Part shown: positions 1 through 64,000 of the stretch, piece after piece
How the letters are laid out: every line of letters begins with the position of its first letter
How positions within the stretch are numbered: position 1 is the stretch's first letter
From: Homoserinibacter gongjuensis
GTDB lineage: Bacteria; Actinomycetota; Actinomycetes; Actinomycetales; Microbacteriaceae
Direction of reading: 5' to 3'
Assembly: GCF_030161875.1 (NCBI RefSeq)
Contig: NZ_BSVA01000001.1
Span: 2,294,001-2,358,000 of the forward strand
Length of the DNA: 64,000 nt
Translations under genes and position numbers: made by a program
The notes under the pieces: generated by a model
The model's input: only the letters and a program-made list of their open reading frames with translations
The model's database searches: none
Told to the model about the DNA's origin: nothing

Positions 1-2248
1 GGCGGCGAGACCGCCCGCAGCGAGGTCCGCGAGCTGCGCCTCTACACCGGCGCGATCCCCGAGCCCGCGCCCCTCGTCGCCAACAGTATGGGAGCTCTCG
101 AGATGCCCATGCCGCCGACCGACCCCACGGACGAGGCGGCGTGGAAGGCGTACGAGATCGCCGCACAGGAGTACCTCGAGGCCGTGCAGAACACGAGTGG
201 CGACGCCATGTCGTTCGCGATGCAGGTCGGCGAGCTCGCCGAGGCCACCCGCAACAGCGACGAGGCATCCGTCGCCGCATGGCAGTCGCTGCTCGTCGCG
301 GCCGGTATCGCCGTCGGCTACGGCACGGATGCGGTCGAGGTCAGCGGCATGCAGGGCTCCGGAATCCCCATGACGGATGGCGAACTGCGCCTGCACGCGC
401 TGCTCGGCGCCTCGACGGTGCGGATGCCGCTGACCCAGCTGGCCGACGTCATCGGCGCCCTCGGCGTGTTCGACGAGACCGACCTCGCCGAGGCCCTCTA
501 CGCCGACCTTCAGAGCCTGCTCGCGACCGACTTCGGCATCGTCTTCACCGTTCTCGACCCCGAGGTCTTCACCACGCTCCACCACGGCAAGCCGCACACC
601 GTGCCGCTGGACGAGGTGACCGTGACGGGGGCGCAGGCCGCACTCATCCTGCGCCTGCTCTCGATCGACCTGCTGACGCTCGGCGACGAGAGCGGGGTGG
701 TGCCCGCCGGCGCCGACGAGGCACCGGTCGTGATCAGCACGGCCGGGTGGTCAGCGCGCGCCGCCGCCGACGGCCCATGTGGCACCGGTGAGGAAGCCCC
801 GTGGGAGGTGGAGGGTCGCCGCAACGTCGGCAAGGGGCTCGGTTGGAGCTTCGGCGAGCTCGTCGGGAATGTGCCCGGTTTCGATGGGCCCAAGCTCGCC
901 TACCAGTCGGCGCAGGCGGCGCTCGCGATCGCCTCGGTGATGGCGAAGATGGCCGCGATGCAGTCCACGTTCTCGATGGGCGGCGCACCGCTCGTGCGCA
1001 CCAAGGACCGCACGGCGGGGGAGCGGCGGGAGATCGCGATCGCCCTCAGCTACCCCACCGAGACGCTCGAGGACGTGCGCCAGTGCCTGTCCGCCCTGCT
1101 GGCGCCCCTCGGCATCGACCTGTCCGATCACCTGGGGGCGCCGCATCCGGGGTCGACGTCGAGCTCTACCAGAAGAACAACCGCCTGCAGCCCAGCACCG
1201 AGCGCGGCGGCACCGCGACCTATCGTCAGCAGACCGCCCAGAACGGCATCGCGACCTTCCCGGTGCTCGGGAAGCCCCAGGCGGAGCGTCTTCCCTCGGG
1301 AGCCGAGCCCGAGGAGGTGACGGCTCGCGTGCGGGCCGATGCCAACGTCGAAGGCTCCGACCTGATGAAGGATCTCGTCGCACTCGGTTGGGAGGCGCTC
1401 GGCAGGAGCATCCCGTCGATCCTCGCGAACGTCGCCGCCCGGATGAAGCTCGTGTCGTTCACCTGGGACGTGCCGGTGCGCGACTGGACCCTCGTCGCTG
1501 ACTTCGACGTCGTACTGAGCGGCACCATGTGGGGCCACTCGGGCATCAACACCGGCGGGGTATCGGAGAGTCCCTGCGGCACGTGGATGATGCACATGTC
1601 GACCACGGGTGAGGGCACCATCGAGTCGCAGACGCCCACCCGGGTCACCGCCCACTACCTCACCGAGCAGGTCGAGGGGCAGGCGGTCTCCGGGCTCGTG
1701 TTCTACCCGGCGGGCTCGAGCCCCGACGACGTCGCGATCGTCGAGGACGGCGCCGAGCTCGTGCACCTGGGCGTCGACTACTCGGTCACCAAGTCGGAGT
1801 CGGCGCCGGGGGTCGACCCGATGCCTGCGCACTACGAGGAGCCGGGGGTGGGCGGATGCGGCGACGGCGACGGCGGAGGCTCCGCGCCGCCCCAGCCCGA
1901 CTGCGGCCCGCGGCAGTACGCCGGAATCGCCACCCTGCTCGTGGCCGACGGCACTCTGCGGGTGCTCGCCGACCAGCCGAGCAGCCGCCCCTGGTCGGAA
2001 TGCGGATGGGCGATGCCGTTCGCCGACCCGCTGTCGCCTCCCAGCAGCATGAGCTCGTGCGCCTCGGCGGAACCCGGGGGCGGCCGCGTGCCATCCGTCG
2101 ACTCGGTGTTCAACGAGCGCGGGACGTTCGAGATCACCGGAACGCTCGCGTGTTCGCGCGACGGCCAGGAAGCCTGCAGCGCTTCACCTTCGACTGGACG
2201 CTCACGTTCTGTCGAGTCGTCGACGGCACCTCGGCGTGCCGCGCCTGA
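1..2248 (+). CDS. Large protein of unknown function, 5' end outside the window
   Basis: The frame is open from base 1, so the start lies upstream; the first internal ATG is at 88. About 749 codons are present after two frameshift repairs: the G run at 1134-1138 and near 2168. Both repairs join well-formed protein, and the frame then ends at TGA 2246-2248. The N-terminal half is acidic and Ala/Leu rich and looks alpha-helical. The C-terminal third is rich in Cys, Gly and Ser, with CGDGDGGGS around base 1856-1880 and several later Cys residues, which suggests an exported or cell-surface protein with disulfides. No signal peptide can be judged because the start is missing. I do not recognise the family. 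Confidence 0.7.
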
Positions 2249-2373
2249 GCCACCTCGCGACCACCCCTAGTTCTCGGAACTGGGGTGATTCGACAGGGTC
2301 CCACGGAGTCCCGCGGGGCCACACTGATGGCCGGCCGTCCACCGGCCGCACCACCACCTGAAGGAGTCCTCAC

Positions 2374-3885
2374 ATGTCCTCGCACCACCACGCGACGCGG
2401 CGAACAGCCGTCGCCGTCGCCCTGATCTCCGCCACCGCGGCCGCATTGAGCGGCTGCAACCTCCTGCCCACGGCGACGCCCAGCTCGGGAGCAGTCGACT
2501 TCGACGACGTGCAGTCCGCCACCGTCTACCTCAAAGGCCAGGGCACGTTCATCGAGCCGGGCACCACGTCGTCGTCCGAGTACGGCTGGGTCGGTTCCGG
2601 GTTCATCGTCGACGCATCCGGTCTCGCCATCACCAACAACCACGTCGTCGTCGGCGCCGGCACGCTCTCGGGCTTCCTCGGCGGCGACCCCGACGACGAG
2701 GTCAACGTGAAGGTACTCGGCGCATCCGAATGCCTCGACCTCGCCGTCGTGCAGCTCGAAGGCAAGAGCTTCCCGTTCCTCGGCTGGCACAAGGGCGAGA
2801 TCAAGACCGGCCTCGACGTGTACTCGGCCGGTTACCCCTTCGGCGCCGCCGAGGAGTTCACGCTCACGCGCGGCATCGTCTCGAAGAACGACTTCGCCTT
2901 CGACACGCAGTGGGCCTCGCTCGGTCAGGTCATCGAGCACGATGCGCGCATCCGCGGCGGCAACTCGGGCGGTCCGCTCGTCGATCCCGACGGGGCGGTC
3001 GTCGGCGTGAACTACGCCGGCAACGACTCGCTCGACTACAACTACGCCATCCACCGTGACGTCGTTCAGGATGCCTTCGAGGCCCTCTCGCAGGGCGAGC
3101 GCGTGTCGTCGATCGGTGTCAACGCGCGCGCGTGGCAGTCGGATGACGGCTCGCTTGCGGGCGTGTGGGTGCAGTCCGTCGAGGCGGGCGGGCCCGCCGA
3201 TGCGGCGGGCATCGAACCCGGCGACCTCATCTACAAGCTCGGCGGGGTGAGCGTCGGCACCGACGGCACGCTCGCCGCCTACTGCAAGGTGCTCGACACG
3301 CAGGGCGTCGACGGCACCATCGACGTCGACGTCTACCGTCCGTCGAGCGACGCGCTGCTCACCGGGCAGGTGAACGGCAAAGAGCTCAAGGTCACCGAGA
3401 CCGGCGTGTTCGGCGGCGGCACCAGCTCGAACTCGGGTGGCTTCACGACCGTCGAAGACGACAGCGGCGTGCTCTCGGTGAGCGTGCCGCGCGAGTGGAA
3501 CGACGTCAACGGCAGCAAGGCCAACGACGGCGCGCGCGACTGGTACAGCGTCTCCGCATCGGCCGACCTCGCGGGCTTCCAGTCGTCGTTCGCGACGGCC
3601 GGCATGCAGTTGCTCGCCACGGATGCGAACTACAGCACGGATGCGGCGCTCGCGCAGTTCGACTTCAGCAGTTCGTGCAGCGTCATCACCGCATCCGGAG
3701 ACTACGACGACGGCTACTACGCGGGTGTCTACAGCGAGTACGACTGCGACGGCACCTACGAGCTCGTGCTCGCCACCCAGGACACGTCAGGCACCGCGAC
3801 GGTCGTGCTCATCGCCCAGCTCGTGAGCGACTACGAGCAGGACACCGTGCTGTCGCAGCTGCTGAACACCTTCCAGCTGAGCTGA
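2374..3885 (+). CDS. HtrA/DegP-like S1C serine protease lipoprotein with PDZ domain
   Basis: This encodes a 503-residue envelope protease that probably degrades or senses misfolded exported proteins. An AAGGAG ribosome site lies 8 bases before the ATG. The N-terminus has twin Arg, a hydrophobic stretch and a lipobox ending in Cys28 (LSGC), so the mature protein should be lipid-anchored outside the membrane. The trypsin-like triad is visible: His90 in TNNHVV, Asp122 in LDLAVV and Ser198 in GGNSGGPL. A PDZ domain covers roughly residues 247-330. The C-terminal 150 residues are a Ser/Asp-rich domain I do not recognise. It is intact and convergent with the carboxypeptidase gene. Confidence 0.9.
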   Translation: MSSHHHATRRTAVAVALISATAAALSGCNLLPTATPSSGAVDFDDVQSATVYLKGQGTFIEPGTTSSSEYGWVGSGFIVDASGLAITNNHVVVGAGTLSGFLGGDPDDEVNVKVLGASECLDLAVVQLEGKSFPFLGWHKGEIKTGLDVYSAGYPFGAAEEFTLTRGIVSKNDFAFDTQWASLGQVIEHDARIRGGNSGGPLVDPDGAVVGVNYAGNDSLDYNYAIHRDVVQDAFEALSQGERVSSIGVNARAWQSDDGSLAGVWVQSVEAGGPADAAGIEPGDLIYKLGGVSVGTDGTLAAYCKVLDTQGVDGTIDVDVYRPSSDALLTGQVNGKELKVTETGVFGGGTSSNSGGFTTVEDDSGVLSVSVPREWNDVNGSKANDGARDWYSVSASADLAGFQSSFATAGMQLLATDANYSTDAALAQFDFSSSCSVITASGDYDDGYYAGVYSEYDCDGTYELVLATQDTSGTATVVLIAQLVSDYEQDTVLSQLLNTFQLS

Positions 3886-3887
3886 TC

Positions 3888-3932
3888 GGCGTCCGGGCAG
3901 GGTCGCCCGAGGACCGGCCCCGCCCGGACGCC
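3888..3932. terminator. Bidirectional hairpin between convergent protease and carboxypeptidase genes
   Basis: GGCGTCCGGGC (3888-3898) pairs perfectly with GCCCGGACGCC (3922-3932), an 11-bp stem with a 23-base loop. It starts two bases after the protease stop codon and sits before the end of the convergent gene, so it could end both transcripts. There is no T tract. Confidence 0.55.
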
Positions 3933-3971
3933 CCCTCATGTCCTCGGAAACCACCACCGGGCTGCCGGTCG

Positions 3972-5317
3972 TCACCCGTAGTCGGGGGCGGCCGGCAGCC
4001 CGAAGTACTCTTCGAGCGTCCGGACGCCGCGCTCGTGCATGTCGGTCGCCACGTCCACGCCGACGTACCGGAAGTGCCACGGCTCGTAGGTGTAGCCGAC
4101 GATCGGCTGCCAGCCGTCGCCGTAGCGCAGGATGAAGCCGTACTTCCACGAGTTCGCGGCGAGCCAGCGGCCTCCCGCGGTGTCGGCGAAGCAGCGCGCG
4201 AGGTTGCAGCCGGTGCCGTCGTCGAGGTCGACAGCGAGGCCGGTCTGATGCTCGGAGTTGCCGGGGCGCGCCGAATGGGTGTCGGCACCTGCGACCCCTT
4301 CGCGCGCGACGAAGCCGCTGTAGATGGTCTGCTGACGCGCGAAGCTGCGGTAGGCACTCGACATCCGCAGCGTGATGCCCTCGGCGGCCATGGCGGCCCG
4401 CATGCTCTCCAGGGGCCGAGCAGCTCCTGCCGCACCTGGGTCGCCCCGGGGATGCCCGACGGGGTGACAAGGCCCGGGGGCACATAGTCGGCCGCGAGGC
4501 CCCGGCGCTTGTTGACCACCGCGGTGAGCGACGCCGGATCGGACACGCGGACGCCGGTTCCGCCCGGGGTCGCGGGCGTGCGTGCCGCATCCGAGGATGC
4601 GATGACGGCGTCGACGGCCGAGCGGTAGGCGGCCAGGGTGTCGGCGAGGAGCGCCGGCTCGGCGTCGGGGAGGGCGTCGAGCTGGGCCTGCAGCGCGGCA
4701 CGCACGTCGTCCGCCGCATCCGACCGTTCGGCGAGCAGTGCTTCGCCCGTCGTCTGAGCGGCCGTGAGGTAGGTCGCGATCGCGGTCTCGAGATCCTCGA
4801 CGGCGCCCTCGATTCGCTCGGCCCGCTTCGTCGCGGTTTTCGCATCGTCGGCGTACAGCTCGGCCTGGCGGCGGAGAGCGGATGCGGTGGCGCCGTCGTC
4901 GTCCGGCTGCGCGACGATCTGGTCGCCGTACATGCCCTCGGCCTCGGCTTCGGCTTCGCGCACCTCGGCGGCATCGTCGCGCGCCCCCTGCAGTGCGGGG
5001 CGGGCGGCGTCGTCCAGGCCCGGTCCCGCGACGGCGAGGCCGGCATCCGCTGCGGTGATCACCTCGTCGAGAGAGCCGGTCGCGGCGTCGATGCGCCGAA
5101 CCGCGTCATCGAGTGCGCTCCGCGCCTCGGTCACGGCCTTCGCCGCCGCGCGGCGTTCATCGGCGGCCGCCTGCTGGGCGAGGCTCGTCGCGATGAGCAG
5201 TCCCGCTACGAGCGCGAGCACGAGTGCGACGGCCCCGCCCACGATGAGCAGGATGCGGGTGCGGCGGCTCAGTCGCGCGCGCCCTGGGCGCAGCGTGGGG
5301 GCGTCTGCCTCGGTCAC
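3972..5317 (-). CDS. Membrane-anchored M15B (VanY/LdcB-type) D,D-carboxypeptidase
   Basis: It trims D-alanine from peptidoglycan stem peptides outside the membrane. After one repair in the C/G run at 4412-4415 it reads 448 residues. One transmembrane segment lies at about residues 22-46. An Ala/Glu/Asp-rich, probably coiled-coil region at about 50-250 holds the enzyme away from the membrane. The C-terminal catalytic domain contains EHQTGLAVDL (the SxHxxGxAxD zinc motif) and EPWH, which supplies the catalytic Glu and third zinc His. The last residues and stop codon fall in a second hairpin, CGGGCTGCCGG 3958-3968 with CCGGCAGCCCG 3992-4002. Confidence 0.88.
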
Positions 5318-5347
5318 GCGGACGAGCCTAGGGGACAGGCGAGGCGT

Positions 5348-5835
5348 CTACGGCTCCAGCAGGGCCGTGAAGCGACCCTCGGGGTCGAGCGCGTGGGTGA
5401 TGGCATCCGAGATCTCGGTGAGCTGGCCGAGTTGCTCGCGGCTGAGGGAGTCGATGACGATGCGCCGCACGAGGTCGATGTGACCGGGGATGGCCCGCAC
5501 GAGTTCGCGGCGACCGTCGTCGGTCAGGCGCACGTTCGTGGCGCGGCGGTCATCGGGGTCGGGGACGCGCTCGACGACCCCGCGGTGTTCGAGACGGGTG
5601 ACGACGTGCGAGAGCCGGGGAGGGTCGCGTTCGTACCGGTGGCGAGTTGCGACATCCGCAACGTCTGGTCGGGTGAGAACCGCAGGAACGACAGCACGGC
5701 GAACTCGAAGTGCGTCATCCCGGAATCGCGCTGGAGCTGGGAGTCGAGCGCCCTCGGCAGCAGTTCGAGCATCGTCACGAGCGAGAGCCAGGCGGCGGAC
5801 TCCTCGGCGTCGAGGCGGGGTACGAGTCGGGTCAT
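5348..5835 (-). CDS. MarR-family transcriptional regulator
   Basis: A 162-residue winged-helix regulator after one repair at the G run 5617-5620, which restores ATLPRLSHVVTRLEHRGVVE, the typical MarR recognition helix and start of the wing (PDPDDRRAT). It is divergent from the oxidoreductase-like gene at 5921. The 85-base gap contains several GTTG/CAAC inverted repeats, so it very likely represses both itself and that gene. MarR proteins commonly respond to phenolics, oxidants or disulfide stress; the ligand cannot be told here. Confidence 0.88.
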
Positions 5836-5853
5836 GGAACCAGTGTACGGGGA

Positions 5854-5878
5854 ATAGTTGCAGCAACAACTATGTTGT
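5854..5878. promoter_or_regulatory. MarR-type operator cluster
   Basis: ATAGTTG (5854-5860) and CAACTAT (5867-5873) form a 7-bp inverted repeat with a 6-base spacer. It overlaps a second palindrome, ACAAC-TAT-GTTGT, at 5866-5878. A possible promoter for the gene at 5921 is TTGCAG (5858-5863) with TATCGT (5882-5887), 18 bases apart, so a bound repressor would cover the -35 box. Confidence 0.65.
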
Positions 5879-5920
5879 GCCTATCGTTGACGTAACAACC
5901 TTTTGGAAGGAATCCCCGCA

Positions 5921-6544
5921 ATGACCTCGATCAGCATCATCGGCGCCGGCAACATGGGCAGCGCCATCACGGGCATCGCCGCGAAGAGCGGCGCACAGGT
6001 TCAGGTGGTCGCACGCGACCTCGCCAAGGCGCAGGAGCTCGCCGGCAACACGGGTGCCACCGCGGCGACGTTCGGCGACGCGCTCACGGGCGACATCGTC
6101 GTGCTCGCCCTCCCGTTCCCGGCGATCGACGACGTCGTGAGCACCTACGGAGCCCAGCTCGACGGCAAGGTCGTGGTCGACATCACGAACCCCGTCGACT
6201 TCTCGAGCTTCGACGCGCTCGTCGTGCCGTCCGACTCGTCGGCGGCCGCGGTGATCGCCGAGAAGGTTCCCGGCGCACGCGTTGTGAAGGCCTTCAACAC
6301 GAACTTCGCCGCCACCCTCGCCACCGGATCGGTCGGCAGCGCGACCACGACGGTGCTCGTGGCCGGCGACGACCAGGGCGCGAAGGACGCCGTGATCGGC
6401 TTCGTGCGCGACGGCGGCCTGAACGCCGAAGACGCCGGCTCGCTCAAGCGCGCGCGTGAGCTCGAGGGTGTGGGCTTCCTGCAGCTGACGCTCGCCGCGG
6501 GCGAGAAGATCGGCTGGGACGCCGGCTTCGCCGTCGCCAAGTAA
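5921..6544 (+). CDS. NADPH-dependent F420 reductase-like / NADP oxidoreductase
   Basis: A 207-residue Rossmann protein of the F420H2:NADP+ oxidoreductase family (F420-dependent NADP reductase, COG2085). The N-terminus carries IGAGNMGSA, the GxGxxG dinucleotide site. VVKAFNT and the C-terminal region GVGFLQLTLAAGEKIGW match the family. Whether it uses coenzyme F420 or is only a NADP-binding relative is not decidable from sequence alone. The ATG at 5921 is chosen over an upstream in-frame start because GGAAGG lies just before it. It is divergent from, and probably controlled by, the MarR regulator at 5348-5835. Confidence 0.82.
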   Translation: MTSISIIGAGNMGSAITGIAAKSGAQVQVVARDLAKAQELAGNTGATAATFGDALTGDIVVLALPFPAIDDVVSTYGAQLDGKVVVDITNPVDFSSFDALVVPSDSSAAAVIAEKVPGARVVKAFNTNFAATLATGSVGSATTTVLVAGDDQGAKDAVIGFVRDGGLNAEDAGSLKRARELEGVGFLQLTLAAGEKIGWDAGFAVAK

Positions 6545-6551
6545 CCCTCAT

Positions 6552-6639
6552 TGTCGAGAATGCAGGAGAACCCGGGCGTGTCGACGGCGTGAGGCCCCGG
6601 ATGCCGGGGTGCCGCGCAAGCGCTCCTGCATTTTCGACA
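6552..6639. repeat. Intergenic long inverted repeat (TGTCGAGAATGCAGGAG stem)
   Basis: TGTCGAGAATGCAGGAG at 6552-6568 pairs with CTCCTGCATTTTCGACA at 6623-6639 with one mismatch. The 54-base loop is GC rich. It starts 8 bases after the stop of the oxidoreductase-like gene and may act as its transcript end. Confidence 0.7.
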
Positions 6640-6674
6640 TGGGGCGGCGTGAGAATCGCCCGAGCAGACAGACG

Positions 6675-6706
6675 AAAGGCCCCGCTTGTATACAAGCGGG
6701 GCCTTT
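6675..6706. terminator. Zero-loop 16-bp hairpin with TGTATACA at its centre
   Basis: AAAGGCCCCGCTTGTA (6675-6690) is followed at once by its exact reverse complement, then TTCG. The shape fits a terminator of the upstream gene. The centre, TTGTATACAA, is also a good GntR-type operator and repeats the 8-mer found just before the gntR gene. Confidence 0.65.
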
Positions 6707-6746
6707 TCGATGCGATCCGTCGCGTAACCGGGTTTCATTGTATACA
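6687..6746. promoter_or_regulatory. Paired TGTATACA operators for the GntR regulator
   Basis: The perfect palindrome TGTATACA occurs at 6687-6694 and again at 6739-6746, 52 bases apart centre to centre, about five helical turns. The second copy ends 8 bases before the GTG start of the GntR gene. FCD-type GntR dimers bind such short T/A-rich palindromes, so autoregulation of the prp operon is likely. Confidence 0.6.
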
Positions 6747-6754
6747 TTGAGAGA

Positions 6755-7429
6755 GTGACGATGGCGACGGGACGCGCGAGTGATCGCGCATACGAGACCC
6801 TGCGGCGCGAGATCCTGCAGTGGCGGCTCGCGCCCGGCACCGTGCTGGGCGAGGTCGAGCAGGCGACCCGTCTGGGCATCTCCCGCACACCCCTGCGCGA
6901 AGCGCTCTCCCGCCTCGCCGCCGACGGTCTCGTCGAGACGCAGACCGGCCGCGGTCTGGTCGTGGCGGCGGTCTCCCCGGATGCGGTGCGCGGCCTCTTC
7001 GAGCTGCGCGAGGCTCTCGAGACCGCGGCCGCCGCGCTCGCGGCCGAGCGCCGTGAGCCGACCGTGTTCGCCGAGCTCGCCGAGCGGTTCGACGGCGCCG
7101 CCGACCTCGTCGAGCAGGGCGATCTCGACGCCTACTACGCCCTCGTCGCGCGTTTCGACGACGCGATCGACGCGAGCCTCGACAACGCCTACCTCGTGGC
7201 GGCCCTGCGCGGAGTGCGCACGCACCTGCAACGCATCCGGCGCCTCGCCTACGACGACCCCGCCCGCCTCGTTCGCGCGGCCTCCGAGCATCGCACGATC
7301 GCCGAGGCCATCCGCGACGGCGAGGCCGAACTCGCCCGCACCGCGACCTACGTGCACTTGCGCGCCAGCCTGCGCCACATCCGATCCACCCCGCATCTCG
7401 ATGCGGCCCGACCGAAGGAGAGCCCGTGA
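6755..7429 (+). CDS. GntR-family (FCD-type) regulator of the methylcitrate genes
   Basis: A 224-residue repressor. Residues 8-70 form the winged helix ([16 protein letters not shown] and [16 protein letters not shown] are typical GntR helices). The rest is an all-helical FCD ligand domain. It begins with GTG; an in-frame ATG at 6761 is an alternative. Its stop overlaps the GTG of prpD (GTGA), so it is the first gene of the gntR-prpD-prpB-prpC transcript. The likely inducer is methylcitrate or a propionate-derived metabolite, by context. Two TGTATACA palindromes lie upstream. Confidence 0.88.
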
Positions 7430-8938
7430 AGCTCCACCCCGTCCGCACCTACCGCAGCGACGAGAACCTCGCGCGCGAAGACGAGCTCGCCTGGAAGATC
7501 GCACAGGTGGCTGCCGATCCGGTCGCCGTCGAGCCCGAGGTCGCCGAGATGATCGTGAACCGGGTGATCGACAACGCCGCCGTCGCCGTCGCCTCGCTCG
7601 CCCGCGGTCCGGTCGTCGCGGCCCGCGGTCAGGCGCTCGCGCGCCCCCAGGCGGATGCCCGCCCCGGTCACGCGGGCTCCCGCGTCTTCGGCGTCGATGG
7701 CGCGTATCAGCCCGAATGGGCCGCCTGGGCCAACGGCGTCGCCGTGCGTGAGCTCGACTACCACGACACCTTCCTCGCGGCGGAGTACTCGCATCCGGGC
7801 GACAACATCCCGCCGATCCTCGCCGTGGCCCAGCACGCCGGGGCCGACGGGGCGGCTCTCGTGCGCGGAATCGCCACGGGCTACGAGATCCAGATGGACC
7901 TCGTGCGCGCCATCAGCCTGCACAAGCACAAGATCGACCACGTCGCCCATCTCGGCCCGTCGGCCGCCGCGGGCATCGGCACGCTGCTCGGCCTCGCCCC
8001 CGAGGTCATCTACCAGGCGATCGGCCAGGCCCTGCACACGACCACCGCGACGCGCCAGTCACGCAAGGGCCAGATCTCCACCTGGAAGGCGCACGCCCCG
8101 GCCTTCGCCGGCAAGATGGCGGTGGAGGCGATCGACCGGGCGATGCGTGGCCAGACCTCGCCGGCGCCGATCTGGGAGGGCGAGGACGGCGTCATCGCGT
8201 GGCTGCTCGACGGCCCTGACGGCCGCTACAAGGTACCGCTACCCGAGGCGGGGAACCCAAGCGCGCCATCCTCGACAGCTACACGAAGGAGCACTCCGCC
8301 GAGTACCAGGCGCAGGCCTGGATCGACCTCGCCCGGAAGCTCGGCACCGAGCACCCCGAGCTGCGCAACCCGGATGCCGTGCGCGCGATCGTGCTGCACA
8401 CCAGCCACCACACGCACTACGTGATCGGCTCGGGTTCGGGCGACCCGCAGAAGTACGACCCGACGGCGAGCCGCGAGACGCTCGACCACTCGATCCCGTA
8501 CATCTTCACGGTCGCCCTGCAGGACGGTGCGTGGGATCACGTCGGCTCGTACGCCCCCGAGCGTGCCGCGCGGCCCGACACGGTCGCCCTCTGGCACAAG
8601 GTCACGACCGCGGAGGATCCGGAGTGGACCAGGCGCTACCACTCCGAGAACCCCGACGAGAAGGCATTCGGGGGCGCGTCGAGATCGAACTCGCCGACGG
8701 CTCGCGCATCGTCGACGAGATCGCCGTGGCCGACGCCCACCCGCTGGGCGCTCGGCCGTTCGTGCGCGCCGACTACGTCGGGAAGTTCCGCACCCTCGCC
8801 TCCGGCGTGCTCGCGGACGCCGAGATCGGGCGTTTCCTCGCTCTCGCCGAGCGGCTGCCCGAACTGACCTCTGCCGAGGTCGGCGAGCTCAACATCGTCG
8901 CGACCGGGTTGCCGGTCGCACCGGAAGGACTGTTCTGA
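7426..8938 (+). CDS. prpD: 2-methylcitrate dehydratase
   Basis: It dehydrates 2-methylcitrate to 2-methyl-cis-aconitate in the methylcitrate cycle that clears propionyl-CoA. Two repairs, in the G runs 8250-8253 and 8670-8674, give 504 residues, the normal PrpD (MmgE/PrpD family) length. Recognisable segments include [38 protein letters not shown], and the C-terminal lid [13 protein letters not shown]. The GTG start overlaps the regulator's stop, with AAGGAG 7 bases upstream. The stop overlaps the prpB start (TGATG), which implies translational coupling. Confidence 0.92.
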
Positions 8939-9845
8939 TGCTCCACGCGCAATCGACCGCATCCGCCAAGCGCCAGGCGCTGCGGGCACGCCTCGCATCC
9001 GGTGAACTCGTTCGCATGCCGGGCGCCTTCACCCCGCTCTCGGCGAAGCTCATCGAGGAGAAGGGCTTCGAGGGCGTGTACATCTCGGGGGCGGTGCTCT
9101 CGGCCGAGCTCGGGCTGCCCGACATCGGCCTCACGACCCTCACCGAGGTGGCGCAGCGCGGAGGGCAGATCGCGCGGATGACCGAGCTGCCGACCCTCAT
9201 CGATGCCGACACGGGCTTCGGGGAGCCGATGAACGTCGCGCGCACCGTGCAGGTGCTCGAAGACGCCGGTGTTTCGGGGCTCCACCTCGAAGACCAGGTG
9301 AACCCCAAGCGGTGCGGACACCTCGACGGCAAGGCGGTCGTCGACGAGGCCACCGCGCTCAAGCGCATCCGGGCCGCCGTCGAGGCGCGCCGCGACCCCG
9401 AATTCCTCATCATGGCGCGCACCGACATCCGCGGCGTCGAGGGCTCGACGCCGCGAAGGATCGTGCGAAGAAGCTCGTGGATGCCGGCGCCGATGCGATC
9501 TTCCCGGAGGCGATGGCCGACCTCGCCGAGTTCGAGGCTATCCGTGCGGCCGTCGACGTGCCGATCCTGGCGAACATGACCGAGTTCGGCAAGAGCGAGC
9601 TCTTCACGACGCAGCAGCTCGCGGATGTCGGCGTCAACATCGTCATCTTCCCGGTGTCGCTGCTGCGGCTCGCGATGGGGGCTGTCGAACGCGGCCTCGA
9701 CACGATCCTGGCCGAGGGGAGCCTCACGAGTCGCGTGCCCGAGATGCAGAGCCGTGCGAGGCTGTACGAACTGGTCGACTACGAGGGCTACTCGGAGTTC
9801 GACGCCGACGTCTACACCTTCGACCTGCGGAACAACAGGAGCTGA
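8938..9845 (+). CDS. prpB: 2-methylisocitrate lyase
   Basis: It cleaves 2-methylisocitrate to pyruvate and succinate. One repair at 9441-9443 restores GVEGLDAAKDRAKK and a 302-residue protein of the PEP mutase/isocitrate lyase fold. Seen motifs are YISGAVLSAELGLPDIGL, DADTGFGEP (metal-binding Asp) and the active-site loop LEDQVNPKRCGHLDGK, where the KRCGH signature holds the catalytic Cys. It lies between prpD and prpC with one-base spacing on each side. Confidence 0.93.
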
Positions 9846-9846
9846 C

Positions 9847-10956
9847 ATGAGCGAGAGCGACATCAAGAAGGGACTCGCGGGTGTCGTCGTCGACGTCACC
9901 GCGATCTCCAAGGTCAACCCCGAGACCAACTCCCTGCTCTACCGGGGGTACCCGGTGCAAGAGCTCGCGGCGAACTGCACGTTCGAGGAGGTCGCCTACC
10001 TGCTCTGGCACGGCGAGCTGCCGACGCCCGTCCAGCTCGAGGAGCTGCAGAGCTTCGAGCGCGAGCACCGCGCACTCTCGAGTGTCGCCAAGGATGCGAT
10101 CGACCTGCTGCCGCTCGACGCGCATCCGATGGATGTCGTGCGCACCGCCGTCTCCGCCTACGGTGCCGCCGACCCCACGGTGGCCGACGCGGACACCGAC
10201 ACCCAGCTCGATCAGGCCAAGAGGCTGTGGGCGCAGCTGCCGGCGATCGTGGCCTACACGCAGCGCCGCCTGCGCGACGAGGAGCTCGTGGAACCGCGCG
10301 ACGACCTCGGCTACTCGGCCAACTTCCTGCACATGACGTTCGGCGAGGTGCCGGATCTGGTGATCGTCACCGCGTTCGACGTCTCGATGATCCTGTACGC
10401 GGAGCACTCCTTCAACGCGTCGACGTTCACGGCGCGCGTGGTCACCTCGACGATGTCCGACCTGTACTCCGCCGTGACGGCCGCGATCGGTGCGCTCAAG
10501 GGCCCGCTGCACGGGGGCGCGAACGAGGCCGTCATGCACATGTTCGACGAGATCATCTTCGCGGATCGGGCCGAGGGGTGGCTGGATGCCGCGCTCGCCG
10601 AGAAGCGCAAGATCATGGGCTTCGGGCACCGCGTCTACAAGAACGGCGACTCCCGGGTGCCGACCATGAAGGCCGCGCTCGACACGCTGCTCGCCGAGTA
10701 CGACCGCCCCGACCTCGGGGAGCTCTACACGGCGCTCGAGACGGCCATGGACGAGCGCAAGGGCATCAAGCCGAACCTCGACTACCCGTCCGGTCCCGCG
10801 TATCACCTCATCGGATTCGACACGGCGCTCTTCACGCCGCTCTTCGTCGCGAGCCGAGTGACCGGGTGGACTGCCCACATCCGCGAGCAGGCGGCGGCCA
10901 ACGCGCTCATCCGTCCGCTCTCCGAGTACGTGGGTGTCGACGAGCGCCACCTCTGA
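9847..10956 (+). CDS. prpC: 2-methylcitrate synthase / citrate synthase
   Basis: It condenses propionyl-CoA (and often acetyl-CoA) with oxaloacetate. The gene is intact and encodes 369 residues, typical of bacterial type I citrate synthases of the PrpC kind. Catalytic signatures are GPLHGGANEAV (His), GFGHRVYKNGDSR (His) and the later Asp in LIGFDTALFTP. The operon position after prpD and prpB argues for the methylcitrate role over the TCA role. A 20-bp inverted repeat begins 6 bases after the stop. Confidence 0.93.
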   Translation: MSESDIKKGLAGVVVDVTAISKVNPETNSLLYRGYPVQELAANCTFEEVAYLLWHGELPTPVQLEELQSFEREHRALSSVAKDAIDLLPLDAHPMDVVRTAVSAYGAADPTVADADTDTQLDQAKRLWAQLPAIVAYTQRRLRDEELVEPRDDLGYSANFLHMTFGEVPDLVIVTAFDVSMILYAEHSFNASTFTARVVTSTMSDLYSAVTAAIGALKGPLHGGANEAVMHMFDEIIFADRAEGWLDAALAEKRKIMGFGHRVYKNGDSRVPTMKAALDTLLAEYDRPDLGELYTALETAMDERKGIKPNLDYPSGPAYHLIGFDTALFTPLFVASRVTGWTAHIREQAAANALIRPLSEYVGVDERHL

Positions 10957-10961
10957 TCGCA

Positions 10962-11031
10962 CAAACGCTGCAGCGGTTGCCCGTGCGCGCCCGAGATGAC
11001 TGGCGCGCCGCGGCAACCGCTGCAGCGTTTG
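10962..11031. repeat. Perfect 20-bp inverted repeat, family B
   Basis: CAAACGCTGCAGCGGTTGCC (10962-10981) pairs exactly with its complement at 11012-11031 across a 30-base loop, TGCGCGCCCGAGATGACTGG in part. It separates the convergent prpC and sugar-permease genes and can serve as a bidirectional terminator. Related half copies flank the gene at 24772-25790. Confidence 0.85.
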
Positions 11032-11044
11032 ACCTGAGATGGGG

Positions 11045-12351
11045 CTAGGTGCGGATGACGGAGCCTCCGGCCCGCACCCGCGAGACGGCATCGACCGTTG
11101 CAGCGAGCACGAGCACGCCGCCCGTGACGATGTAGTTCACTCCGGCGGGCAGATTCAGCAGGCCGAGGCCGTTCGCGATGACCGCGATCACGAGGGCACC
11201 GATTGCGGCGTGCATGAGCCGGCCGCGACCCCGAAGAGGCTCACGCCGCCGACGACCGCCGCGGCGACACCGCTCAGCACGATGTCGGTTCCGAACCCGG
11301 CGTTGACCGAGCCGACCTTGCTCGCGCTGAAGACACCCGAGACCACCGCGAGGGTGGAGCCCACGATGAAGGCGACCCAGCGGATGCTGATGACCTTGAC
11401 GCCCGCGCGGCGCGCCGCCTCGGCGTTGCCACCGATCGCGTAGATGTAGCGGCCGAACCGCGTGCGGTCGAGCACGAAGGTGCCGATCCAGAGGATTGCG
11501 AGCACGATCGGCAGCACGATCGGCACGCCCTCGATCACCTTGATGCTCGAGGAACGGTTGACGCTCAGAACGCCCACGACGAACCCGCCGACGACCGCGA
11601 TGACGCCGAGCTTCGCCCAGACGAGCGCGATCGTGCGGTTCGGCACGCCCGCGCGGGTGCGGCGATAGCGGTCCCACATCGACATCCCGAACGAGATGGC
11701 GAGCATGACCACGAGCATCACCCAGCCCGCCCAGATCGGCAGGTTCGCGTTCTGAATGGCGAGGAACTCGGGGATCTGGATGCGGAACACGCCGCCAGCG
11801 CCGAGCAGGATCAGCGTGACGCCCTGAAGCCCGATGAAGAGACCCAGCGTGACCACGAACGAGGGGATGCCGACCCGCGCCACGAAGAATCCGATGAAGG
11901 TTCCGATCAGCATGCCGACCGCGAGCGCGATGATGAGCGCCAGGATCCAGTTCATGTTGATGCCGTCGGCCTTGGTGAGCACGACGAAGGCCGAGAGGGC
12001 CACGCCGGAGGTCACACCCGCCGACAGGTCGATCTCGCCGAGCAGGATGGTGAGGGTCAGCGCCATCGCGAGCGTCACGAGCGACGCCGCCTGCGTCATG
12101 AGGTTGGCGAAGTTGCGCTCCGTGAGGAAGTACTGGTGGCCGAGCATCGTCTCGCTCAGCACCGCGAACAGGATCACGAGCACGACGAGACCGCCGATGG
12201 CGGGCAGAGCGCCCATGTCGCCGTGGCGCACGCGCTGGAAGTACGCGCGCACCTGGTCGAGCACGCCGCCTTCCTGGCCGCTGCCGATGAAACCGCCCTC
12301 GGCGGGAAGGTTCGTGGTGTCGGTGCGTGGGGGAGTGGGGGTGGCGGTCAT
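11045..12351 (-). CDS. Sugar ABC transporter permease (XylH/RbsC type)
   Basis: The membrane channel of a carbohydrate importer, 435 residues after one repair near 11223. A hydrophilic N-terminus of about 45 residues is followed by about ten hydrophobic helices. The BPD-transporter type 2 (RbsC/XylH) family is shown by TILLGEIDLSAGVTSGVAL, GGNAEAARRAGV and SGVFSASKVGSVNAGFG. The ATG overlaps the ATPase stop, giving the order binding protein, ATPase, permease on one transcript. Xylose, glucose or a related aldose is the usual substrate of this subgroup; I cannot narrow it further. Confidence 0.88.
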
Positions 12352-13099
12352 GCGTTGACTCCGTCGTAGGTCTTGCTGCCGGTGATGTAGCCCACGACGT
12401 CGTCGCTCGTGGTCTCGCTCGTCGGGATCGAGGCGACCATCGTGCCGAGGTACAGCACGTTGATGTAGTCGGCCACCTTGAAGACGTCCTGCAGGTTGTG
12501 GCTGATTATGATCACGGCGACGCCCTGGTCGGCGAGTCGGCGCACGAGGTTGAGCACCTGCTCGGTCTGGGCGACACCGAGCGCGGCGGTGGGCTCGTCG
12601 AGCACCACGAGCTTGGCCTTCTTGAGCACCGAACGCGCGATCGCGACGGTCTGGCGCTGACCACCCGAGAGGAGGAGACCTTCTGGCGCACCGACTTCAC
12701 CGTGCGCACCGAGAGCGAACGCAGCGTCTCGCTCGCCTCGCGCTCCATCTGGCCTTCGTCGAAGGTGACGCCGCGCACCTCCTCGCGGCCGAGGAACATG
12801 TTCTGCACGATGTCGAGGTTGTCGCACAGGGCGAGGTCCTGGTACACGACCTCGATGCCGAGATGCGAGGCGTCGCGCGGCGAGTGCAGGTGCACGACCT
12901 TGCCCTCGAAGCGCACCTCGCCACCGTCGTACGGCTGCACGCCGGCGAGTCCCTTGATGAGGGTCGACTTGCCGGCACCGTTGTCGCCGACGAGCGCGGT
13001 GACCTTGCCGGCGTACGCCTTGAGGTTGACGCCCTTCAGCACGCTGACGGGGCCGAAGCTCTTCACGATTCCGGAGAGTTCGATGAGGGGCGCATCCAT
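12348..13099 (-). CDS. Sugar ABC transporter ATP-binding protein (single NBD)
   Basis: The ATPase of the sugar importer, 250 residues after one repair at 12671-12672. Walker A is GDNGAGKST, the Q-loop is YQDLALCDN, the repaired signature is LSGGQRQ, Walker B is LVVLDEP and the switch is IISHN. XylG and RbsA proteins normally carry two fused nucleotide-binding domains (about 500 residues); this is the shorter single-domain kind, which would have to dimerise. ATG 13099 is preceded by GAAAGGAGG. It lies between the binding-protein and permease genes. Confidence 0.9.
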
Positions 13100-13224
13100 C
13101 GGGCCCCCTCCTTTCTGGGACGACGCCGTCCCGTGTGTGTCATGTTCCCACTTCGTGGGTTCGTCGTGGGAAGGGGCCCCGCGCCGTGGATGCGATCCCG
13201 GCGCGGGGCCCCTCCTCGCAGGTG

Positions 13225-14289
13225 TTACTTGATGCCGTACTGCTCGCACGCGGCAGCGACGTCACCGGTGCAGAGCTCCGACGCGCTGGCGTTGCCGTCG
13301 TCGATCACCTTCTGCACCTCCTCCGGTCCCACGAGGACCGGGGTGACGGCGATGTACGGGGTGCCGTCGTCGAGCGTCTTGTCGGCGGTCGGCTTCTCAC
13401 CGTTCAGCAGCTTGATGGCGAGGTCGGATGCGGCCTTGGCCTCGAGCTGGAACGGCTTGTAGACCGTGGCGGTCTGCTTGCCGAGGAGCACGTTCTGCAG
13501 GCCGGCAACCGAGGCATCCTGACCCGAGACCGGAACGGTGAGGCCGTTCTTGTCGAGGATCGAGATGACACCGGCGGCGTTCGCGTCGTTGGCAGACCAG
13601 ACCGCGTCGACCTTGCCGCCGAGCGAGGTCAGCGCCTGCTCGAAGTTGGTGGCCGACTTCTCGGTGTCCCAGACACCCGTGGGCTCGGCGGCCGGCTTGA
13701 TGCCCGCAGCCTCCATGACCGACACGGCGCCGTCGTGGAACATCGCGGCGTTGCCGTCAGACGGGTCGCCGCCCATGTACACGACGACAGCGGTCGCCGG
13801 GTCCTTGCCGGCGGCCGCGAGGCCGTCGACGACCGACTGGCCCTCGAGCTCGCCGACCTTCACGTTGTCGAACGACACGTAGTAGTCAGCGCCGGCGATC
13901 GGGCGGTCGTAGGCGATGACGGGCACGCCCTCCGACTTGGCCTGCTCGACGACTGCCGAGCCTGCACCCTGGTAGTCGACGACGAGCATGACGCCGCAGC
14001 CCTTGGAGAACTGCTGGTCGGCGATCGTGGCCATCTTGTCGGTGCTGCCCTGAGCGTTCTGGATGTCAGCCTCGAAGCCGGCGTCCTTGAACGCCTTCTC
14101 GAGCGCGGGGCGGTCGCCGTTCTCCCAGCGGTCCGACGACTCCGTGTCGGGCAGGATGACGCAGGCACGCGTGGAGGCGGTGCCCCCGTCGTTGTTGCCT
14201 CCGCCGTTGTCGGCCGTGGAACATCCGGCAAGAACCAGCGCGGAAGCGCCGGCGAGTGCAGCGAGCGAAATCAGCGATGACTTCTTCAC
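13225..14289 (-). CDS. Sugar ABC transporter substrate-binding lipoprotein (XylF/ChvE-like)
   Basis: Captures sugar outside the membrane and delivers it to the permease. It is intact, with 354 residues. The signal peptide ends in the lipobox LVLAGC (Cys23). The periplasmic-binding-protein fold of the RbsB/XylF group shows in SEGVPVIAYDRPIAGADYYVSFDN and DAVWSANDANAAGVISIL. A 126-base gap to the ATPase gene is common for binding-protein genes, which are often expressed more strongly. A palindrome at 14359-14376 lies 70 bases upstream. Confidence 0.92.
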   Translation of the reverse strand: MKKSSLISLAALAGASALVLAGCSTADNGGGNNDGGTASTRACVILPDTESSDRWENGDRPALEKAFKDAGFEADIQNAQGSTDKMATIADQQFSKGCGVMLVVDYQGAGSAVVEQAKSEGVPVIAYDRPIAGADYYVSFDNVKVGELEGQSVVDGLAAAGKDPATAVVVYMGGDPSDGNAAMFHDGAVSVMEAAGIKPAAEPTGVWDTEKSATNFEQALTSLGGKVDAVWSANDANAAGVISILDKNGLTVPVSGQDASVAGLQNVLLGKQTATVYKPFQLEAKAASDLAIKLLNGEKPTADKTLDDGTPYIAVTPVLVGPEEVQKVIDDGNASASELCTGDVAAACEQYGIK

Positions 14290-14358
14290 GTCACTCCCTT
14301 TCTCATTGGTGTGAGGGGGAACTTCCTCGAAGTACCACGGTTCGGCTGTGAACGGTGG

Positions 14359-14376
14359 CAGTGCGATTGTGCACTG
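14359..14376. promoter_or_regulatory. Candidate operator CAGTGC-N6-GCACTG
   Basis: CAGTGC (14359-14364) and GCACTG (14371-14376) form a perfect 6-bp inverted repeat with 6 bases between, upstream of the sugar-binding-protein gene. The position suits a repressor site. No regulator gene is adjacent, so its binder is unknown. Confidence 0.4.
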
Positions 14377-14490
14377 AATTCAAGAGTTGAAGATACCCGG
14401 CGCGGCGCGTTTTCGGTAACTATTCGGTAACGGCCAGGTAGATCAAGGGAAGAACGGGGGACGACGCGCACAGAAAACGGGGTGCATTCA

Positions 14491-14505
14491 CTTCACGATG
14501 TGAAG
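14491..14505. terminator. Short hairpin after hisN
   Basis: CTTCAC-GAT-GTGAAG is a perfect 6-bp stem with a 3-base loop, 3 bases beyond the hisN stop on the minus strand. It is weak for a terminator but nothing else is present. Confidence 0.35.
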
Positions 14506-14507
14506 GC

Positions 14508-15308
14508 TTAGCCGCGCAATCGCTCCAGCACCTCGTCGTGCAAGACGCCGTTGGTGGCGATCACGCTGAGTTCGTCGAGCCGCTCGGTGCCGGTCGCGGT
14601 CGTCACCCGACCGCCGGCCTCGGTGATGATCGGAACGAGCGCCGCGACATCCCACGGCTTCACGTCGAACTCGCCGGCGATGTCGATCGCGCCCTCGGCC
14701 AGCAGCATGTACGCCCACAGATCGCCGAAGGCGCGGGTGCGGCCGACCGCGCGCGAGAGTCCGATCAGCCGATCGAGGTAGCCGTACTGGTCCCAGGTCT
14801 GCAGGTTGTTGTAGCTGAGGGTCGCGTCCTCGAGCGCTGCGACGGCGCTCACGCGCAACGGGCGCGCATCACCGCCGTCGTGCTGTACCCAGGCGCCGCG
14901 ACCGGTCGAGGCCCACCACCGTCGCCCGAGAGCCGGGGCGCTGACGACGCCGACGGCCGGCACGCCGTCGATCGCCAAGGCGATGAGCGCGCCCCAGATG
15001 GGCACGCCGCGCGCGAAATTGCTCGTGCCGTCGATCGGGTCGATGATCCACTGTCGACGCGACTCGCCTGCGCTCCCGAACTCCTCGCCGAGCACCGCGT
15101 CGTGGGGCCGCGCCTTCTCGAGGTGCGCCCGGATCATGCGCTCGACGCGCGTGTCGGCATCCGTGACGATCGACTTGTCGGCCTTGAGTTGGATGCCCAG
15201 ATCCTGCGAGCGGTAGCGGTCCATCGCGATGAGGTCCGCCTCGGCGGCGAGCGTTAAGGCGACCGCGAGGTCATCGGCGAGGGTGGGGTCTGCGGGGGAG
15301 TCGCTCAC
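14508..15308 (-). CDS. hisN: Histidinol-phosphatase / inositol monophosphatase family
   Basis: A 266-residue Mg2+-dependent phosphatase. Metal-site motifs are LGEEFG (about residue 75), IDPIDGTSNF (about 92) and KPWDVAA near the C-terminus. In actinobacteria the member of this family that sits with rsgA and aroA acts as the histidinol-phosphate phosphatase of histidine synthesis, and that context is present here. An inositol-1-phosphatase role remains possible. The gene is intact and separated from rsgA by a 108-base gap filled by an inverted repeat. Confidence 0.85.
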   Translation of the reverse strand: MSDSPADPTLADDLAVALTLAAEADLIAMDRYRSQDLGIQLKADKSIVTDADTRVERMIRAHLEKARPHDAVLGEEFGSAGESRRQWIIDPIDGTSNFARGVPIWGALIALAIDGVPAVGVVSAPALGRRWWASTGRGAWVQHDGGDARPLRVSAVAALEDATLSYNNLQTWDQYGYLDRLIGLSRAVGRTRAFGDLWAYMLLAEGAIDIAGEFDVKPWDVAALVPIITEAGGRVTTATGTERLDELSVIATNGVLHDEVLERLRG

Positions 15309-15330
15309 GCTTCGAGCCTAGCGACGCTGG

Positions 15331-15416
15331 TTTCGAGACGCGTATCGCTGCGCGATGCGCTCCTCAACCAGCTGAGTACACCGCTGATTGAGGAGCGGCG
15401 CAGCCGCGTCTCGAAA
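15331..15416. repeat. Intergenic repeat family A (TTTCGAGACGCG / GCTCCTCAA)
   Basis: Outer arms TTTCGAGACGCG (15331-15342) and CGCGTCTCGAAA (15405-15416) and inner arms GCTCCTCAA (15359-15367) and TTGAGGAGC (15388-15396) give a two-tier hairpin. It fills the gap between rsgA and hisN and ends exactly at the rsgA stop codon. Related copies are at 19008-19051, 46343-46383 and 50122-50222. Confidence 0.8.
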
Positions 15417-16444
15417 TCAGCCGCGCAGACTGCCCAGCAGCCGCCGCAGCGAGTCCACGCGCGCCGGGTCGACCTCACCGCGCTCGACGGCCTCGTCGAG
15501 CGCGCAGTCGGGCGCATCGGCGAGGTGGGTGCAGCCGCGCGGGCAGGTCTCGGCGACGGCCGCGAGATCCGGGAATCCGCGCAGGATGTTGTCGGGGTTC
15601 ACGTGTCCCAGGCCGAACGACCGCACGCCGGGCGTGTCGATGATCCACCCGCCCGTCGGCACCCGCAGCGAGACAGTCGAGGATGACGTATGCCGCCCCG
15701 GCCCGTCACCGCGTTCACGACGCCGGTGGCGCGCTCCGTGCCCGGCACGAGCGCATTGACGAGCGTCGACTTGCCGACCCCCGAGTGCCCGACCGCGACG
15801 GTCGTGTGACCGGCGAGCATGGGCGCGAGCTCGTCGACCGGCCAGTGGTCTTGCGCGCTGCGGACCACCGGGATCTCGAGCCCCGCGAAGTTCGCCAGGA
15901 ACGGTTCGGGATCGGCCAGGTCGGTCTTGGTGATCACCATGATCGGATGGATTCCCGCATCGTACGCCGCCACGAGGTAGCGGTCGACGAGTCGCGGTCG
16001 CGGCTCGGGGTTCGCGGCGGCCACCACGATGAGCAGCTGGTCCGCGTTGGCCACGATGATGCGTTCGTCGGCGTCGGTGTCGTCGGCGCTGCGGCGCAGC
16101 AGGGTCGTACGGGGTTGGATGCGCACGATCCGGGCGAGGGTGCCTGCTTCACCCGACACGTCTCCCACGACGTCGACACGGTCGCCCGTGACGATCGCCT
16201 GATCGCGCAGCTCTCGGGCGCGCGTTGCGGTCGCCGTGTGCTCGGTCGGGGTGTCGGCGTCGATGAGCACTGTATAGCGCCCGCGATCCACGGAGAGCAC
16301 GCGCGCCGTGACCGAGTCGTCATGCGTCGGCCGGATCTTGCTGCGCGGCCGGTTGCCCTTGGGGTTCGGGCGTACGCGCACATCCGATTCGTCCCAGGCG
16401 TCGAAGCCCTCGGGGTCGTCATCGTCGCCGCTGAGCCAGCTCAC
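15417..16444 (-). CDS. rsgA: Ribosome small-subunit biogenesis GTPase RsgA
   Basis: A circularly permuted GTPase that checks 30S maturation. One repair in the run 15696-15699 restores TGRGRHTSSSTVSLRVP and gives 342 residues. An N-terminal OB-like region (about 40-120) is followed by the permuted G domain: TKTDL (G4), GHSGVGKST (G1), TGRGRHT (G2/switch) and DTPG (G3). The zinc-binding tail CPRGCTHLADAPDC closes the protein. The GTG start at 16444 follows the aroA stop by 16 bases, so they are co-transcribed. Confidence 0.92.
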
Positions 16445-16460
16445 GCGGCAGCCCCGGCGC

Positions 16461-17899
16461 TCACAGCGGCAGCGACTCCCAATGCGTCGGCGTCGCGTCG
16501 CGGGCGAACATCGCGCGCCACAGTTCGGGGAACTCGGGCAGGGTCTTCGCCGTGGTGCCGATGTCGTCGACGGTGACCCCCGACACGGCGACACCCGCGA
16601 GCGCACCGGATGTCGCCATCCGGTGATCCGCGTAGGCCTCCCATGCGCCGCCGTGCAGCGGCCGTGGATGGATCTCGAGCGAGTCGGGATGCTCGATCAC
16701 CTCGCCGCCGAGGCGGTTCAGTTCGGTCGCGAGAGCGGTGAGACGGTCGGTCTCGTGGCCGCGCAGGTGGCCGATTCCGGTGATCGTGCTGGGTCCATCG
16801 GCGAAGGCGAGCAGCGTCGCGATGGTCGGCGTGAGCTCGCCTCCGGTCGAGAGGTCGACGTCGGCCGAACGCAAGGCCATGCCGCCGCGCACGCCGTGAC
16901 CGCCGTCGATCGTCACGCTGTCGCCGTCGCGCGTCACCGTCGCGCCCAATCGCGGCAGGAGCGTGAGGAACTCCGCGCCGACCTGCGTCGTGGAGTCGGG
17001 CCAGCCCTCGATCGTCACGGTGCCCCCCGCGAGCAGGGCCGCCGCCAGGAACGGTCCCGCGTTCGAGAGGTCGGGTTCGATCGTCACGTCGTCGGCGCGA
17101 ATGGTCTGCGGCGCCACGACCCAGACCCCCGCTCGGGCTCCTCCACCGTCACGCCGCGCGCCTGAAGGCACGCGATCGTCATGCGGATGTGGGGCATGCT
17201 CGGCAGGTGCTCCCCGGTGTGGCGCAGGGTGAGGCCCTCCACGAAACGCGGGGCGGCCAGCAGCAGGCCCGACACGAACTGGCTGGAGGCGGACGCGTCG
17301 ATCGCGAGCTCGCCGCCGCGCACCTCGCCCGTGCCGTGCACGGTGAACGGCATCGTGCCGCGCCCGTCGTCGCTCACCTCGACGCCGAGCCCGCGCAGGG
17401 CGTCGATCGTCGTGCGCATCGGACGCTTGCGGGCGTACGGGTCGCCGTCGATGCTCGAGGGGCCGAGTGCGAGCGCCGCCACGATCGGCAGGAAGCGCAT
17501 GACGGTTCCCGCGAGCCCTCCGTCGATCGAGCCGCCGAGCAGTTCACCGGGGGTGACCCGCAGATCGGGTCCGAACGAGCCGTCACCCGGCACGCGTTCG
17601 ATGCCGACCCCGAGGGAGCGGAGGCCCTCGATCATGAGAGTGGTGTCGCGGGAATGCAGCGGGCGTCGGATCGTCGACGGGCCGTCGGCGAGCGCCGCGA
17701 GCACGAGCTCGCGGTTGGTGAGGCTCTTCGAGCCGGGCAGCGACAACCGTGCGGCGAGCGGACCCTCCGCGAGCGGAGCCGGCCACGGGCCGTCGGTGCC
17801 CGTCGCGAGCGTCACGTCGAACAGCTCTCCCGGGTCGGACGACCCACCAGGTCGCTCGGGGAGCAGCTCATCGCGACCGGAATAACCGAAGACACCCAT
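16461..17899 (-). CDS. aroA: 3-phosphoshikimate 1-carboxyvinyltransferase (EPSP synthase)
   Basis: Transfers enolpyruvate from PEP to shikimate-3-phosphate in aromatic amino acid synthesis. One repair at 17126-17130 gives 479 residues; the first 40 or so are an extra N-terminal tail not needed for the fold. Visible motifs are [17 protein letters not shown] (substrate Lys), [25 protein letters not shown], the catalytic [15 protein letters not shown] and KTLPEF. The start lies only 15 bases past a SigR-type promoter facing the other way. Confidence 0.93.
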
Positions 17900-17904
17900 C
17901 GGTT
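17879..17904 (+). promoter_or_regulatory. SigR-type autoregulatory promoter of sigR
   Basis: GGAAT (17879-17883) is followed after exactly 18 bases by GTT (17902-17904), matching the actinobacterial SigR/SigH consensus GGGAAT-N18-GTT. It points at sigR and overlaps the 5' end of divergent aroA. Transcription would start near 17911, just ahead of the strong ribosome site before ATG 17945. Confidence 0.75.
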
Positions 17905-17944
17905 GTCCACAGTAGTGCCCTTTACCGGGCGGGGAGGAGCGGGC

Positions 17945-18628
17945 ATGCTCGTGCTGGAAGCACCGACGCGGTCAGGCCGTGTCATGACACGCGGCATAGA
18001 CTCGACGCCGATGGCAGACACCGCGCGCCCCGAGCCCGGCCCCGACGAGCTGCGGAGGCTCTTCGCCGAGCAGGCGATCCCGTTCATGGACCAGCTGTAC
18101 GCAGCGGCCATGCGCATGACACGCAACCCCGCGGATGCCGGGGACCTCGTGCAGGAGACGTACACGAAGGCGTTCGGCGCGTTCGGCGGCTTCGAGCAGG
18201 GCACCAACCTCAAGGCGTGGCTCTACCGCATCCTCACCAACACCTACATCAACAGCTACCGCAAGAACCAGCGCAGCCCCTACCAGGGCACCCTCGACGA
18301 GCTCGAGGACTGGCAGCTGGGCTCGGCCGAGTCCCTCACCCAGGGGCGCACGACCCGATCCGCCGAAGCCGAGGCGATCGACCACCTCCCCGACAGCGAC
18401 GTCAAAGAGGCACTGCAGTCGATCCCCGAAGACTTCCGACTCGCCGTGTACCTCGCGGATGTCGAAGGTTTCGCCTACCAGGAGATCGCGGACATCATGA
18501 AGACCCCCGTCGGCACGGTGATGAGCCGACTCCACCGCGGACGCCGCCTGCTGCGCGAGCGCCTCGCCGAATACGCCCGCGAGCGTGGGTACACCGTCGC
18601 GGACACCTCCACCAGGAGCACGAAATGA
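17945..18628 (+). CDS. sigR: ECF sigma factor of thiol-oxidative stress, SigR/SigH
   Basis: Directs RNA polymerase to disulfide-stress genes when RsrA releases it. The core protein from ATG 18011 is 205 residues: region 2 ([44 protein letters not shown]) and region 4 ([34 protein letters not shown]). An in-frame ATG at 17945 adds 22 residues and has a strong GGGGAGGAG site 5-13 bases upstream, whereas 18011 has none. I give the longer form. In Streptomyces an N-terminally extended, unstable SigR isoform is made from the autoregulated promoter; the same layout is seen here. Confidence 0.9.
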
Positions 18629-18851
18629 CCGATTGCGGTTGCGACAAGGCCAAGGCAGAGCTCGAGGAGTTCCTGCACCGCGAGCTCTCCGAGACCGACC
18701 TGCAGGACATCCAGGAGCACCTCGACAACTGCGAGGACTGCTCCACCGAGCACCTCGTGGGGCTGACGCTCATCCAGAAGGTGCAGCGCGCCTGCCAGGA
18801 GAAGGCCCCGACGAGCTCCGCGCGTCGATCCTGGCGGCACTCGACAGCTGA
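18625..18851 (+). CDS. rsrA: Zinc-containing anti-sigma factor RsrA
   Basis: Binds and silences SigR under reducing conditions; oxidation of its zinc-bound cysteines releases the sigma factor. The ATG overlaps the sigR stop (ATGA). The 75-residue protein has the redox motif HLDNCEDC (HxxxCxxC) plus N-terminal DCGCDKAK cysteines. One repair in the C run 18806-18809 gives the normal tail [17 protein letters not shown] and a stop at 18851. Confidence 0.9.
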
Positions 18852-18874
18852 GGCCGCTTTCTCGACGCTTTCGC

Positions 18875-18980
18875 GGCGGCGCGGATTCGGTTTCCGGCCG
18901 CATGCCCCCGCGTATCGCCTGGCGGCGATGCGCTCCCGCCAGTCCCGATGCCAGCGTCCGGAAACCGAACCCGCACCGCC
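18875..18980. repeat. Intergenic inverted repeat, family D (GGATTCGGTTTCCGG stem)
   Basis: A 23-bp stem, 18875-18897 with 18958-18980, carries two mismatches that are G-T compatible. Its loop (CATGCCC, CGCCTGG, CGGCG, CCCGATGCCAGCGTC in order) is clearly related to the loop of the repeat at 29935-30023, although the stems differ. Confidence 0.8.
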
Positions 18981-19007
18981 GCTGCGCTCGACGGTTCGCG
19001 CGACTCA

Positions 19008-19051
19008 GGTGGTTGAGGAGCGGCGCGGATCGACGCGTCTCGAAACCGCCG
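19008..19051. repeat. Half copy of repeat family A
   Basis: GGTGGTTGAGGAGCGGCGC followed by GACGCGTCTCGAAACCGCC is the right half of a family A element with no matching left half. It lies between the convergent rsrA and kgd genes. Confidence 0.65.
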
Positions 19052-19104
19052 CACAGCACGAGGGGCGCCGACCACGCGGTCGACACCCCTCGATGCTCTT
19101 TCGC

Positions 19105-22100
19105 CTAGAGCGACAGCGCGTTCGCGATGAGCGCCGTCTGCTCCGCGGCGCTGCGCTTCGACGAGCCCGTCGCCGGCGACGCCGAGGCGGGCCGCGACGA
19201 GACGCGCAGCGCGCGCTCGCCCAGCTGAGGCGCGAGCTCGATCGCCAGGAACGGCCAGGCGCCCTGGTTCTCCGGCTCCTCCTGCACCCACATGATCTCG
19301 GCCTCCGGGTAGCGCTCCAGCACGGGCAGCAGCTGGTCGGTCGGCAGCGGGTAGTACTGCTCGAGCCGCACGAGCGCGAAGGCTCCCGCATCCGCGCGCT
19401 TCTCGACCTCGTTCAGCAGGTCGTAGTGGATCTTGCCCGAGTGCAGCAGCACGCGCTTCACGGTCGACGGATCCTGGATGCGGGCGTCGTCGATGACGGG
19501 CTCGAAGCGTCCCTGCGTGAAGTCGGGCACGTCGCTCGTCGCACCGCGCAGACGCAGCATCGACTTCGGAGTGAAGACGATGAGCGGGCGACGTGGACGC
19601 GCGTACGCCTGACGACGCAGCAGATGGAAGTACGACGCGGGGGTCGACGGACGCGCGATCGTCATGTTGTTCTCCGCCGCGAGCTGCAGGTAGCGCTCGA
19701 TGCGCGCCGAGGAGTGGTCGGGGCCCTGCCCCTCGTAGCCGTGGGGGAGCAGCATGACCACGCTCGAGCGCTGACCCCACTTCTGCTCGGCGCTCGAGAT
19801 GAACTCGTCGATCACCGTCTGGGCGCCGTTCGCGAAGTCGCCGAACTGGGCCTCCCAGAGCACCAGGGCATCCGGACGCTCCACCGAGTAGCCGTACTCG
19901 AAGGCGAGGGCGGCGTACTCCGACAGCAGCGAGTCGTAGATCGCGAGGCGCGCCTGGTTCTCGGACAGGTTGCCGAGCGGCAGCCACTCCTGGCCGTTCT
20001 CCCGGTCGTGGTAGACCGCGTGGCGCGAGACGAAGGTGCCGCGACGGGCGTCCTGGCCCACGAGCCGCACCGGCGTGCCCTCGAGCAGGAGCGAGCCGAG
20101 CGCGATGAGCTCCCCGAAGCCCCAGTCGATCGAGCCGTTGCGGCTCATGTCGAAGCGCTTCTTGAGCAGCTGCTGCAGCTTCGGGTGCACCGAGAAGCCG
20201 GCGGGCGGGTTGTTGTGCGCGTCGCCGATGAGCTCGACCACACCCTGGTCGACAGCGGTGGAGGCGGGCTCGCCCGTGGCGACATCCTCGTTCTGCTGGG
20301 AGCCGGGACGCTCGAGGTCGGAGACGGGCTTCTGGTCGTGCGCCACGACCGGGATCGACCCGGTCTGCGCCGCGTGCGTCTCGGCGAAGGCGCGCTCGAG
20401 GCGTTCCTGGAAGTCGCGTTGCGACTGCTCGAACTCCTCCTCGGTGATATCGCCGCGACCGACGAGAGCCTCGGTGTAGAGCGTGCGCACGCTGCGCTTC
20501 GCCTCGATGAGGTTGTACATGAGCGGCTGCGTCATCGACGGGTCGTCGCCCTCGTTGTGCCCGCGACGGCGGTAGCAGACGATGTCGACCACGACATCCC
20601 GCTTGAACTGCTGGCGGTACGCGAAGGCGTGCTCTGCCACGCGCACCACGGCCTCGGGGTCGTCGCCGTTCACGTGGAAGACGGGCGCCTGGATCGTCTT
20701 GGCGACATCCGTGTTGTAAACCGAACTGCGCGCGTCCTGGGGCGTCGTGGTGAAGCCCACCTGGTTGTTGATGACGACGTGGATGGTGCCGCCGGTCTTG
20801 TAGGCGCGCAGTTGCGACATCTGCAGCGCCTCCACGACCACGCCCTGGCCCGCCATCGAGGCGTCGCCGTGCACGAGGATCGGCAGGGTGCCGTACTGGC
20901 CGTCGCCCTTGCGGTCCTGCTTGGCGCGCACGATGCCCTCGAGCACGCCGTTGACGGCCTCGAGGTGCGAGGGGTTCGCGGCGAGGTAGACCGGGACCTC
21001 CTTGCCGCTCATCGCGGTGAAGGTGCCCTCGGTGCCGAGGTGGTACTTGACGTCGCCCGAGCCCTGCACCGACTTGAGGTCTTGCGTGCCCTCGAACTCG
21101 CGGAAGACCTGACCGTAGGTCTTGCCGGCGATGTTGGTGAGCACGTTGAGCCGACCGCGGTGCGCCATGCCGATCGCGACCTCGTCGAGGCCCGCCTCGG
21201 CGGCGCCCTGCAGGATCTCATCGAGCAGGGCGATCGTGGACTCGCCGCCCTCGAGGCTGAAGCGCTTCTGGCCGACGTACTTGGTCTGCAGGAAGGTCTC
21301 GAAGGCTTCGGCCTCGTTGAGCTTGGCGAGCACGCGCAGCTGCTCGTCGTGGGTGGGCTTGACGTAGGGCTTCTCGAGCCGCTCCTGGAACCATGCGCGC
21401 TGGGCGGGGTCCTGAATGTGCATGTACTCGACGCCCACCGTGCGGCAGTACGAGTCGCGCAGCACACCGAGGATGTCGCGCAGCAGCATCGTGCGCTTGC
21501 TGCCGAAGCCACCGGTCACGAACTCGCGGTCGAGGTCCCAGAAGGTGAGACCGTGGCTCGCGATGTCGAGGTCGGGGTGGGAACGCTGGCGGTACTCGAG
21601 CGGGTCGATGTCGGCCATGAGGTGGCCGCGCACCCGGAAGGAGTTGATGAGCTCCTGAACGCGACTGGTCTTGGAGATGCGCTCGGAGAGGTCGACGTTG
21701 ATGTCCTCGGCCCAGTGGATGGGCTCGTAGGGGATGCGCAGCGCCGCGAAGATCTCGCTGTAGAAGTCGCGCTCGCCGATGAGCAGCTCGTGGATCTTCT
21801 TGAGGAACTCACCCGAGCCGGCGCCCTGGATGACGCGGTGGTCGTAGGTGCTCGTGAGGGTGATCGTCTTGCCGATGCCCATCTCGACGAGGGTCTTCGG
21901 GCTCGCGCCCTGGAACGCTGCCGGGTACTCGAGGGCGCCCGCGCCGATGATGCAGCCCTGGCCGCGCATGAGGCGCGGCACAGAGTGCTCGGTGCCGATG
22001 CCGCCCGGGTTGGTGAGCGAGATGGTGACGCCCTGGAAGTCGGCGGCCGTGAGCTTGTTCGCGCGGGCTCGTGCCACGACGTCCTCATAGGCGGCGAGGA

Positions 22101-23028
22101 ACTCGGCGAAGTTCATGGTGTCGGCGCGCTTGATGCCGGGCACGAGCAGCGAGCGCGAGCCGTCGGGCTTGGGCAGATCGATCGCGATGCCCAGGTTGAT
22201 GTGCGCGGGAGCGACGACGCTCGGCTTGCCGTCTTCGGTCTCGCGGTAGAAGACCGCCTGGCTCGGGAACTCCTTGAGCGTCTGCACCATGGCCCACGCG
22301 ATGAGGTGCGTGAACGACACCTTGCCGCCGCGTGCGCGACGCAGGTGGTTGTTGATCACGATGCGGTTGTCGATCATGAGCTTCGCCGGGATGGTGCGCA
22401 CGCTCGTGGCGGTCGGCATCGACGTGCTCTGATCCATGTTGGTGGCGAGCGTCTTCGCCATGCCCTTGAGCACGGTGACGGTCTCCCGCGGCTCCGACTC
22501 GGCCGCGACGGGGATCGACGCGGTGGTCGGCGCCTGCGCCGGGATCGGCTGCGGCTTGGCGGGAGCGGAGGTGGTGCGCGCGATGGGAGTGGTCGGCGGT
22601 GCGCTCTCGGCCGCCGGCGCGGCGGCCGGAGGCGTGGCGGGAGCAGGCTCGGTGACGGCCTCGGGGATCTGGGCTTCGCCACCCTCCTGCGACTTGGGCG
22701 CGACGGCGTCGGCGGGAGCGGGGGTGGCGGCCGGCGCGGAGGCGGGCGTCTCGGCCGGGGCGGGCGCAGGGGCGGAGGCGTCCGCGGGGGCAGGCGCGCC
22801 GTCCGCGGATGCGGCAGCAGCATCCGGCTCACCCACGACAGGGATCGCGGAGGTAGGGGTGGGGTCGTCGACCGGGCGATACGACTCGAGGATCGGCCAC
22901 CAGCTCTTGTCGACCGACTCCTTGTCGACGAGGTACCGCTCGTACATCTCGTCGACGAGCCACTCGTTGGCTCCGAACTCTCCTGAAGCGTTGTCTTCAG
23001 GCGTCACTCCGGTGACGGGGTTGGACAC
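19105..23028 (-). CDS. kgd: Multifunctional 2-oxoglutarate dehydrogenase E1/E2, 2-oxoglutarate decarboxylase
   Basis: The actinobacterial fusion that carries out the ThDP-dependent decarboxylation of 2-oxoglutarate and the succinyl-transferase step of the TCA cycle. It is intact, 1307 residues from GTG 23028; a GTG at 23091 would add 21 residues but the N-terminal signature FGANEWLVDEMYERYLVDK fits the shorter form. A Pro/Ala-rich linker (about 60-170) precedes the E2-like acyltransferase core with YDHRVIQGAGSGEFL. The E1 domain then shows MAHRGRLNVL and the ThDP/Mg site HGDASMAGQG with NNQVGFTT. In actinobacteria it is inhibited by GarA; that gene is not in this window. Confidence 0.93.
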   Translation of the reverse strand: MSNPVTGVTPEDNASGEFGANEWLVDEMYERYLVDKESVDKSWWPILESYRPVDDPTPTSAIPVVGEPDAAAASADGAPAPADASAPAPAPAETPASAPAATPAPADAVAPKSQEGGEAQIPEAVTEPAPATPPAAAPAAESAPPTTPIARTTSAPAKPQPIPAQAPTTASIPVAAESEPRETVTVLKGMAKTLATNMDQSTSMPTATSVRTIPAKLMIDNRIVINNHLRRARGGKVSFTHLIAWAMVQTLKEFPSQAVFYRETEDGKPSVVAPAHINLGIAIDLPKPDGSRSLLVPGIKRADTMNFAEFLAAYEDVVARARANKLTAADFQGVTISLTNPGGIGTEHSVPRLMRGQGCIIGAGALEYPAAFQGASPKTLVEMGIGKTITLTSTYDHRVIQGAGSGEFLKKIHELLIGERDFYSEIFAALRIPYEPIHWAEDINVDLSERISKTSRVQELINSFRVRGHLMADIDPLEYRQRSHPDLDIASHGLTFWDLDREFVTGGFGSKRTMLLRDILGVLRDSYCRTVGVEYMHIQDPAQRAWFQERLEKPYVKPTHDEQLRVLAKLNEAEAFETFLQTKYVGQKRFSLEGGESTIALLDEILQGAAEAGLDEVAIGMAHRGRLNVLTNIAGKTYGQVFREFEGTQDLKSVQGSGDVKYHLGTEGTFTAMSGKEVPVYLAANPSHLEAVNGVLEGIVRAKQDRKGDGQYGTLPILVHGDASMAGQGVVVEALQMSQLRAYKTGGTIHVVINNQVGFTTTPQDARSSVYNTDVAKTIQAPVFHVNGDDPEAVVRVAEHAFAYRQQFKRDVVVDIVCYRRRGHNEGDDPSMTQPLMYNLIEAKRSVRTLYTEALVGRGDITEEEFEQSQRDFQERLERAFAETHAAQTGSIPVVAHDQKPVSDLERPGSQQNEDVATGEPASTAVDQGVVELIGDAHNNPPAGFSVHPKLQQLLKKRFDMSRNGSIDWGFGELIALGSLLLEGTPVRLVGQDARRGTFVSRHAVYHDRENGQEWLPLGNLSENQARLAIYDSLLSEYAALAFEYGYSVERPDALVLWEAQFGDFANGAQTVIDEFISSAEQKWGQRSSVVMLLPHGYEGQGPDHSSARIERYLQLAAENNMTIARPSTPASYFHLLRRQAYARPRRPLIVFTPKSMLRLRGATSDVPDFTQGRFEPVIDDARIQDPSTVKRVLLHSGKIHYDLLNEVEKRADAGAFALVRLEQYYPLPTDQLLPVLERYPEAEIMWVQEEPENQGAWPFLAIELAPQLGERALRVSSRPASASPATGSSKRSAAEQTALIANALSL

Positions 23029-23216
23029 AGCCGACCGCCTACTCTCACTACTCGCCGGTGCCCAGGGATCCGGGTGATCCCCGCTGGTCACACCATCGAC
23101 AAGCCTAACGCGACCGGCGGCGCGGCGCGGACATCCGCGAGGTGTTCGGGGAACCTCTCAGGGAGACGGAACGGGGAACCCGGCCCGGGTGGAGCGGAGG
23201 CGTCTACCGTGGTGTC

Positions 23217-24655
<1,439 letters not shown>

Positions 24656-24706
24656 GCGGGTTCCCATCTCCGGCTGAGCGGCTCCCGGTCTCCCCGTGGC
24701 GGTTCG

Positions 24707-24758
24707 GGGGTGCCAAACGCTGTAGCGGTTGAGGGTGGGCGCCCGATATCGCTGGCGC
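24707..24758. repeat. Half element of family B, left flank of the nuclease-fusion gene
   Basis: GGGGTGCCAAACGCTGTAGC (24707-24726, plus G) is followed by GGGCGCCCGATATCGCTGGCGCG, which resembles the loop of the repeat at 10962-11031. The matching right stem is missing here. An exact inverted copy of the 21-bp stem is found at 25984-26004, beyond the neighbouring gene. Confidence 0.7.
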
Positions 24759-24771
24759 GGCCCGTCGAAAA

Positions 24772-25790
24772 CTAGCGCGCGAGCCGCGCTGCGGCTGTGC
24801 GGAACAGCAGGCTCTGGGTGTGATCGAGGGTTGCCGCCGTGGGCCGCGGCATGTTCGTGGGCAGGCCCGCGCCCCGCAGGATGTCGTAGAACCGCCCGAG
24901 AGGGTGCAGGTCAGCGGGGTCCCAATGCGTGATCCCGCGAACGTCGGGCAACGCGAGAAGGGCCCGATCGCGTTCCTTCTCTCTCCGGAAGACATCGACG
25001 GGGTCACGACCCTTGAGATAGTTCGGGTCCCGGTACTTCGCTCGACCATCGCATTCCCCCGCGTGGCCCAGCTCTGCCCACCAGAGGTCCACACGGCGGA
25101 TGCCGACGCGGGTCGCGAACTCGCGTTGCGGCTCAGGGCGGGGAATCCCAGCATCACTGCGGCGATCCGCGACTCGGTCTCGGGCGGTGACTCCGCCCTG
25201 CCGTCGGCCTCTGCGATCACGGCGCGTGCGCGATCCGTGCCACGGCGGGTTCTCGCATCCGAGAGCCGTGCGATGAGTTCCGAGTGGGTCGTGAGTGCCG
25301 CGCGTCCGAAGGCGGTGCCCAGCGCGGAGTCCGCGATGACCACGCCGTCGACGAACGACAGCTCTCGCGCCAGGTCGATCACCGTCTGCGCGGGTGAGGT
25401 CACCAGGAGGCCGTCGAGTTCGACGATCTCGCGGCCGTCGAACCCGAGCGCGCGGCGGCGAAGGCGACCGCTCGACCGGCCGCCGTGTGCGCGCTCTACC
25501 AGCACATCGACCCGGCGAGGCCAATCGCGGCGGATGCGCATGTTCCAGAGCGCCGCGGCGGCGTGGTGCGAGTACACCTGGGGAGCGGTCACACGCTCCG
25601 CCGTGCGCAGCACGAGTTCACGGTGCTGTCGGTGGCGCTCGACCGCATTCCACTCCGCCGGCAACGCGAACTCGCCGGGTCGCACACGATGAAGCTGACC
25701 CGTGCGGATCAATTGCGCCAGTTGGCGATCGGTGAGGCCTTGGTCGAGCGCTTCCGCCCGAGTGATTCGTCGCAGGTCGATGTCGTCCAT
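24772..25790 (-). CDS. AbiEi-like winged-helix protein fused to a PD-(D/E)xK (DUF559-type) nuclease domain
   Basis: 339 residues after one repair in the run 25140-25143. Residues 1-60 (TRAEALDQGLTDRQLAQLI, GQLHRVRPGEFALP) resemble the winged helix of AbiEi type IV antitoxins. The middle repeats the AbiEi pattern YSHHAAAALW and RRVDVLVER. The C-terminal third has the nuclease-like series PPETESRIA, VGIRRVDLWW, ECDGRAKY and EKERDRALLA, which gives the E, D, ExD and K positions of DUF559/Vsr-like folds. No AbiEii toxin gene is adjacent. An alternative start at 25922 adds 44 residues without family support. Its substrate is unknown. Confidence 0.75.
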
Positions 25791-25983
25791 CGCTGTAGCG
25801 TCTGCCGCGCAGAGCGTCTCGTGGGGCGAGGTGCGCCGATTCGCGAACAGTTTGCGATGCACGGTTCTGTGCAGGGACGGATGCGGTCCCGCGGGCGGTG
25901 CGGTCGCATCCGGTGCCTGCATGGCGCGTAGCGCGCCAGTATTCTGCGCGGCGCGGCAGTTATCACGGGCGCGCTCTGCGAAG

Positions 25984-26046
25984 CGCTACAGCGTTTGGCA
26001 CCCCTCCCGGCCGCACCGGCGAAGCGCTGCCGCGTTTGGCAACCCC
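25984..26046. repeat. Inverted and direct copies of the family B stem, right flank
   Basis: CGCTACAGCGTTTGGCACCC (25984-26003, plus C) is the exact reverse complement of 24707-24727. A second, degenerate copy in the same orientation, GCGAAGCGCTGCCGCGTTTG, follows at 26019-26038. Together with the left flank they bracket the AbiEi-like gene. Confidence 0.7.
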
Positions 26047-26054
26047 ACGCGGGG

Positions 26055-26551
26055 TCAGCCGGCGAACGACGCGGCCCACTCGGCGACGCGGCGGTCGCTC
26101 TCCTCGGGGAGAGGTCTTCGATGCGGGTCATGATCGACCAGCGCACGCCGTAGGGGTCGCGGAGGCTCGCGAAGCGGTCACCCGAGACGAAGGTCGAAAC
26201 CGGCTCCCGGATCGTCGCGCCCGCTGCCTCGGCGGCGGCGACCACGGCATCCGTGTCGGCGCAGTAGAAGGCGAGCGAGTAGCAGTCGTCGTCGCCCGCG
26301 GGCGGCGGCACGAGGTGGTAGTCGGGAGATGCCTCGCCGAGCTGCACGTGTCCGTTGCCGAAGTCGAGGTCGGCGTGGCTCACGACGCCGCCCATCTCGG
26401 TGGAGCTCACCAGCTGCGCACCGAATACCGTGCGGTAGAACTCGATCGCGCCACGCGCATCCGTGAGCGCGATGAACGGGGTGATGGTCGTGTAGCCGTG
26501 CGGGATACCGTCGGTCGTGTGGGCGCCCGTGACGCCAGTCATGTTGGTCAT
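26055..26551 (-). CDS. VOC/glyoxalase-fold protein, PhnB-like
   Basis: A 165-residue member of the glyoxalase/bleomycin-resistance superfamily. One repair in the run 26106-26109 gives the tail DLSPEESDRRVAEWAASFAG. The DNA-binding-protein PhnB subgroup is indicated by YTTITPFIALTDARGAIEFY, VVSHADLDFGNGHVQLGEA and FASLRDPYGVRWSIMT, which contains the conserved metal-site-like Glu/His positions in part. The role is unknown; many members bind small antibiotics or act as isomerases. ATGs at 26551 and 26542 are both possible. It is divergent from the AraC gene. Confidence 0.78.
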
Positions 26552-26630
26552 GCGGCCCACGTTATGGATGCGATGTCGGCGCCGTCGTGAAGAATCCGGC
26601 CAGAAGCATCCGCGCGGGAGAGAGGAACGT

Positions 26631-27460
26631 GTGACCCAGCCACCCAGCCGCGGCGTGCTCTATCCCGCACGCCTCCCGACCTTCACCCGCGTTCCCCCGA
26701 GCCAGCGGAAGCGGCCTTCGTCGTGCACTTCTGGGTGCCTGAGTGGAGCATCGAGCCCGGTCGGGTGTCACGCCAGCAGCTCATCGGCTACCCGGCGGTC
26801 AACCTCGTCGTGATGGCGGACGAGGTGGTCGTCTCCGGCCCGACGACGCGCCGTTCGCATCGCGATCTGAGCGGCGACGGATGGGGAGTCGGCGCGCTGC
26901 TGCGACCAGCCGCGGTGCCCGCGATCGCGGGCGACCCGCTCGTGCTGCGCGATACCGAGAGCCCCCTCGATGCGCCCGAGCTCGTCGAAGCGGTGACCGA
27001 GGCCATGGATGCGCGCGACCCGCACCGGATCACGCGCGCCTGCCGCATGCTCGGTGCATGGATCGTCGAGCGGGCAGGGGAGCCCTCGCCCGACGCGCTG
27101 CTCGCCAACGAGCTCGCGCGCGTCATCGACGGGGATCCGACCGTGCTGCAGCTCGCCGACATCGCGGCCCGGCTGAAGGTCTCGCAGCGCACCGTCACGC
27201 GCCTCGCTCGACGCTTCGTCGGCGTGACCCCCGCGGCGATGATCCGGCGGCGGCGCCTGCAGGAGGCGGCCGAGCAGCTGCGCGCCGACCCGAGCATCGC
27301 CCTCGCCGAGGTCGCAGCGCGCCACGGCTACGCCGACCAATCGCACCTGAGCCGGGACTTCCGCAGCGTGCTGGGGTTCACCCCGACGGGGTATCGAGCG
27401 GATGCGGCGGCCGCGCCGCCTGCGGCATCCGTCCAGCGTCGGCCGTTTGGCGGCCTGTAG
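26631..27460 (+). CDS. AraC-family transcriptional regulator
   Basis: 276 residues from GTG 26631, with AGAGAGG upstream, after one repair in the C run 26694-26698. Without that repair a shorter start at 26723 would be called and the N-terminus lost. The first 160 residues match the DUF6597 sensor domain seen in many actinobacterial AraC proteins (VVHFWVPEWSIEPG). The C-terminal 100 residues hold two helix-turn-helix units: LQLADIAARLKVSQRTVTRL and IALAEVAARHGYADQSHLSR, then FRSVLGFTPTGYR. Its target may be the divergent VOC gene, from position only. Confidence 0.88.
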
Positions 27461-27560
27461 GCTGGCCCGATCATGGACGAGCCTCCGTCTTCGACGTCTG
27501 AGCCAGCCCACCCGGTACGCCCCCACCCCGGCGCGACCCCCTGCCCGGAAGCGACCTTCG

Positions 27561-28877
27561 ATGAGCCCCGAATGGTGGATGTTCATCGCCGGTGCCTTGC
27601 TCACGGTCGGCACCGGGTTGTTCGTTGCGAGCGAGTTCGCGCTCGTCAACCTCGACCGGCATGATCTCGAGGCTCGGCAGTCGCGAGGCGAGACGATGCT
27701 GGGCCCGACGATCCGAGCGCTCAAGGTCACCTCGACGCATCTCTCGGCGGCGCAGCTCGGCATCACGCTCACGACACTGCTCGCCGGCTTCACCCTCGAA
27801 CCGGCGTTCAGCGGATGGCTGCGGCCGCTGTTCGACGCGTGGGGACTCGACGCCACCACCTCGCGCGTCGTCGCCTCGATCGTCGCGGTCGCGGTGGCGA
27901 CCCTGTTGTCGATGATCATCGGCGAGCTCGTGCCGAAGAACTTCGCGCTCGCCCTACCGCGACAGACCGCGAAGGTCGTCATCCCCTTCCAGATCGTGTT
28001 CACCATGGTCTTCAAGCCGTTCGTGGCGCTGCTGAACGGCACCGCGAACGCCGTGCTGCGCGGCGTCGGCATCGAGCCGAAGGAGGAGCTGAGCTCGGCC
28101 CGCACCGCCGACGAGCTCAAGAGCCTCGTGCGGCGCTCCGCGAGCGAGGGCGCGCTCGACCGCGACACCGCGACGCTGCTCGCGCGCACCCTCGCCTTCT
28201 CGGAGCACACGGCGGCCGACGTCATGACGCCGCGTCCGCGTCTCGCGGCGGTCGACCGCGGCGACACCGCCGAGACCGTCATCGAGCTCGCCCGACGCAC
28301 GGGGTACTCGCGCTTCCCGGTGACCGACGAGGGACCGGACGACATCGTCGGCATCGTGCACATCAAGCAGGCGGTGGCGGTACCGCGCGAGCGACGCGCA
28401 TCCGTTCCCGTGTCGGCACTGCAGACCGACGCCCTGCGCGTGCCCGAGACCATGAAGCTCGACGTGCTGCTGGGGGAGTTGCGTGCCCGCAGCTTCCAGA
28501 TCGCCGTGGTCGTCGACGAGTACGGGGGCACCGCCGGTGTCGCGACCCTCGAAGACCTCGTCGAGGAGCTCGTCGGCGAGGTCTCCGACGAGCACGACCG
28601 CTCACGCCCCGACGTGGTGCGCAGCCGCGGCTGGCTCACCTTCCCCGGAGCGCTGCGCCCCGATGAACTGCTCGAACGCGCCGGCGTGACGGTGCCAGAC
28701 GACGGGCCCTACGAGACCGTCGCGGGTTACCTCATGAGCGAGCTCGGCCGCATCCCGGTCGCCGGAGACACCGTCGAGATCGACGCGGGAACCTTCCGCG
28801 TCGAGCGCATGGACGGTCGGCGCGTCGACCGCGTGCGCTTCACGCCGCGCCCCGTCGAGCCGGAGGAGGAGCGATGA
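27561..28877 (+). CDS. CNNM/CorC-type membrane protein with CBS pair (HlyC/CorC family), 1
   Basis: 438 residues: a CNNM (DUF21) membrane domain with about four helices (residues 5-190, GTGLFVASEFALVNLDRHDLE, GELVPKNFALALP), two CBS domains (FSEHTAADVMTPRPRLAAV; about 215-340) and a CorC/HlyC C-terminal domain. The family is implicated in Mg2+/Co2+ efflux or resistance. The ATG at 27561 is chosen because MSPEWWMFIAGALL is the usual N-terminus; a longer start at 27402 would add an Arg-rich tail. Its stop overlaps the next gene (ATGA), so the two paralogues are made together. Confidence 0.88.
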   Translation: MSPEWWMFIAGALLTVGTGLFVASEFALVNLDRHDLEARQSRGETMLGPTIRALKVTSTHLSAAQLGITLTTLLAGFTLEPAFSGWLRPLFDAWGLDATTSRVVASIVAVAVATLLSMIIGELVPKNFALALPRQTAKVVIPFQIVFTMVFKPFVALLNGTANAVLRGVGIEPKEELSSARTADELKSLVRRSASEGALDRDTATLLARTLAFSEHTAADVMTPRPRLAAVDRGDTAETVIELARRTGYSRFPVTDEGPDDIVGIVHIKQAVAVPRERRASVPVSALQTDALRVPETMKLDVLLGELRARSFQIAVVVDEYGGTAGVATLEDLVEELVGEVSDEHDRSRPDVVRSRGWLTFPGALRPDELLERAGVTVPDDGPYETVAGYLMSELGRIPVAGDTVEIDAGTFRVERMDGRRVDRVRFTPRPVEPEEER

Positions 28878-29917
28878 GCGCCTCCGACTGGTGGGGCCTC
28901 GTGTGGCTCGTCGTGCTGCTGATCGGAAACGCGTTCTTCGTGGGCGCGGAGTTCGCCGTGATCTCTGCCCGTCGTTCGCAGATCGAGCCGAAGGCGGAGG
29001 CCGGATCCCGCGCAGCGAAGACCGCGCTCTGGGCGATGGAGCACGCGACCCTCATGCTCGCCACGAGCCAGTTGGGCATCACCGTGTGCTCGCTGCTCAT
29101 CCTCAACGTCTCCGAGCCGGCCATCCATCACCTGCTCGCGGTGCCCTTCGGCCTCACCGGCTGGCCCGAGGAGGTGATCGGCACGGTCGCCTTCATCGTG
29201 ACCCTCGTGATCGTGTCGTTCCTGCACGTCGTGTTCGGCGAGATGGTGCCGAAGAACATCTCGTTCTCCGTGCCCGATCGGTCGGTGCTGCTGCTCGCCC
29301 CGCCGCTCGTCGCCGTCGCGACCGTCTTCCGCCCCATCATCCGGGCCCTCAACGCCACCGCGAACGGCGTGCTGCTGCTGTTCCGGGTGCAGCCCAAGAA
29401 CGAGGCGACGAGCGCGTTCACGGTCGAAGAGGTCGAGCTCATCGTGCGCACCTCGACGCGCGAGGGGGTGCTCGCCGACACCACCGGTGCGCTCAGCAAC
29501 GCATTCGAGTTCACGACCAAGAAAGTGGCGGATGTCGCGCTCGGCATGGATGCGCTCGTCACGCTCCCGGAGGATGCGGCTCCCGCCGACGTCGAGCGCG
29601 CCGTCGCCCAGCACGGCTTCAGTCGGTACGTGCTCGTCGACGAGGATGGCGAACCGAGCGGATACGTGCACCTGAAGGACGTCATCGACCTGCGCGACGA
29701 CGAGTTCGACGACCCGGTGCCGCCCAAGCGCATCCGTCAGCTCATCTCGCTGTACCGCGGCATGGAGCTGGAAGACGCGCTCGCGATGCTGCGCCGCGCC
29801 GGCAGCCACGTGGCACGGGTGTTCGACGAGAGCGGCGCCACGCGCGGGGTGCTGTTCCTCGAGGACATCATCGAAGAGCTCGTCGGCGAGGTGCAGGACG
29901 CGACGCGTCGCCGATAG
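28874..29917 (+). CDS. CNNM/CorC-type membrane protein with CBS pair, 2
   Basis: 347 residues, intact. The membrane domain reads IGNAFFVGAEFAVISARRSQIE and FGEMVPKNISFSVP, followed by a CBS pair (about 205-340) ending FLEDIIEELVGEVQDATRRR. It lacks the C-terminal CorC/HlyC domain that its partner has, which is usual for the second member of this actinobacterial pair and suggests a heteromeric complex. Start ATG overlaps the preceding stop. Confidence 0.88.
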   Translation: MSASDWWGLVWLVVLLIGNAFFVGAEFAVISARRSQIEPKAEAGSRAAKTALWAMEHATLMLATSQLGITVCSLLILNVSEPAIHHLLAVPFGLTGWPEEVIGTVAFIVTLVIVSFLHVVFGEMVPKNISFSVPDRSVLLLAPPLVAVATVFRPIIRALNATANGVLLLFRVQPKNEATSAFTVEEVELIVRTSTREGVLADTTGALSNAFEFTTKKVADVALGMDALVTLPEDAAPADVERAVAQHGFSRYVLVDEDGEPSGYVHLKDVIDLRDDEFDDPVPPKRIRQLISLYRGMELEDALAMLRRAGSHVARVFDESGATRGVLFLEDIIEELVGEVQDATRRR

Positions 29918-29934
29918 CGACGCTCCTGCGGGGA

Positions 29935-30023
29935 GATGGAGCGGTTGCGAGACGCATGCCCGCGTGCGCCTGGACGGCGCACGCCCGCCCGACCCGATGC
30001 CAGCGTCTCGCAACCGCTCCATC
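29935..30023. repeat. Perfect 21-bp intergenic inverted repeat, family D loop
   Basis: GATGGAGCGGTTGCGAGACG (29935-29954, plus C) pairs exactly with 30003-30023. The 47-base loop shares ordered blocks CATGCCC, GCCTGG, CGGCG and CCCGATGCCAGCGTC with the repeat at 18875-18980. It lies between convergent genes and can end both transcripts. Confidence 0.85.
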
Positions 30024-30064
30024 ACCCCGCCTACGCTCGACGGATCGAAGCCGCGCGGCAGGGG

Positions 30065-31157
30065 TCAGCGCGGGCGAGCGCGCAGGTACTGCGGAGGCCA
30101 GTAGTCGAGGTCGACGCCGAGCTCGCGGGCGGCGCGCAGCGGGAAGTGCGGGTCGCGCAGCAGTTCGCGACCGAGCATGACCGCATCCGCTCGCCCGTCG
30201 CGGATCACGGCGTCGGCCTGCTGCGGGGTCGTGATGAGGCCGACCGCCGAAACGGGCACGTCGGCGTCGGCGCCGATCTGCTCCGCGAAAGGCACCTGAT
30301 AGCCGGGGCCGAGCGGGATGCGCACGCCACCCACGAGGCCGCCGCTCGAGATGTCGAAGAAGTCGGCTCCGGCGGCCTGCGCCCAGCCGGCGACTTTCGC
30401 GGTCTGCTCGGCATCCCAGCCGTCATCGGCCCAATCGGTCGCGGAGAAGCGCACGAGAACGGGCAGTTCGTCGCCGACGGTGTCGCGCACCGCGCGCACC
30501 ACCTCGAGCAGGAGCCGCGCGCGGTTCTCGAGCGAACCGCCGTAGGCGTCGTCGCGCCGATTCGAGAGGGGAGAGGAACTGGTGGAGCAGGTAGCCGTGT
30601 GCCGCGTGGATCTCGACCAGGCCGAACCCGGCCCGCACGGCGCGCGTCGCCGCATCCGCGAACGCGTGCACGACACCCGGCAGCTCCGAGGCGTCGAGGG
30701 CGCGCGGCGTGGCATAGCCGTCGAACGCGAGCGCCGAGGGCGCGACGGTCTGCCAGCCGCCGTCTGCCGGCGGCACCGAGCCGCTGCGATCTTCGCCCCA
30801 CGGCGCGTAGGTCGACGCCTTGCGCCCCGCATGGGCGAGCTGCATGCCGGGCAGCGCGCCCTGACTCCGCACGAACGCGGCGATCGGCGCCCAGGCGGCC
30901 TCGTGCGCATCCGACCAGATGCCGGTATCGCGCGGCGAGATGCGGCCTTCGGGCGTCACGGCGGTCGCCTCGCTCATCACGACGCCCGCGCCACCGCGCG
31001 CGAGCGAGCCGAGGTGCACGAGGTGCCACTCGTTCGGGATGCCGTCGCGGTCGAGACACGAGTACTGGCACATCGGCGAGACCCACAGCCGGTTGCGCAC
31101 GCTCGTGCCGCCCGCGGCCGTCGTGCGCAGGGTGATCGGGTCGAACAGGCCGGGCAT
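30065..31157 (-). CDS. NADH:flavin oxidoreductase, Old Yellow Enzyme family (YqjM-like)
   Basis: An FMN-dependent ene-reductase of about 364 residues. One site, the run 30568-30571, has lost two bases (C6 read as C4); restoring them gives HQFLSPLSNRRDDAYGGSLE, the normal substrate loop. Other motifs are the N-terminal RNRLWVSPMCQYSC, with the Cys typical of thermophilic-like OYEs, GMQLAHAGRKAS, GFGLVEIHAAHGYL and ADAVMLGRELLRDP. Its start overlaps the stop of the HAD gene by one base (TGATG), so both are on one transcript. It probably reduces activated double bonds in xenobiotics or oxidised lipids. Confidence 0.9.
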
Positions 31158-31780
31158 CAGGACTCCTGGCCGAGCGAGACGAGGAACTCGCGAAGCTGCG
31201 GGGCGTCGGTGAAGACGTGCCCGGTCACCCCGAGGGCGGTCGCGCCGTCGACGTTGACCGCCTTGTTGTCGATGAAAACCATGCTCGCCAGCTCGATGCT
31301 CAACTCGCGCGCGATGTAGCGATAGATCTCCGCATCGGGCTTCAGCAGGCCGAGCTCGGCGCTCACGAACACGCGCTCGAAGAGGGTGGCGAACGGTGCG
31401 TACCGGAAGGGGTCGCCGAAGTCGAAGCCCGCGTTCGAGAGCAGGGCCATGCGGGTGCCGCCATCGTGCAGTTCCTCGAGGATGCGCACGGTCGCGGGCT
31501 CCGCGCTGATCCATCCGCGGAAGTCGATCACCCAGAGCTGCTGGATGGTGGCGAGGTCCCAGCTGACGCCGAGGTCGGCGGCCACCTGTCGCCAATACTC
31601 GATGATCGACAGGCGTCCGTGGTCGAGCAGGTCGCGGTGCCGCCAGTAGACGGGCCAGAACTCCGCGGAGGAGACCCCGGCGGTCGCGACGAGTGCGAGC
31701 TTGTCCTCCTCGCTCTGCGACCTCGAGATCACCTCCCCGTAGTCGAAGACGACGACACGGTTCGGGATGCTGATGGCCAC
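31157..31780 (-). CDS. HAD-superfamily hydrolase
   Basis: A 207-residue haloacid-dehalogenase-like phosphatase. Motif I is VVFDYGEVI, in which the usual second Asp (DxD) is Tyr-Gly-Glu instead. Motif II is LLSNAG, motif III lies around GLLKPDAEIY and motif IV is MVFIDNKAVNV. The DYGEV variant is common in the YihX-like subgroup, which is still active. The substrate is unknown. It is divergent from the NAD(P)HX dehydratase gene with 22 bases between them. Confidence 0.82.
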   Translation of the reverse strand: MAISIPNRVVVFDYGEVISRSQSEEDKLALVATAGVSSAEFWPVYWRHRDLLDHGRLSIIEYWRQVAADLGVSWDLATIQQLWVIDFRGWISAEPATVRILEELHDGGTRMALLSNAGFDFGDPFRYAPFATLFERVFVSAELGLLKPDAEIYRYIARELSIELASMVFIDNKAVNVDGATALGVTGHVFTDAPQLREFLVSLGQES

Positions 31781-31802
31781 CGGCCCAAACTATCGTGGCG
31801 AC

Positions 31803-32623
31803 ATGGACGCACGCTCCGGTCGCAGCTTCGGCCCCGAGGACGCCGCCGCATGGATCGCGGTGCCCGGCCCCGACGACGACAAGTACTCACGCGGGGTGGT
31901 CGGCTTCGTGACCGGTTCGGCGCGCTACCCCGGGGCCGCCGTGCTGGGGGTGGAGGCGGCGCTGCACACCGGCGTCGGCATGGTGCGCTACCTCGGCGCG
32001 GGGCGCCCGCGCCTCGTGCTGCAACGGCGGCCCGAGGCCGTGACAGCCGAGGGCGCGTGCAAGCCTGGGTGGTGGGTTCAGGGCAGGATCCCGAGACCAT
32101 CGACGACGTCGCGGCTGCGGCGCGCGACCGTGCGCTCGGCGATCCGGTTCCGATCGTCATCGATGCCGGCGCGCTCGGTTTCGTGGAGCAGGCGACGGGC
32201 GCGCGCGTTCTCGTGCCGCACGCGGGAGAGCTCGCCCGCCTGCTGCATCGGGAACGCGACGCGATCGCGGCCGACCCTGGGGCATCCGCTCTCGAGGCGG
32301 CGGAGCGCTTCGGCGCGGTCGTGCTGCTGAAGGGCAGCACGAGCTACGTCGCGGATGCCGGCGGCGGCCTGCTCGAGGTGGCGTGCGCCCCGGCGTGGAC
32401 CGCGACCGCGGGCACGGGCGATGCGCTCGCGGGCGTGCTGGGCGCCCTGCTGGCGACCCACGCGCTCGAGCTCGAAGCCGACCCGGGCTGCGCCGCGCCG
32501 CTCGCCGCGACCGCTGCGGTGCTACACGGCCTCGCGGCCCAGCGGGCGAGTCGGGGAGGGCCGTTCACAGTGCTCGGGTTGTGCGCCGAGCTGCCGGGGG
32601 TTGTGCGCGAGTTGCTCACCTGA
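31803..32623 (+). CDS. nnrD: ADP-dependent NAD(P)H-hydrate dehydratase
   Basis: Repairs damaged (hydrated) NAD(P)HX back to NAD(P)H. One repair at 32051-32053 gives 273 residues with ribokinase-like YjeF C-terminal domain motifs: DKYSRGVVGFVTGSARYPGAAVLG, GVGMVRY, LVPHAGELARLL and the ADP/catalytic loop TATAGTGDALAGVLGALLA. The epimerase domain NnrE, often fused at the N-terminus, is absent and not next door, so it must be encoded elsewhere. Confidence 0.9.
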
Positions 32624-32650
32624 CCGTCGCTCCGGGGCGAGGGGCGGGAC

Positions 32651-33385
32651 TCAGGCCGAGAGCCGGGCGAGGAACTCACGCGTTCGCGGCTCGCGAGGAG
32701 CCGCGAAGAGCTCGCGCGCCGGGCCCTCTTCCACCACGACGCCGCCGTCGAGGAACAGCACGCGGTGGGCCACATCCCGCGCGAACGCCATCTCGTGCGT
32801 CGCCATCAGGATCGTCGCCCCGTCGGAGGCCAGCTCGCGCACGAGGTCGAGCACCTCGCCCACGAGCTCCGGGTCGAGCGCCGAGGTGATCTCGTCGAGC
32901 AGCAGCACCTCGGGATCGGTCATGATCGCTCGCGCGATCGCCGCGCGCTGCTGCTGTCCACCCGAGAGGCGATCCGGATGCTCCCGCGCCTTGTCGGCGA
33001 GTCCGATGCGTTCCAGCCACCGCATCGCGCGATCCTCGGCCTCCTGTCGCGGCATCCGGTGCACGCGGCGCGCCGCGAGGGTCACGTTGTCGAGCACCGA
33101 GAGATGCGGGAACAGGTTGTAGTGCTGGAACACCACGCCGAACCGCGCACGCACTCCATCGGCATCCACCCGCGGGTCGGAGATGTCGTCGCCCCCGAGC
33201 AGGATCTGCCCGTCGTCGATCGGCTCGAGCAGGTTGAGGCAGCGCAGCAGGGTCGACTTGCCCGACCCGCTGGGCCCGATGAGGGCGACGACCTCGTTCG
33301 CCTCGAGCTCGAGCGAGATGCCGCGCAGCACCTCCTTGTCGCCGAACGCCTTCCAGATACCGCTCGCGGTCAGCACGGCGCTCAT
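32651..33385 (-). CDS. Polar amino-acid ABC transporter ATP-binding protein
   Basis: 244 residues, intact. Walker A is GPSGSGKST, the Q-loop FQHYNLFPHLSVLDN, the signature LSGGQQQ, Walker B LLLDEIT and the switch ATHEM. It has Ile where GlnM/HisP-type proteins usually have Pro after the catalytic Glu (LDEITSALDPE), a common variant. The ATG overlaps the permease stop, so it follows the permease in an operon of binding protein, permease and ATPase. Confidence 0.92.
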   Translation of the reverse strand: MSAVLTASGIWKAFGDKEVLRGISLELEANEVVALIGPSGSGKSTLLRCLNLLEPIDDGQILLGGDDISDPRVDADGVRARFGVVFQHYNLFPHLSVLDNVTLAARRVHRMPRQEAEDRAMRWLERIGLADKAREHPDRLSGGQQQRAAIARAIMTDPEVLLLDEITSALDPELVGEVLDLVRELASDGATILMATHEMAFARDVAHRVLFLDGGVVVEEGPARELFAAPREPRTREFLARLSA

Positions 33386-34224
33386 ACGATCGACCCCATC
33401 TGCTCGCGCTGCCGCAACCGTGCCGTGTACCAGTCGGTGAGCCGCACCGAGGGGATCGCGAGCAGGATGAACAGGATGCCGGCGACGACGTAGGGCGTGA
33501 AGTTGTAGGTCTGCGCGTTCATGATCTGCGCCGCACGCACGGCGTCGACGGCTCCGAGAATCGAGATCAGTCCGACATCCTTCTGCATGGCGACGAAGTC
33601 GTTCATGAGCGGCGGGGTGATCTTGCGGAACGCCTGCGGCAGCACGACGCGCCGTAACGTCTGCGCGTAGCTCAGCCCGAGGGCACGGGCCGCGAGGCGC
33701 TGCGAGGGGTGCACCGCCTCGATTCCGGCGCGGATGACCTCGGAGACGTAGGCCGAGTAGGTGAGCGTGATGCACAGCGTGCCGAGCACGATCGGGGGCA
33801 CGCGTTCGCCGGTGAGGGTCGGGATGCCGAACCCGAACAGGTAGAGCACGATGATGAACGGCAACCCGCGGAACACGTCGGTGTAGGCGGCCGCGAGCAC
33901 GCGCAGCGGGAAGAACACCGCGCCCGGCAGGGTGCGCAGCGTCGCAAGGAAGAGCGCGCACACCCCGACCGTGACGACCGACATGCCGAGCACCTGCAGG
34001 TTCAGCAGGAAGCCGTCCCACACGCGGGGGAGGGAGCGCAGGGCGACCTCGGGATCGAAGAACGCCGCCTGCACGATCGCCCAGCCGGGTGTGCTCGCAA
34101 GCGTTGCCCAGACGATGACCGCGAACGCGAGGGTCGACGCGATCGCCACGAGCACCGAGCGGCGTTCGCGGCGGCTCCGGAACGCGCGCCGGTCGAGCTC
34201 GAGCTCACTCGGCTGGTGGGTCAC
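33382..34224 (-). CDS. Polar amino-acid ABC transporter permease
   Basis: 280 residues, intact. A charged N-terminus (about 22 residues) precedes roughly six hydrophobic helices. The HisM/GlnP family is shown by FLLNLQVLGMSVV, VFRGLPFIIVLYLFGFG, TYSAYVSEVIRAGIEAV and the EAA loop QRLAARALGLSYAQTLRRVV. It is 40 bases downstream of the binding-protein gene. Confidence 0.92.
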   Translation of the reverse strand: MTHQPSELELDRRAFRSRRERRSVLVAIASTLAFAVIVWATLASTPGWAIVQAAFFDPEVALRSLPRVWDGFLLNLQVLGMSVVTVGVCALFLATLRTLPGAVFFPLRVLAAAYTDVFRGLPFIIVLYLFGFGIPTLTGERVPPIVLGTLCITLTYSAYVSEVIRAGIEAVHPSQRLAARALGLSYAQTLRRVVLPQAFRKITPPLMNDFVAMQKDVGLISILGAVDAVRAAQIMNAQTYNFTPYVVAGILFILLAIPSVRLTDWYTARLRQREQMGSIV

Positions 34225-34264
34225 GGCTCGACGCTAGCCGATGCCGTGACCCCTGCGGGGCGGG

Positions 34265-35103
34265 TCACTTCAGCAGCGTCACGCCCTGGCCCGAACCCAG
34301 CCACTCATCGGTGATCTCGGCGAGCTTGCCGCTGTCGCGCAACGCATCCACCGCCGCGGTGACCTTCGCCGTCAGGGGCGAGTTCTTCGACAGCAGCAGG
34401 CCCCACTCGTCGGGGATGCCGGCGGCAGGCAGCTCACCCACGATGAAGGAGTTCTCGATGTAGACGCCCGTCGCGTAGTACGCGGTGGGCAGATCCAGCA
34501 CGATCGCGTCGATCTGGTTCGCCTTGAGCGCGGCGACGGCATCCTCGTTCGAGTTGTAGAGCTGGGGTGCCACGTTCGGCCGCACGGCCTTCTCGATCGT
34601 GGTGGCGCTCGTCGAGCCCGACATGGCGCCGAGCAGGAGGTCCTTGAGGCCCGCGAGCGTGTCGACGCCGTCAGCCTTGCCGCCCTCGATAGCCACGACC
34701 GCCTGACTGGCCTGGTAGTACGGCGAGGAGAAGTCGACGGCCTGCTTGCGCTCGTCGGTGATCGTGTACTGCTGGATGTTGAAGTCGAAGCCCTTGGGGC
34801 CCGGTGCGATCGCGGCCTCGAAGCTCGTGCGCACCCAGACGACGTCTTCCTTCGCGAAGCCGAGCTCATCCGCCACGGCGTAGGCGACGGCGGCCTCGAA
34901 GCCCTCGCCCGACTCCGGGGTGTCGTCGATCACGTAGGGGAAGTAGGCGGTGTCGCCGGTGGCGACGGTGAGCTTGCCGGGCGTCACGTATCCCTCATCC
35001 GCGTCGCCCGAGGGCGAGGCGCCGGGGAGCTCGCGCAGGCGGCGAGACTCAGGGCGAGAGTGGCGGCGGATGCGACGGCCACCAGGGGACGGATGCGGGA
35101 CAC
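34265..35103 (-). CDS. Amino-acid ABC transporter substrate-binding lipoprotein
   Basis: 279 residues after one repair in the run 35024-35027. The GTG start at 35103 has GGAGG 5 bases upstream and opens a signal peptide with lipobox LSLAAC. Without the repair the signal peptide is lost and a false ATG further upstream would be called. The SBP family 3 fold is shown by FEAAVAYAVADELGF, FDFNIQQYTITDERKQAVDFSSPYY and GKLAEITDEWLG. The preferred amino acid cannot be read from sequence. Confidence 0.9.
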
Positions 35104-35219
35104 GGAACCTCCAGGGTGCTGTGGTCATGAAGGGGAACCCTCCCATCTTCTCCCGCACGCATGCCCCGCGCCGGATGCAGCGTCACTCCGCGTCACGTGG
35201 CCCGATTACGCTGAAGTCC

Positions 35220-36483
35220 ATGACGGATGCGGCGCTGGGCTCCGGCGTCCGCAGCCGGACGCGGGCCGTGCTGACGCATCCGGTCACCCTCTGGGCGGCG
35301 TTCGTGCTCGTGCACCTCGTGCTCGGACTCATCTGCCTCACCCACCCGAGCCTGCCGATGGGCGACGTCACCCTCGTCTACGCGTTCTGGGCGCAGCGCG
35401 GCCTGGATGCCGGCATCTGGGTGGGCATCGACACCTCGTGGGTGTACCCGCTGCTCGCGCTCGTGCCGATGCTGCTCTCGGCGACGTTCGGCTGGACCTT
35501 CTACGCGAGCACCTGGCTGACCCTCGCGATGGCGGTCGACGTCGCGGCCTTCGCTGTGCTGCTGCACCGCGGACGGCCGCATCGTGCCACGGCCGGAGCG
35601 GCGTGGTGGTGGATCGCGTTCCTGGTCGCCGTGGGGCCCGTCGTGCTCGGGCGTATCGACACCTTCGCCACCGCCATCGCGCTTATGGGCGTGCTCGTGA
35701 TCGTCGCGCGTCCGGCGCTCGGTTCCGTGCTGTTGACGGTGGGCGCCTGGATCAAGGTGTGGCCGGCCGCGCTTGTCGCGGGCGCCGCCATCGCGCTGCG
35801 CCAGCGGCTCACCGTGCTGGCGGCGGCGGCCGCCACGACGGCCGTCGTGCTCGTGATCGGGCTGATCCTGGGCGGCAGTTCCACCCTCCTGAGCTTCATC
35901 ACGCAGCAGACCGGCCGTGGACTGCAGATCGAGTCACCCCTCGCGACGCCCGCGATGTGGGCGGCATGGGCGCACGCAGGCCCCTCGATCTACTACGACC
36001 AGGGCATTCTCACCTACCAGTTGCGCGGCCCCGGCACCGAGTTCGCGGCTTCGCTCTCGACCCCGCTCCTCGCCCTCGCCGTCGGGGTGGTCGCCGTGCT
36101 CGGCGTCGTAGGTGCGCGCCGGGGGTCTCGGCCCTTCGCATGCTGCCGCCGTTGCTGCTGGCGCTCACGACGGCGCTCATGCTCTTCAACAAGGTGGGGT
36201 CGCCGCAGTTCGCGGGCTGGCTCGCGGTGCCGGTGATCTTCGGTCTCGTCGCCGCGCGTCGCGGAGGAGGGCGTCGTTCCGGGTGCCTGCCGTGATCGCG
36301 CTCATGATCGGGGTGTTCACGCAGGCGGTGTACCCGTACTGGTACGGGAAGCTTCTGGGGCTCGACACGGTTGTGCTGGTCGCGCTCAGCACGCGCAACG
36401 CCCTCTACCTCGTGCTCTTCGCGTGGGCCGTCGTGGCCCTCGTGCAGGCGGCTCGAACGGACCCGGAACCTCGTGAGTACTGA
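35220..36483 (+). CDS. Polytopic membrane protein, GT87/DUF2029-like
   Basis: 421 residues after repairs at the G runs 36121-36125 and 36269-36271. About ten hydrophobic helices alternate with short loops. A Asp/Arg-containing first loop (DVTLVYAFWAQRGLDAG) and the WIKVWPAAL segment are typical of polyprenyl-phosphate mannosyltransferases of the GT87 group. A role in envelope mannan or lipoglycan synthesis is inferred from family only. Its last codons overlap the start of the MFS gene by 11 bases. Confidence 0.75.
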
Positions 36484-37722
36484 CACCGCATCCGCCCCTC
36501 CACGTCGCTCTCGCCCGCCCGCACCCGCCTCGCGCTGCTCGCGCTCGCGCTCGGCGGGTTCGGCATCGGTTCGACGGAGTTCGTGGCGATGGGCCTGCTG
36601 CCCCAGATCGCGCACGATCTGCTGCCGAGCGCGTGGACGACCTCGCCCGACGACGCGATCGCCCAGGCGGGCGTCGTGATCGGCGCGTACGCGCTCGGCG
36701 TCGTCGTGGGCGCTCCCACGATCGCGATCTTCGCTGCCCGGATGCCGCGGCGCAGCATCCTGCTCGGTCTCGCTGTGCTGTTCACCCTGGGCACCGTTGC
36801 GTCGGCTCTCGCGCCGAACTTCGCCCTCGTCGTGCTCTTCCGCTTCCTCGCAGCGCTCCCGCACGGGGCGTACTTCGGGATCGCTGCTCTCGTCGCCGCC
36901 TCGCTCATGGGGCCGGGCAAACGCGGCCAGGGAGTCGCGCTCGTGCTCTCGGGGCTGACTGTCGCGAACGTCGTGGGCGTGCCGCTCATCACCTTCCTCG
37001 GGCAGCAGGCGGGGTGGCGCGCCGCCTATCTCGTGGTCGCGGCGATCTTCGCGGCGTCGGTGCTCGCGATCCGTCTCACCGTGCCGAAGCAACCGGGGAT
37101 CCGGATGCGACCCCGCGTCGCGAGCTCGGTGCGTTCGCCCGCCCGGCCGTCTGGCTCGCGCTGCTCACCGGCTCGGTGGGCTTTGCCGGCTTCTTCGCCG
37201 TCTACAGCTACGTCGCCCCCTCACGACGGAGGTCACCCAGCTGCCGACCGCCGCGGTGCCGTGGGCGCTCGTGGCGCTCGGGCTCGGCATGACGCTCGGC
37301 AACCTGGTCGGCGGTTGGGCGGCGGATCGCGGCGTACTCCGGGCGCTCTTCGCGAGCTTCGCGGTATTCGCGGTCATGCTGCTCGGGCTCGCGCTCACCG
37401 CGCCGGTGCCCTCGGCCTGTTCGTGTTCCTGTTCGGGGTGGGGGCAGCGGCCGCAGCGCTGTCGCCCGCCATCCAGACGCGGCTCATGGACGTCGCCGGG
37501 GAGAGCCAGACGCTCGCCGCCGCCGTCAACCACTCGGCGCTCAACATCGGCAACGCGCTCGGCGCGTTCCTGGGTGGCGCGGTCATCGCGGCGGGGTGGG
37601 GCTACCTCGCGCCGACCTGGGTCGGGCTGCTGATGTGCGTGCCTGGTGTCGCGCTGGCGCTCGCCGGGGCGGCGGTGTCGCGGCGCGTACCGCCTCCGGC
37701 GATTCGCTCCTCACCCCGCTGA
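36473..37722 (+). CDS. MFS transporter, AraJ/PbuE-type exporter
   Basis: 417 residues once four frameshifts are repaired, near 36500, at 37095-37098, at 37216-37220 and near 37406-37411. This is the most fragmented gene in the window. Twelve hydrophobic helices result. The N-terminal LALGGFGIGSTEFVAMGLLPQIA is the signature of the AraJ/YdhP/chloramphenicol-resistance exporters. The GTG start overlaps the end of the preceding gene. The substrate is unknown. Confidence 0.85.
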
Positions 37723-37732
37723 CGGACCGCGC

Positions 37733-38395
37733 TCAGAAGATCCCGGTGGCCGAGTCCTGGATGAGGATGCCGTCTTGGATCGCGCGGCGTCGCAGGGCCA
37801 CCTTGGTGCCCACGTCGATGCCCGCGACACGGTACTTCTCGCGGATGCGCTTGAGGTAGCTCTTCGCGGTCTCCTCGGAGATGCCCAGCTGATAGGCGAC
37901 CGACTTGACGGGCTCGCCTCCGCCGTAGAGGGCCATCACGCGGCGTTCCTGGGCCGAGAGCTTGGGGGCACCACCGATGTCGGAGGCGTTGATCGCGAGG
38001 TCGAGCTCCGCCGAGATGAAGCTCTCGCCCTGCGACGCCGCGCGGATCGCCTCGACGATCATCGTGGCGTCTTCGCTCTTCACGAGATAGCCGAGCGCGC
38101 CGGCCGCGAGCGCCTCGCGCACGACGTTGGGCTCCGAGTAGGTGCTCATGAGCACCACGCGCGTGCCGGTCGCCTTGAGCGCCGAGATCTTCACGGCGAC
38201 GGGGATGTTGTCTTTGAGGTCGAGGTCGAGCAGCACGACGTCGACGGGGAACGAGGGATGGGTCAGCAGCTCGGGCCAGGTCGTGAGCTCGGCGACCACG
38301 TCGATCTCGTCGGAGGCATTGCGAATCCAGTTCGCGAGCCCGCTCAGGATCATGCGGTGGTCGTCGACCACGGCGAGTCGGATCTGGCCGGCCAT
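37733..38395 (-). CDS. LuxR-family response regulator
   Basis: 220 residues, intact. The receiver domain has acidic DDHR at residues 11-14, the phosphorylation Asp in VVLLDLDL and LVKS near the conserved Lys. The C-terminal LuxR HTH reads LSAQERRVMALYGGGEPVKSVAYQLGISEETAKSYLKRI. It is the last gene of the minus-strand group histidine kinase, membrane protein, regulator. Targets are not evident; the divergent position of neighbours offers no clear regulon. Confidence 0.92.
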   Translation of the reverse strand: MAGQIRLAVVDDHRMILSGLANWIRNASDEIDVVAELTTWPELLTHPSFPVDVVLLDLDLKDNIPVAVKISALKATGTRVVLMSTYSEPNVVREALAAGALGYLVKSEDATMIVEAIRAASQGESFISAELDLAINASDIGGAPKLSAQERRVMALYGGGEPVKSVAYQLGISEETAKSYLKRIREKYRVAGIDVGTKVALRRRAIQDGILIQDSATGIF

Positions 38396-38427
38396 GTGAT
38401 GCTCCTTCGGAACGCGGTGGTGAGGTG

Positions 38428-39686
38428 TCAGACTTCTGCGGGGTTGTCGACCGCTGCTTCGATGTCGACGCGGAGGCTGCCCTCCTCGGTGGTGTCAGAG
38501 TATCGTCCGACCCGTCCGAGTGCGGCCCAGATCGAGGGATCGACACGATTCCGCCGGATGCCGGTGCTCGTGATCGTGATGGGCACGCTGATCTTGTGGT
38601 CGTCGCGCGGCGTCCCCGTGGGGGCCAGCGGGCCGAGCTGCAGGGTGATGCTGCGGTGCGGCGCGGCCTTCTTGCGCGAGTCGCTCACGAGCATCCAGGC
38701 GGCCGCGAGCAGACCGTCCCGCTGGGCCGCGTCGAGCAGGCCCGCGAGTGCCGACTTGTCGACGAGCGTCACCGAGCGACCGAGCATCTCCGACTCGCTC
38801 ACCGCGTGGTAGAGCCAGGTCTCGCGGCGCCCCTCGATGAGGTGCAACCGCAACTCGGTGGCGAGGATGCCGCGAGCGACGCCGTCTTGGGCGTGAGCGG
38901 CAGAGCGGTCTTCTTGGTGGCGATCGAGTCGAGCAGCCGCTCGGCGGCGAGGTCGAGGCGCGCGAGTTCCTCGGATGCCAGCATGCCCACCGCGTAGCGC
39001 GGCGCCGACACGTTGCTCTGCACGAGCACGCGGTCGAGCTCGAGCTGCACCATGCGCCGGTAGCCCTGCACGACGAGCACGCCGATGACGGCAGGAAGCA
39101 CGGCGAAGGCGATCGCGGCCAGTTGCGGTGCCATATGGTCAGCATCGAAGGGGGTGCCGGGCGGGGTGTTCGCGAACATGGCAGCGGCGAGCACGACGCC
39201 GAGCACACCGGCCGAGATGAGCAGCTCGGTTGCCCCGCGCTGGGTCACGACGAGCAGCAGCGCGGCGCCCGCGGCGGTCGCGGCGGTGAGGGTGCGTCCG
39301 AGGTCGTGCAGATTCCAGACGGCCACCAGGTCGAGCGCGACGGTCGCCGCGATACCCGCGAGCACGAGGGCGAACACCCAGTCCGGCATCCGGTCGCCAC
39401 CGACCCGCGACGCGATGACGCTCCCGGCGACCACGAGCAACAGCACGCCCCAGGCGGTCGCCGCGGCGCCGGGAACGGGGTAGCGGTCCCACAGCACGAC
39501 GAACCAGCTGAGACCGTAGACGGCGCGCAAGGCGACGAAGATGTCGGCGCCGAGGGCGAGGAAGGATGCACCGAGGGTCGGGCGCGCGCCGGCGCGGCCG
39601 AGGCGCCGGGCCGTCTTCGAGACGGCCCGAGCCGCTCCCGCGACGACCACGCCGAGCGTGTTCTCCTCGGGGATGCCTGTCGTCAT
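38428..39686 (-). CDS. Membrane protein of unknown function in a two-component operon
   Basis: 419 residues after one repair near 38870. The first 235 residues hold about seven to eight hydrophobic helices; the rest is a soluble domain starting PRYAVGMLASEELARLDLAAE, a helical segment like a dimerisation region, and ending in a mixed domain without HATPase motifs. It overlaps the kinase stop (ATGA) and precedes the response regulator. It looks like a kinase partner or degenerate sensor that lost its catalytic domain. I do not recognise a named family. Confidence 0.7.
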
Positions 39687-40854
39687 CGCGGCACCTCCAG
39701 CACGACGGTCGTGCCTGCACCGGGGGCCGAGAACAGTCGCGCGTTGCCGCCGACCTCGCGCAGCCGGGCGACGACGGATTCGGCGAACCCGAGCCGCGCC
39801 TCGTCGATGTCGGCGAGTTCGAAGCCGACCCCGGCATCCGTGACCATCGCGCGAACCGTGCTCTCGTCATCCGTGATCGTCACGTGAGCCTCGGTGACGC
39901 CCGAGTGCCGACGTACGTTCTCGAGGCATTCAGCGAGGGCGAGCAGGAAGGCGTCGAGAACCTCGCTGGGCAGCAGCACCTGTCCGGTGCCGTGCCAGCT
40001 GACGGTGAGGCCCATGCGTCCGAAGCGCTGCTTGACGGATTCCAGCGTGCGACCGAGCACGGGCTCGGGGTCGCCGCCGGTTCCGAGCTGGTAGCTGCCT
40101 GATGCCTGCGGCGTGGGCGTCGAGCCGAGCCGCAGCTGCCGCAGCAGGCGGGCGTCTTCGGCGGCCTGCTCACGGAGCGCTTCCGGGGTGACGCCGACGC
40201 CGGAGTGGGCGAGCAGCGTGAGGGTGGCCAGCACGGTGTCGTGCAGCAGACGCGCCGACTGTCGGCGCTGAGCCTCGAGCTCGCTCGCCTGACGCTCGGC
40301 GCGGTGGGCTCGGCCGATGCTCGCGATGCGCTTGGCCACCTGCGGCATGCCCGCGGTGACCCACACGCCGATGCCCCCGGCCAGCAGCCAGCCCAGCAGC
40401 AGCAGTCCACCCGTGCGCAACGAGGCTTGGGATGCCGAGGTGAACAGCAACGAGAGCGCGGTCAGCGCGACGAACGCCACGCCGAGCCCGATGATGCGCC
40501 ACGCCGTGCCGGTCAGCACGATCGCCACCGAGGCGAGGGAGCCGGAGATGAGCAGCTGCACCGCCGTCATCCCGCCGAGGCCGAGGGCCGCTTCCCCCAC
40601 CCGGTCGCGACGCCGAGGATGCCGATGCCCGCGAGCAACGTGAGCAGCACCCAGACGGGGTTGCGGCTCATCCCGAGCATGAACTGCGCACCCGCCAGCA
40701 GCAGGTACAGCGTGATGCCGATGCCGAGGGCAGCCGAGCCGTCGACGGCGCCGGGGAGCACGAAGCACAGGGCCGACGCGATCGTGAACCCCAGACCGTA
40801 GGCGCGCGCGGCGCGCTGCAGCACGCGATCGCGTTCTTTCGCGAGCAGGTCCAT
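39683..40854 (-). CDS. Sensor histidine kinase (NarL/DesK-type)
   Basis: 390 residues after one repair in the run 40594-40598. About six N-terminal hydrophobic helices make a membrane sensor. The dimerisation/phosphotransfer motif is RLLHDTVLATLTLL. The ATPase domain shows ALAECLENVRRHSG (N box), VTDAGVGFE (G1) and APGAGTTVVLEVP (G2). It should phosphorylate the LuxR regulator two genes downstream. The input signal is unknown. Confidence 0.88.
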
Positions 40855-40962
40855 GTCGTCGTGCGCCCCCGCATCGCGCGGGGCTCCTCGCCCCCATCGT
40901 GGCAGAAGGGGGCACCCGAATGGGGGAGGGGTCGGCGCGTGTCGCCGAAACCTCACGCGTCG

Positions 40963-42168
40963 TCAGGCGTCGAGCAGGCGCGCGAGCTCGGGTGCGACCA
41001 GAGCGTCCTCGATGAGGAACGCGTCGTGCCCGAAGGGTGAGGAGATCACGATCGGGTCCGCGCCGCTGAGGCTGTTGGGCAGGTGCTTCGCGATGACGCG
41101 CTGACCCGGCACGGGAAACAGCCGGTCGCTGTCGATACCGAGCACGAGCCCGAGGCCGGTCGCGCGCGAGAGCGCTGCCGCGACCCCGTCGCGGTCGCGG
41201 CCCACATCGTGCGAGTTCATCGCCTCGACGAGCACGAGGTAGCTGTTCGCGTCGAAACGCCGGGTGAACTTGTTGCCGTGGAAGTCGAGGTAGCTCTCGA
41301 CGGCGAAGCGCCCGCCCCCGCCCATCGGGTTGAGGCCGCTCTGCCAGCTGCGCGCGAAGCGGTCGTCGAGCTCGCTCGGCGAGCGGTAGTTCAGCAAGGC
41401 CATGCGCCGCGCGAGGGCGAGACCGCGGTGCGGACCCTCGCCATCGTCGGCGCCGTAGTAGTCACCACCCGCGAAGCCGGGATCCATCCGGATCGCCTCG
41501 GTCTGCACCGAGTTCAACGCGATCTGATCGGCGGAGGAGATCGGCGGGCCGGCGAGCACCGCGAAACGCTCGACGCGATCCGGATGACTCACGGCCCACT
41601 CGAGCGACTGCATCGCGCCCATCGATCCGCCGATCACCGCGGCCCAGCGTCGGATGCCGAGCGCGTCGGTGAGGACGCGTTGCGCCTCGACCTGGTCGCG
41701 GATCGTGAGGTACGGGAAGCGCGGGCCCCATTCGACGCCGTCGGGGGCCACCGAGGCCGGTCCCGTCGAGCCCTGGCAGCCGCCCAGCATGTTGGGCGCC
41801 ACGATGAACCAGCGGGCGGGGTCGAGCACCTTGCCCTCTCCCACGAGCCCCGACCACCAGCCGGCGGTGGGATGCCCGGCTCCCGGGCGGCCCGTCACGT
41901 GGCTGTCGCCCGTGAGCGCGTGCAGCACGAGCACGGCGTTATCGCCTGCGGCGTTCAGCTCGCCCCAGGTCTCGTAGGCGAGGGTGACCGCGGGCAGGCT
42001 GCCCCCGCGCTCGAACTCCATCGGTCCGAGCTGCTGGAAGAGACGGTCGCCCGGATCATCGCCGATGCGCCAGGCGCCGGATGCGGGAGGCTTGGCCGAG
42101 ATGGCGCGGCGGTTGGACTCGGTGACGAACGCGGACGGCACCGCGTCTTCGGGTGTCTGCCAGTCCAT
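40963..42168 (-). CDS. metX: Homoserine O-acetyltransferase
   Basis: Activates homoserine with acetyl-CoA for methionine synthesis. 401 residues, intact. The alpha/beta-hydrolase fold shows the nucleophile elbow IGGSMGAM (Ser), the oxyanion-side LVLHALTGDSHVTG, and C-terminal Asp and His in GIDSDRLFPV and SPFGHDAFLIE. Two ATGs, 42168 and 42177, are possible. It lies 113 bases downstream of metY on the same strand, and the two work in consecutive steps. Confidence 0.93.
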   Translation of the reverse strand: MDWQTPEDAVPSAFVTESNRRAISAKPPASGAWRIGDDPGDRLFQQLGPMEFERGGSLPAVTLAYETWGELNAAGDNAVLVLHALTGDSHVTGRPGAGHPTAGWWSGLVGEGKVLDPARWFIVAPNMLGGCQGSTGPASVAPDGVEWGPRFPYLTIRDQVEAQRVLTDALGIRRWAAVIGGSMGAMQSLEWAVSHPDRVERFAVLAGPPISSADQIALNSVQTEAIRMDPGFAGGDYYGADDGEGPHRGLALARRMALLNYRSPSELDDRFARSWQSGLNPMGGGGRFAVESYLDFHGNKFTRRFDANSYLVLVEAMNSHDVGRDRDGVAAALSRATGLGLVLGIDSDRLFPVPGQRVIAKHLPNSLSGADPIVISSPFGHDAFLIEDALVAPELARLLDA

Positions 42169-42281
42169 CCCGCCCATTCTCCCCGGTCGCGGCGACTGTT
42201 ACGCGCGTCGTGCGGCGGACGGGGAGAATGGCGCCGGGGCCGGCGCTCGCGCGCGGCCGGCCCCCGGCGCAGCGTCGCGGA

Positions 42282-43588
42282 TTAGCGCGACGCCGAAAGA
42301 CGCCGCGCGGCGTCGAAGCCCGCCTGCAGGTCGGCCTTCAGGTCATCGATGTGCTCGAGCCCGACCGAGAGTCGCACGAGGCCGGGCGTGACGCCCGCCG
42401 TGAGCTGCTGCTCGGGGGTGAGCTGCGAGTGCGTCGTCGAGGCCGGGTGGATGATGAGGCTGCGCACGTCGCCGATGTTGGCGAGGTGGCTGAACAGGCT
42501 CACGTTCTCGACGAGCGCACGGCCCGCATCCGCTCCGCCCTTGAGCTCGAACGACAGCACCGCGCCGACCCCTGCGGGGCGTACCGGTTGGCGGCCGCGT
42601 GCCACGGGCTGGACGGGAGTCCCGCGTAGTAGACCTCGGCGACATCCGGGTGGCCCTCGAGCCATTCGGCGATGTCCTGCGCGTTCTGCACGTGGCGCTC
42701 GATGCGCAGCGAGAGCGTCTCGATGCCCTGGATGAGGCTGAAGGCGCTGTCGGGCGAGAGCGCCGCACCCGTGTCGCGCAGCAGCTGCACGCGCGCCTTG
42801 ATGATGTAGGCGATGCCGTCACCGAGCACCGTCGTGTAGCTCGCGCCGTGGTACGAGGGGTCGGGCTCGGTGAGGCCGGGGAACTTGTCGACGTGCTGCG
42901 ACCAGGGGAACTTTCCGCCGTCGACGATCAGGCCGGCGATCACCGTGCCGTGCCCGCCGAGGAACTTGGTGGCCGAGTGCACGACGATGTCGGCCCCGTG
43001 CTCGAACGGACGGATGAGGTAGGGCGTCGCGATCGTGTTGTCGACGATGAACGGCACCTCAGCGGCGTGCGCGATGGCGGCGACGGTCTCGATGTCGAGC
43101 ACGTTGATGCGCGGGTTGCCGATCGTCTCGGCGAAGAACGCCTTGGTGTTGGGGCGTACCGCGGCGCGCCACTCCTCGGGGTCGTCCTGGTTCTCGACGA
43201 ACGTCACCTCGATGCCGAGCTTGGCGAAGGTGTACTTGAAGAGGTTGTACGTGCCGCCGTAGATCGAGCTCGATGAGACGATGTGGTCGCCCGCATTGGC
43301 GATGTTGAGCACCGCGTAGGTGATCGCGCTCATGCCGGATGCCGTGGCGAGCGCCGCCGTGCCGCCCTCGAGCGCCGCGATGCGCTCCTCGGCGACGGCC
43401 TGCGTCGGGTTCTGGATGCGGGTGTAGATGTTGCCGAACTCCGCGAGCGCGAAGAGGTTCTTCGCGTGGTCGGCGTTGTTGAACACGTACGACGTGGTCT
43501 TGTAGATCGGGGTCGCGCGCGCGTTGGTCACCGGGTCAGGTGCGGCGCCCGCGTGGATCTGCAGGGTCTCGAACTTCCAGTCCGACAT
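42282..43588 (-). CDS. metY: O-acetylhomoserine sulfhydrylase
   Basis: Makes homocysteine from O-acetylhomoserine and sulfide. One repair in the run 42569-42572 restores [17 protein letters not shown] and gives 435 residues. The PLP-dependent Cys/Met metabolism family is shown by [40 protein letters not shown] and the PLP lysine in [14 protein letters not shown] 43588 has AAGGAG upstream. The 146-base gap to the divergent MFS gene must hold its promoter; I see no recognisable SAM or S-box riboswitch there. Confidence 0.93.
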
Positions 43589-43734
43589 GGTTCTCCTTTT
43601 TCGGTGATCGCGGCGCATGCACGCGCGCTTGACGGGCAACGCTATGTGCGCCTCGCCCGGCCGCCAAATTCTCGCCGAAATGCCGCGTCACATCCAGGGC
43701 CACGCTGTCGGCGCGGGCACGTACGCTGTCGCGA

Positions 43735-45207
43735 GTGAACTCCGCTTCCCCCAGCGCCCTGCAGACGCCCCGGCGACGCTGGCTCGCTCTCTCCGTGCTC
43801 ATCCTGGGCGTCGTCATGGGCATGCTCGACACGACGGTGGTCAACGTCGCGCTGCCGACGATCCGCACGAGCATCGACGCTTCCGAGGCGACGCTTTCGT
43901 GGATCATCTCGGGCTACGCGCTCGCCTACGGTCTCATCCTGATCCCGGCCGGCCGGCTCGGCGACCGCATCGGCCACAAGTGGGTGTTCACGGTCGGCCT
44001 CGCGGGATTCACCCTCGCGAGCCTCGCCTGTGGGCTCGCCGACGACGGCACGGCGCTCGTCGTCGCACGCGTGGCCCAGGGGCTCTTCGGTGGGCTGTTC
44101 TTTCCGGCCGTCACGGCCCTCATCCAACTCATGTTCACCGGGCGGGATCGCGGCAAGGCGTTCGCGGTCATGGGCGCGGCGATCGGCGTCTCGACCGCCC
44201 TCGGGCCGATCATCGGCGGCCTGCTCATCGAATGGCTCGGGGACGCCGACGGCTGGCGTTCGATCTTCTTCGTCAACCTCCCCTTCGGCGCGGTCGCGAT
44301 CGTCGCCGCTCTGCTCATCCTGCCGGGCGGGGCCGAGGGCGGGGATGCGCGGGGCGCCGACGGGATCGGCTTCCTGCTGCTGGCGGGAGCGCTCGTCGCC
44401 CTGCTCGTGCCGCTCATCGAGGGGCAGGACCAGGACTGGCCGTTGTGGACCTGGCTCTCGCTCGCGGGCGGCGTGGTGCTCGTGGTGCTCTTCGCGCTGT
44501 GGGAGGTCGTGCTCACCCGCCGCTCCCGCACGACGCCGCTCGTGCCTCCCCACCTGTTCGCGCATCCGGCGTTCACGGGAGGTGTGATCCTGGCCCTCGT
44601 GTACTTCGCGGCGTTCACGAGCATCTTCTTCACCATCTCGATCCTCTGGCAGGCGGGTCTCGGGTTCTCGGCGCTCGAGTCGGGCATCGTGTCGATCCCG
44701 TTCGCCCTCGGCTCGATCGTCGGCGCGTCGCTCAGCGACCGGGTGGCGCACCGACTCGGACGCACCGCGCTCGTGATCGGAACGGGGCTCGTCGCTGTCG
44801 GCCTCACGGCGGTCTGGCTCGTGCTGCTGCTCGTGCCGGCGGCCGACCTCACCAACTGGGAGCTGCTCGCACCGCTGGCGGTGGCGGGCATCGGCTCGGG
44901 GCTGTTCATCGCGCCGAACGCGCAATTCATCGTGGCGACCGTCGACCGTACCGAGGCGGGCGCGGCATCCGGCGTCATCGGCACGATGCAGCGCATCGGT
45001 TCCGCAATCGGCATCGCGGTGATCGGGTCGGTGCTATTCGGCACGCTCGACATCGCGGGCCCGAACGACGTCGCCGACTCCTTCGCCGAGTCGGCCGCGC
45101 ACGCGATGCTCGTGTCGGCGGTGTTCTCGGTTGCCGCGTTCGCGCTCGTCTTCGTGCTGCCCAAGCGCGTCGCGAACGGGCACGAGCGCGCGGTCCCCGC
45201 GGAGTAG
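43735..45207 (+). CDS. MFS drug exporter, DHA2 (EmrB/QacA) family
   Basis: 490 residues, intact, with about 14 hydrophobic helices. Motif C-like MGMLDTTVVNVALPTI at the N-terminus and motif A GRLGDRIGHKWVF identify the DHA2 group. The GTG start at 43735 is the first in-frame start. It is divergent from metY and nearly touches (8 bases) the convergent acyltransferase gene. The substrate is unknown. Confidence 0.9.
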   Translation: MNSASPSALQTPRRRWLALSVLILGVVMGMLDTTVVNVALPTIRTSIDASEATLSWIISGYALAYGLILIPAGRLGDRIGHKWVFTVGLAGFTLASLACGLADDGTALVVARVAQGLFGGLFFPAVTALIQLMFTGRDRGKAFAVMGAAIGVSTALGPIIGGLLIEWLGDADGWRSIFFVNLPFGAVAIVAALLILPGGAEGGDARGADGIGFLLLAGALVALLVPLIEGQDQDWPLWTWLSLAGGVVLVVLFALWEVVLTRRSRTTPLVPPHLFAHPAFTGGVILALVYFAAFTSIFFTISILWQAGLGFSALESGIVSIPFALGSIVGASLSDRVAHRLGRTALVIGTGLVAVGLTAVWLVLLLVPAADLTNWELLAPLAVAGIGSGLFIAPNAQFIVATVDRTEAGAASGVIGTMQRIGSAIGIAVIGSVLFGTLDIAGPNDVADSFAESAAHAMLVSAVFSVAAFALVFVLPKRVANGHERAVPAE

Positions 45208-45215
45208 CGCCGGGT

Positions 45216-46323
45216 TCAGCGGGTGCGGCGCGCCCCGGTCGGGTCGGTGCGCGACGGAGCGGGCGGCCGGTCGTCGGCCACCGCGAACAGCCAGCGGGGC
45301 TTCGGCTCGATGAGGGGCGGAAGATCCTGCGCACCCACGGGCTCGCCAGCAGGATCGAGATCGCGAGCGAGGCGAACACCATCGTGAGCAGCCAGATCGC
45401 CGAGGCGTGGTCATCCTTCAACACGCCCGACTCGCGGATCGGGTAGAGCACGAAGGAGTGCAGCAGGTAGACGTACATCGTGGCCTGGCCGAACGCCGTG
45501 AAGAAGGTCTGGCGTCGCGGGATGAGCACGAAGAACGCCGCGGCCAGCACGGCGGCAAGCACGATGAGGCCGAGGCGCAGCAACCCCGCCCACCACACGG
45601 GCTCGCCGAGGGTCTGGTACGAGGCGTCGTAGAAGAACCAGAACCGCAGATCGAAGGCCCGGAACTGCTGGATGTTGAGCAGCACGACCGCGAGCCAGAT
45701 GCCGAGCGCGCCCGCGGCGACGAGGCGCGCGCCCACGACGGCGGCGGGGGAGAAGTCGCGCCAGCGGTCGACGACGCTCCAGGCCCGCAGCTTCCAGCCC
45801 AGCACGAAGAACGGCAGGATGCCGATCGCCCGCGAGAGCGAGAAGGTCGAGTCGACGTTGGAGAAGTACCCCACCGTGACCGAGGCGACCACCGCCCACA
45901 GCAGCGGCCAGCGCAGCAGGCCGAGGTACGGCAGCACCATCCGGAAGATCGCGAGCGCGAGCAGGAACCACAACGTCCAGTGCGGCTCCGTGGGGTTGAA
46001 GACCTCGACCCCCTCCACGAGCCACTGCACGAGCGACCAGATCGACTGCATGATCACGTAGGGCAGCACGATGTCGGTGACGATGCGCCGCATCTGGCGG
46101 ATGCCGGGGGCGTCGCCTTGGAGAAGTAGCCCGAGACGATCGCGAATGCCGGCATGTGGAACGCGTAGATGAAGAGGTAGAGCGTGAGCGCGTTGTCGGA
46201 GTCGCTGATCTGCCGTTGGATCGCGTGCCCCATCACCACGAGCACGATGCAGCCGAAGCGCGCGTTGTCCCAGAACGGGATGCGCACCCGGGGCTTCGTC
46301 GGCAGGGACGCGGTGACGCTCAT
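45216..46323 (-). CDS. Membrane acyltransferase, fucose 4-O-acetylase-like (COG3594)
   Basis: 369 residues after two repairs, near 46116 and at 45314-45317. About ten hydrophobic helices follow a short cytoplasmic N-terminus. RIPFWDNARFGCIVLVVMGHA, with His in the first helix, is characteristic of the acyltransferase-3 family that O-acetylates cell-wall or exopolysaccharide sugars. The C-terminal tail is basic and Pro-rich. The acceptor sugar cannot be inferred. It ends 8 bases from the convergent MFS gene. Confidence 0.83.
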
Positions 46324-46342
46324 CCCTCCAGCGTATGCCGCA

Positions 46343-46383
46343 GGGTTTCGAGACGCATCGCTTCACGATGTGCTCCGCAACCG
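46343..46383. repeat. Half copy of repeat family A
   Basis: AGGGTTTCGAGACGCATCGC followed by TTCACGATGTGCTCCGCAACC corresponds to the left half of a family A element, with one base changed in the inner arm. There is no right half. It lies between the divergent acyltransferase and SDR genes. Confidence 0.6.
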
Positions 46384-46406
46384 GTTTTTCGCCCTAGCGT
46401 GGGGGC

Positions 46407-47176
46407 ATGACGTATCGCGTGGTGGTGACGGGTGCGAGCTCGGGGATCGGCGAGGCGACGGCTCGGCTCTTCGCCGCGCACGGCTGGCAGGTGATCGGGG
46501 TCGCTCGGCGCGCCGACCGCCTCGACGCGCTCGCGGCCGAGGGGTGCTGACGCCGATCGTCGCGGACGTGACGGATGACGCCGACGTCGCGCGCATCCGT
46601 TCCGAGGTCGAGGCGGGCGGCCCGTTGCACGCGCTCGTCAACAACGCGGGCGGGGCGTTCGGCACCGAGAGCGTCGAGGAGGCGATCCTCGAGGACTGGC
46701 GCGCGATGTTCGAGACCAATGTGCTCGGCACCCAGCGCATGATCGCCGCGTTGTTGCCCGCACTGCGGGAGGGCTCGCTCGAGCGGGGCTCGGGCGACAT
46801 CGTCGCCGTCACCTCGATCGCGGGCCATACGGTCTACCCGGGTGGCGGCGGCTACAACGCCGCCAAGCACGCGCAGCACGCACTGCTTGGAGTGCTGCGA
46901 CTCGAGCTCGGCGGCGAACCGCTGCGGGTCATCGAGATCGCGCCGGGCATGGTCAAGACCGACTTCTCCCTCGTGCGCTACCGTGGCGACCAGGCCGCGG
47001 CCGACGCCGTCTACGCGGGGGTCGAGCACCCGCTTGTGGCCGACGACATCGCCGAGGCGATTGTGCACGCCGTCGAGCTGCCGCCGCACGTCGACCTCGA
47101 CCTCGTCGTCGTGAAGCCCGTTGCGCAGTCGGCGGTGCGGGTCATCCACAAGGGACCGCTCACTCCGAAGCGCTGA
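46407..47176 (+). CDS. Short-chain dehydrogenase/reductase (YdfG-like)
   Basis: 256 residues after one repair in the run 46541-46544. Classical SDR motifs are TGASSGIG (cofactor), NNAGGAFG, the catalytic Ser in [25 protein letters not shown] (Tyr and Lys of YxxxK in YNAAK) and PGMVKTDF. The Arg at [11 protein letters not shown] suggests NADPH. Members of this subgroup reduce 3-hydroxy acids or serine. Its 3' end overlaps the convergent MFS gene by 17 bases. Confidence 0.88.
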
Positions 47177-48658
47177 CCGCCTCCGCATCCGGCAACAGCT
47201 CGGCCTCCATGTCGGCGAAGGCGAGCTTCGGCACAAAGAACAGCAGCACCATGGCCACGAGGGCGCCGATGCCGCAGATCGCCCAGACGGTCATGTAGCC
47301 CGCGAGCGGTGCGACCGTCGTCCGGGCCGCATCCGCGGCGGCCGTCACGAGCACGACTCCGAACACCGCCGAGGCGAAGGCGCCGCCGATCGTCTTGGTG
47401 GTGTTGGTCATGCCGGAGGCGATGCCGGTCTGCCCGCGCGGGGCCGCCGCCGCGGCGGCAGCGGGCAGGGCGGCGACGAGGGCACCCGAGCCGAGCCCCG
47501 CGATCACCATGTTCGTCATGACCTGCCAGGTCTCCAGGTGGAAGGGCAGGAACAGCAGGTAGCCGACCGCGACGAACGCGGTCGCGACGATGAGCGCGAG
47601 GCGGGGCGCCATCCGCTTCGACGCCGCCGCGAACAGCAGCGCGCCCACGATCATCGACACGAGGTAGGCGCCCACGACGTAGGAGCGCGCGTCGTCGGCG
47701 AGGCCGAGACCGTAGCCGTGCTCGCCGGGATCGGTCGCCGCGTAGGTGAGCAAGGGCGCCTGCGCGCCGAGCACGCTGATGCCGAACAGCGCCGCCGTCG
47801 CGAGCACGGGCCACATGCTCGGCTGCCGCATGACCCGCAGGTCGATCGCGGGATCCGGATGCCGCAGCTCCCAGCGCGCGAACCAGACGAGCACGGCACC
47901 CCCGGCGAGCACCGCGGCGACGAGCACCGCGATCCGCACGCCCATCGGCACCTCGATATCGCCGACGCGCGCGAGGCGCAGGAAGACGAGCCCTGCGGTG
48001 ATGAGCAGCAGCCCGAGCGAGAGGAGGGCGAAGCCGACGCCGTCGAGTCGCCTGCGTCCCTGTGGCTCCGACTCGGGCACGCCGAACAGGATCGCGAAGA
48101 AGACGAGGGTCACTGCGACCGCGGGCACGAAGAGGGTGAGCATGACGTTCCCGTCGACGGCCCGGAACACGCGGCTGGCCCCGAGGGCGCCGATGATCGC
48201 GCCTGCCTCGAGAGCCACCACGAGGAAGCCCGCCGAGCGTCGGGTCTGTGACGCGGCCGTGTCGGTGCGGCGGCCGCGGTCGAAGATGAGGGCCACCTCG
48301 AGCGGCAGCCAGACGACGTAGAACGACTGCAGCGACCACGCCGCGAGGAAGCTCCAGAAGTCTCCGGTGAACGCGAGCCACCACGTCGCGCCGGCCGTCA
48401 ACGCGGTCGAGATCAGCAGCATGCGCTTGTGCCCGTACATGTCGCCGAGCTTCGAGAAGATCGGCACGATGATCGCCGAGAGCAGCAAGGCGCTCGCCTC
48501 GAACCAGTTGAAGTCGCCGTCGTGGATCTGCAGATGCGCGACGAGCTCGGGGATGAGGGCACGTAGAAGCCCTGCAGGATGCCGCTCGTCAACTCGACGA
48601 GGAAGAGGAAGCCGACGAGCGAGAAGGTGATCGCCGCGCCGTTGCGGGTTCGAGTCAT
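47160..48658 (-). CDS. MFS transporter, DHA2-like
   Basis: 499 residues after one repair at 48557-48559. About 14 hydrophobic helices. FSLVGFLFLVELTSGILQGFYV, then KLGDMYGHKRMLLISTAL (motif A) and ASGMTNTTKTIGGAFASAVFG (motif C-like) place it in the EmrB/QacA-type group. The ATG at 48658 is 52 bases from the divergent amidotransferase-like gene. The substrate is unknown. Confidence 0.86.
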
Positions 48659-48710
48659 AGACGGATGCTAGGGCCTCCTGCGCTTGCGCGTGACTCGCTA
48701 GCGTGGAGGT

Positions 48711-49436
48711 ATGAGCGTGCATCTCGTGGGAGGCGGCTGGACGCCGGTCGGCGATCCCGCGATCACCGCGACCTTTCTCGCGGAGGCGTCCGTGCGTGCC
48801 GCGGGCAGCGGGCGGATGGTGCCCCGCATCGGCGTGCTGATCGCCGTCACCGGCGACACGCCATCGCCTGAGTTCCGGGACGGGTACCCGGCGTCGCTGC
48901 GTGCCGTCGCCGCGTGCGAGCCGATCGTCACGATCGTCGAGGCGGGCGACACCTTCGCCCCGCGCGTGCTCACCGACATCGACGCGCTCGTGGTGGGCGG
49001 CGGGGTCACTCCCGCCTACCTCGCGGCGGTCGACCCGCTCGTCGAGGAGATCCGGCTGCTCGTGGCCGACGGGCTGCCCTACCTCGGCTTCTCGGCGGGC
49101 GCCATGATCGCCGCCGACCGTGCGATCGTGGGCGGCTGGCGCATCAACGGCATCCCGGTCTGCCCCGAGCCGACCGCGCAGGGACTCGACGAGGTCACCG
49201 TGGTGGAGGGGCTCGGCCTCGTCGACCTCGCCGTCGACGTGCACGCGGCGCAGTGGGGCGTGCTCAGCAGGCTCGTGGCGGCGACCGAGGCGGGACTCGT
49301 CGACGGCGGCGTCGCGATCGATGAGCACACCTCGCTCGTGGTCGGCGACGACGGTTTCGCGGTGGCGGGCGCGGGCAGCGTCTGGCAGGTGCTCGACGAG
49401 CCCGCGGGCGTCATCGTCGGCACCCTGGGCGCATGA
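48711..49436 (+). CDS. Type 1 glutamine-amidotransferase-like / peptidase S51 family protein
   Basis: 241 residues, intact. The fold is that of dipeptidase E and cyanophycinase: N-terminal VHLVGGGW, then [11 protein letters not shown] and the nucleophile elbow [12 protein letters not shown], where Ser takes the place of the amidotransferase Cys. That favours a serine peptidase-like activity. A catalytic His may be in VDVHAAQWG. The last bases overlap the ung start (ATGA), so it is co-translated with ung; no functional link is known. Confidence 0.8.
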
Positions 49437-50146
49437 GCGCTCCGCGGCCGCTCGCCGAGCTCGTCGACCCCGGCTGGGCGTCGGCGCTCGAACCCGTCGC
49501 ACCGCAGGTGGCGCAGATGGGGGAGCTGCTGCGCGCAGAAGTGGCGGCGGGCCGCCCCTACCTTCCCGCGGGAGACAAGGTGCTGCGGGCGTTCACAAAG
49601 CCCTTTGACGGGGTGCGGGTGCTCATCGTCGGACAGGATCCGTATCCGACGCCGGGTCATCCGATCGGCCTGTCGTTCGCCGTCGAGCGGCACGTACGCC
49701 CGCTGCCGCGCAGCCTGCAGAACATCTATCGCGAACTTCACGACGACCTCGGCATCCCGCCCGCCGAGCACGGCGACCTCTCGGGCTGGTCGCGGCAGGG
49801 CGTCATGCTGCTCAACAGGGTGCTCACGGTGCGCGCCGGCAGCTCGGGGTCGCACCGCGGCATGGGATGGGAGGCCGTGACCGAGCACGCCATCCGCGCG
49901 CTCGTGGCCCGGGATGCGCCGCTCGTCGCGATCCTCTGGGGCCGGGATGCCGGAACGCTGCGGCCGCTGCTCGGTTCGACCCCCATCGTGGCGTCGGCGC
50001 ACCCCAGCCCGCTGTCTGCCCACAACGGCTTCTTCGGCTCGAAGCCCTTCAGTCGCACCAACGCCCTGCTCGAGCAGGCCGGCGGCACCCCCGTCGATTG
50101 GGACCTGCGCGCCGCGGACGCCGGTTTCGAGACGCGTCGCCGCTGA
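49433..50146 (+). CDS. ung: Uracil-DNA glycosylase, family 1
   Basis: Excises uracil from DNA. 237 residues. The water-activating loop is [16 protein letters not shown], the uracil-binding segment [11 protein letters not shown], and the Leu-intercalation loop [18 protein letters not shown]. All catalytic residues are in place. The last residues, AGFETRRR, and the stop codon are encoded by the left arm of a family A repeat (GGTTTCGAGACGC), so the repeat supplies the C-terminus. Confidence 0.94.
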
Positions 50147-50222
50147 GGGCGCCGCTCCTCAACCAGCTGACCGCCCAGGTGGTTGAGGAGCGCATCGCGC
50201 AGCGATGTGCGTCTCGAAACCG
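50122..50222. repeat. Complete intergenic repeat, family A
   Basis: Outer arms CGGTTTCGAGACGC (50122-50135) and GCGTCTCGAAACCG (50209-50222) and inner arms CGCTCCTCAACCA (50153-50165) and TGGTTGAGGAGCG (50180-50192) are all perfect. The element starts inside ung and could terminate its transcript. Confidence 0.85.
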
Positions 50223-50286
50223 CCGTCCACCTCGCCTCCGCCGGAAGGGGAGGACGCGACCCGACGCCCCTCGATAGCGTGGAGGC

Positions 50287-51186
50287 ATGACCGGAGCCGT
50301 CATCGAGATCCAATCCCTCACCAAACGTTTCGGCGGCACGACCGCCGTCGACGACCTGAGCTTCCGGGTCGAGCCGGGCGTCGTTACGGGCTTCCTCGGC
50401 CCGAACGGCGCAGGCAAGACCACGACGCTGCGCACCCTCGTGGGCCTCGTGCAGCCCACCTCGGGCAGCGCGACCTTCGACGGCAAGCGCTACGTCGAAC
50501 TCGAGAAGCCGCTGCACACCGTCGGCACGGCCCTCGAGGCCGCGAGCTTCCACCCCGGCCGTACCGGTCGTGACCACCTGCGTGTCGTGGGCGCCGCCGC
50601 CAGCATCCCGACGGCGCGCGTCGATGAGGTGCTCGCGTGGGTCGGCCTCGCGGATGCCGCCACGCGTCGCGTGGGCGGGTACTCGCTCGGCATGCGGCAG
50701 CGCCTCGGCCTCGCCTTCGCCCTGCTCGGCGATCCCGGCGTGCTCGTGCTCGACGAGCCCATCAACGGACTGGACCCCGAGGGCATCCGCTGGATGCGCT
50801 CGTTCCTGCGCGATCTCGCCGCGCAAGGCCGCACAGTGCTCGTCTCCTCGCACCTCCTGAGCGAGGTGCAGCAGACCGTCGACCGGCTCGTCATCATCTC
50901 GCACGGGCGACTCGTCTACGAGGGCACTCTCGACGGCCTCGAGTCGGGCGCGACCGCGCGCGTGCATGTCGATGCCGCTGACCGTGACGCCCTCGCTCGT
51001 GCGCTCACGGCGGCGGGCGGCCAGGTCGAGGTCACCGACAACGGCCTCCATGTCAGCGGTCTCGATGCGGATGCGGTGGGCGTCCAGGCGCTCGCGGCCG
51101 GGGTGCCGCTGCGATTGCTCATTCCCGAACGGGAGGGCCTTGAGAACGTCTTCCTCGAACTCGTCGGCGAAGGAGGGATCCGCTGA
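50287..51186 (+). CDS. ABC exporter ATP-binding protein
   Basis: 299 residues, intact. Walker A GPNGAGKTTT, signature YSLGMRQRLGLA, Walker B VLVLDEPINGLDPEG and switch VSSHLLSEV. The SLGMRQR signature and the C-terminal regulatory domain are typical of DrrA/BcrA-type exporters of lipids or antibiotics. It directly precedes its permease, sharing one base. Confidence 0.9.
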   Translation: MTGAVIEIQSLTKRFGGTTAVDDLSFRVEPGVVTGFLGPNGAGKTTTLRTLVGLVQPTSGSATFDGKRYVELEKPLHTVGTALEAASFHPGRTGRDHLRVVGAAASIPTARVDEVLAWVGLADAATRRVGGYSLGMRQRLGLAFALLGDPGVLVLDEPINGLDPEGIRWMRSFLRDLAAQGRTVLVSSHLLSEVQQTVDRLVIISHGRLVYEGTLDGLESGATARVHVDAADRDALARALTAAGGQVEVTDNGLHVSGLDADAVGVQALAAGVPLRLLIPEREGLENVFLELVGEGGIR

Positions 51187-51989
51187 TGCTGCGTTCCATC
51201 CGCTCCGAGCTGCTCAAGACCTCGACGACCCGCATCTGGTGGATCCTCGCGATCATCCTGTTCGGCTATGTCGGGCTCACGGCCGCGGGCATGGCCGCCC
51301 TGTTCACGACGATCCGCGAGCAGCCGGACGGTGCCGCGATCCCAGCCGAACTGGTGCCGCCCCTCGTCTACAGCATCGCGACGGCTGTCGGCTACGTCTT
51401 CCCGCTGCTGTTCGGCGCGCTCTCGAGCACGACCGAGTTCCGGCATGAAACGTTGACCCCCACCTTCCTCGCGACCCCGCGCCGCCCCGTGGTGCTGGTC
51501 GGCAAGGTCGTCGCGGGTGCCGTCTGGGGCGTCGTCTTCGCACTCGTGGGGCTGGCGGCATCGGTCGGTCTCGGTGCGCTCGTGCTCGCGACGACGGGAC
51601 AGCAGACGCTGCTGGACTCCTCCGACACCTGGGCCCTGCTCGGGCGGATCGTGCTCGCGATGCTCGTGTGGACGATCGTCGGCGTCGGACTCGGGGTGCT
51701 GATCCCCAACCAGGTCGCCGCGATCGTGATCGTGCTGGCCTTCACCCAGTTCGTGGAACCTCTGCTGCGCCTCGCTTCGTCGTTCTGGGAGTGGACCGCG
51801 CGGATCGGCGGCTTCCTTCCCGGCGCCGCGAGCGATGCGCTCGTCGGATCGAGCATCTTCACCGCGTTCAGTGGCGCAGCCGCGACGGAGGCGCTCGAAT
51901 GGTGGCAGGGTGGATTGGTGCTGGCGGGTTACGCTGTCCTCTTCCTTGGAATCGGCGCGCTGACCACGTGGCGACGTGATGTGACCTGA
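51186..51989 (+). CDS. ABC exporter permease (ABC-2-like)
   Basis: 267 residues, intact, with six hydrophobic helices. MLRSIRSELLKTSTTRIWWIL is the usual cytoplasmic start of actinobacterial ABC-2-type permeases. It pairs with the ATPase upstream. The exported compound is unknown. Confidence 0.85.
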   Translation: MLRSIRSELLKTSTTRIWWILAIILFGYVGLTAAGMAALFTTIREQPDGAAIPAELVPPLVYSIATAVGYVFPLLFGALSSTTEFRHETLTPTFLATPRRPVVLVGKVVAGAVWGVVFALVGLAASVGLGALVLATTGQQTLLDSSDTWALLGRIVLAMLVWTIVGVGLGVLIPNQVAAIVIVLAFTQFVEPLLRLASSFWEWTARIGGFLPGAASDALVGSSIFTAFSGAAATEALEWWQGGLVLAGYAVLFLGIGALTTWRRDVT

Positions 51990-52004
51990 CGCTCGGGAGG
52001 GCGG

Positions 52005-52583
52005 ATGCTGGAAGAGGAATACAACCCGCGTCGCACGCTGCCACCCCACCTGCGCGCGAAGCCCGCCGCCGAGCAGGAGTTCGCGTTCAGCATCCGGGAT
52101 GCGACCGAACGCGACCTTCCCGACATCCGCGAGATCTACAACCACTACATCGCGAACTCGACGGTCACCTTCGACGAGGAGCCGCAGACGCTCGCCGAGT
52201 TGCGCGCGAAGTTCCGGCACACGAAGAAGCTCGGCTATCCCTTCCTCGTCGCGGTATCGCCGAGCGGCGAGATCCTCGGCTACGCGACGGTCGCGCCGTG
52301 GAAGCAGAAGGCGGCCTACCGCTACACGGTCGAGAACTCGATCTACCTTCGTGCCGCGTCCACGGGCAAAGGGCTCGGAACCGCATTGATGGGGGAGTTG
52401 CTCACGCGCGCCAAGGCAGCGGGCATCAAGGAGGTCATCGCCGTGATCGCCGACAGGGGCGCCGAGCCGTCGATCGCCATGCACGAGCGCTTCGGCTTCA
52501 CCGAAGTGGGGCGCATGGGCAAGGTCGGCTTCAAGTTCGACCGCTGGCTCGGCACCGTGCTCATGCAGAAGAGCCTCAAGTGA
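52005..52583 (+). CDS. GNAT N-acetyltransferase, phosphinothricin-acetyltransferase-like
   Basis: 192 residues. After a 25-residue polar leader the fold starts FSIRDATERDLPDIREIYNHY, typical of the Pat/YwnH group. The acetyl-CoA loop is ASTGKGLGTALMGELL (Q/RxxGxG/A form) and the closing segment SIAMHERFGFTEVGRMGKVGFKFDRW. Members acetylate phosphinothricin or methionine sulfoximine. The stop overlaps the GTG of the next VOC gene. Confidence 0.85.
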   Translation: MLEEEYNPRRTLPPHLRAKPAAEQEFAFSIRDATERDLPDIREIYNHYIANSTVTFDEEPQTLAELRAKFRHTKKLGYPFLVAVSPSGEILGYATVAPWKQKAAYRYTVENSIYLRAASTGKGLGTALMGELLTRAKAAGIKEVIAVIADRGAEPSIAMHERFGFTEVGRMGKVGFKFDRWLGTVLMQKSLK

Positions 52584-52996
52584 GCGCGCTGCAGTTGCGT
52601 CTCGTACTCGAGACCGACGACCTCGAGGCGGCGCTCGCCTTCTATCGCGACGGTCTGGGGTTGCCGGTGCTGGAGTCCTACGAGGCTGAGGGCGATGCGC
52701 GCGTCGTCATCCTCGGCATCCCCTCCGCGACGCTCGAACTCGCCAACCGCGCCCAGATCGACTTCATCGACCGGGTCGAGGTCGGGCATCCGGCCGCGCA
52801 CGCCTACCCGCTCACGATGCGTGTCGCGCTCGAGGTCGCGGATGCGCGTGGGGCGACGGATGCGGCGGTCGCCGCGGGAGCGGAGCTGGTCGCCGCACCG
52901 ACCGAGACGCCGTGGCGTTCGCTCAACGCCCGGCTCGAGGGACCAGACGGCGTCGCCCTCACCCTGTTCCAGGAGTTGGAGCAGGGCGAGGGCTGA
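52580..52996 (+). CDS. VOC/glyoxalase-fold protein
   Basis: 138 residues from GTG 52580 (GTGA overlap with the GNAT gene). Two beta-alpha-beta-beta-beta units are visible: LRLVLETDDLEAALAFYRDGLGLP and ALEVADARGATDAAVAAGAE, ending GPDGVALTLFQEL. It has some but not all metal ligands of glyoxalase I. With the acetyltransferase it could form a small resistance pair, by position only. Confidence 0.82.
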   Translation: MSALQLRLVLETDDLEAALAFYRDGLGLPVLESYEAEGDARVVILGIPSATLELANRAQIDFIDRVEVGHPAAHAYPLTMRVALEVADARGATDAAVAAGAELVAAPTETPWRSLNARLEGPDGVALTLFQELEQGEG

Positions 52997-53005
52997 CGTG
53001 GCGCG

Positions 53006-53776
53006 TCAGTTGCGGGGAGTTGCTCGCCGCAGCAGGAGGTGGCCGACGGCCGCGGCGAGCACCGCGGGCACGAGCAGCACGCTCGCGATGCCGAGGGTGC
53101 CGAGCGTTGCGACCCCGTGCCAGAACGAGGGCCAGGCCCCGGTGAGGGTGATGGCCGCGACGGCGGCGAGCACGAGCAGTCCCAGCAGGATGAGCGAGGC
53201 CGTCAGGCCGAACGCCTTCCAGCGCACGAAGACCGCCGCGAAGATCATGCCGGTGAAGAAGAAGAAGACGAACCAGCAGAAGTAGATCCACCACTGGGCG
53301 ATCCAGCCGTCATCGCTGGCCAGGTAGAAGGTGCGGAAGAAGGCGCCGTTGAGACCCCAGCCCCCGGTGAGATCCTCGATCCAGGCAGCGCACGTCAGGA
53401 TGAGCGCGTACCCGGCCGACAGCAGCAGGAAGGTGAGTCCGGCACCCGCCGTGAACGCGCGGCGGGTCGACCCGTAGCCGAGGGCGAGAGGGAACGCCAG
53501 GTTCACCGCCTGAACGGCGACGACGAGCATGTAGACGAAGATCCAGGCGGCTGCACCGTTGTAGCGGATGCCGTCGGCCGCATCCGTCGCGTCGCTGCCC
53601 GACACCGAGCTCATGATGAGCCACCAGATGGTCCAGGTCATCGCGAAGATGATCCCGAGGATGATGAGCGGCATCCCGATCGTCGTCCATGGGTTCGCGG
53701 TGAGAAGCCGCACGATGCGCCACGCGCGCACGGCGGGCCGCGCCGGGATGCGCGGGAGGGTCTCGACGGCGGTCAT
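53006..53776 (-). CDS. Membrane subunit of an ABC system under GntR control
   Basis: 256 residues, intact, with about six hydrophobic helices and a charged N-terminus. It has no strong family signature of its own. It overlaps the ATPase stop (ATGA) and is the last gene of the GntR-ATPase-permease group, the layout of YtrA-type operons in Gram-positive bacteria, so it is taken as the transporter's membrane part. Confidence 0.78.
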   Translation of the reverse strand: MTAVETLPRIPARPAVRAWRIVRLLTANPWTTIGMPLIILGIIFAMTWTIWWLIMSSVSGSDATDAADGIRYNGAAAWIFVYMLVVAVQAVNLAFPLALGYGSTRRAFTAGAGLTFLLLSAGYALILTCAAWIEDLTGGWGLNGAFFRTFYLASDDGWIAQWWIYFCWFVFFFFTGMIFAAVFVRWKAFGLTASLILLGLLVLAAVAAITLTGAWPSFWHGVATLGTLGIASVLLVPAVLAAAVGHLLLRRATPRN

Positions 53777-54680
53777 GCGTTCTCTCCGTTCGTGCGGTCG
53801 GCGTTCTCGCCGGTGGTGGTGCGGATGACGAGTTGCTGCAGCGAGACGGGTGCCAGTTCGAGGCCGGCCTCGCGTGCCGCGACCCGCCCGGCGTCGTCGA
53901 GCCCCGCGACGGTCGCGGTGGCGAGCCCGCCGAGCGCGGTGCGGTGCAGCACCTCGCGGCCAGCCGTGAACGCCTCGACGGCCGAGCGGGCGCCCACAAC
54001 GTCGACCGCGGAGCCGCGCAGTTCGTCGGCATCCGCGTCGATGATGATGCGTCCGTCGTCGATGACCACGACGTGCTCGAGCAGATTCGAGACCTCGTCG
54101 ATCAGGTGGGTCGAGAGCACCACGGTGCGCGGGTGCTCGGCGAAGTCGGCGAGCAGCACGTCGTAGAAGAGCTGCCGCGCGACGGCGTCGAGCCCGAGGT
54201 AGGGCTCGTCGAAGAAGGTGAGCGGGGCGCGGCTCGCGAGCCCGACGATCACGCCGACGGCCGAGAGCTGACCACGGGACAGCTTCTTGACGCGACGGTT
54301 CTCGGGCAGGCGGAAGCGCTCGACGAGGTCCGCGGCGAAGTCCTCGTCCCAGTCCGGGAAGAACCAGGGGCGCTCCTGAGTACGTGCTTCACCCGGAAGT
54401 CGTCGGGGTAGCGCTGGCTCTCCTTGATGAAGCACACGTTGTCGAGCACGCGTGCGTTCTCGACGGGAGACTCCCCGAACACCTCGATCGTGCCGCGGGT
54501 GGCGAACTCCTGACCGGTGAGCAACTGCATGAGCGTCGTCTTGCCGGCGCCGTTGCGGCCGAGCAGGCCGTGGATGCGGTTCGCCTCGAGCGCGAAGCTC
54601 GCGTCGGCGACGGCGTGCACGGTATTCGTGCCGTGACCGTAGCTCTTGCTGAGACCCTCGACGCGCGCGACGACGCTCAT
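53773..54680 (-). CDS. ABC transporter ATP-binding protein (YtrB-like)
   Basis: 302 residues after one repair near 54376-54379. Walker A GRNGAGKTT, the Q-region CFIKESQRYPDDFRVKHVL, the signature KKLSRGQLSAVGVIVGLA, Walker B LTFFDEPYLGLDA and switch STHLIDEV. The FKES/Q-loop form and the SRGQ signature are characteristic of YtrB-type ATPases paired with GntR regulators. ATG 54680 overlaps the regulator stop. Confidence 0.87.
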
Positions 54681-55057
54681 CGGGCGTCCTCCTCGATCAT
54701 TCCCGCGAGTTGCGCGGGGGAGATGCCGAGCTTGTGTGCTTCGGCGATGAGGGGAGCGATGAACTGCTCCCGGAATCGGTTGCGGCGCTGGGCCACGAGG
54801 CGCGCACGCGCACCGTCGGCGACGAACATGCCGATGCCTCTCTTCTTGTAGAGGATCCCTTGCTCCACGAGCAGCCCCACGCCCTTGCCCGCCGTGGCGG
54901 GGTTGATGCGCAGGAAGGCGGCCAACTCGTTGGTGGAGGGAACCTGGGTCTCTTCCGGAAGCCGGCCCTCGACGATGTCGTCCTCGAGTTGTTCCGCGAT
55001 CTGGAGGAAGATCGGGCGACTGTCGTCCACATGGGCTCCCGGGGTGGATGGGTTCAT
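54677..55057 (-). CDS. GntR-family regulator, YtrA subfamily
   Basis: 126 residues from ATG 55057. The winged helix covers SRPIFLQIAEQLEDDIVEG to GVGLLVEQGILYKKRGIGMFV, followed by a short helical dimerisation tail, as in YtrA proteins, which lack a large ligand domain. In-frame starts further upstream would lie beyond the operator. It leads the operon regulator-ATPase-permease, usually induced by cell-wall-active compounds. Confidence 0.88.
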   Translation of the reverse strand: MNPSTPGAHVDDSRPIFLQIAEQLEDDIVEGRLPEETQVPSTNELAAFLRINPATAGKGVGLLVEQGILYKKRGIGMFVADGARARLVAQRRNRFREQFIAPLIAEAHKLGISPAQLAGMIEEDAR

Positions 55058-55068
55058 TACTTGAGTAA
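55057..55068. promoter_or_regulatory. YtrA-type operator at the regulator start
   Basis: TTACT-TG-AGTAA is a perfect palindrome adjoining the start codon of the GntR gene. On the minus strand TTGACT (55094-55099) is a plausible -35 box for the operon. Binding here would block transcription of the regulator and transporter, and perhaps the divergent amidase. Confidence 0.5.
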
Positions 55069-55116
55069 CTAACCAACCAGGGTGGCGCATGAAAGTCAAG
55101 CCCGTACGCTCGAGTC

Positions 55117-56554
55117 ATGTTCGAGCTGCACCACTTGACCGCCGTCGAACAGCTCGACTGGCTGCGGCGGGGCGAGGTGACACCGCGTGAGCTCGCCCAG
55201 CACTACCTCGCCCGCATCGAGCGTCTCGACGGGCAGCTGGGCGCCTTCGCCGTGGTGGACGCGGATGCCGCTCTCCGCCGTGCGGACGAGGTTGAGACCC
55301 TGCCGCACGCCGTGGCGCTCTGGGGGCTGCCCTTCGCCGACAAGGTGCTCGTCGCGCGCGCCGGTCGGGAGACCGCCTTCGGATCCCGCGCCTTCGCGGG
55401 CTTCGTTCCCGAGCACAGCGACGAGCTCGCGACAGTGCTCGACGATGCGGGCGCCGTGAGCCTCGGCGCGACCGCCGCACCCGAGTTCGGCTTCCCGAGT
55501 TACACCGAGCCGCTCGCCGGGCGTCCCGCGCGCAATCCCTACGACCTCGCACTCGGCGCGGGAGGTTCGAGCGGGGAGCGGCCGTCGCCGTCGCCGCGGG
55601 GCTCCTGCCGGTCGCGCCGGGTTCCGACGGCGGGGGATCGGTCCGCATCCCCGCCGCCGCCACCGGTCTTGTGGGGCTCAAGCCCTCGCGCGGTCGGGTT
55701 CCCGCCGGTTCCGGCTTCGACACGCTCGCCGGTCTGGTGGCGGCCGGGCCGCTGGCCCGCACGGTCGCGGATGCCGGTCTGCTGCTCGACGCGCTCGCCG
55801 CTCCCCGGGGAGCCCGCGCGAGCTGGGCCACGAGCGCGCCCGACGAGGGCGGCGACGAGCCGTTCCTCTCGGCGGCGACACGCGGCGAGGGACGATTCCA
55901 GCTCGCCGTCACCTTCGACTCGCCGTGGGCATCCGCCTACGACCTCGACCTCGACCCGGCGGCGCGCGCGGCCGTCGAGCGCGCGCTCGCCGAGCTGACC
56001 ACCCTCGGACATGGCTTAGAGGAGCTTCGGATGCCGGAGGAGCCGGGCTACGCCCCCGCCTTCCGCACGGTCTGGCAGGGTGGCGCGGCGACCCTGCCGC
56101 TCGACGATGCGCAGCTGACGCTCGTCGAGCCGCTCACGCGCTGGCTCGTGGAGCGCGGTCGCGCGCTCGGCGCACGGGAGCTCGGCGACGCCCTCGGCTG
56201 GCTCGCCGGCTACGAGCGCCGCACGATCGCTCTCTTCGCCCCCTACGACGCGGTGGTCACCCCGGCGCTCGCGCTCACCCCGCGGCCCGTCGGCTGGTAC
56301 GACGCCGAGGACGGCGAACGCAACTTCGAGCAGCAGGTGCGTTACACGCCGTTCACGAGCTTCGTGAACGTCGGGGGCTGCCCGCGATCACGCTTCCCGT
56401 GGCGACGACCGAGGACGGCCTGCCGATGGGGGTGCAGCTGATCGGGCGCCCGGGCGGAGAGCGCGTGCTGCTCGCGCTCGGTGCCCAGCTCGAACGCCGA
56501 CTGCACTGGCAGCGTCGGCATCCCCCGCCTGGTAGGGCATCCTGGCGATGTTAG
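55117..56554 (+). CDS. Amidase signature family hydrolase
   Basis: 479 residues after repairs in the G runs 55573-55576 and 56373-56377. The Ser-cisSer-Lys triad of the family is present: Lys in GLPFADKVLVA, the repaired GGSSGGAAVAVAAGLLPVA and GSDGGGSVRIPAA with the nucleophile Ser. The C-terminal GLPAITLPVATTEDGLPMGVQLIGRPGGE is typical. The substrate is unknown; GatA is unlikely because gatB and gatC are absent. Its stop codon overlaps an iron box. Confidence 0.88.
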
Positions 56555-56569
56555 GTAAGCCTGACCTAT
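56551..56569 (+). promoter_or_regulatory. DtxR/IdeR iron box
   Basis: TTAGGTAAGCCTGACCTAT matches the 19-bp consensus TTAGGTTAGCCTAACCTAA at 16 positions. It overlaps a TATACT -10 box (56567-56572) 8 bases before the ATG at 56580, so iron-loaded DtxR should repress the following gene. The layout implies a leaderless message. Confidence 0.8.
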
Positions 56570-56579
56570 ACTGAACTCG

Positions 56580-56936
56580 ATGCTGCTCTCCGACGTCCTC
56601 TCCGCCTCCATCTCGTGGCACCCCTCCGAGGGTGACTCGGTGCTGCTGGGCGCGGTCGACGACGACATCGCGATCGCAGAGACGATCGCCGCCACGCTGC
56701 CCGCCAAGGCGCGCGGCCGCATCTTCCTCGAGGTGGGCGACGCATCCGGCATCCGCGCCTTCGCCGCACCCGGGCGGGTGTGCGTCACCTGGTTGTGCCG
56801 CGACCGGGGGCAGAGCATGCGAGCGGCCGTCGACGCCTGGCTCGCCGAGATGCTGCCGATCGAAGCGGAACGCGAGCACCAGGTGTATGCCTGGACGTCG
56901 GGCGATCGCGCCGCTCACGCTCTCACGAGCGACTGA
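56580..56936 (+). CDS. Stand-alone SIP-domain protein (siderophore-interacting protein C-terminal domain)
   Basis: 118 residues. Siderophore-interacting proteins reduce ferric siderophores with a flavin domain and an NADPH-binding SIP domain. Only the latter is present: LLGAVDDDIAIAETIAATLP, GRIFLEVGDAS, VTWLCRDRGQS and HQVYAWTSGDRAA follow the SIP pattern. The iron box supports an iron-acquisition role, perhaps with a partner encoded elsewhere. No ribosome site precedes the ATG. The 3' end overlaps the convergent gene by 22 bases. Confidence 0.75.
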   Translation: MLLSDVLSASISWHPSEGDSVLLGAVDDDIAIAETIAATLPAKARGRIFLEVGDASGIRAFAAPGRVCVTWLCRDRGQSMRAAVDAWLAEMLPIEAEREHQVYAWTSGDRAAHALTSD

Positions 56937-57403
56937 GCCGCCCGCTCAGCGCAGGTAGCCCCCTTCTCCAACCCCGCCTCGACCTCGAAGCGGTTGGTGC
57001 GCGCCTCCGACCCCGCCGCGAGATAGAGCAGCGGCATCGCGAGACCGTACCGCCGCCACTGCTCGCGGTGCACGGCCTCGTGTTCGAGCACGGGATCGGA
57101 TGCCGCGTCCCGTGTGAGGTACACCGCGCCGATGGTCGTGCCCCCGCGTCCGAAAGCCCAACGTGGCAGGCGATGGATGACGTGCAGACCATGGCTCGAG
57201 CGGTGCCGTCCGAGCAGCATGGTTCCCCACACGAACGCGCAGCCCGTCGCGAACCAGTACCCGGGTCGCGCGATCACCGGCCACAGCAGCACGCGACGCA
57301 CGCCCGGCGCGGCGGACACCGCGCGCACGAGGCCCGCGGCCGCTCGCTCGAGCCGATTCGGATGCGCGGGACGCACCGGGTCGGGGCGCGCCGGTACGGT
57401 CAC
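56915..57403 (-). CDS. Small membrane protein with an HExxH motif
   Basis: 162 residues from GTG 57403, which overlaps the flavoprotein stop. A hydrophobic segment (PGYWFATGCAFVWGTMLL) precedes LEHEAVHREQWRRYG, a HEAVH zinc-peptidase-like motif, and a second hydrophobic stretch (LAMPLLYLAAG). The third ligand could be Glu in NRFEVEAG. It resembles minimal M48/M56-like or eCIS-core-type metallopeptidase relatives, but I do not recognise a named family. Co-expression with the flavoprotein is implied by overlap. Confidence 0.65.
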   Translation of the reverse strand: MTVPARPDPVRPAHPNRLERAAAGLVRAVSAAPGVRRVLLWPVIARPGYWFATGCAFVWGTMLLGRHRSSHGLHVIHRLPRWAFGRGGTTIGAVYLTRDAASDPVLEHEAVHREQWRRYGLAMPLLYLAAGSEARTNRFEVEAGLEKGATCAERAAQSLVRA

Positions 57404-58842
57404 TCGGGCGACTCCGTCTGCGAGCCCGGGCGTCCCAGCGCCTCGAGCCAGCGCAACCACACCTCGTTGACCGTCGGGTAAGCGGGAACGGCGTGCCAGA
57501 GGCGGTCGATGCTCACCTCGCCGACGATCGCGATCGTGGCCGCCTGCAGCAGCTCGCCGACATCCGGGCCCGCGAAGGTCGCGCCGACGAGCACGTTGCG
57601 ATCGAGGTCGATCACCGCCCGTGCCTGCCCCCGGTAGTCGTCGGCGTACACCGTCGCGCCGGCGAGCCACGACAGGTCGTAGTCGAGCACCCGGGTGCGC
57701 AGCCCCGCTTGCTCGGCGGCCGAGGCGGTGAGACCCACGGATGCGATCTCCGGGTCGGTGAAGGTAACCTGCGGCACAGCGCTGTGGTCGGCGGTCGCGA
57801 CGTGGGCACCCCACGGTGCGTCGTCGACCGGGCGGCCGGCCGCGCGCGCCGCGATCGCATCGCCCGCTGCGCGCGCCTGGTACTTGCCCTGGTGCGTGAG
57901 CTTCACCCGCCCGTTGACGTCTCCCACGGCGTACAGCCAGTCGCTCCCCGGCACCCGCATGGTGTCGTCGACGTCGATCCCGGTGCCCGCGACGAGCCCC
58001 AGCTCCTCGAGCCCGAGATCGTGTGTGCGACCCACGCGGCCCGTGGCCACGAGCACGCGCTCGGCGAGCACGCGCCCGCCGTCACCGAGGGTGAGCACGG
58101 CATTCTGCTCGGCACGGTGCGCCTGCACGACGTCGGTATCGGTCATCACCCGCACGCCCGTCGCCTCGAGCGACTCCCGCACGAGTTCGGATGCGAACGG
58201 CTCCATGCCCCCGAGCAGGCCGTGTCGCGCGATGAGGGTCACCCGGCTGCCCAGGTTCGCGTACGCGGTCGCGAGCTCGCAGCCCGCGACGCCGCCACCG
58301 AGCACCGCGAGTGTCGCGGGCACCTCGGAGGCGCTCGTCGCATCCCGGGTGGTCCACGGCTCGAGTTCGGCGAGGCCCGGCACGTCGGGCAGCACCGGCA
58401 CGGAGCCCGTGCAGACCGCGACCGCGTGGCGCGCGACGAGCTCGGTCACGGTGCCGTCGGATGCCGTGACGGTCAGGCGCCTCGGTCCGGTGAAGCGCGC
58501 GTGGCCGCGCAGCAAAGCGATGCCGGCGCCGTCGAGCCACTCGACCTGCGAATCATCGGAGCGGTCGTGCGTGATGCGGTCGCGCCGGCGGAAGACGGCC
58601 TGCGCGTCGATCTCGCCGGTGACGGCCTCCGCCGCTCCGCCCACGGCCTGCGCGGCCCGCACCGCTGCGCCGGGGCGCAGCAGAGCCTTCGAGGGCATGC
58701 AGGCCCAGTACGAGCACTCGCCGCCGACGAGCTCCTCTTCCACGATGACGGTCTCGAGCCCGCCCTGCACCGTGCGGTCGGCGACGTTCTCGCCCACCGC
58801 GCCCGCACCGATCACTACGACGTCGACTTCGCGCGCGTTCAT
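57400..58842 (-). CDS. FAD-dependent disulfide oxidoreductase (dihydrolipoamide dehydrogenase/mercuric reductase family)
   Basis: 480 residues, intact. FAD site VVVIGAGAVGENVAD, redox disulfide ECSYWACMPSKALL (CxxxxC), NAD site LAVLGGGVAGCELATAYA and the second FAD site LYAVGDVNGRVKLTHQGKYQ. The C-terminal dimer domain has HAVPAYPTVNEVWLRW, with the active-site His and Glu-like position of the family. The active-site loop differs from lipoamide dehydrogenase (CLNxGC), and no E2 or E1 genes adjoin, so the electron acceptor is open. Confidence 0.88.
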   Translation of the reverse strand: MNAREVDVVVIGAGAVGENVADRTVQGGLETVIVEEELVGGECSYWACMPSKALLRPGAAVRAAQAVGGAAEAVTGEIDAQAVFRRRDRITHDRSDDSQVEWLDGAGIALLRGHARFTGPRRLTVTASDGTVTELVARHAVAVCTGSVPVLPDVPGLAELEPWTTRDATSASEVPATLAVLGGGVAGCELATAYANLGSRVTLIARHGLLGGMEPFASELVRESLEATGVRVMTDTDVVQAHRAEQNAVLTLGDGGRVLAERVLVATGRVGRTHDLGLEELGLVAGTGIDVDDTMRVPGSDWLYAVGDVNGRVKLTHQGKYQARAAGDAIAARAAGRPVDDAPWGAHVATADHSAVPQVTFTDPEIASVGLTASAAEQAGLRTRVLDYDLSWLAGATVYADDYRGQARAVIDLDRNVLVGATFAGPDVGELLQAATIAIVGEVSIDRLWHAVPAYPTVNEVWLRWLEALGRPGSQTESPE

Positions 58843-58893
58843 GGATCGAGCGTAGGCCCGGGTCGCGCCGGCGGGGAGGGGAGGAGACGGGCG

Positions 58894-59682
58894 TCAGCCG
58901 CGGAGCGCCGCGATGAGCCGCAGGATCGTCGGCGCATCATCGACCGCGGACGCGGCCGACTCCGGAGCGAACGACGCGATCGTCGCGCCCGCGAGCGGGA
59001 GTCGCGCGACGAGGGCTTTGACGACCGCGACGAGCTGCGAGGTGCCCACGCCGAACGGGATCGGTTCGAGCAGACCGAGGAACTCGGGCGGATCGAGCAC
59101 GTCGAGGTCGATGTGCACGTAGACACGGCGCGCGCCGGTCGCGGCCACCGCCTCGGCAACGGCTTCCGCATCCGCGAGCTGCGCGACCGTGAGCGAGGTC
59201 ACGCCCTTCTCGGCGGCGAAATCCACCTCGGGCGCGTCCCACTCGCGGGCGCCTGCGACCACGACGCGCGTGGCATCCACGGTGCCGTCTTCGACAAGGG
59301 AGGCGAGCACCATGCCCGCGAAGGCGCCCGAGGGCGAGGTGCTCGGCGTGTTGAGGTCGGGATGCGCGTCGAACCAGACGACGGCGAGATCGTCGGTCGC
59401 GACGTGCGCGATCGCCGCCGCCGACACGGCGCAGTCCCCGCCGATGACGATCGCGGGGGAGTTGGCCGTGCCGAGCTCGTGCGACATCCGCTCCCGCACG
59501 GCGCGCAGCGAACTCAGTCGCGCGATGCCCGAGCCCTGTGCGTCGCCCGCCTCGAGAGGCACCTCGACGAGCCGCGTCGAGGAACTGGGCAGGTCGCTGC
59601 GGATCGCCTCGGCGCCCTCCGCGAGCCGCATGGCCCTGCTCGAGGGCGAGCCCTGCCATTGGGGAACGACGACGAAGGTCAT
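58894..59682 (-). CDS. Arginase/agmatinase-family (ureohydrolase-fold) protein with altered first metal ligand
   Basis: 262 residues, intact. Two of the three metal motifs are standard: VVWFDAHPDLN (DAHxD) and VHIDLDVLDPPEF (DxDxxDP). The first, normally GGDHS, reads GGDCAVS, so the Mn ligand His is Cys. Enzymes of the arginase, agmatinase and formimidoylglutamase group share this fold. The substitution may indicate a different metal or activity. ATG 59682 has GAGGG upstream. There are no arginine or agmatine genes next to it. Confidence 0.83.
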   Translation of the reverse strand: MTFVVVPQWQGSPSSRAMRLAEGAEAIRSDLPSSSTRLVEVPLEAGDAQGSGIARLSSLRAVRERMSHELGTANSPAIVIGGDCAVSAAAIAHVATDDLAVVWFDAHPDLNTPSTSPSGAFAGMVLASLVEDGTVDATRVVVAGAREWDAPEVDFAAEKGVTSLTVAQLADAEAVAEAVAATGARRVYVHIDLDVLDPPEFLGLLEPIPFGVGTSQLVAVVKALVARLPLAGATIASFAPESAASAVDDAPTILRLIAALRG

Positions 59683-59725
59683 AGGCCCTCCCGGATCGTG
59701 TGGCGCGTCCACGCCCGTACGGATC

Positions 59726-60413
59726 CTATTGCGCGGCGGCGACCACGACCGGGGCGAATCCCGACTCGATGACGATCATCGCGCCATCGTCGCCCTGGAT
59801 CGCGAACACGGCATCCGCGTCATAGCTGCCGGCCTCGAGCGGTGCGCCGGTGCAGTCGACCGCCTGGAAGGGAAGGCTGACGGAGGTCTGCTGGCCCGCG
59901 ACGAGGTCGAGGGCGGAGAGCTCGAGTTCCGTGCGGGCGGTGCCGACGATCACCCCGTCGCGGGCGAGCAACACCGCGGGAGCGCTCGGCAGGGTGCCGG
60001 TGAGCGGATCGGCGCTGCCGTTCACGAGCGTGAGCACGATCGCTCCACCCGACGCCTCCTGGGTGAGCGTCAGGGTGACGCCGGCCGGTGCCGGATCGCC
60101 TTGGTGGAGGAGGCTGGCAGCTCGCGGGCAGATCCTGCTGGAGCACGCGGTCGTCCTGCTCGGCGCTGTCGGCGCCCGCCGCGAGCGACCCGGCCTCATC
60201 GCCCGCGCTCAGCGAGCCCGGGCCCTGCGCTCCCAGGCCGACGGCCACGGGCACGACGAGCGCCACCGCGGCCAGCCCGCCGAGCGCGCCCGCGGCGATC
60301 CGCTTCGGGCGTCGCCGGGCACGCGCGCGGCGGATGACGACGTCAGCGTCGAGACGCGGCTCGGCGCCCTGCTCGCGCCGCAGTAGCTTGCGCAGTTCAT
60401 CCTCGGTGGGCAC
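59726..60413 (-). CDS. Single-pass membrane protein paired with the ECF sigma factor (putative anti-sigma)
   Basis: 229 residues from GTG 60413 after two nearby repairs (about 60099 and 60117), the only combination that joins both halves sensibly. A cytoplasmic N-terminus (TEDELRKLLRREQGAEPRLD), one hydrophobic helix (GALGGLAAVALVVPVAVGLG) and an extracellular beta-rich C-terminal domain (VTLTLTQEASGGAIVLTLVN) are seen. The start lies inside the sigma gene's end (17-base overlap). That layout is typical of SigE-family anti-sigma partners, although no zinc motif is present. Confidence 0.7.
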
Positions 60414-61020
60414 GGTCGCCCTCCTTCGCGTCGGACGTGGAGCGGATGGCGCGGGTGGCCGGCCGCAACGGTGTCGTGCCGGTGCCGGGCCGCGCACCAC
60501 CCGGCCCCAAGCGGTCGGCGACGGTGCCGTCGTCAGCGAGAGCGATCGCCATCTTCGCAAGGCCATCGCTCAGGTACCGCTTGACCGCGCCGGAGCTGAT
60601 ACCGAGCGTCGCGGCGATGTCATCGACCTTGAGGTCGTCGTAGTAGCGCAGCACGAGGCAGGCGCGCTCACGCGGAGCGAGCTTGCGCAGTTCCTCGTGC
60701 AGATCCAGGCGCAGGCCCGTCGCCTCGTCGGTGGCGGGCAGTTCGTCGGGCACGTACTGAGTCGGGGCGACCTTGCGCCAGCGGCTCACTCGTCGGCCGC
60801 GATCGAGGGAGGCGTTGAGGATCGCGCGCCGCACGTAGGACTCCGCGCTCGCCACCGTGAAGCCGTTGCGCAGGCGTCCGAAGGTGCGCACGAGGGCGTC
60901 CTGCACGAGGTCGGCCGCATCGTCGGCGCTCCCGGTGAGCAGGATCGCGTAGCGCAGCAGGGCGTCGCCGCGCTCGGCGACGAGTTCCGTCACGACGCGT
61001 TCCCACGAAGCCTGTGCCAC
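60397..61020 (-). CDS. SigE-family ECF sigma factor
   Basis: 207 residues, intact. Region 2 is LRYAILLTGSADDAADLVQDALVRTFGRL, with SAESYVRRAILNASLDRGRR following; region 4 is APRERACLVLRYYDDLKVDDIAATLGISSGAVKRYLSDGLAKM. The SigE family (as in Streptomyces and Microbacteriaceae paralogues) is suggested by the spacing. About 40 Pro/Thr-rich residues extend the C-terminus. The membrane protein next in the operon is its likely regulator. I could not find an obvious self-promoter upstream. Confidence 0.87.
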   Translation of the reverse strand: MAQASWERVVTELVAERGDALLRYAILLTGSADDAADLVQDALVRTFGRLRNGFTVASAESYVRRAILNASLDRGRRVSRWRKVAPTQYVPDELPATDEATGLRLDLHEELRKLAPRERACLVLRYYDDLKVDDIAATLGISSGAVKRYLSDGLAKMAIALADDGTVADRLGPGGARPGTGTTPLRPATRAIRSTSDAKEGDRAHRG

Positions 61021-61078
61021 GGAATCCTCCCCTCTATCTCTTCAGACGCCGAGCACGCCCCGAACGTTGGTGTGGCCA

Positions 61079-61137
61079 CAGAATCGTGCCAGTTGGTCGA
61101 TTCCCACCCGCCATAGCGACCAACTGGCACGATTCTG
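61079..61137. repeat. Perfect 21-bp intergenic inverted repeat (CAGAATCGTGCCAGTTGGTC stem)
   Basis: The arm 61079-61099 pairs exactly with 61117-61137 over a 17-base loop. It lies between the glycerate kinase stop and the sigma factor start, both on the minus strand, so it can separate the two transcripts. Confidence 0.8.
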
Positions 61138-61185
61138 GCCCACCGAGCGGCGTTGGGGGGATCTTTTGCGGGCAGTCCGGTGTTG

Positions 61186-62273
61186 CTAGGGCTGAGCGTC
61201 GCGCGCGAGCGCGCGCCCGGCCTCGGTGAGCCAGCGCGCCGGGTCGGACATCGCGACTGATGCCGTGCCGGCGAGACGACTGAGCGAGACGGCCGCGCCG
61301 CGGTCATCCGTTCCGTCGGCGAACGATCCGGCGACGAGGGCGACGGGCGTGCCCACGGCATCCGCACGGCGGAGCACCGCGCTCACGACCTTGCCGCCCG
61401 CCGAACTCGCGTCGACGCGGCCCTCACCCGTGATGACGAGGTCGGCGGATGCGATCGCCGCCTCGAGCCCGGTGAGGCGCGCGATTGCGTCGGAACCGGA
61501 TGCGAGGCTCGCCCCCACGCGGTGCGCAACCCGTAGGCGGTACCGCCGGCGGCGCCCGCGCCCGGCGCGTCGGGCTCGCCGCCGAGCACCGTGGCCAGGC
61601 GGACGAGAGCCGCGTCGAGCGCGTGCACGTCGTCGGGCGTCGCACCCTTCTGCGGTCCGAACACGGATGCCGCCCCGCGCGGTCCGGTGAGCGGTGCGTC
61701 GACGTCGCACCACAGGGTCAGCTCGGCCGGAGGAGGGCGCAGGCCGCTCAGCTCGATGCTCGCCAGGATCGCGAGTGCGCCGCCGCCGTCGCGGAGTGGA
61801 TGCCCGTCTGCATCGAGGAAACGGGCGCCGAGTGCCGCGAGGGCGCCCGTGCCGCCGTCGGTCGAGCCGGAGCCGCCGAGCCCGATCACGATCCGCTCCG
61901 CACCGGCGTCGAGCACGCGCGCGAGCAACTCGCCGAGCCCTCGCGTGGATGCACCGAGAGGATCCGGCGCGGCCATGTGAACGAGCCCTACGCAGTCGGC
62001 GAGCTCCACGAGCGCGCGGCCGTCGGGAAGGGCGAGCCAGCGGGCGCGCGCCGGGCGACCATCCGCTCCGGTGACCGATCCTGCGGTGCGGAGCACGGCA
62101 TCCGGCACCGCTCGCGCGACCACCTCGAGCGTGCCGACGCCGCCGTCGGCCTGCGGCAGCTCGAGCACCTCGTCGCCCGGGCGCACCTCGAGCCAGCCCG
62201 CGGCGATCGCGGATGCGGCGGCCGCGGCCGTGCTCGACCCCGTGAACGAGTCGGGGGCCACGACGATCCGCAT
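61186..62273 (-). CDS. Glycerate 2-kinase, GlxK/GarK type
   Basis: Phosphorylates D-glycerate, feeding glyoxylate or sugar-acid degradation into glycolysis. 362 residues after one repair in the run 61512-61516. The type I glycerate kinase signatures MRIVVAPDSFTGSSTA, GLGGSGSTDGGTGALAALGARF, WCDVDAPLTGPRGAASVFGPQKGA and LVITGEGRVDASSAGGK are all clear. It stands alone, with no glyoxylate carboligase or tartronate genes nearby. Confidence 0.92.
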
Positions 62274-62380
62274 GGCATCCAGTGTGGCGGGTCGTGCCCT
62301 CGCGCCCCACCGCACGGCCGTCACGCGGCGGTGCCGCGCGCCGGAACCGGCGGCGGGGACCCCGGTGTAGAAGGGTCTAG

Positions 62381-62420
62381 ACATGCGAAAGCCCCGCACA
62401 AGTGCGGGGCTTTCGCATGT
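62381..62420. terminator. Strong bidirectional terminator downstream of tRNA-Arg
   Basis: ACATGCGAAAGCCCCGCAC (62381-62399) pairs perfectly with 62402-62420 across a 2-base loop, a 19-bp stem with A/T-rich sides. It begins 3 bases past the tRNA discriminator on the minus strand and so should end the tRNA transcript. Confidence 0.85.
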
Positions 62421-62422
62421 CG

Positions 62423-62495
62423 TGCCCTCGACACGATTCGAACGTGCGACTTCTTCCTCCGGAGGGAAGCGCTCTATCCACTGAGCTACGAGGGC
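62423..62495 (-). tRNA. tRNA-Arg(CCG)
   Basis: On the minus strand GCCCTCG and CGAGGGC form the acceptor stem, GCTC and GAGC the D stem, CTTCC and GGAAG the anticodon stem around loop CTCCGGA (anticodon CCG, codon CGG), and TTCGAAT the T loop, with A as discriminator. CCA is not encoded. The 73-base cloverleaf is complete. It lies about 0.7 kb from argS. Confidence 0.95.
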
Positions 62496-62555
62496 GAGGC
62501 ACTCAGGTTATCAGTTGCGGATCGCCGCCCGACGCACGCGACGTCGCCCGCGCGG

Positions 62556-63143
62556 CTACAGCGCCGCGAGCACGGAGGCGACGATCGGCTCGGCGTCCCC
62601 CGGCTCGAAGAACGCCACCGAACGCACGACGACCCAATACGCGCCATGGAACACGACGGCCTCACCGACGCCGCCCGTCACCGCGAAGTAGGCCTCGTCG
62701 GAGCCGTAGGTGGGCACCATCGTGCTCGAGCCGTTCGTGGCGTTCGCCTTCGCCTCGAGTGTGTCGCGGTCGAACGAGGCGACCGAGATGTCGATCGTCT
62801 CGCCGCTCGTGCCGTTCTGCCAGCGGCAGACGACCCCCTGCGCGGCGTCCGCCTCGGCGGCGGGCGTGCCGGCATCCGGCGTCCACGAGCCGAGCAGGCT
62901 GAAGTTCGGGTTGTAGTCGTACATCGCCTGCAGCGAGACCAGCGAGGTGCACGGCACATCCACGGGGGTCGAGCTCGGCGCCGCGGCGGTCTCGGAGGGC
63001 TCGGGACTCGGCGTCGGCGACGAACTCTCGCTCGGCGTCGCGCTGCGCGTCGGAGCAGGTTCCGGCGTCGTGCACCCGGCCAACAGCACGGATGCCACAA
63101 GCAGAGCGGATGCGGAGGTCACGAGAGCGGCGGCGCGGGGCAT
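62556..63143 (-). CDS. Lipoprotein of unknown function (DUF3558-like)
   Basis: 195 residues, intact. GGAGG lies just ahead of ATG 63143. The signal peptide ends in the lipobox VLLAGC (Cys24) and is followed by about 35 Ser/Thr/Pro residues, a typical spacer for a surface lipoprotein. The C-terminal domain has two Cys (DVPCTSL and GVVCRWQNG) in the arrangement of DUF3558-type actinobacterial lipoproteins. The function is unknown. Confidence 0.75.
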   Translation of the reverse strand: MPRAAALVTSASALLVASVLLAGCTTPEPAPTRSATPSESSSPTPSPEPSETAAAPSSTPVDVPCTSLVSLQAMYDYNPNFSLLGSWTPDAGTPAAEADAAQGVVCRWQNGTSGETIDISVASFDRDTLEAKANATNGSSTMVPTYGSDEAYFAVTGGVGEAVVFHGAYWVVVRSVAFFEPGDAEPIVASVLAAL

Positions 63144-63210
63144 GCCTCCATTCTGACCTGCCACGTGGTCCGGGCCGGCGCGACGGGCGGGGCGGCTAGG
63201 ATCGAACCTC

Positions 63211-64000
63211 GTGAATCCCGCCGAACTCGCCGCCGTCCTGCTCGACCACGTGCGCCGGGCGGCCGCCGAGCGCGGCGCAGATCCCGACACCATCGCTCCC
63301 GAGGACGTCACCCTCGAACGCCCCCGCAATCGGGACCACGGCGACTGGGCGTCCAACGCGGCCCTCAAGCTCGGCAAGCGCCTCGGCGTGCCGCCGCGGG
63401 AACTCGCCGATGCGCTCGCGGCGTCCCTCGCCGAGATCGACGGCATCGCGGGCGCCGAGGTCGCCGGACCGGGCTTCCTCAACATCCGCCTCGACGCGGC
63501 GGCCGCGGGCGCGCTGGCCTCGCGCATTCTCGAGCTCGGTGAGAGCTACGGCCGCGGCACGCTCTACGAGGGCGTGCGCATCAACCTCGAGTTCGTCTCG
63601 GCGAACCCCACCGGCCCCATCCACATCGGCGGCACCCGCTGGGCTGCGGTCGGCGACAGCCTGGCCCGGCTCATGGAGGCGCAGGGCGGCCTCGTCACGC
63701 GCGAGTACTACTTCAACGACCACGGCGCCCAGATCGACCGCTTCGCGCGCAGTCTCGTCGCGGCGCACCGCGGTGAGCCGGCTCCGGACGACGGCTACGG
63801 CGGCAGCTACATCCTCGACATCGCGGCGCGCGTCGAGGCCGACTACCCGGGGATCTCGACGCGCTGCCGCGTGCCGAGCAGCAGGAGGTGTTCCGCGAGC
63901 TCGGCGTCGCCCAGATGTTCGGGGAGATCAAGGCGAGCCTGCACGACTTCGGCGTCGACTTCGACGTGTACTTCCACGAGAACTCGTTGCACGACTCGGG
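63211..64000 (+). CDS. argS: Arginyl-tRNA synthetase, 3' end outside the window
   Basis: About 264 codons are present, from GTG 63211 to the right edge. One repair in the G run 63849-63852 restores [20 protein letters not shown]. The N-terminal additional domain ([20 protein letters not shown]) recognises the tRNA elbow. The class I signature is [22 protein letters not shown], whose HIGG is the HIGH motif of ArgRS. The KMSK region lies beyond the edge. It charges the tRNA-Arg encoded just upstream, among others. Confidence 0.92.

Follow-up and report, generated by a model that had tools for sequence, protein, structure and literature searches.

The gene at 24772-25790 (minus strand) of the 64-kb window, by which we mean the whole stretch of DNA analysed, probably encodes an enzyme dedicated to one family of intergenic repeats, which are short and inverted; its AbiEi-like part would bind the repeat core and its nuclease-like part would drive dispersal of the repeats. 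The system is RAYT/REP-like in its genomics without being a member of RAYT/REP. Copies of the repeat bracket the gene, repeat abundance tracks the gene, clades of the protein match types of repeat, and the elements occupy precise sites, most of which are empty in some relatives. The protein carries conserved nuclease-like residues, and no RAYT-type transposase was detected in the nine genomes compared.

The initial annotation described a perfect 21-bp inverted pair around this gene and related it to the repeat at 10962-11031; both descriptions proved correct. The 20-mer GGGGTGCCAAACGCTGTAGC occurs without mismatch at 24707-24726 (+) and 25985-26004 (-), and 100 dinucleotide shuffles gave 0 matches to it. 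The exact arms extend to 21 bp, with the outer arm on the 3′ side of the gene at 24707-24727 (+) and that on the 5′ side at 25984-26004 (-). A third copy of the 20-mer with 3 mismatches (26026-26045) belongs to a diverged further copy of the element end, an 89% identical direct copy at 26019-26045 (-). The kinship with the distant repeat rests on a common pattern of element end and centre, found with 0 mismatches at 10962, 24714-24759 and 25952-25997 and once just beyond the window; this pattern misses other family elements whose centre differs. The matches at 24714-24759 (+) and 25952-25997 (-) are copies of the element, designated M1, that keep the outer end and centre and have a degenerate inner end, while pattern match and alignment identify 10962-11031 as a complete 70-bp M1 element.

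We compared the genome of the window (G000) with eight congeners (G001-G008), giving nine genomes of one genus. In the window, the gene is split between two reading frames, its N part running over 25790-25170 and its C part over about 25149-24772; against the intact genes of G008 and G001 it shows a gap of one base near 25140. Because the adjoining IMPDH-family gene (window about 23142-24655; named guaB1 here) likewise shows a gap of one base against G008, and because the completeness score of the G000 genome is 89.77%, the frame split is likely an assembly error; the G000 assembly may carry many such indel errors. Intact orthologs occupy the same slot in two of the eight congeners, encoding proteins of 347 aa in G008 (L072:4765-5808) and 352 aa in G001 (L065:4465-5523). 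The earlier description of AbiEi-like and nuclease-like parts joined in one chain is supported, but 24772-25790 itself consists of two frames and not one open frame.

The slot has the same layout in all nine genomes, with guaB1, the slot and then two CNNM/CBS genes (near a contig end in G005). In G000, a glyoxalase-like and an AraC-type gene come next as well, and in G001 and G008 the gene is flanked directly by the IMPDH and CNNM/CBS genes. The presence/absence comparison proposed earlier finds the gene at this place in G000, G001 and G008 (3/9 genomes), so it is not common to all relatives. A remnant of 25 aa with 68% identity to the G001 protein (tblastn, E 5e-8) is left in the G002 slot, other small genes sit there in G003 and G005, and the slots of G004, G006 and G007 contain no called gene. 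Such a distribution fits loss as well as gain.

The N part of the protein is AbiEi-like, as Pfam AbiEi_4 matches 10 of 19 family members and PADLOC AbiEi models match all 19; a Leifsonia protein (L007) aligns with residues 69-207 of this part. In the C part, nuclease residues of the E, D, ExD and K type, which the initial annotation had asked about, are conserved across the 19 members (G008 numbering): E203, D234, E245 and G248 are invariant, and D247 and K251 are kept in at least 90%. R207, W237 and R273 are also invariant, with Y252 and E270 at 90% or more. Since the motif residues are invariant or nearly so, catalysis seems to be retained. The relatives L030 and L024 match REase_MTES_1575 (2.2e-8 and 1.4e-5, below the curated cut-off), a Vsr-type nuclease domain in the account of PMC3710099. 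The C-terminal motif E, D, ExD(G)xxK is accordingly like that of Vsr/DUF559/MTES_1575 REase domains. Unlike the protein studied here, those domains have no tie to a repeat family in what PMC3710099 says of them, and the M1 proteins are too diverged for a Pfam match, with no nuclease family of Pfam matching them. The family profile gave no credible match among solved structures, and AlphaFold2 models from two-row alignments reached mean pLDDT values of 37 and 48, too low to be of use.

Genome-wide counts of the M1 core CAAACGCTGYAGCG follow the gene. Exact matches by strand number 26+26 in G000, 34+33 in G001 and 14+14 in G008, that is 52, 67 and 28 in the three gene-bearing genomes; among the other six genomes, G002 and G003 have 1 each and the remaining four have 0. 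The reversed-pattern control gave 0 in all nine genomes. Many matches form inverted pairs with starts 56 apart, which correspond to 70-bp elements, and some pairs are wider. When aligned, 18 G000 elements picked for the 56 start spacing fill exactly 70 columns without gaps, with nearly constant 14-nt ends and parts of the centre and variable spacers. The proposal of a cassette that uses an intergenic repeat is supported: the repeat forms the terminal part of a 70-bp element, one of a mobile-looking family that is abundant or scarce along with the gene. Four longer M1 units of ~210-320 bp (L145, L146, L147 and L163), with intact outer ends and degenerate inner parts, resemble the gene cassette minus its gene. 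L145 and L163 (G000:C1:17300-18300 and 3251876-3252900) have a common identical block of 984 nt, which may be a redundant overlap of contig ends or a recent duplication.

Pairing between the halves of the 18 elements, all from one genome, revealed no covariation: 80.7% of cells were paired compared to 80.6% after shuffling, and the covariation score was equalled or exceeded by 200 of 500 shuffles. Since there is no covariation beyond shuffles, the hairpin is not supported as the selected unit; what is kept at the ends and centre seems to be the sequence rather than the ability to fold, as would suit sites for protein binding. In addition, the palindrome CGCTGYAGCG ends directly at the start codon in all three M1 orthologs compared (25791-25800 in the window, a possible operator), an arrangement suggestive of autoregulation. 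By crude gene calls, eight of 15 elements sit no more than 20 nt from the 3′ end of a gene, and 3/15 overlap a called frame. These three observations also suit another reading, in which the protein is a DNA-binding regulator or organises the chromosome and the repeats are the sites it binds. Its nuclease part would then do something else, and the elements would owe their spread to a transposase or recombination route that differs from this protein and went unrecognised. We regard this reading as rather unlikely: the near-invariance of the nuclease motif speaks for retained catalysis, the exact 70-bp length and the clean empty sites described below point to insertion as a unit, and no other enzyme was seen to track the repeats (PF01797 being the only one searched).

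To describe element sites, we took the guaB1 surroundings, 76-82 kb in each of the nine genomes, where 14 elements amount to nine sites; a script called a site empty when the flanks in another genome were no wider apart than the query plus 20 bp. An empty ortholog exists for seven of the nine sites. At one post-stop-codon site, the element is present in G000, G001 and G008 and as a diverged copy in G002; in the other five genomes, G003-G007, the site is empty, with about 16 extra bases in the case of G006. A further site, lying between the ends of genes, carries an element of another type, M3, in G004 and G005, is empty in six genomes and holds another palindromic stretch in G000. The latter (G000:C1 about 2283 kb) is similar to M11, the repeat type found in G001 that flanks L027. 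One of the two exceptional sites has a terminator-like hairpin in three relatives and ~2.4 kb of other sequence in three. By eye, the orthologs of window 10962-11031 show an M1 element in G000 and G001 as against a terminator-like hairpin in G005-G007, and the orthologous site in G002 contains a different element plus the hairpin; elements may take over transcription termination. Visual inspection of element sites revealed no target-site duplication.

The elements occupy precise intergenic points, and short elements are scattered over the gene-bearing genomes. Whole-cassette hopping was mostly set aside, since the cassettes of the genus sit in common slots. The suggestion of a cassette that moved is accordingly only partly apt, as it suits the scattered short elements better than the gene cassettes of the genus.

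The protein family extends well beyond this locus, with homologs (E <= 1e-20) in 218 of 398 family-level genomes and hits in 61 genera. Of the 23 family loci in the genus, 22 have bracketing inverted repeats that score above the shuffles of the same locus, and the bracketing repeats fall into about eleven kinds when sorted by hand. We applied a uniform bracketing test based on an inverted-repeat score in 600-bp flanks, with thresholds of 20 and 17. Scores of at least 20 were obtained at 41 of 86 distinct family loci compared to 0 of 374 non-family control genes, and scores of at least 17 at 50/86 compared to 3/374; 45 of the 86 family loci scored below 20. The control base of 374 is what remains of 378 genes after removal of four family members by phmmer, three of which themselves scored at least 20.

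Several of these other repeats have genome-wide families of their own. M3 has 18, 49 and 53 matches in its carriers G003, G005 and G007 and 0-3 in five other genomes. G004 has 16 M3 matches, 13 of them with a mismatch; a search with the M1 query, which could have missed one, detected no M3-type gene in this genome, and none lies near its M3 elements in the 35 kb examined. M4 has 24 matches in G004 and 59 in G008, its carriers, 3 in G005 and 0 in the six others. M2 (CGCGAGCGCTACC) has 34 matches in G000, 11 each in the other carriers G003 and G004 and 1-6 in the six others, with 1-9 for the reversed-pattern control; it is clearly expanded only in G000, and not clearly in G003 and G004. In a second genus, the repeat bracketing the G221 gene has 43 matches in G221, 12 in G115 and 0 in 13 other genomes, and copies of it in G115 flank a family gene at C2:857863-858774. 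In G171 and G240, each sampled over 200 kb, the cognate repeat is confined to the gene and one or two further spots, so that these samples show no large repeat family. The whole-genome comparisons took in nine genomes of one genus for four of the repeats and 15 further genomes for one; in them, cognate repeats are usually abundant where the gene is present.

These data bear on the possibility of a single-gene defence or DNA-modification system, which the initial annotation had raised. In this reading, the protein is a restriction-like nuclease, or else an antitoxin or defence protein of the AbiE kind, and the repeats that bracket its gene are there incidentally, as terminators or regulatory hairpins. 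The PADLOC label on all 19 members is in line with it, as is the site where, by eye, three relatives have a terminator-like hairpin and G000 and G001 have an M1 element. We nevertheless hold it to be very improbable. No AbiEii-type nucleotidyltransferase toxin is found among the scanned neighbours (IMPDH, glyoxalase, AraC-type and CNNM/CBS genes in the window), which agrees with the lack of a toxin partner reported earlier, and family genes are bracketed by repeats far more often than control genes are, by repeats that form genome-wide families of their own. Searches of phage and plasmid collections also gave little trace of the family: the L100 protein had no match in 50,697 phage records, a single match to the G008 protein, weak and partial, came from 72,556 plasmid records, and three single-protein scans of viral contigs returned no relative. 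With no toxin partner among the genes scanned and no phage or plasmid link in these searches, the defence or toxin-antitoxin reading was set aside, the PADLOC label being the one feature in favour of a defence role.

In a maximum-likelihood tree of 26 hand-picked proteins (22 from the genus and four others), each of the repeat types M1-M7, which are the types with two or more members, forms one clade. Cassettes of one repeat type often occupy a common slot, and the match between clade and type is in part due to shared slots, that is, to shared descent. A second slot adjoining IMPDH-family genes, between guaB and guaB3, carries a family gene in 8/9 genomes (L073-L079 and L081), with types M5, M6 and M7. 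In the pairs compared, the genes at this slot are 42% (M5-M6) and 40% (M5-M7) identical; for the M5-M6 pair, identity of guaB3 is 95%. Different types at one slot and diverged genes beside a conserved guaB3 indicate that gene and repeat changed together there. The gene also evolves faster than its neighbours elsewhere: the M1 genes of G001 and G008 are 63% identical compared to 88-91% for their neighbours, and at another slot family genes are 66, 77 and 64% identical compared to 93-95%.

The correlation of gene and repeat may come from shared descent, and in its strongest form this would mean that the two are ancestral, were lost together in some species and have no functional relation. Cassettes in common slots are what common descent would leave, and G002, with its gene remnant, keeps a diverged element at one site and 1 exact core match. 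We consider an exclusively genealogical link quite improbable, however, as the association is seen for five different repeats in different subsets of genomes and sister genes at one slot carry different repeats. The remnant and the decayed repeat of G002 also fit dependence of the repeat on the gene.

We therefore return to the reading of a dedicated enzyme and its repeats, for which RAYT/REP systems are the closest parallel in genomic terms. As outlined by Nunvar et al. (PMC2817692), RAYT hallmarks are bracketing inverted REPs, correlation of the gene with its cognate REP, co-evolution of the two and fast evolution of the gene. The present genes are likewise flanked by two inverted repeats (22/23 genus loci and 41/86 family loci), and abundance follows the gene for M1, M3, M4 and the G221 repeat, with M3 in G004, the weak M2 signal in G003 and G004 and the G171 and G240 samples as exceptions. 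Gene and repeat change together, the gene outpaces its neighbours, and the repeats form inverted doublets of fixed length. RAYTs are presented in PMC2817692 and PMC3116915 as relatives of IS200/IS605 (HUH) transposases, whereas the enzyme here has a winged helix and a PD-(D/E)xK-like nuclease; its family matches AbiEi models and, for some members, MTES_1575/DUF559 models, and not the Y1 (HUH) domain. Because PF01797 (Y1 transposase, RAYT type) was found in 0/9 genomes of the genus and in 5/14 control genomes, RAYTs are an unlikely cause of the repeats. REPINs are inverted doublets of similar size in which PMC3116915 describes compensatory changes as common, while none were found in the M1 elements.

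Other known systems share single features. According to the description in PMC3733652, CGTC-tagged REPs are short palindromic intergenic repeats, often present as inverted dimers, like the elements studied here; in the same description, the CGTC super-family apparently lacks a dedicated transposase and no copies flank transposase genes. Here, in contrast, each repeat brackets its own gene, and the M1 ends contain no CGTC or GTAG tag, GTAG occurring only within the core variant CTGTAG. The N-terminal sequence is similar to that of AbiEi antitoxins from type IV toxin-antitoxin systems, but the present protein has a fused nuclease-like part and no recognised toxin partner beside its gene. MITEs are short non-autonomous elements that share their ends with a gene-bearing parent insertion sequence, and TnsA of Tn7 is a PD-(D/E)xK nuclease with a winged helix that acts in transposition. 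The shared ends of short elements and gene cassette and the combination of PD-(D/E)xK and winged helix recall these systems. Unlike MITEs and their parents, the cassette has no DDE or other known transposase and stays in its slots, and no target-site duplication was noticed by eye at the sites inspected. In searches of open-licence PubMed Central, we found no paper that links AbiEi/DUF559/Vsr-like proteins to such repeats.

From these comparisons, we infer the following course of events. The N-terminal AbiEi-like winged helix would recognise the element ends by their palindromic core, CGCTGYAGCG, and probably also the copy of this motif in its own promoter. The C-terminal PD-(D/E)xK-like nuclease would then cut DNA at the paired ends, and host repair or replication would put new 70-bp copies at intergenic points, often beside stop codons. 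The gene itself would stay in its slot between two elements, mostly inherited vertically and sometimes lost, and would change together with its repeat.

On a wider scale, the chances seem to us evenly balanced that actinobacterial genomes house mobile repeats of a distinct class, and that many "AbiEi antitoxin" genes in fact encode winged-helix/PD-(D/E)xK nucleases. Each nuclease would alone be responsible for dispersing one family of short inverted intergenic elements, and would act on double-stranded ends by neither HUH nor DDE chemistry. REP-like short palindromic repeats are widespread in bacteria, and RAYT is the only dedicated enzyme for them that we met in the literature consulted. If our reading is true, a second, unrelated type of enzyme carries the same genomic signature, the relation between gene and repeat would have arisen more than once, and many genes labelled AbiEi antitoxin would be something else. 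The protein and the 70-bp element form a concrete candidate enzyme-substrate pair.
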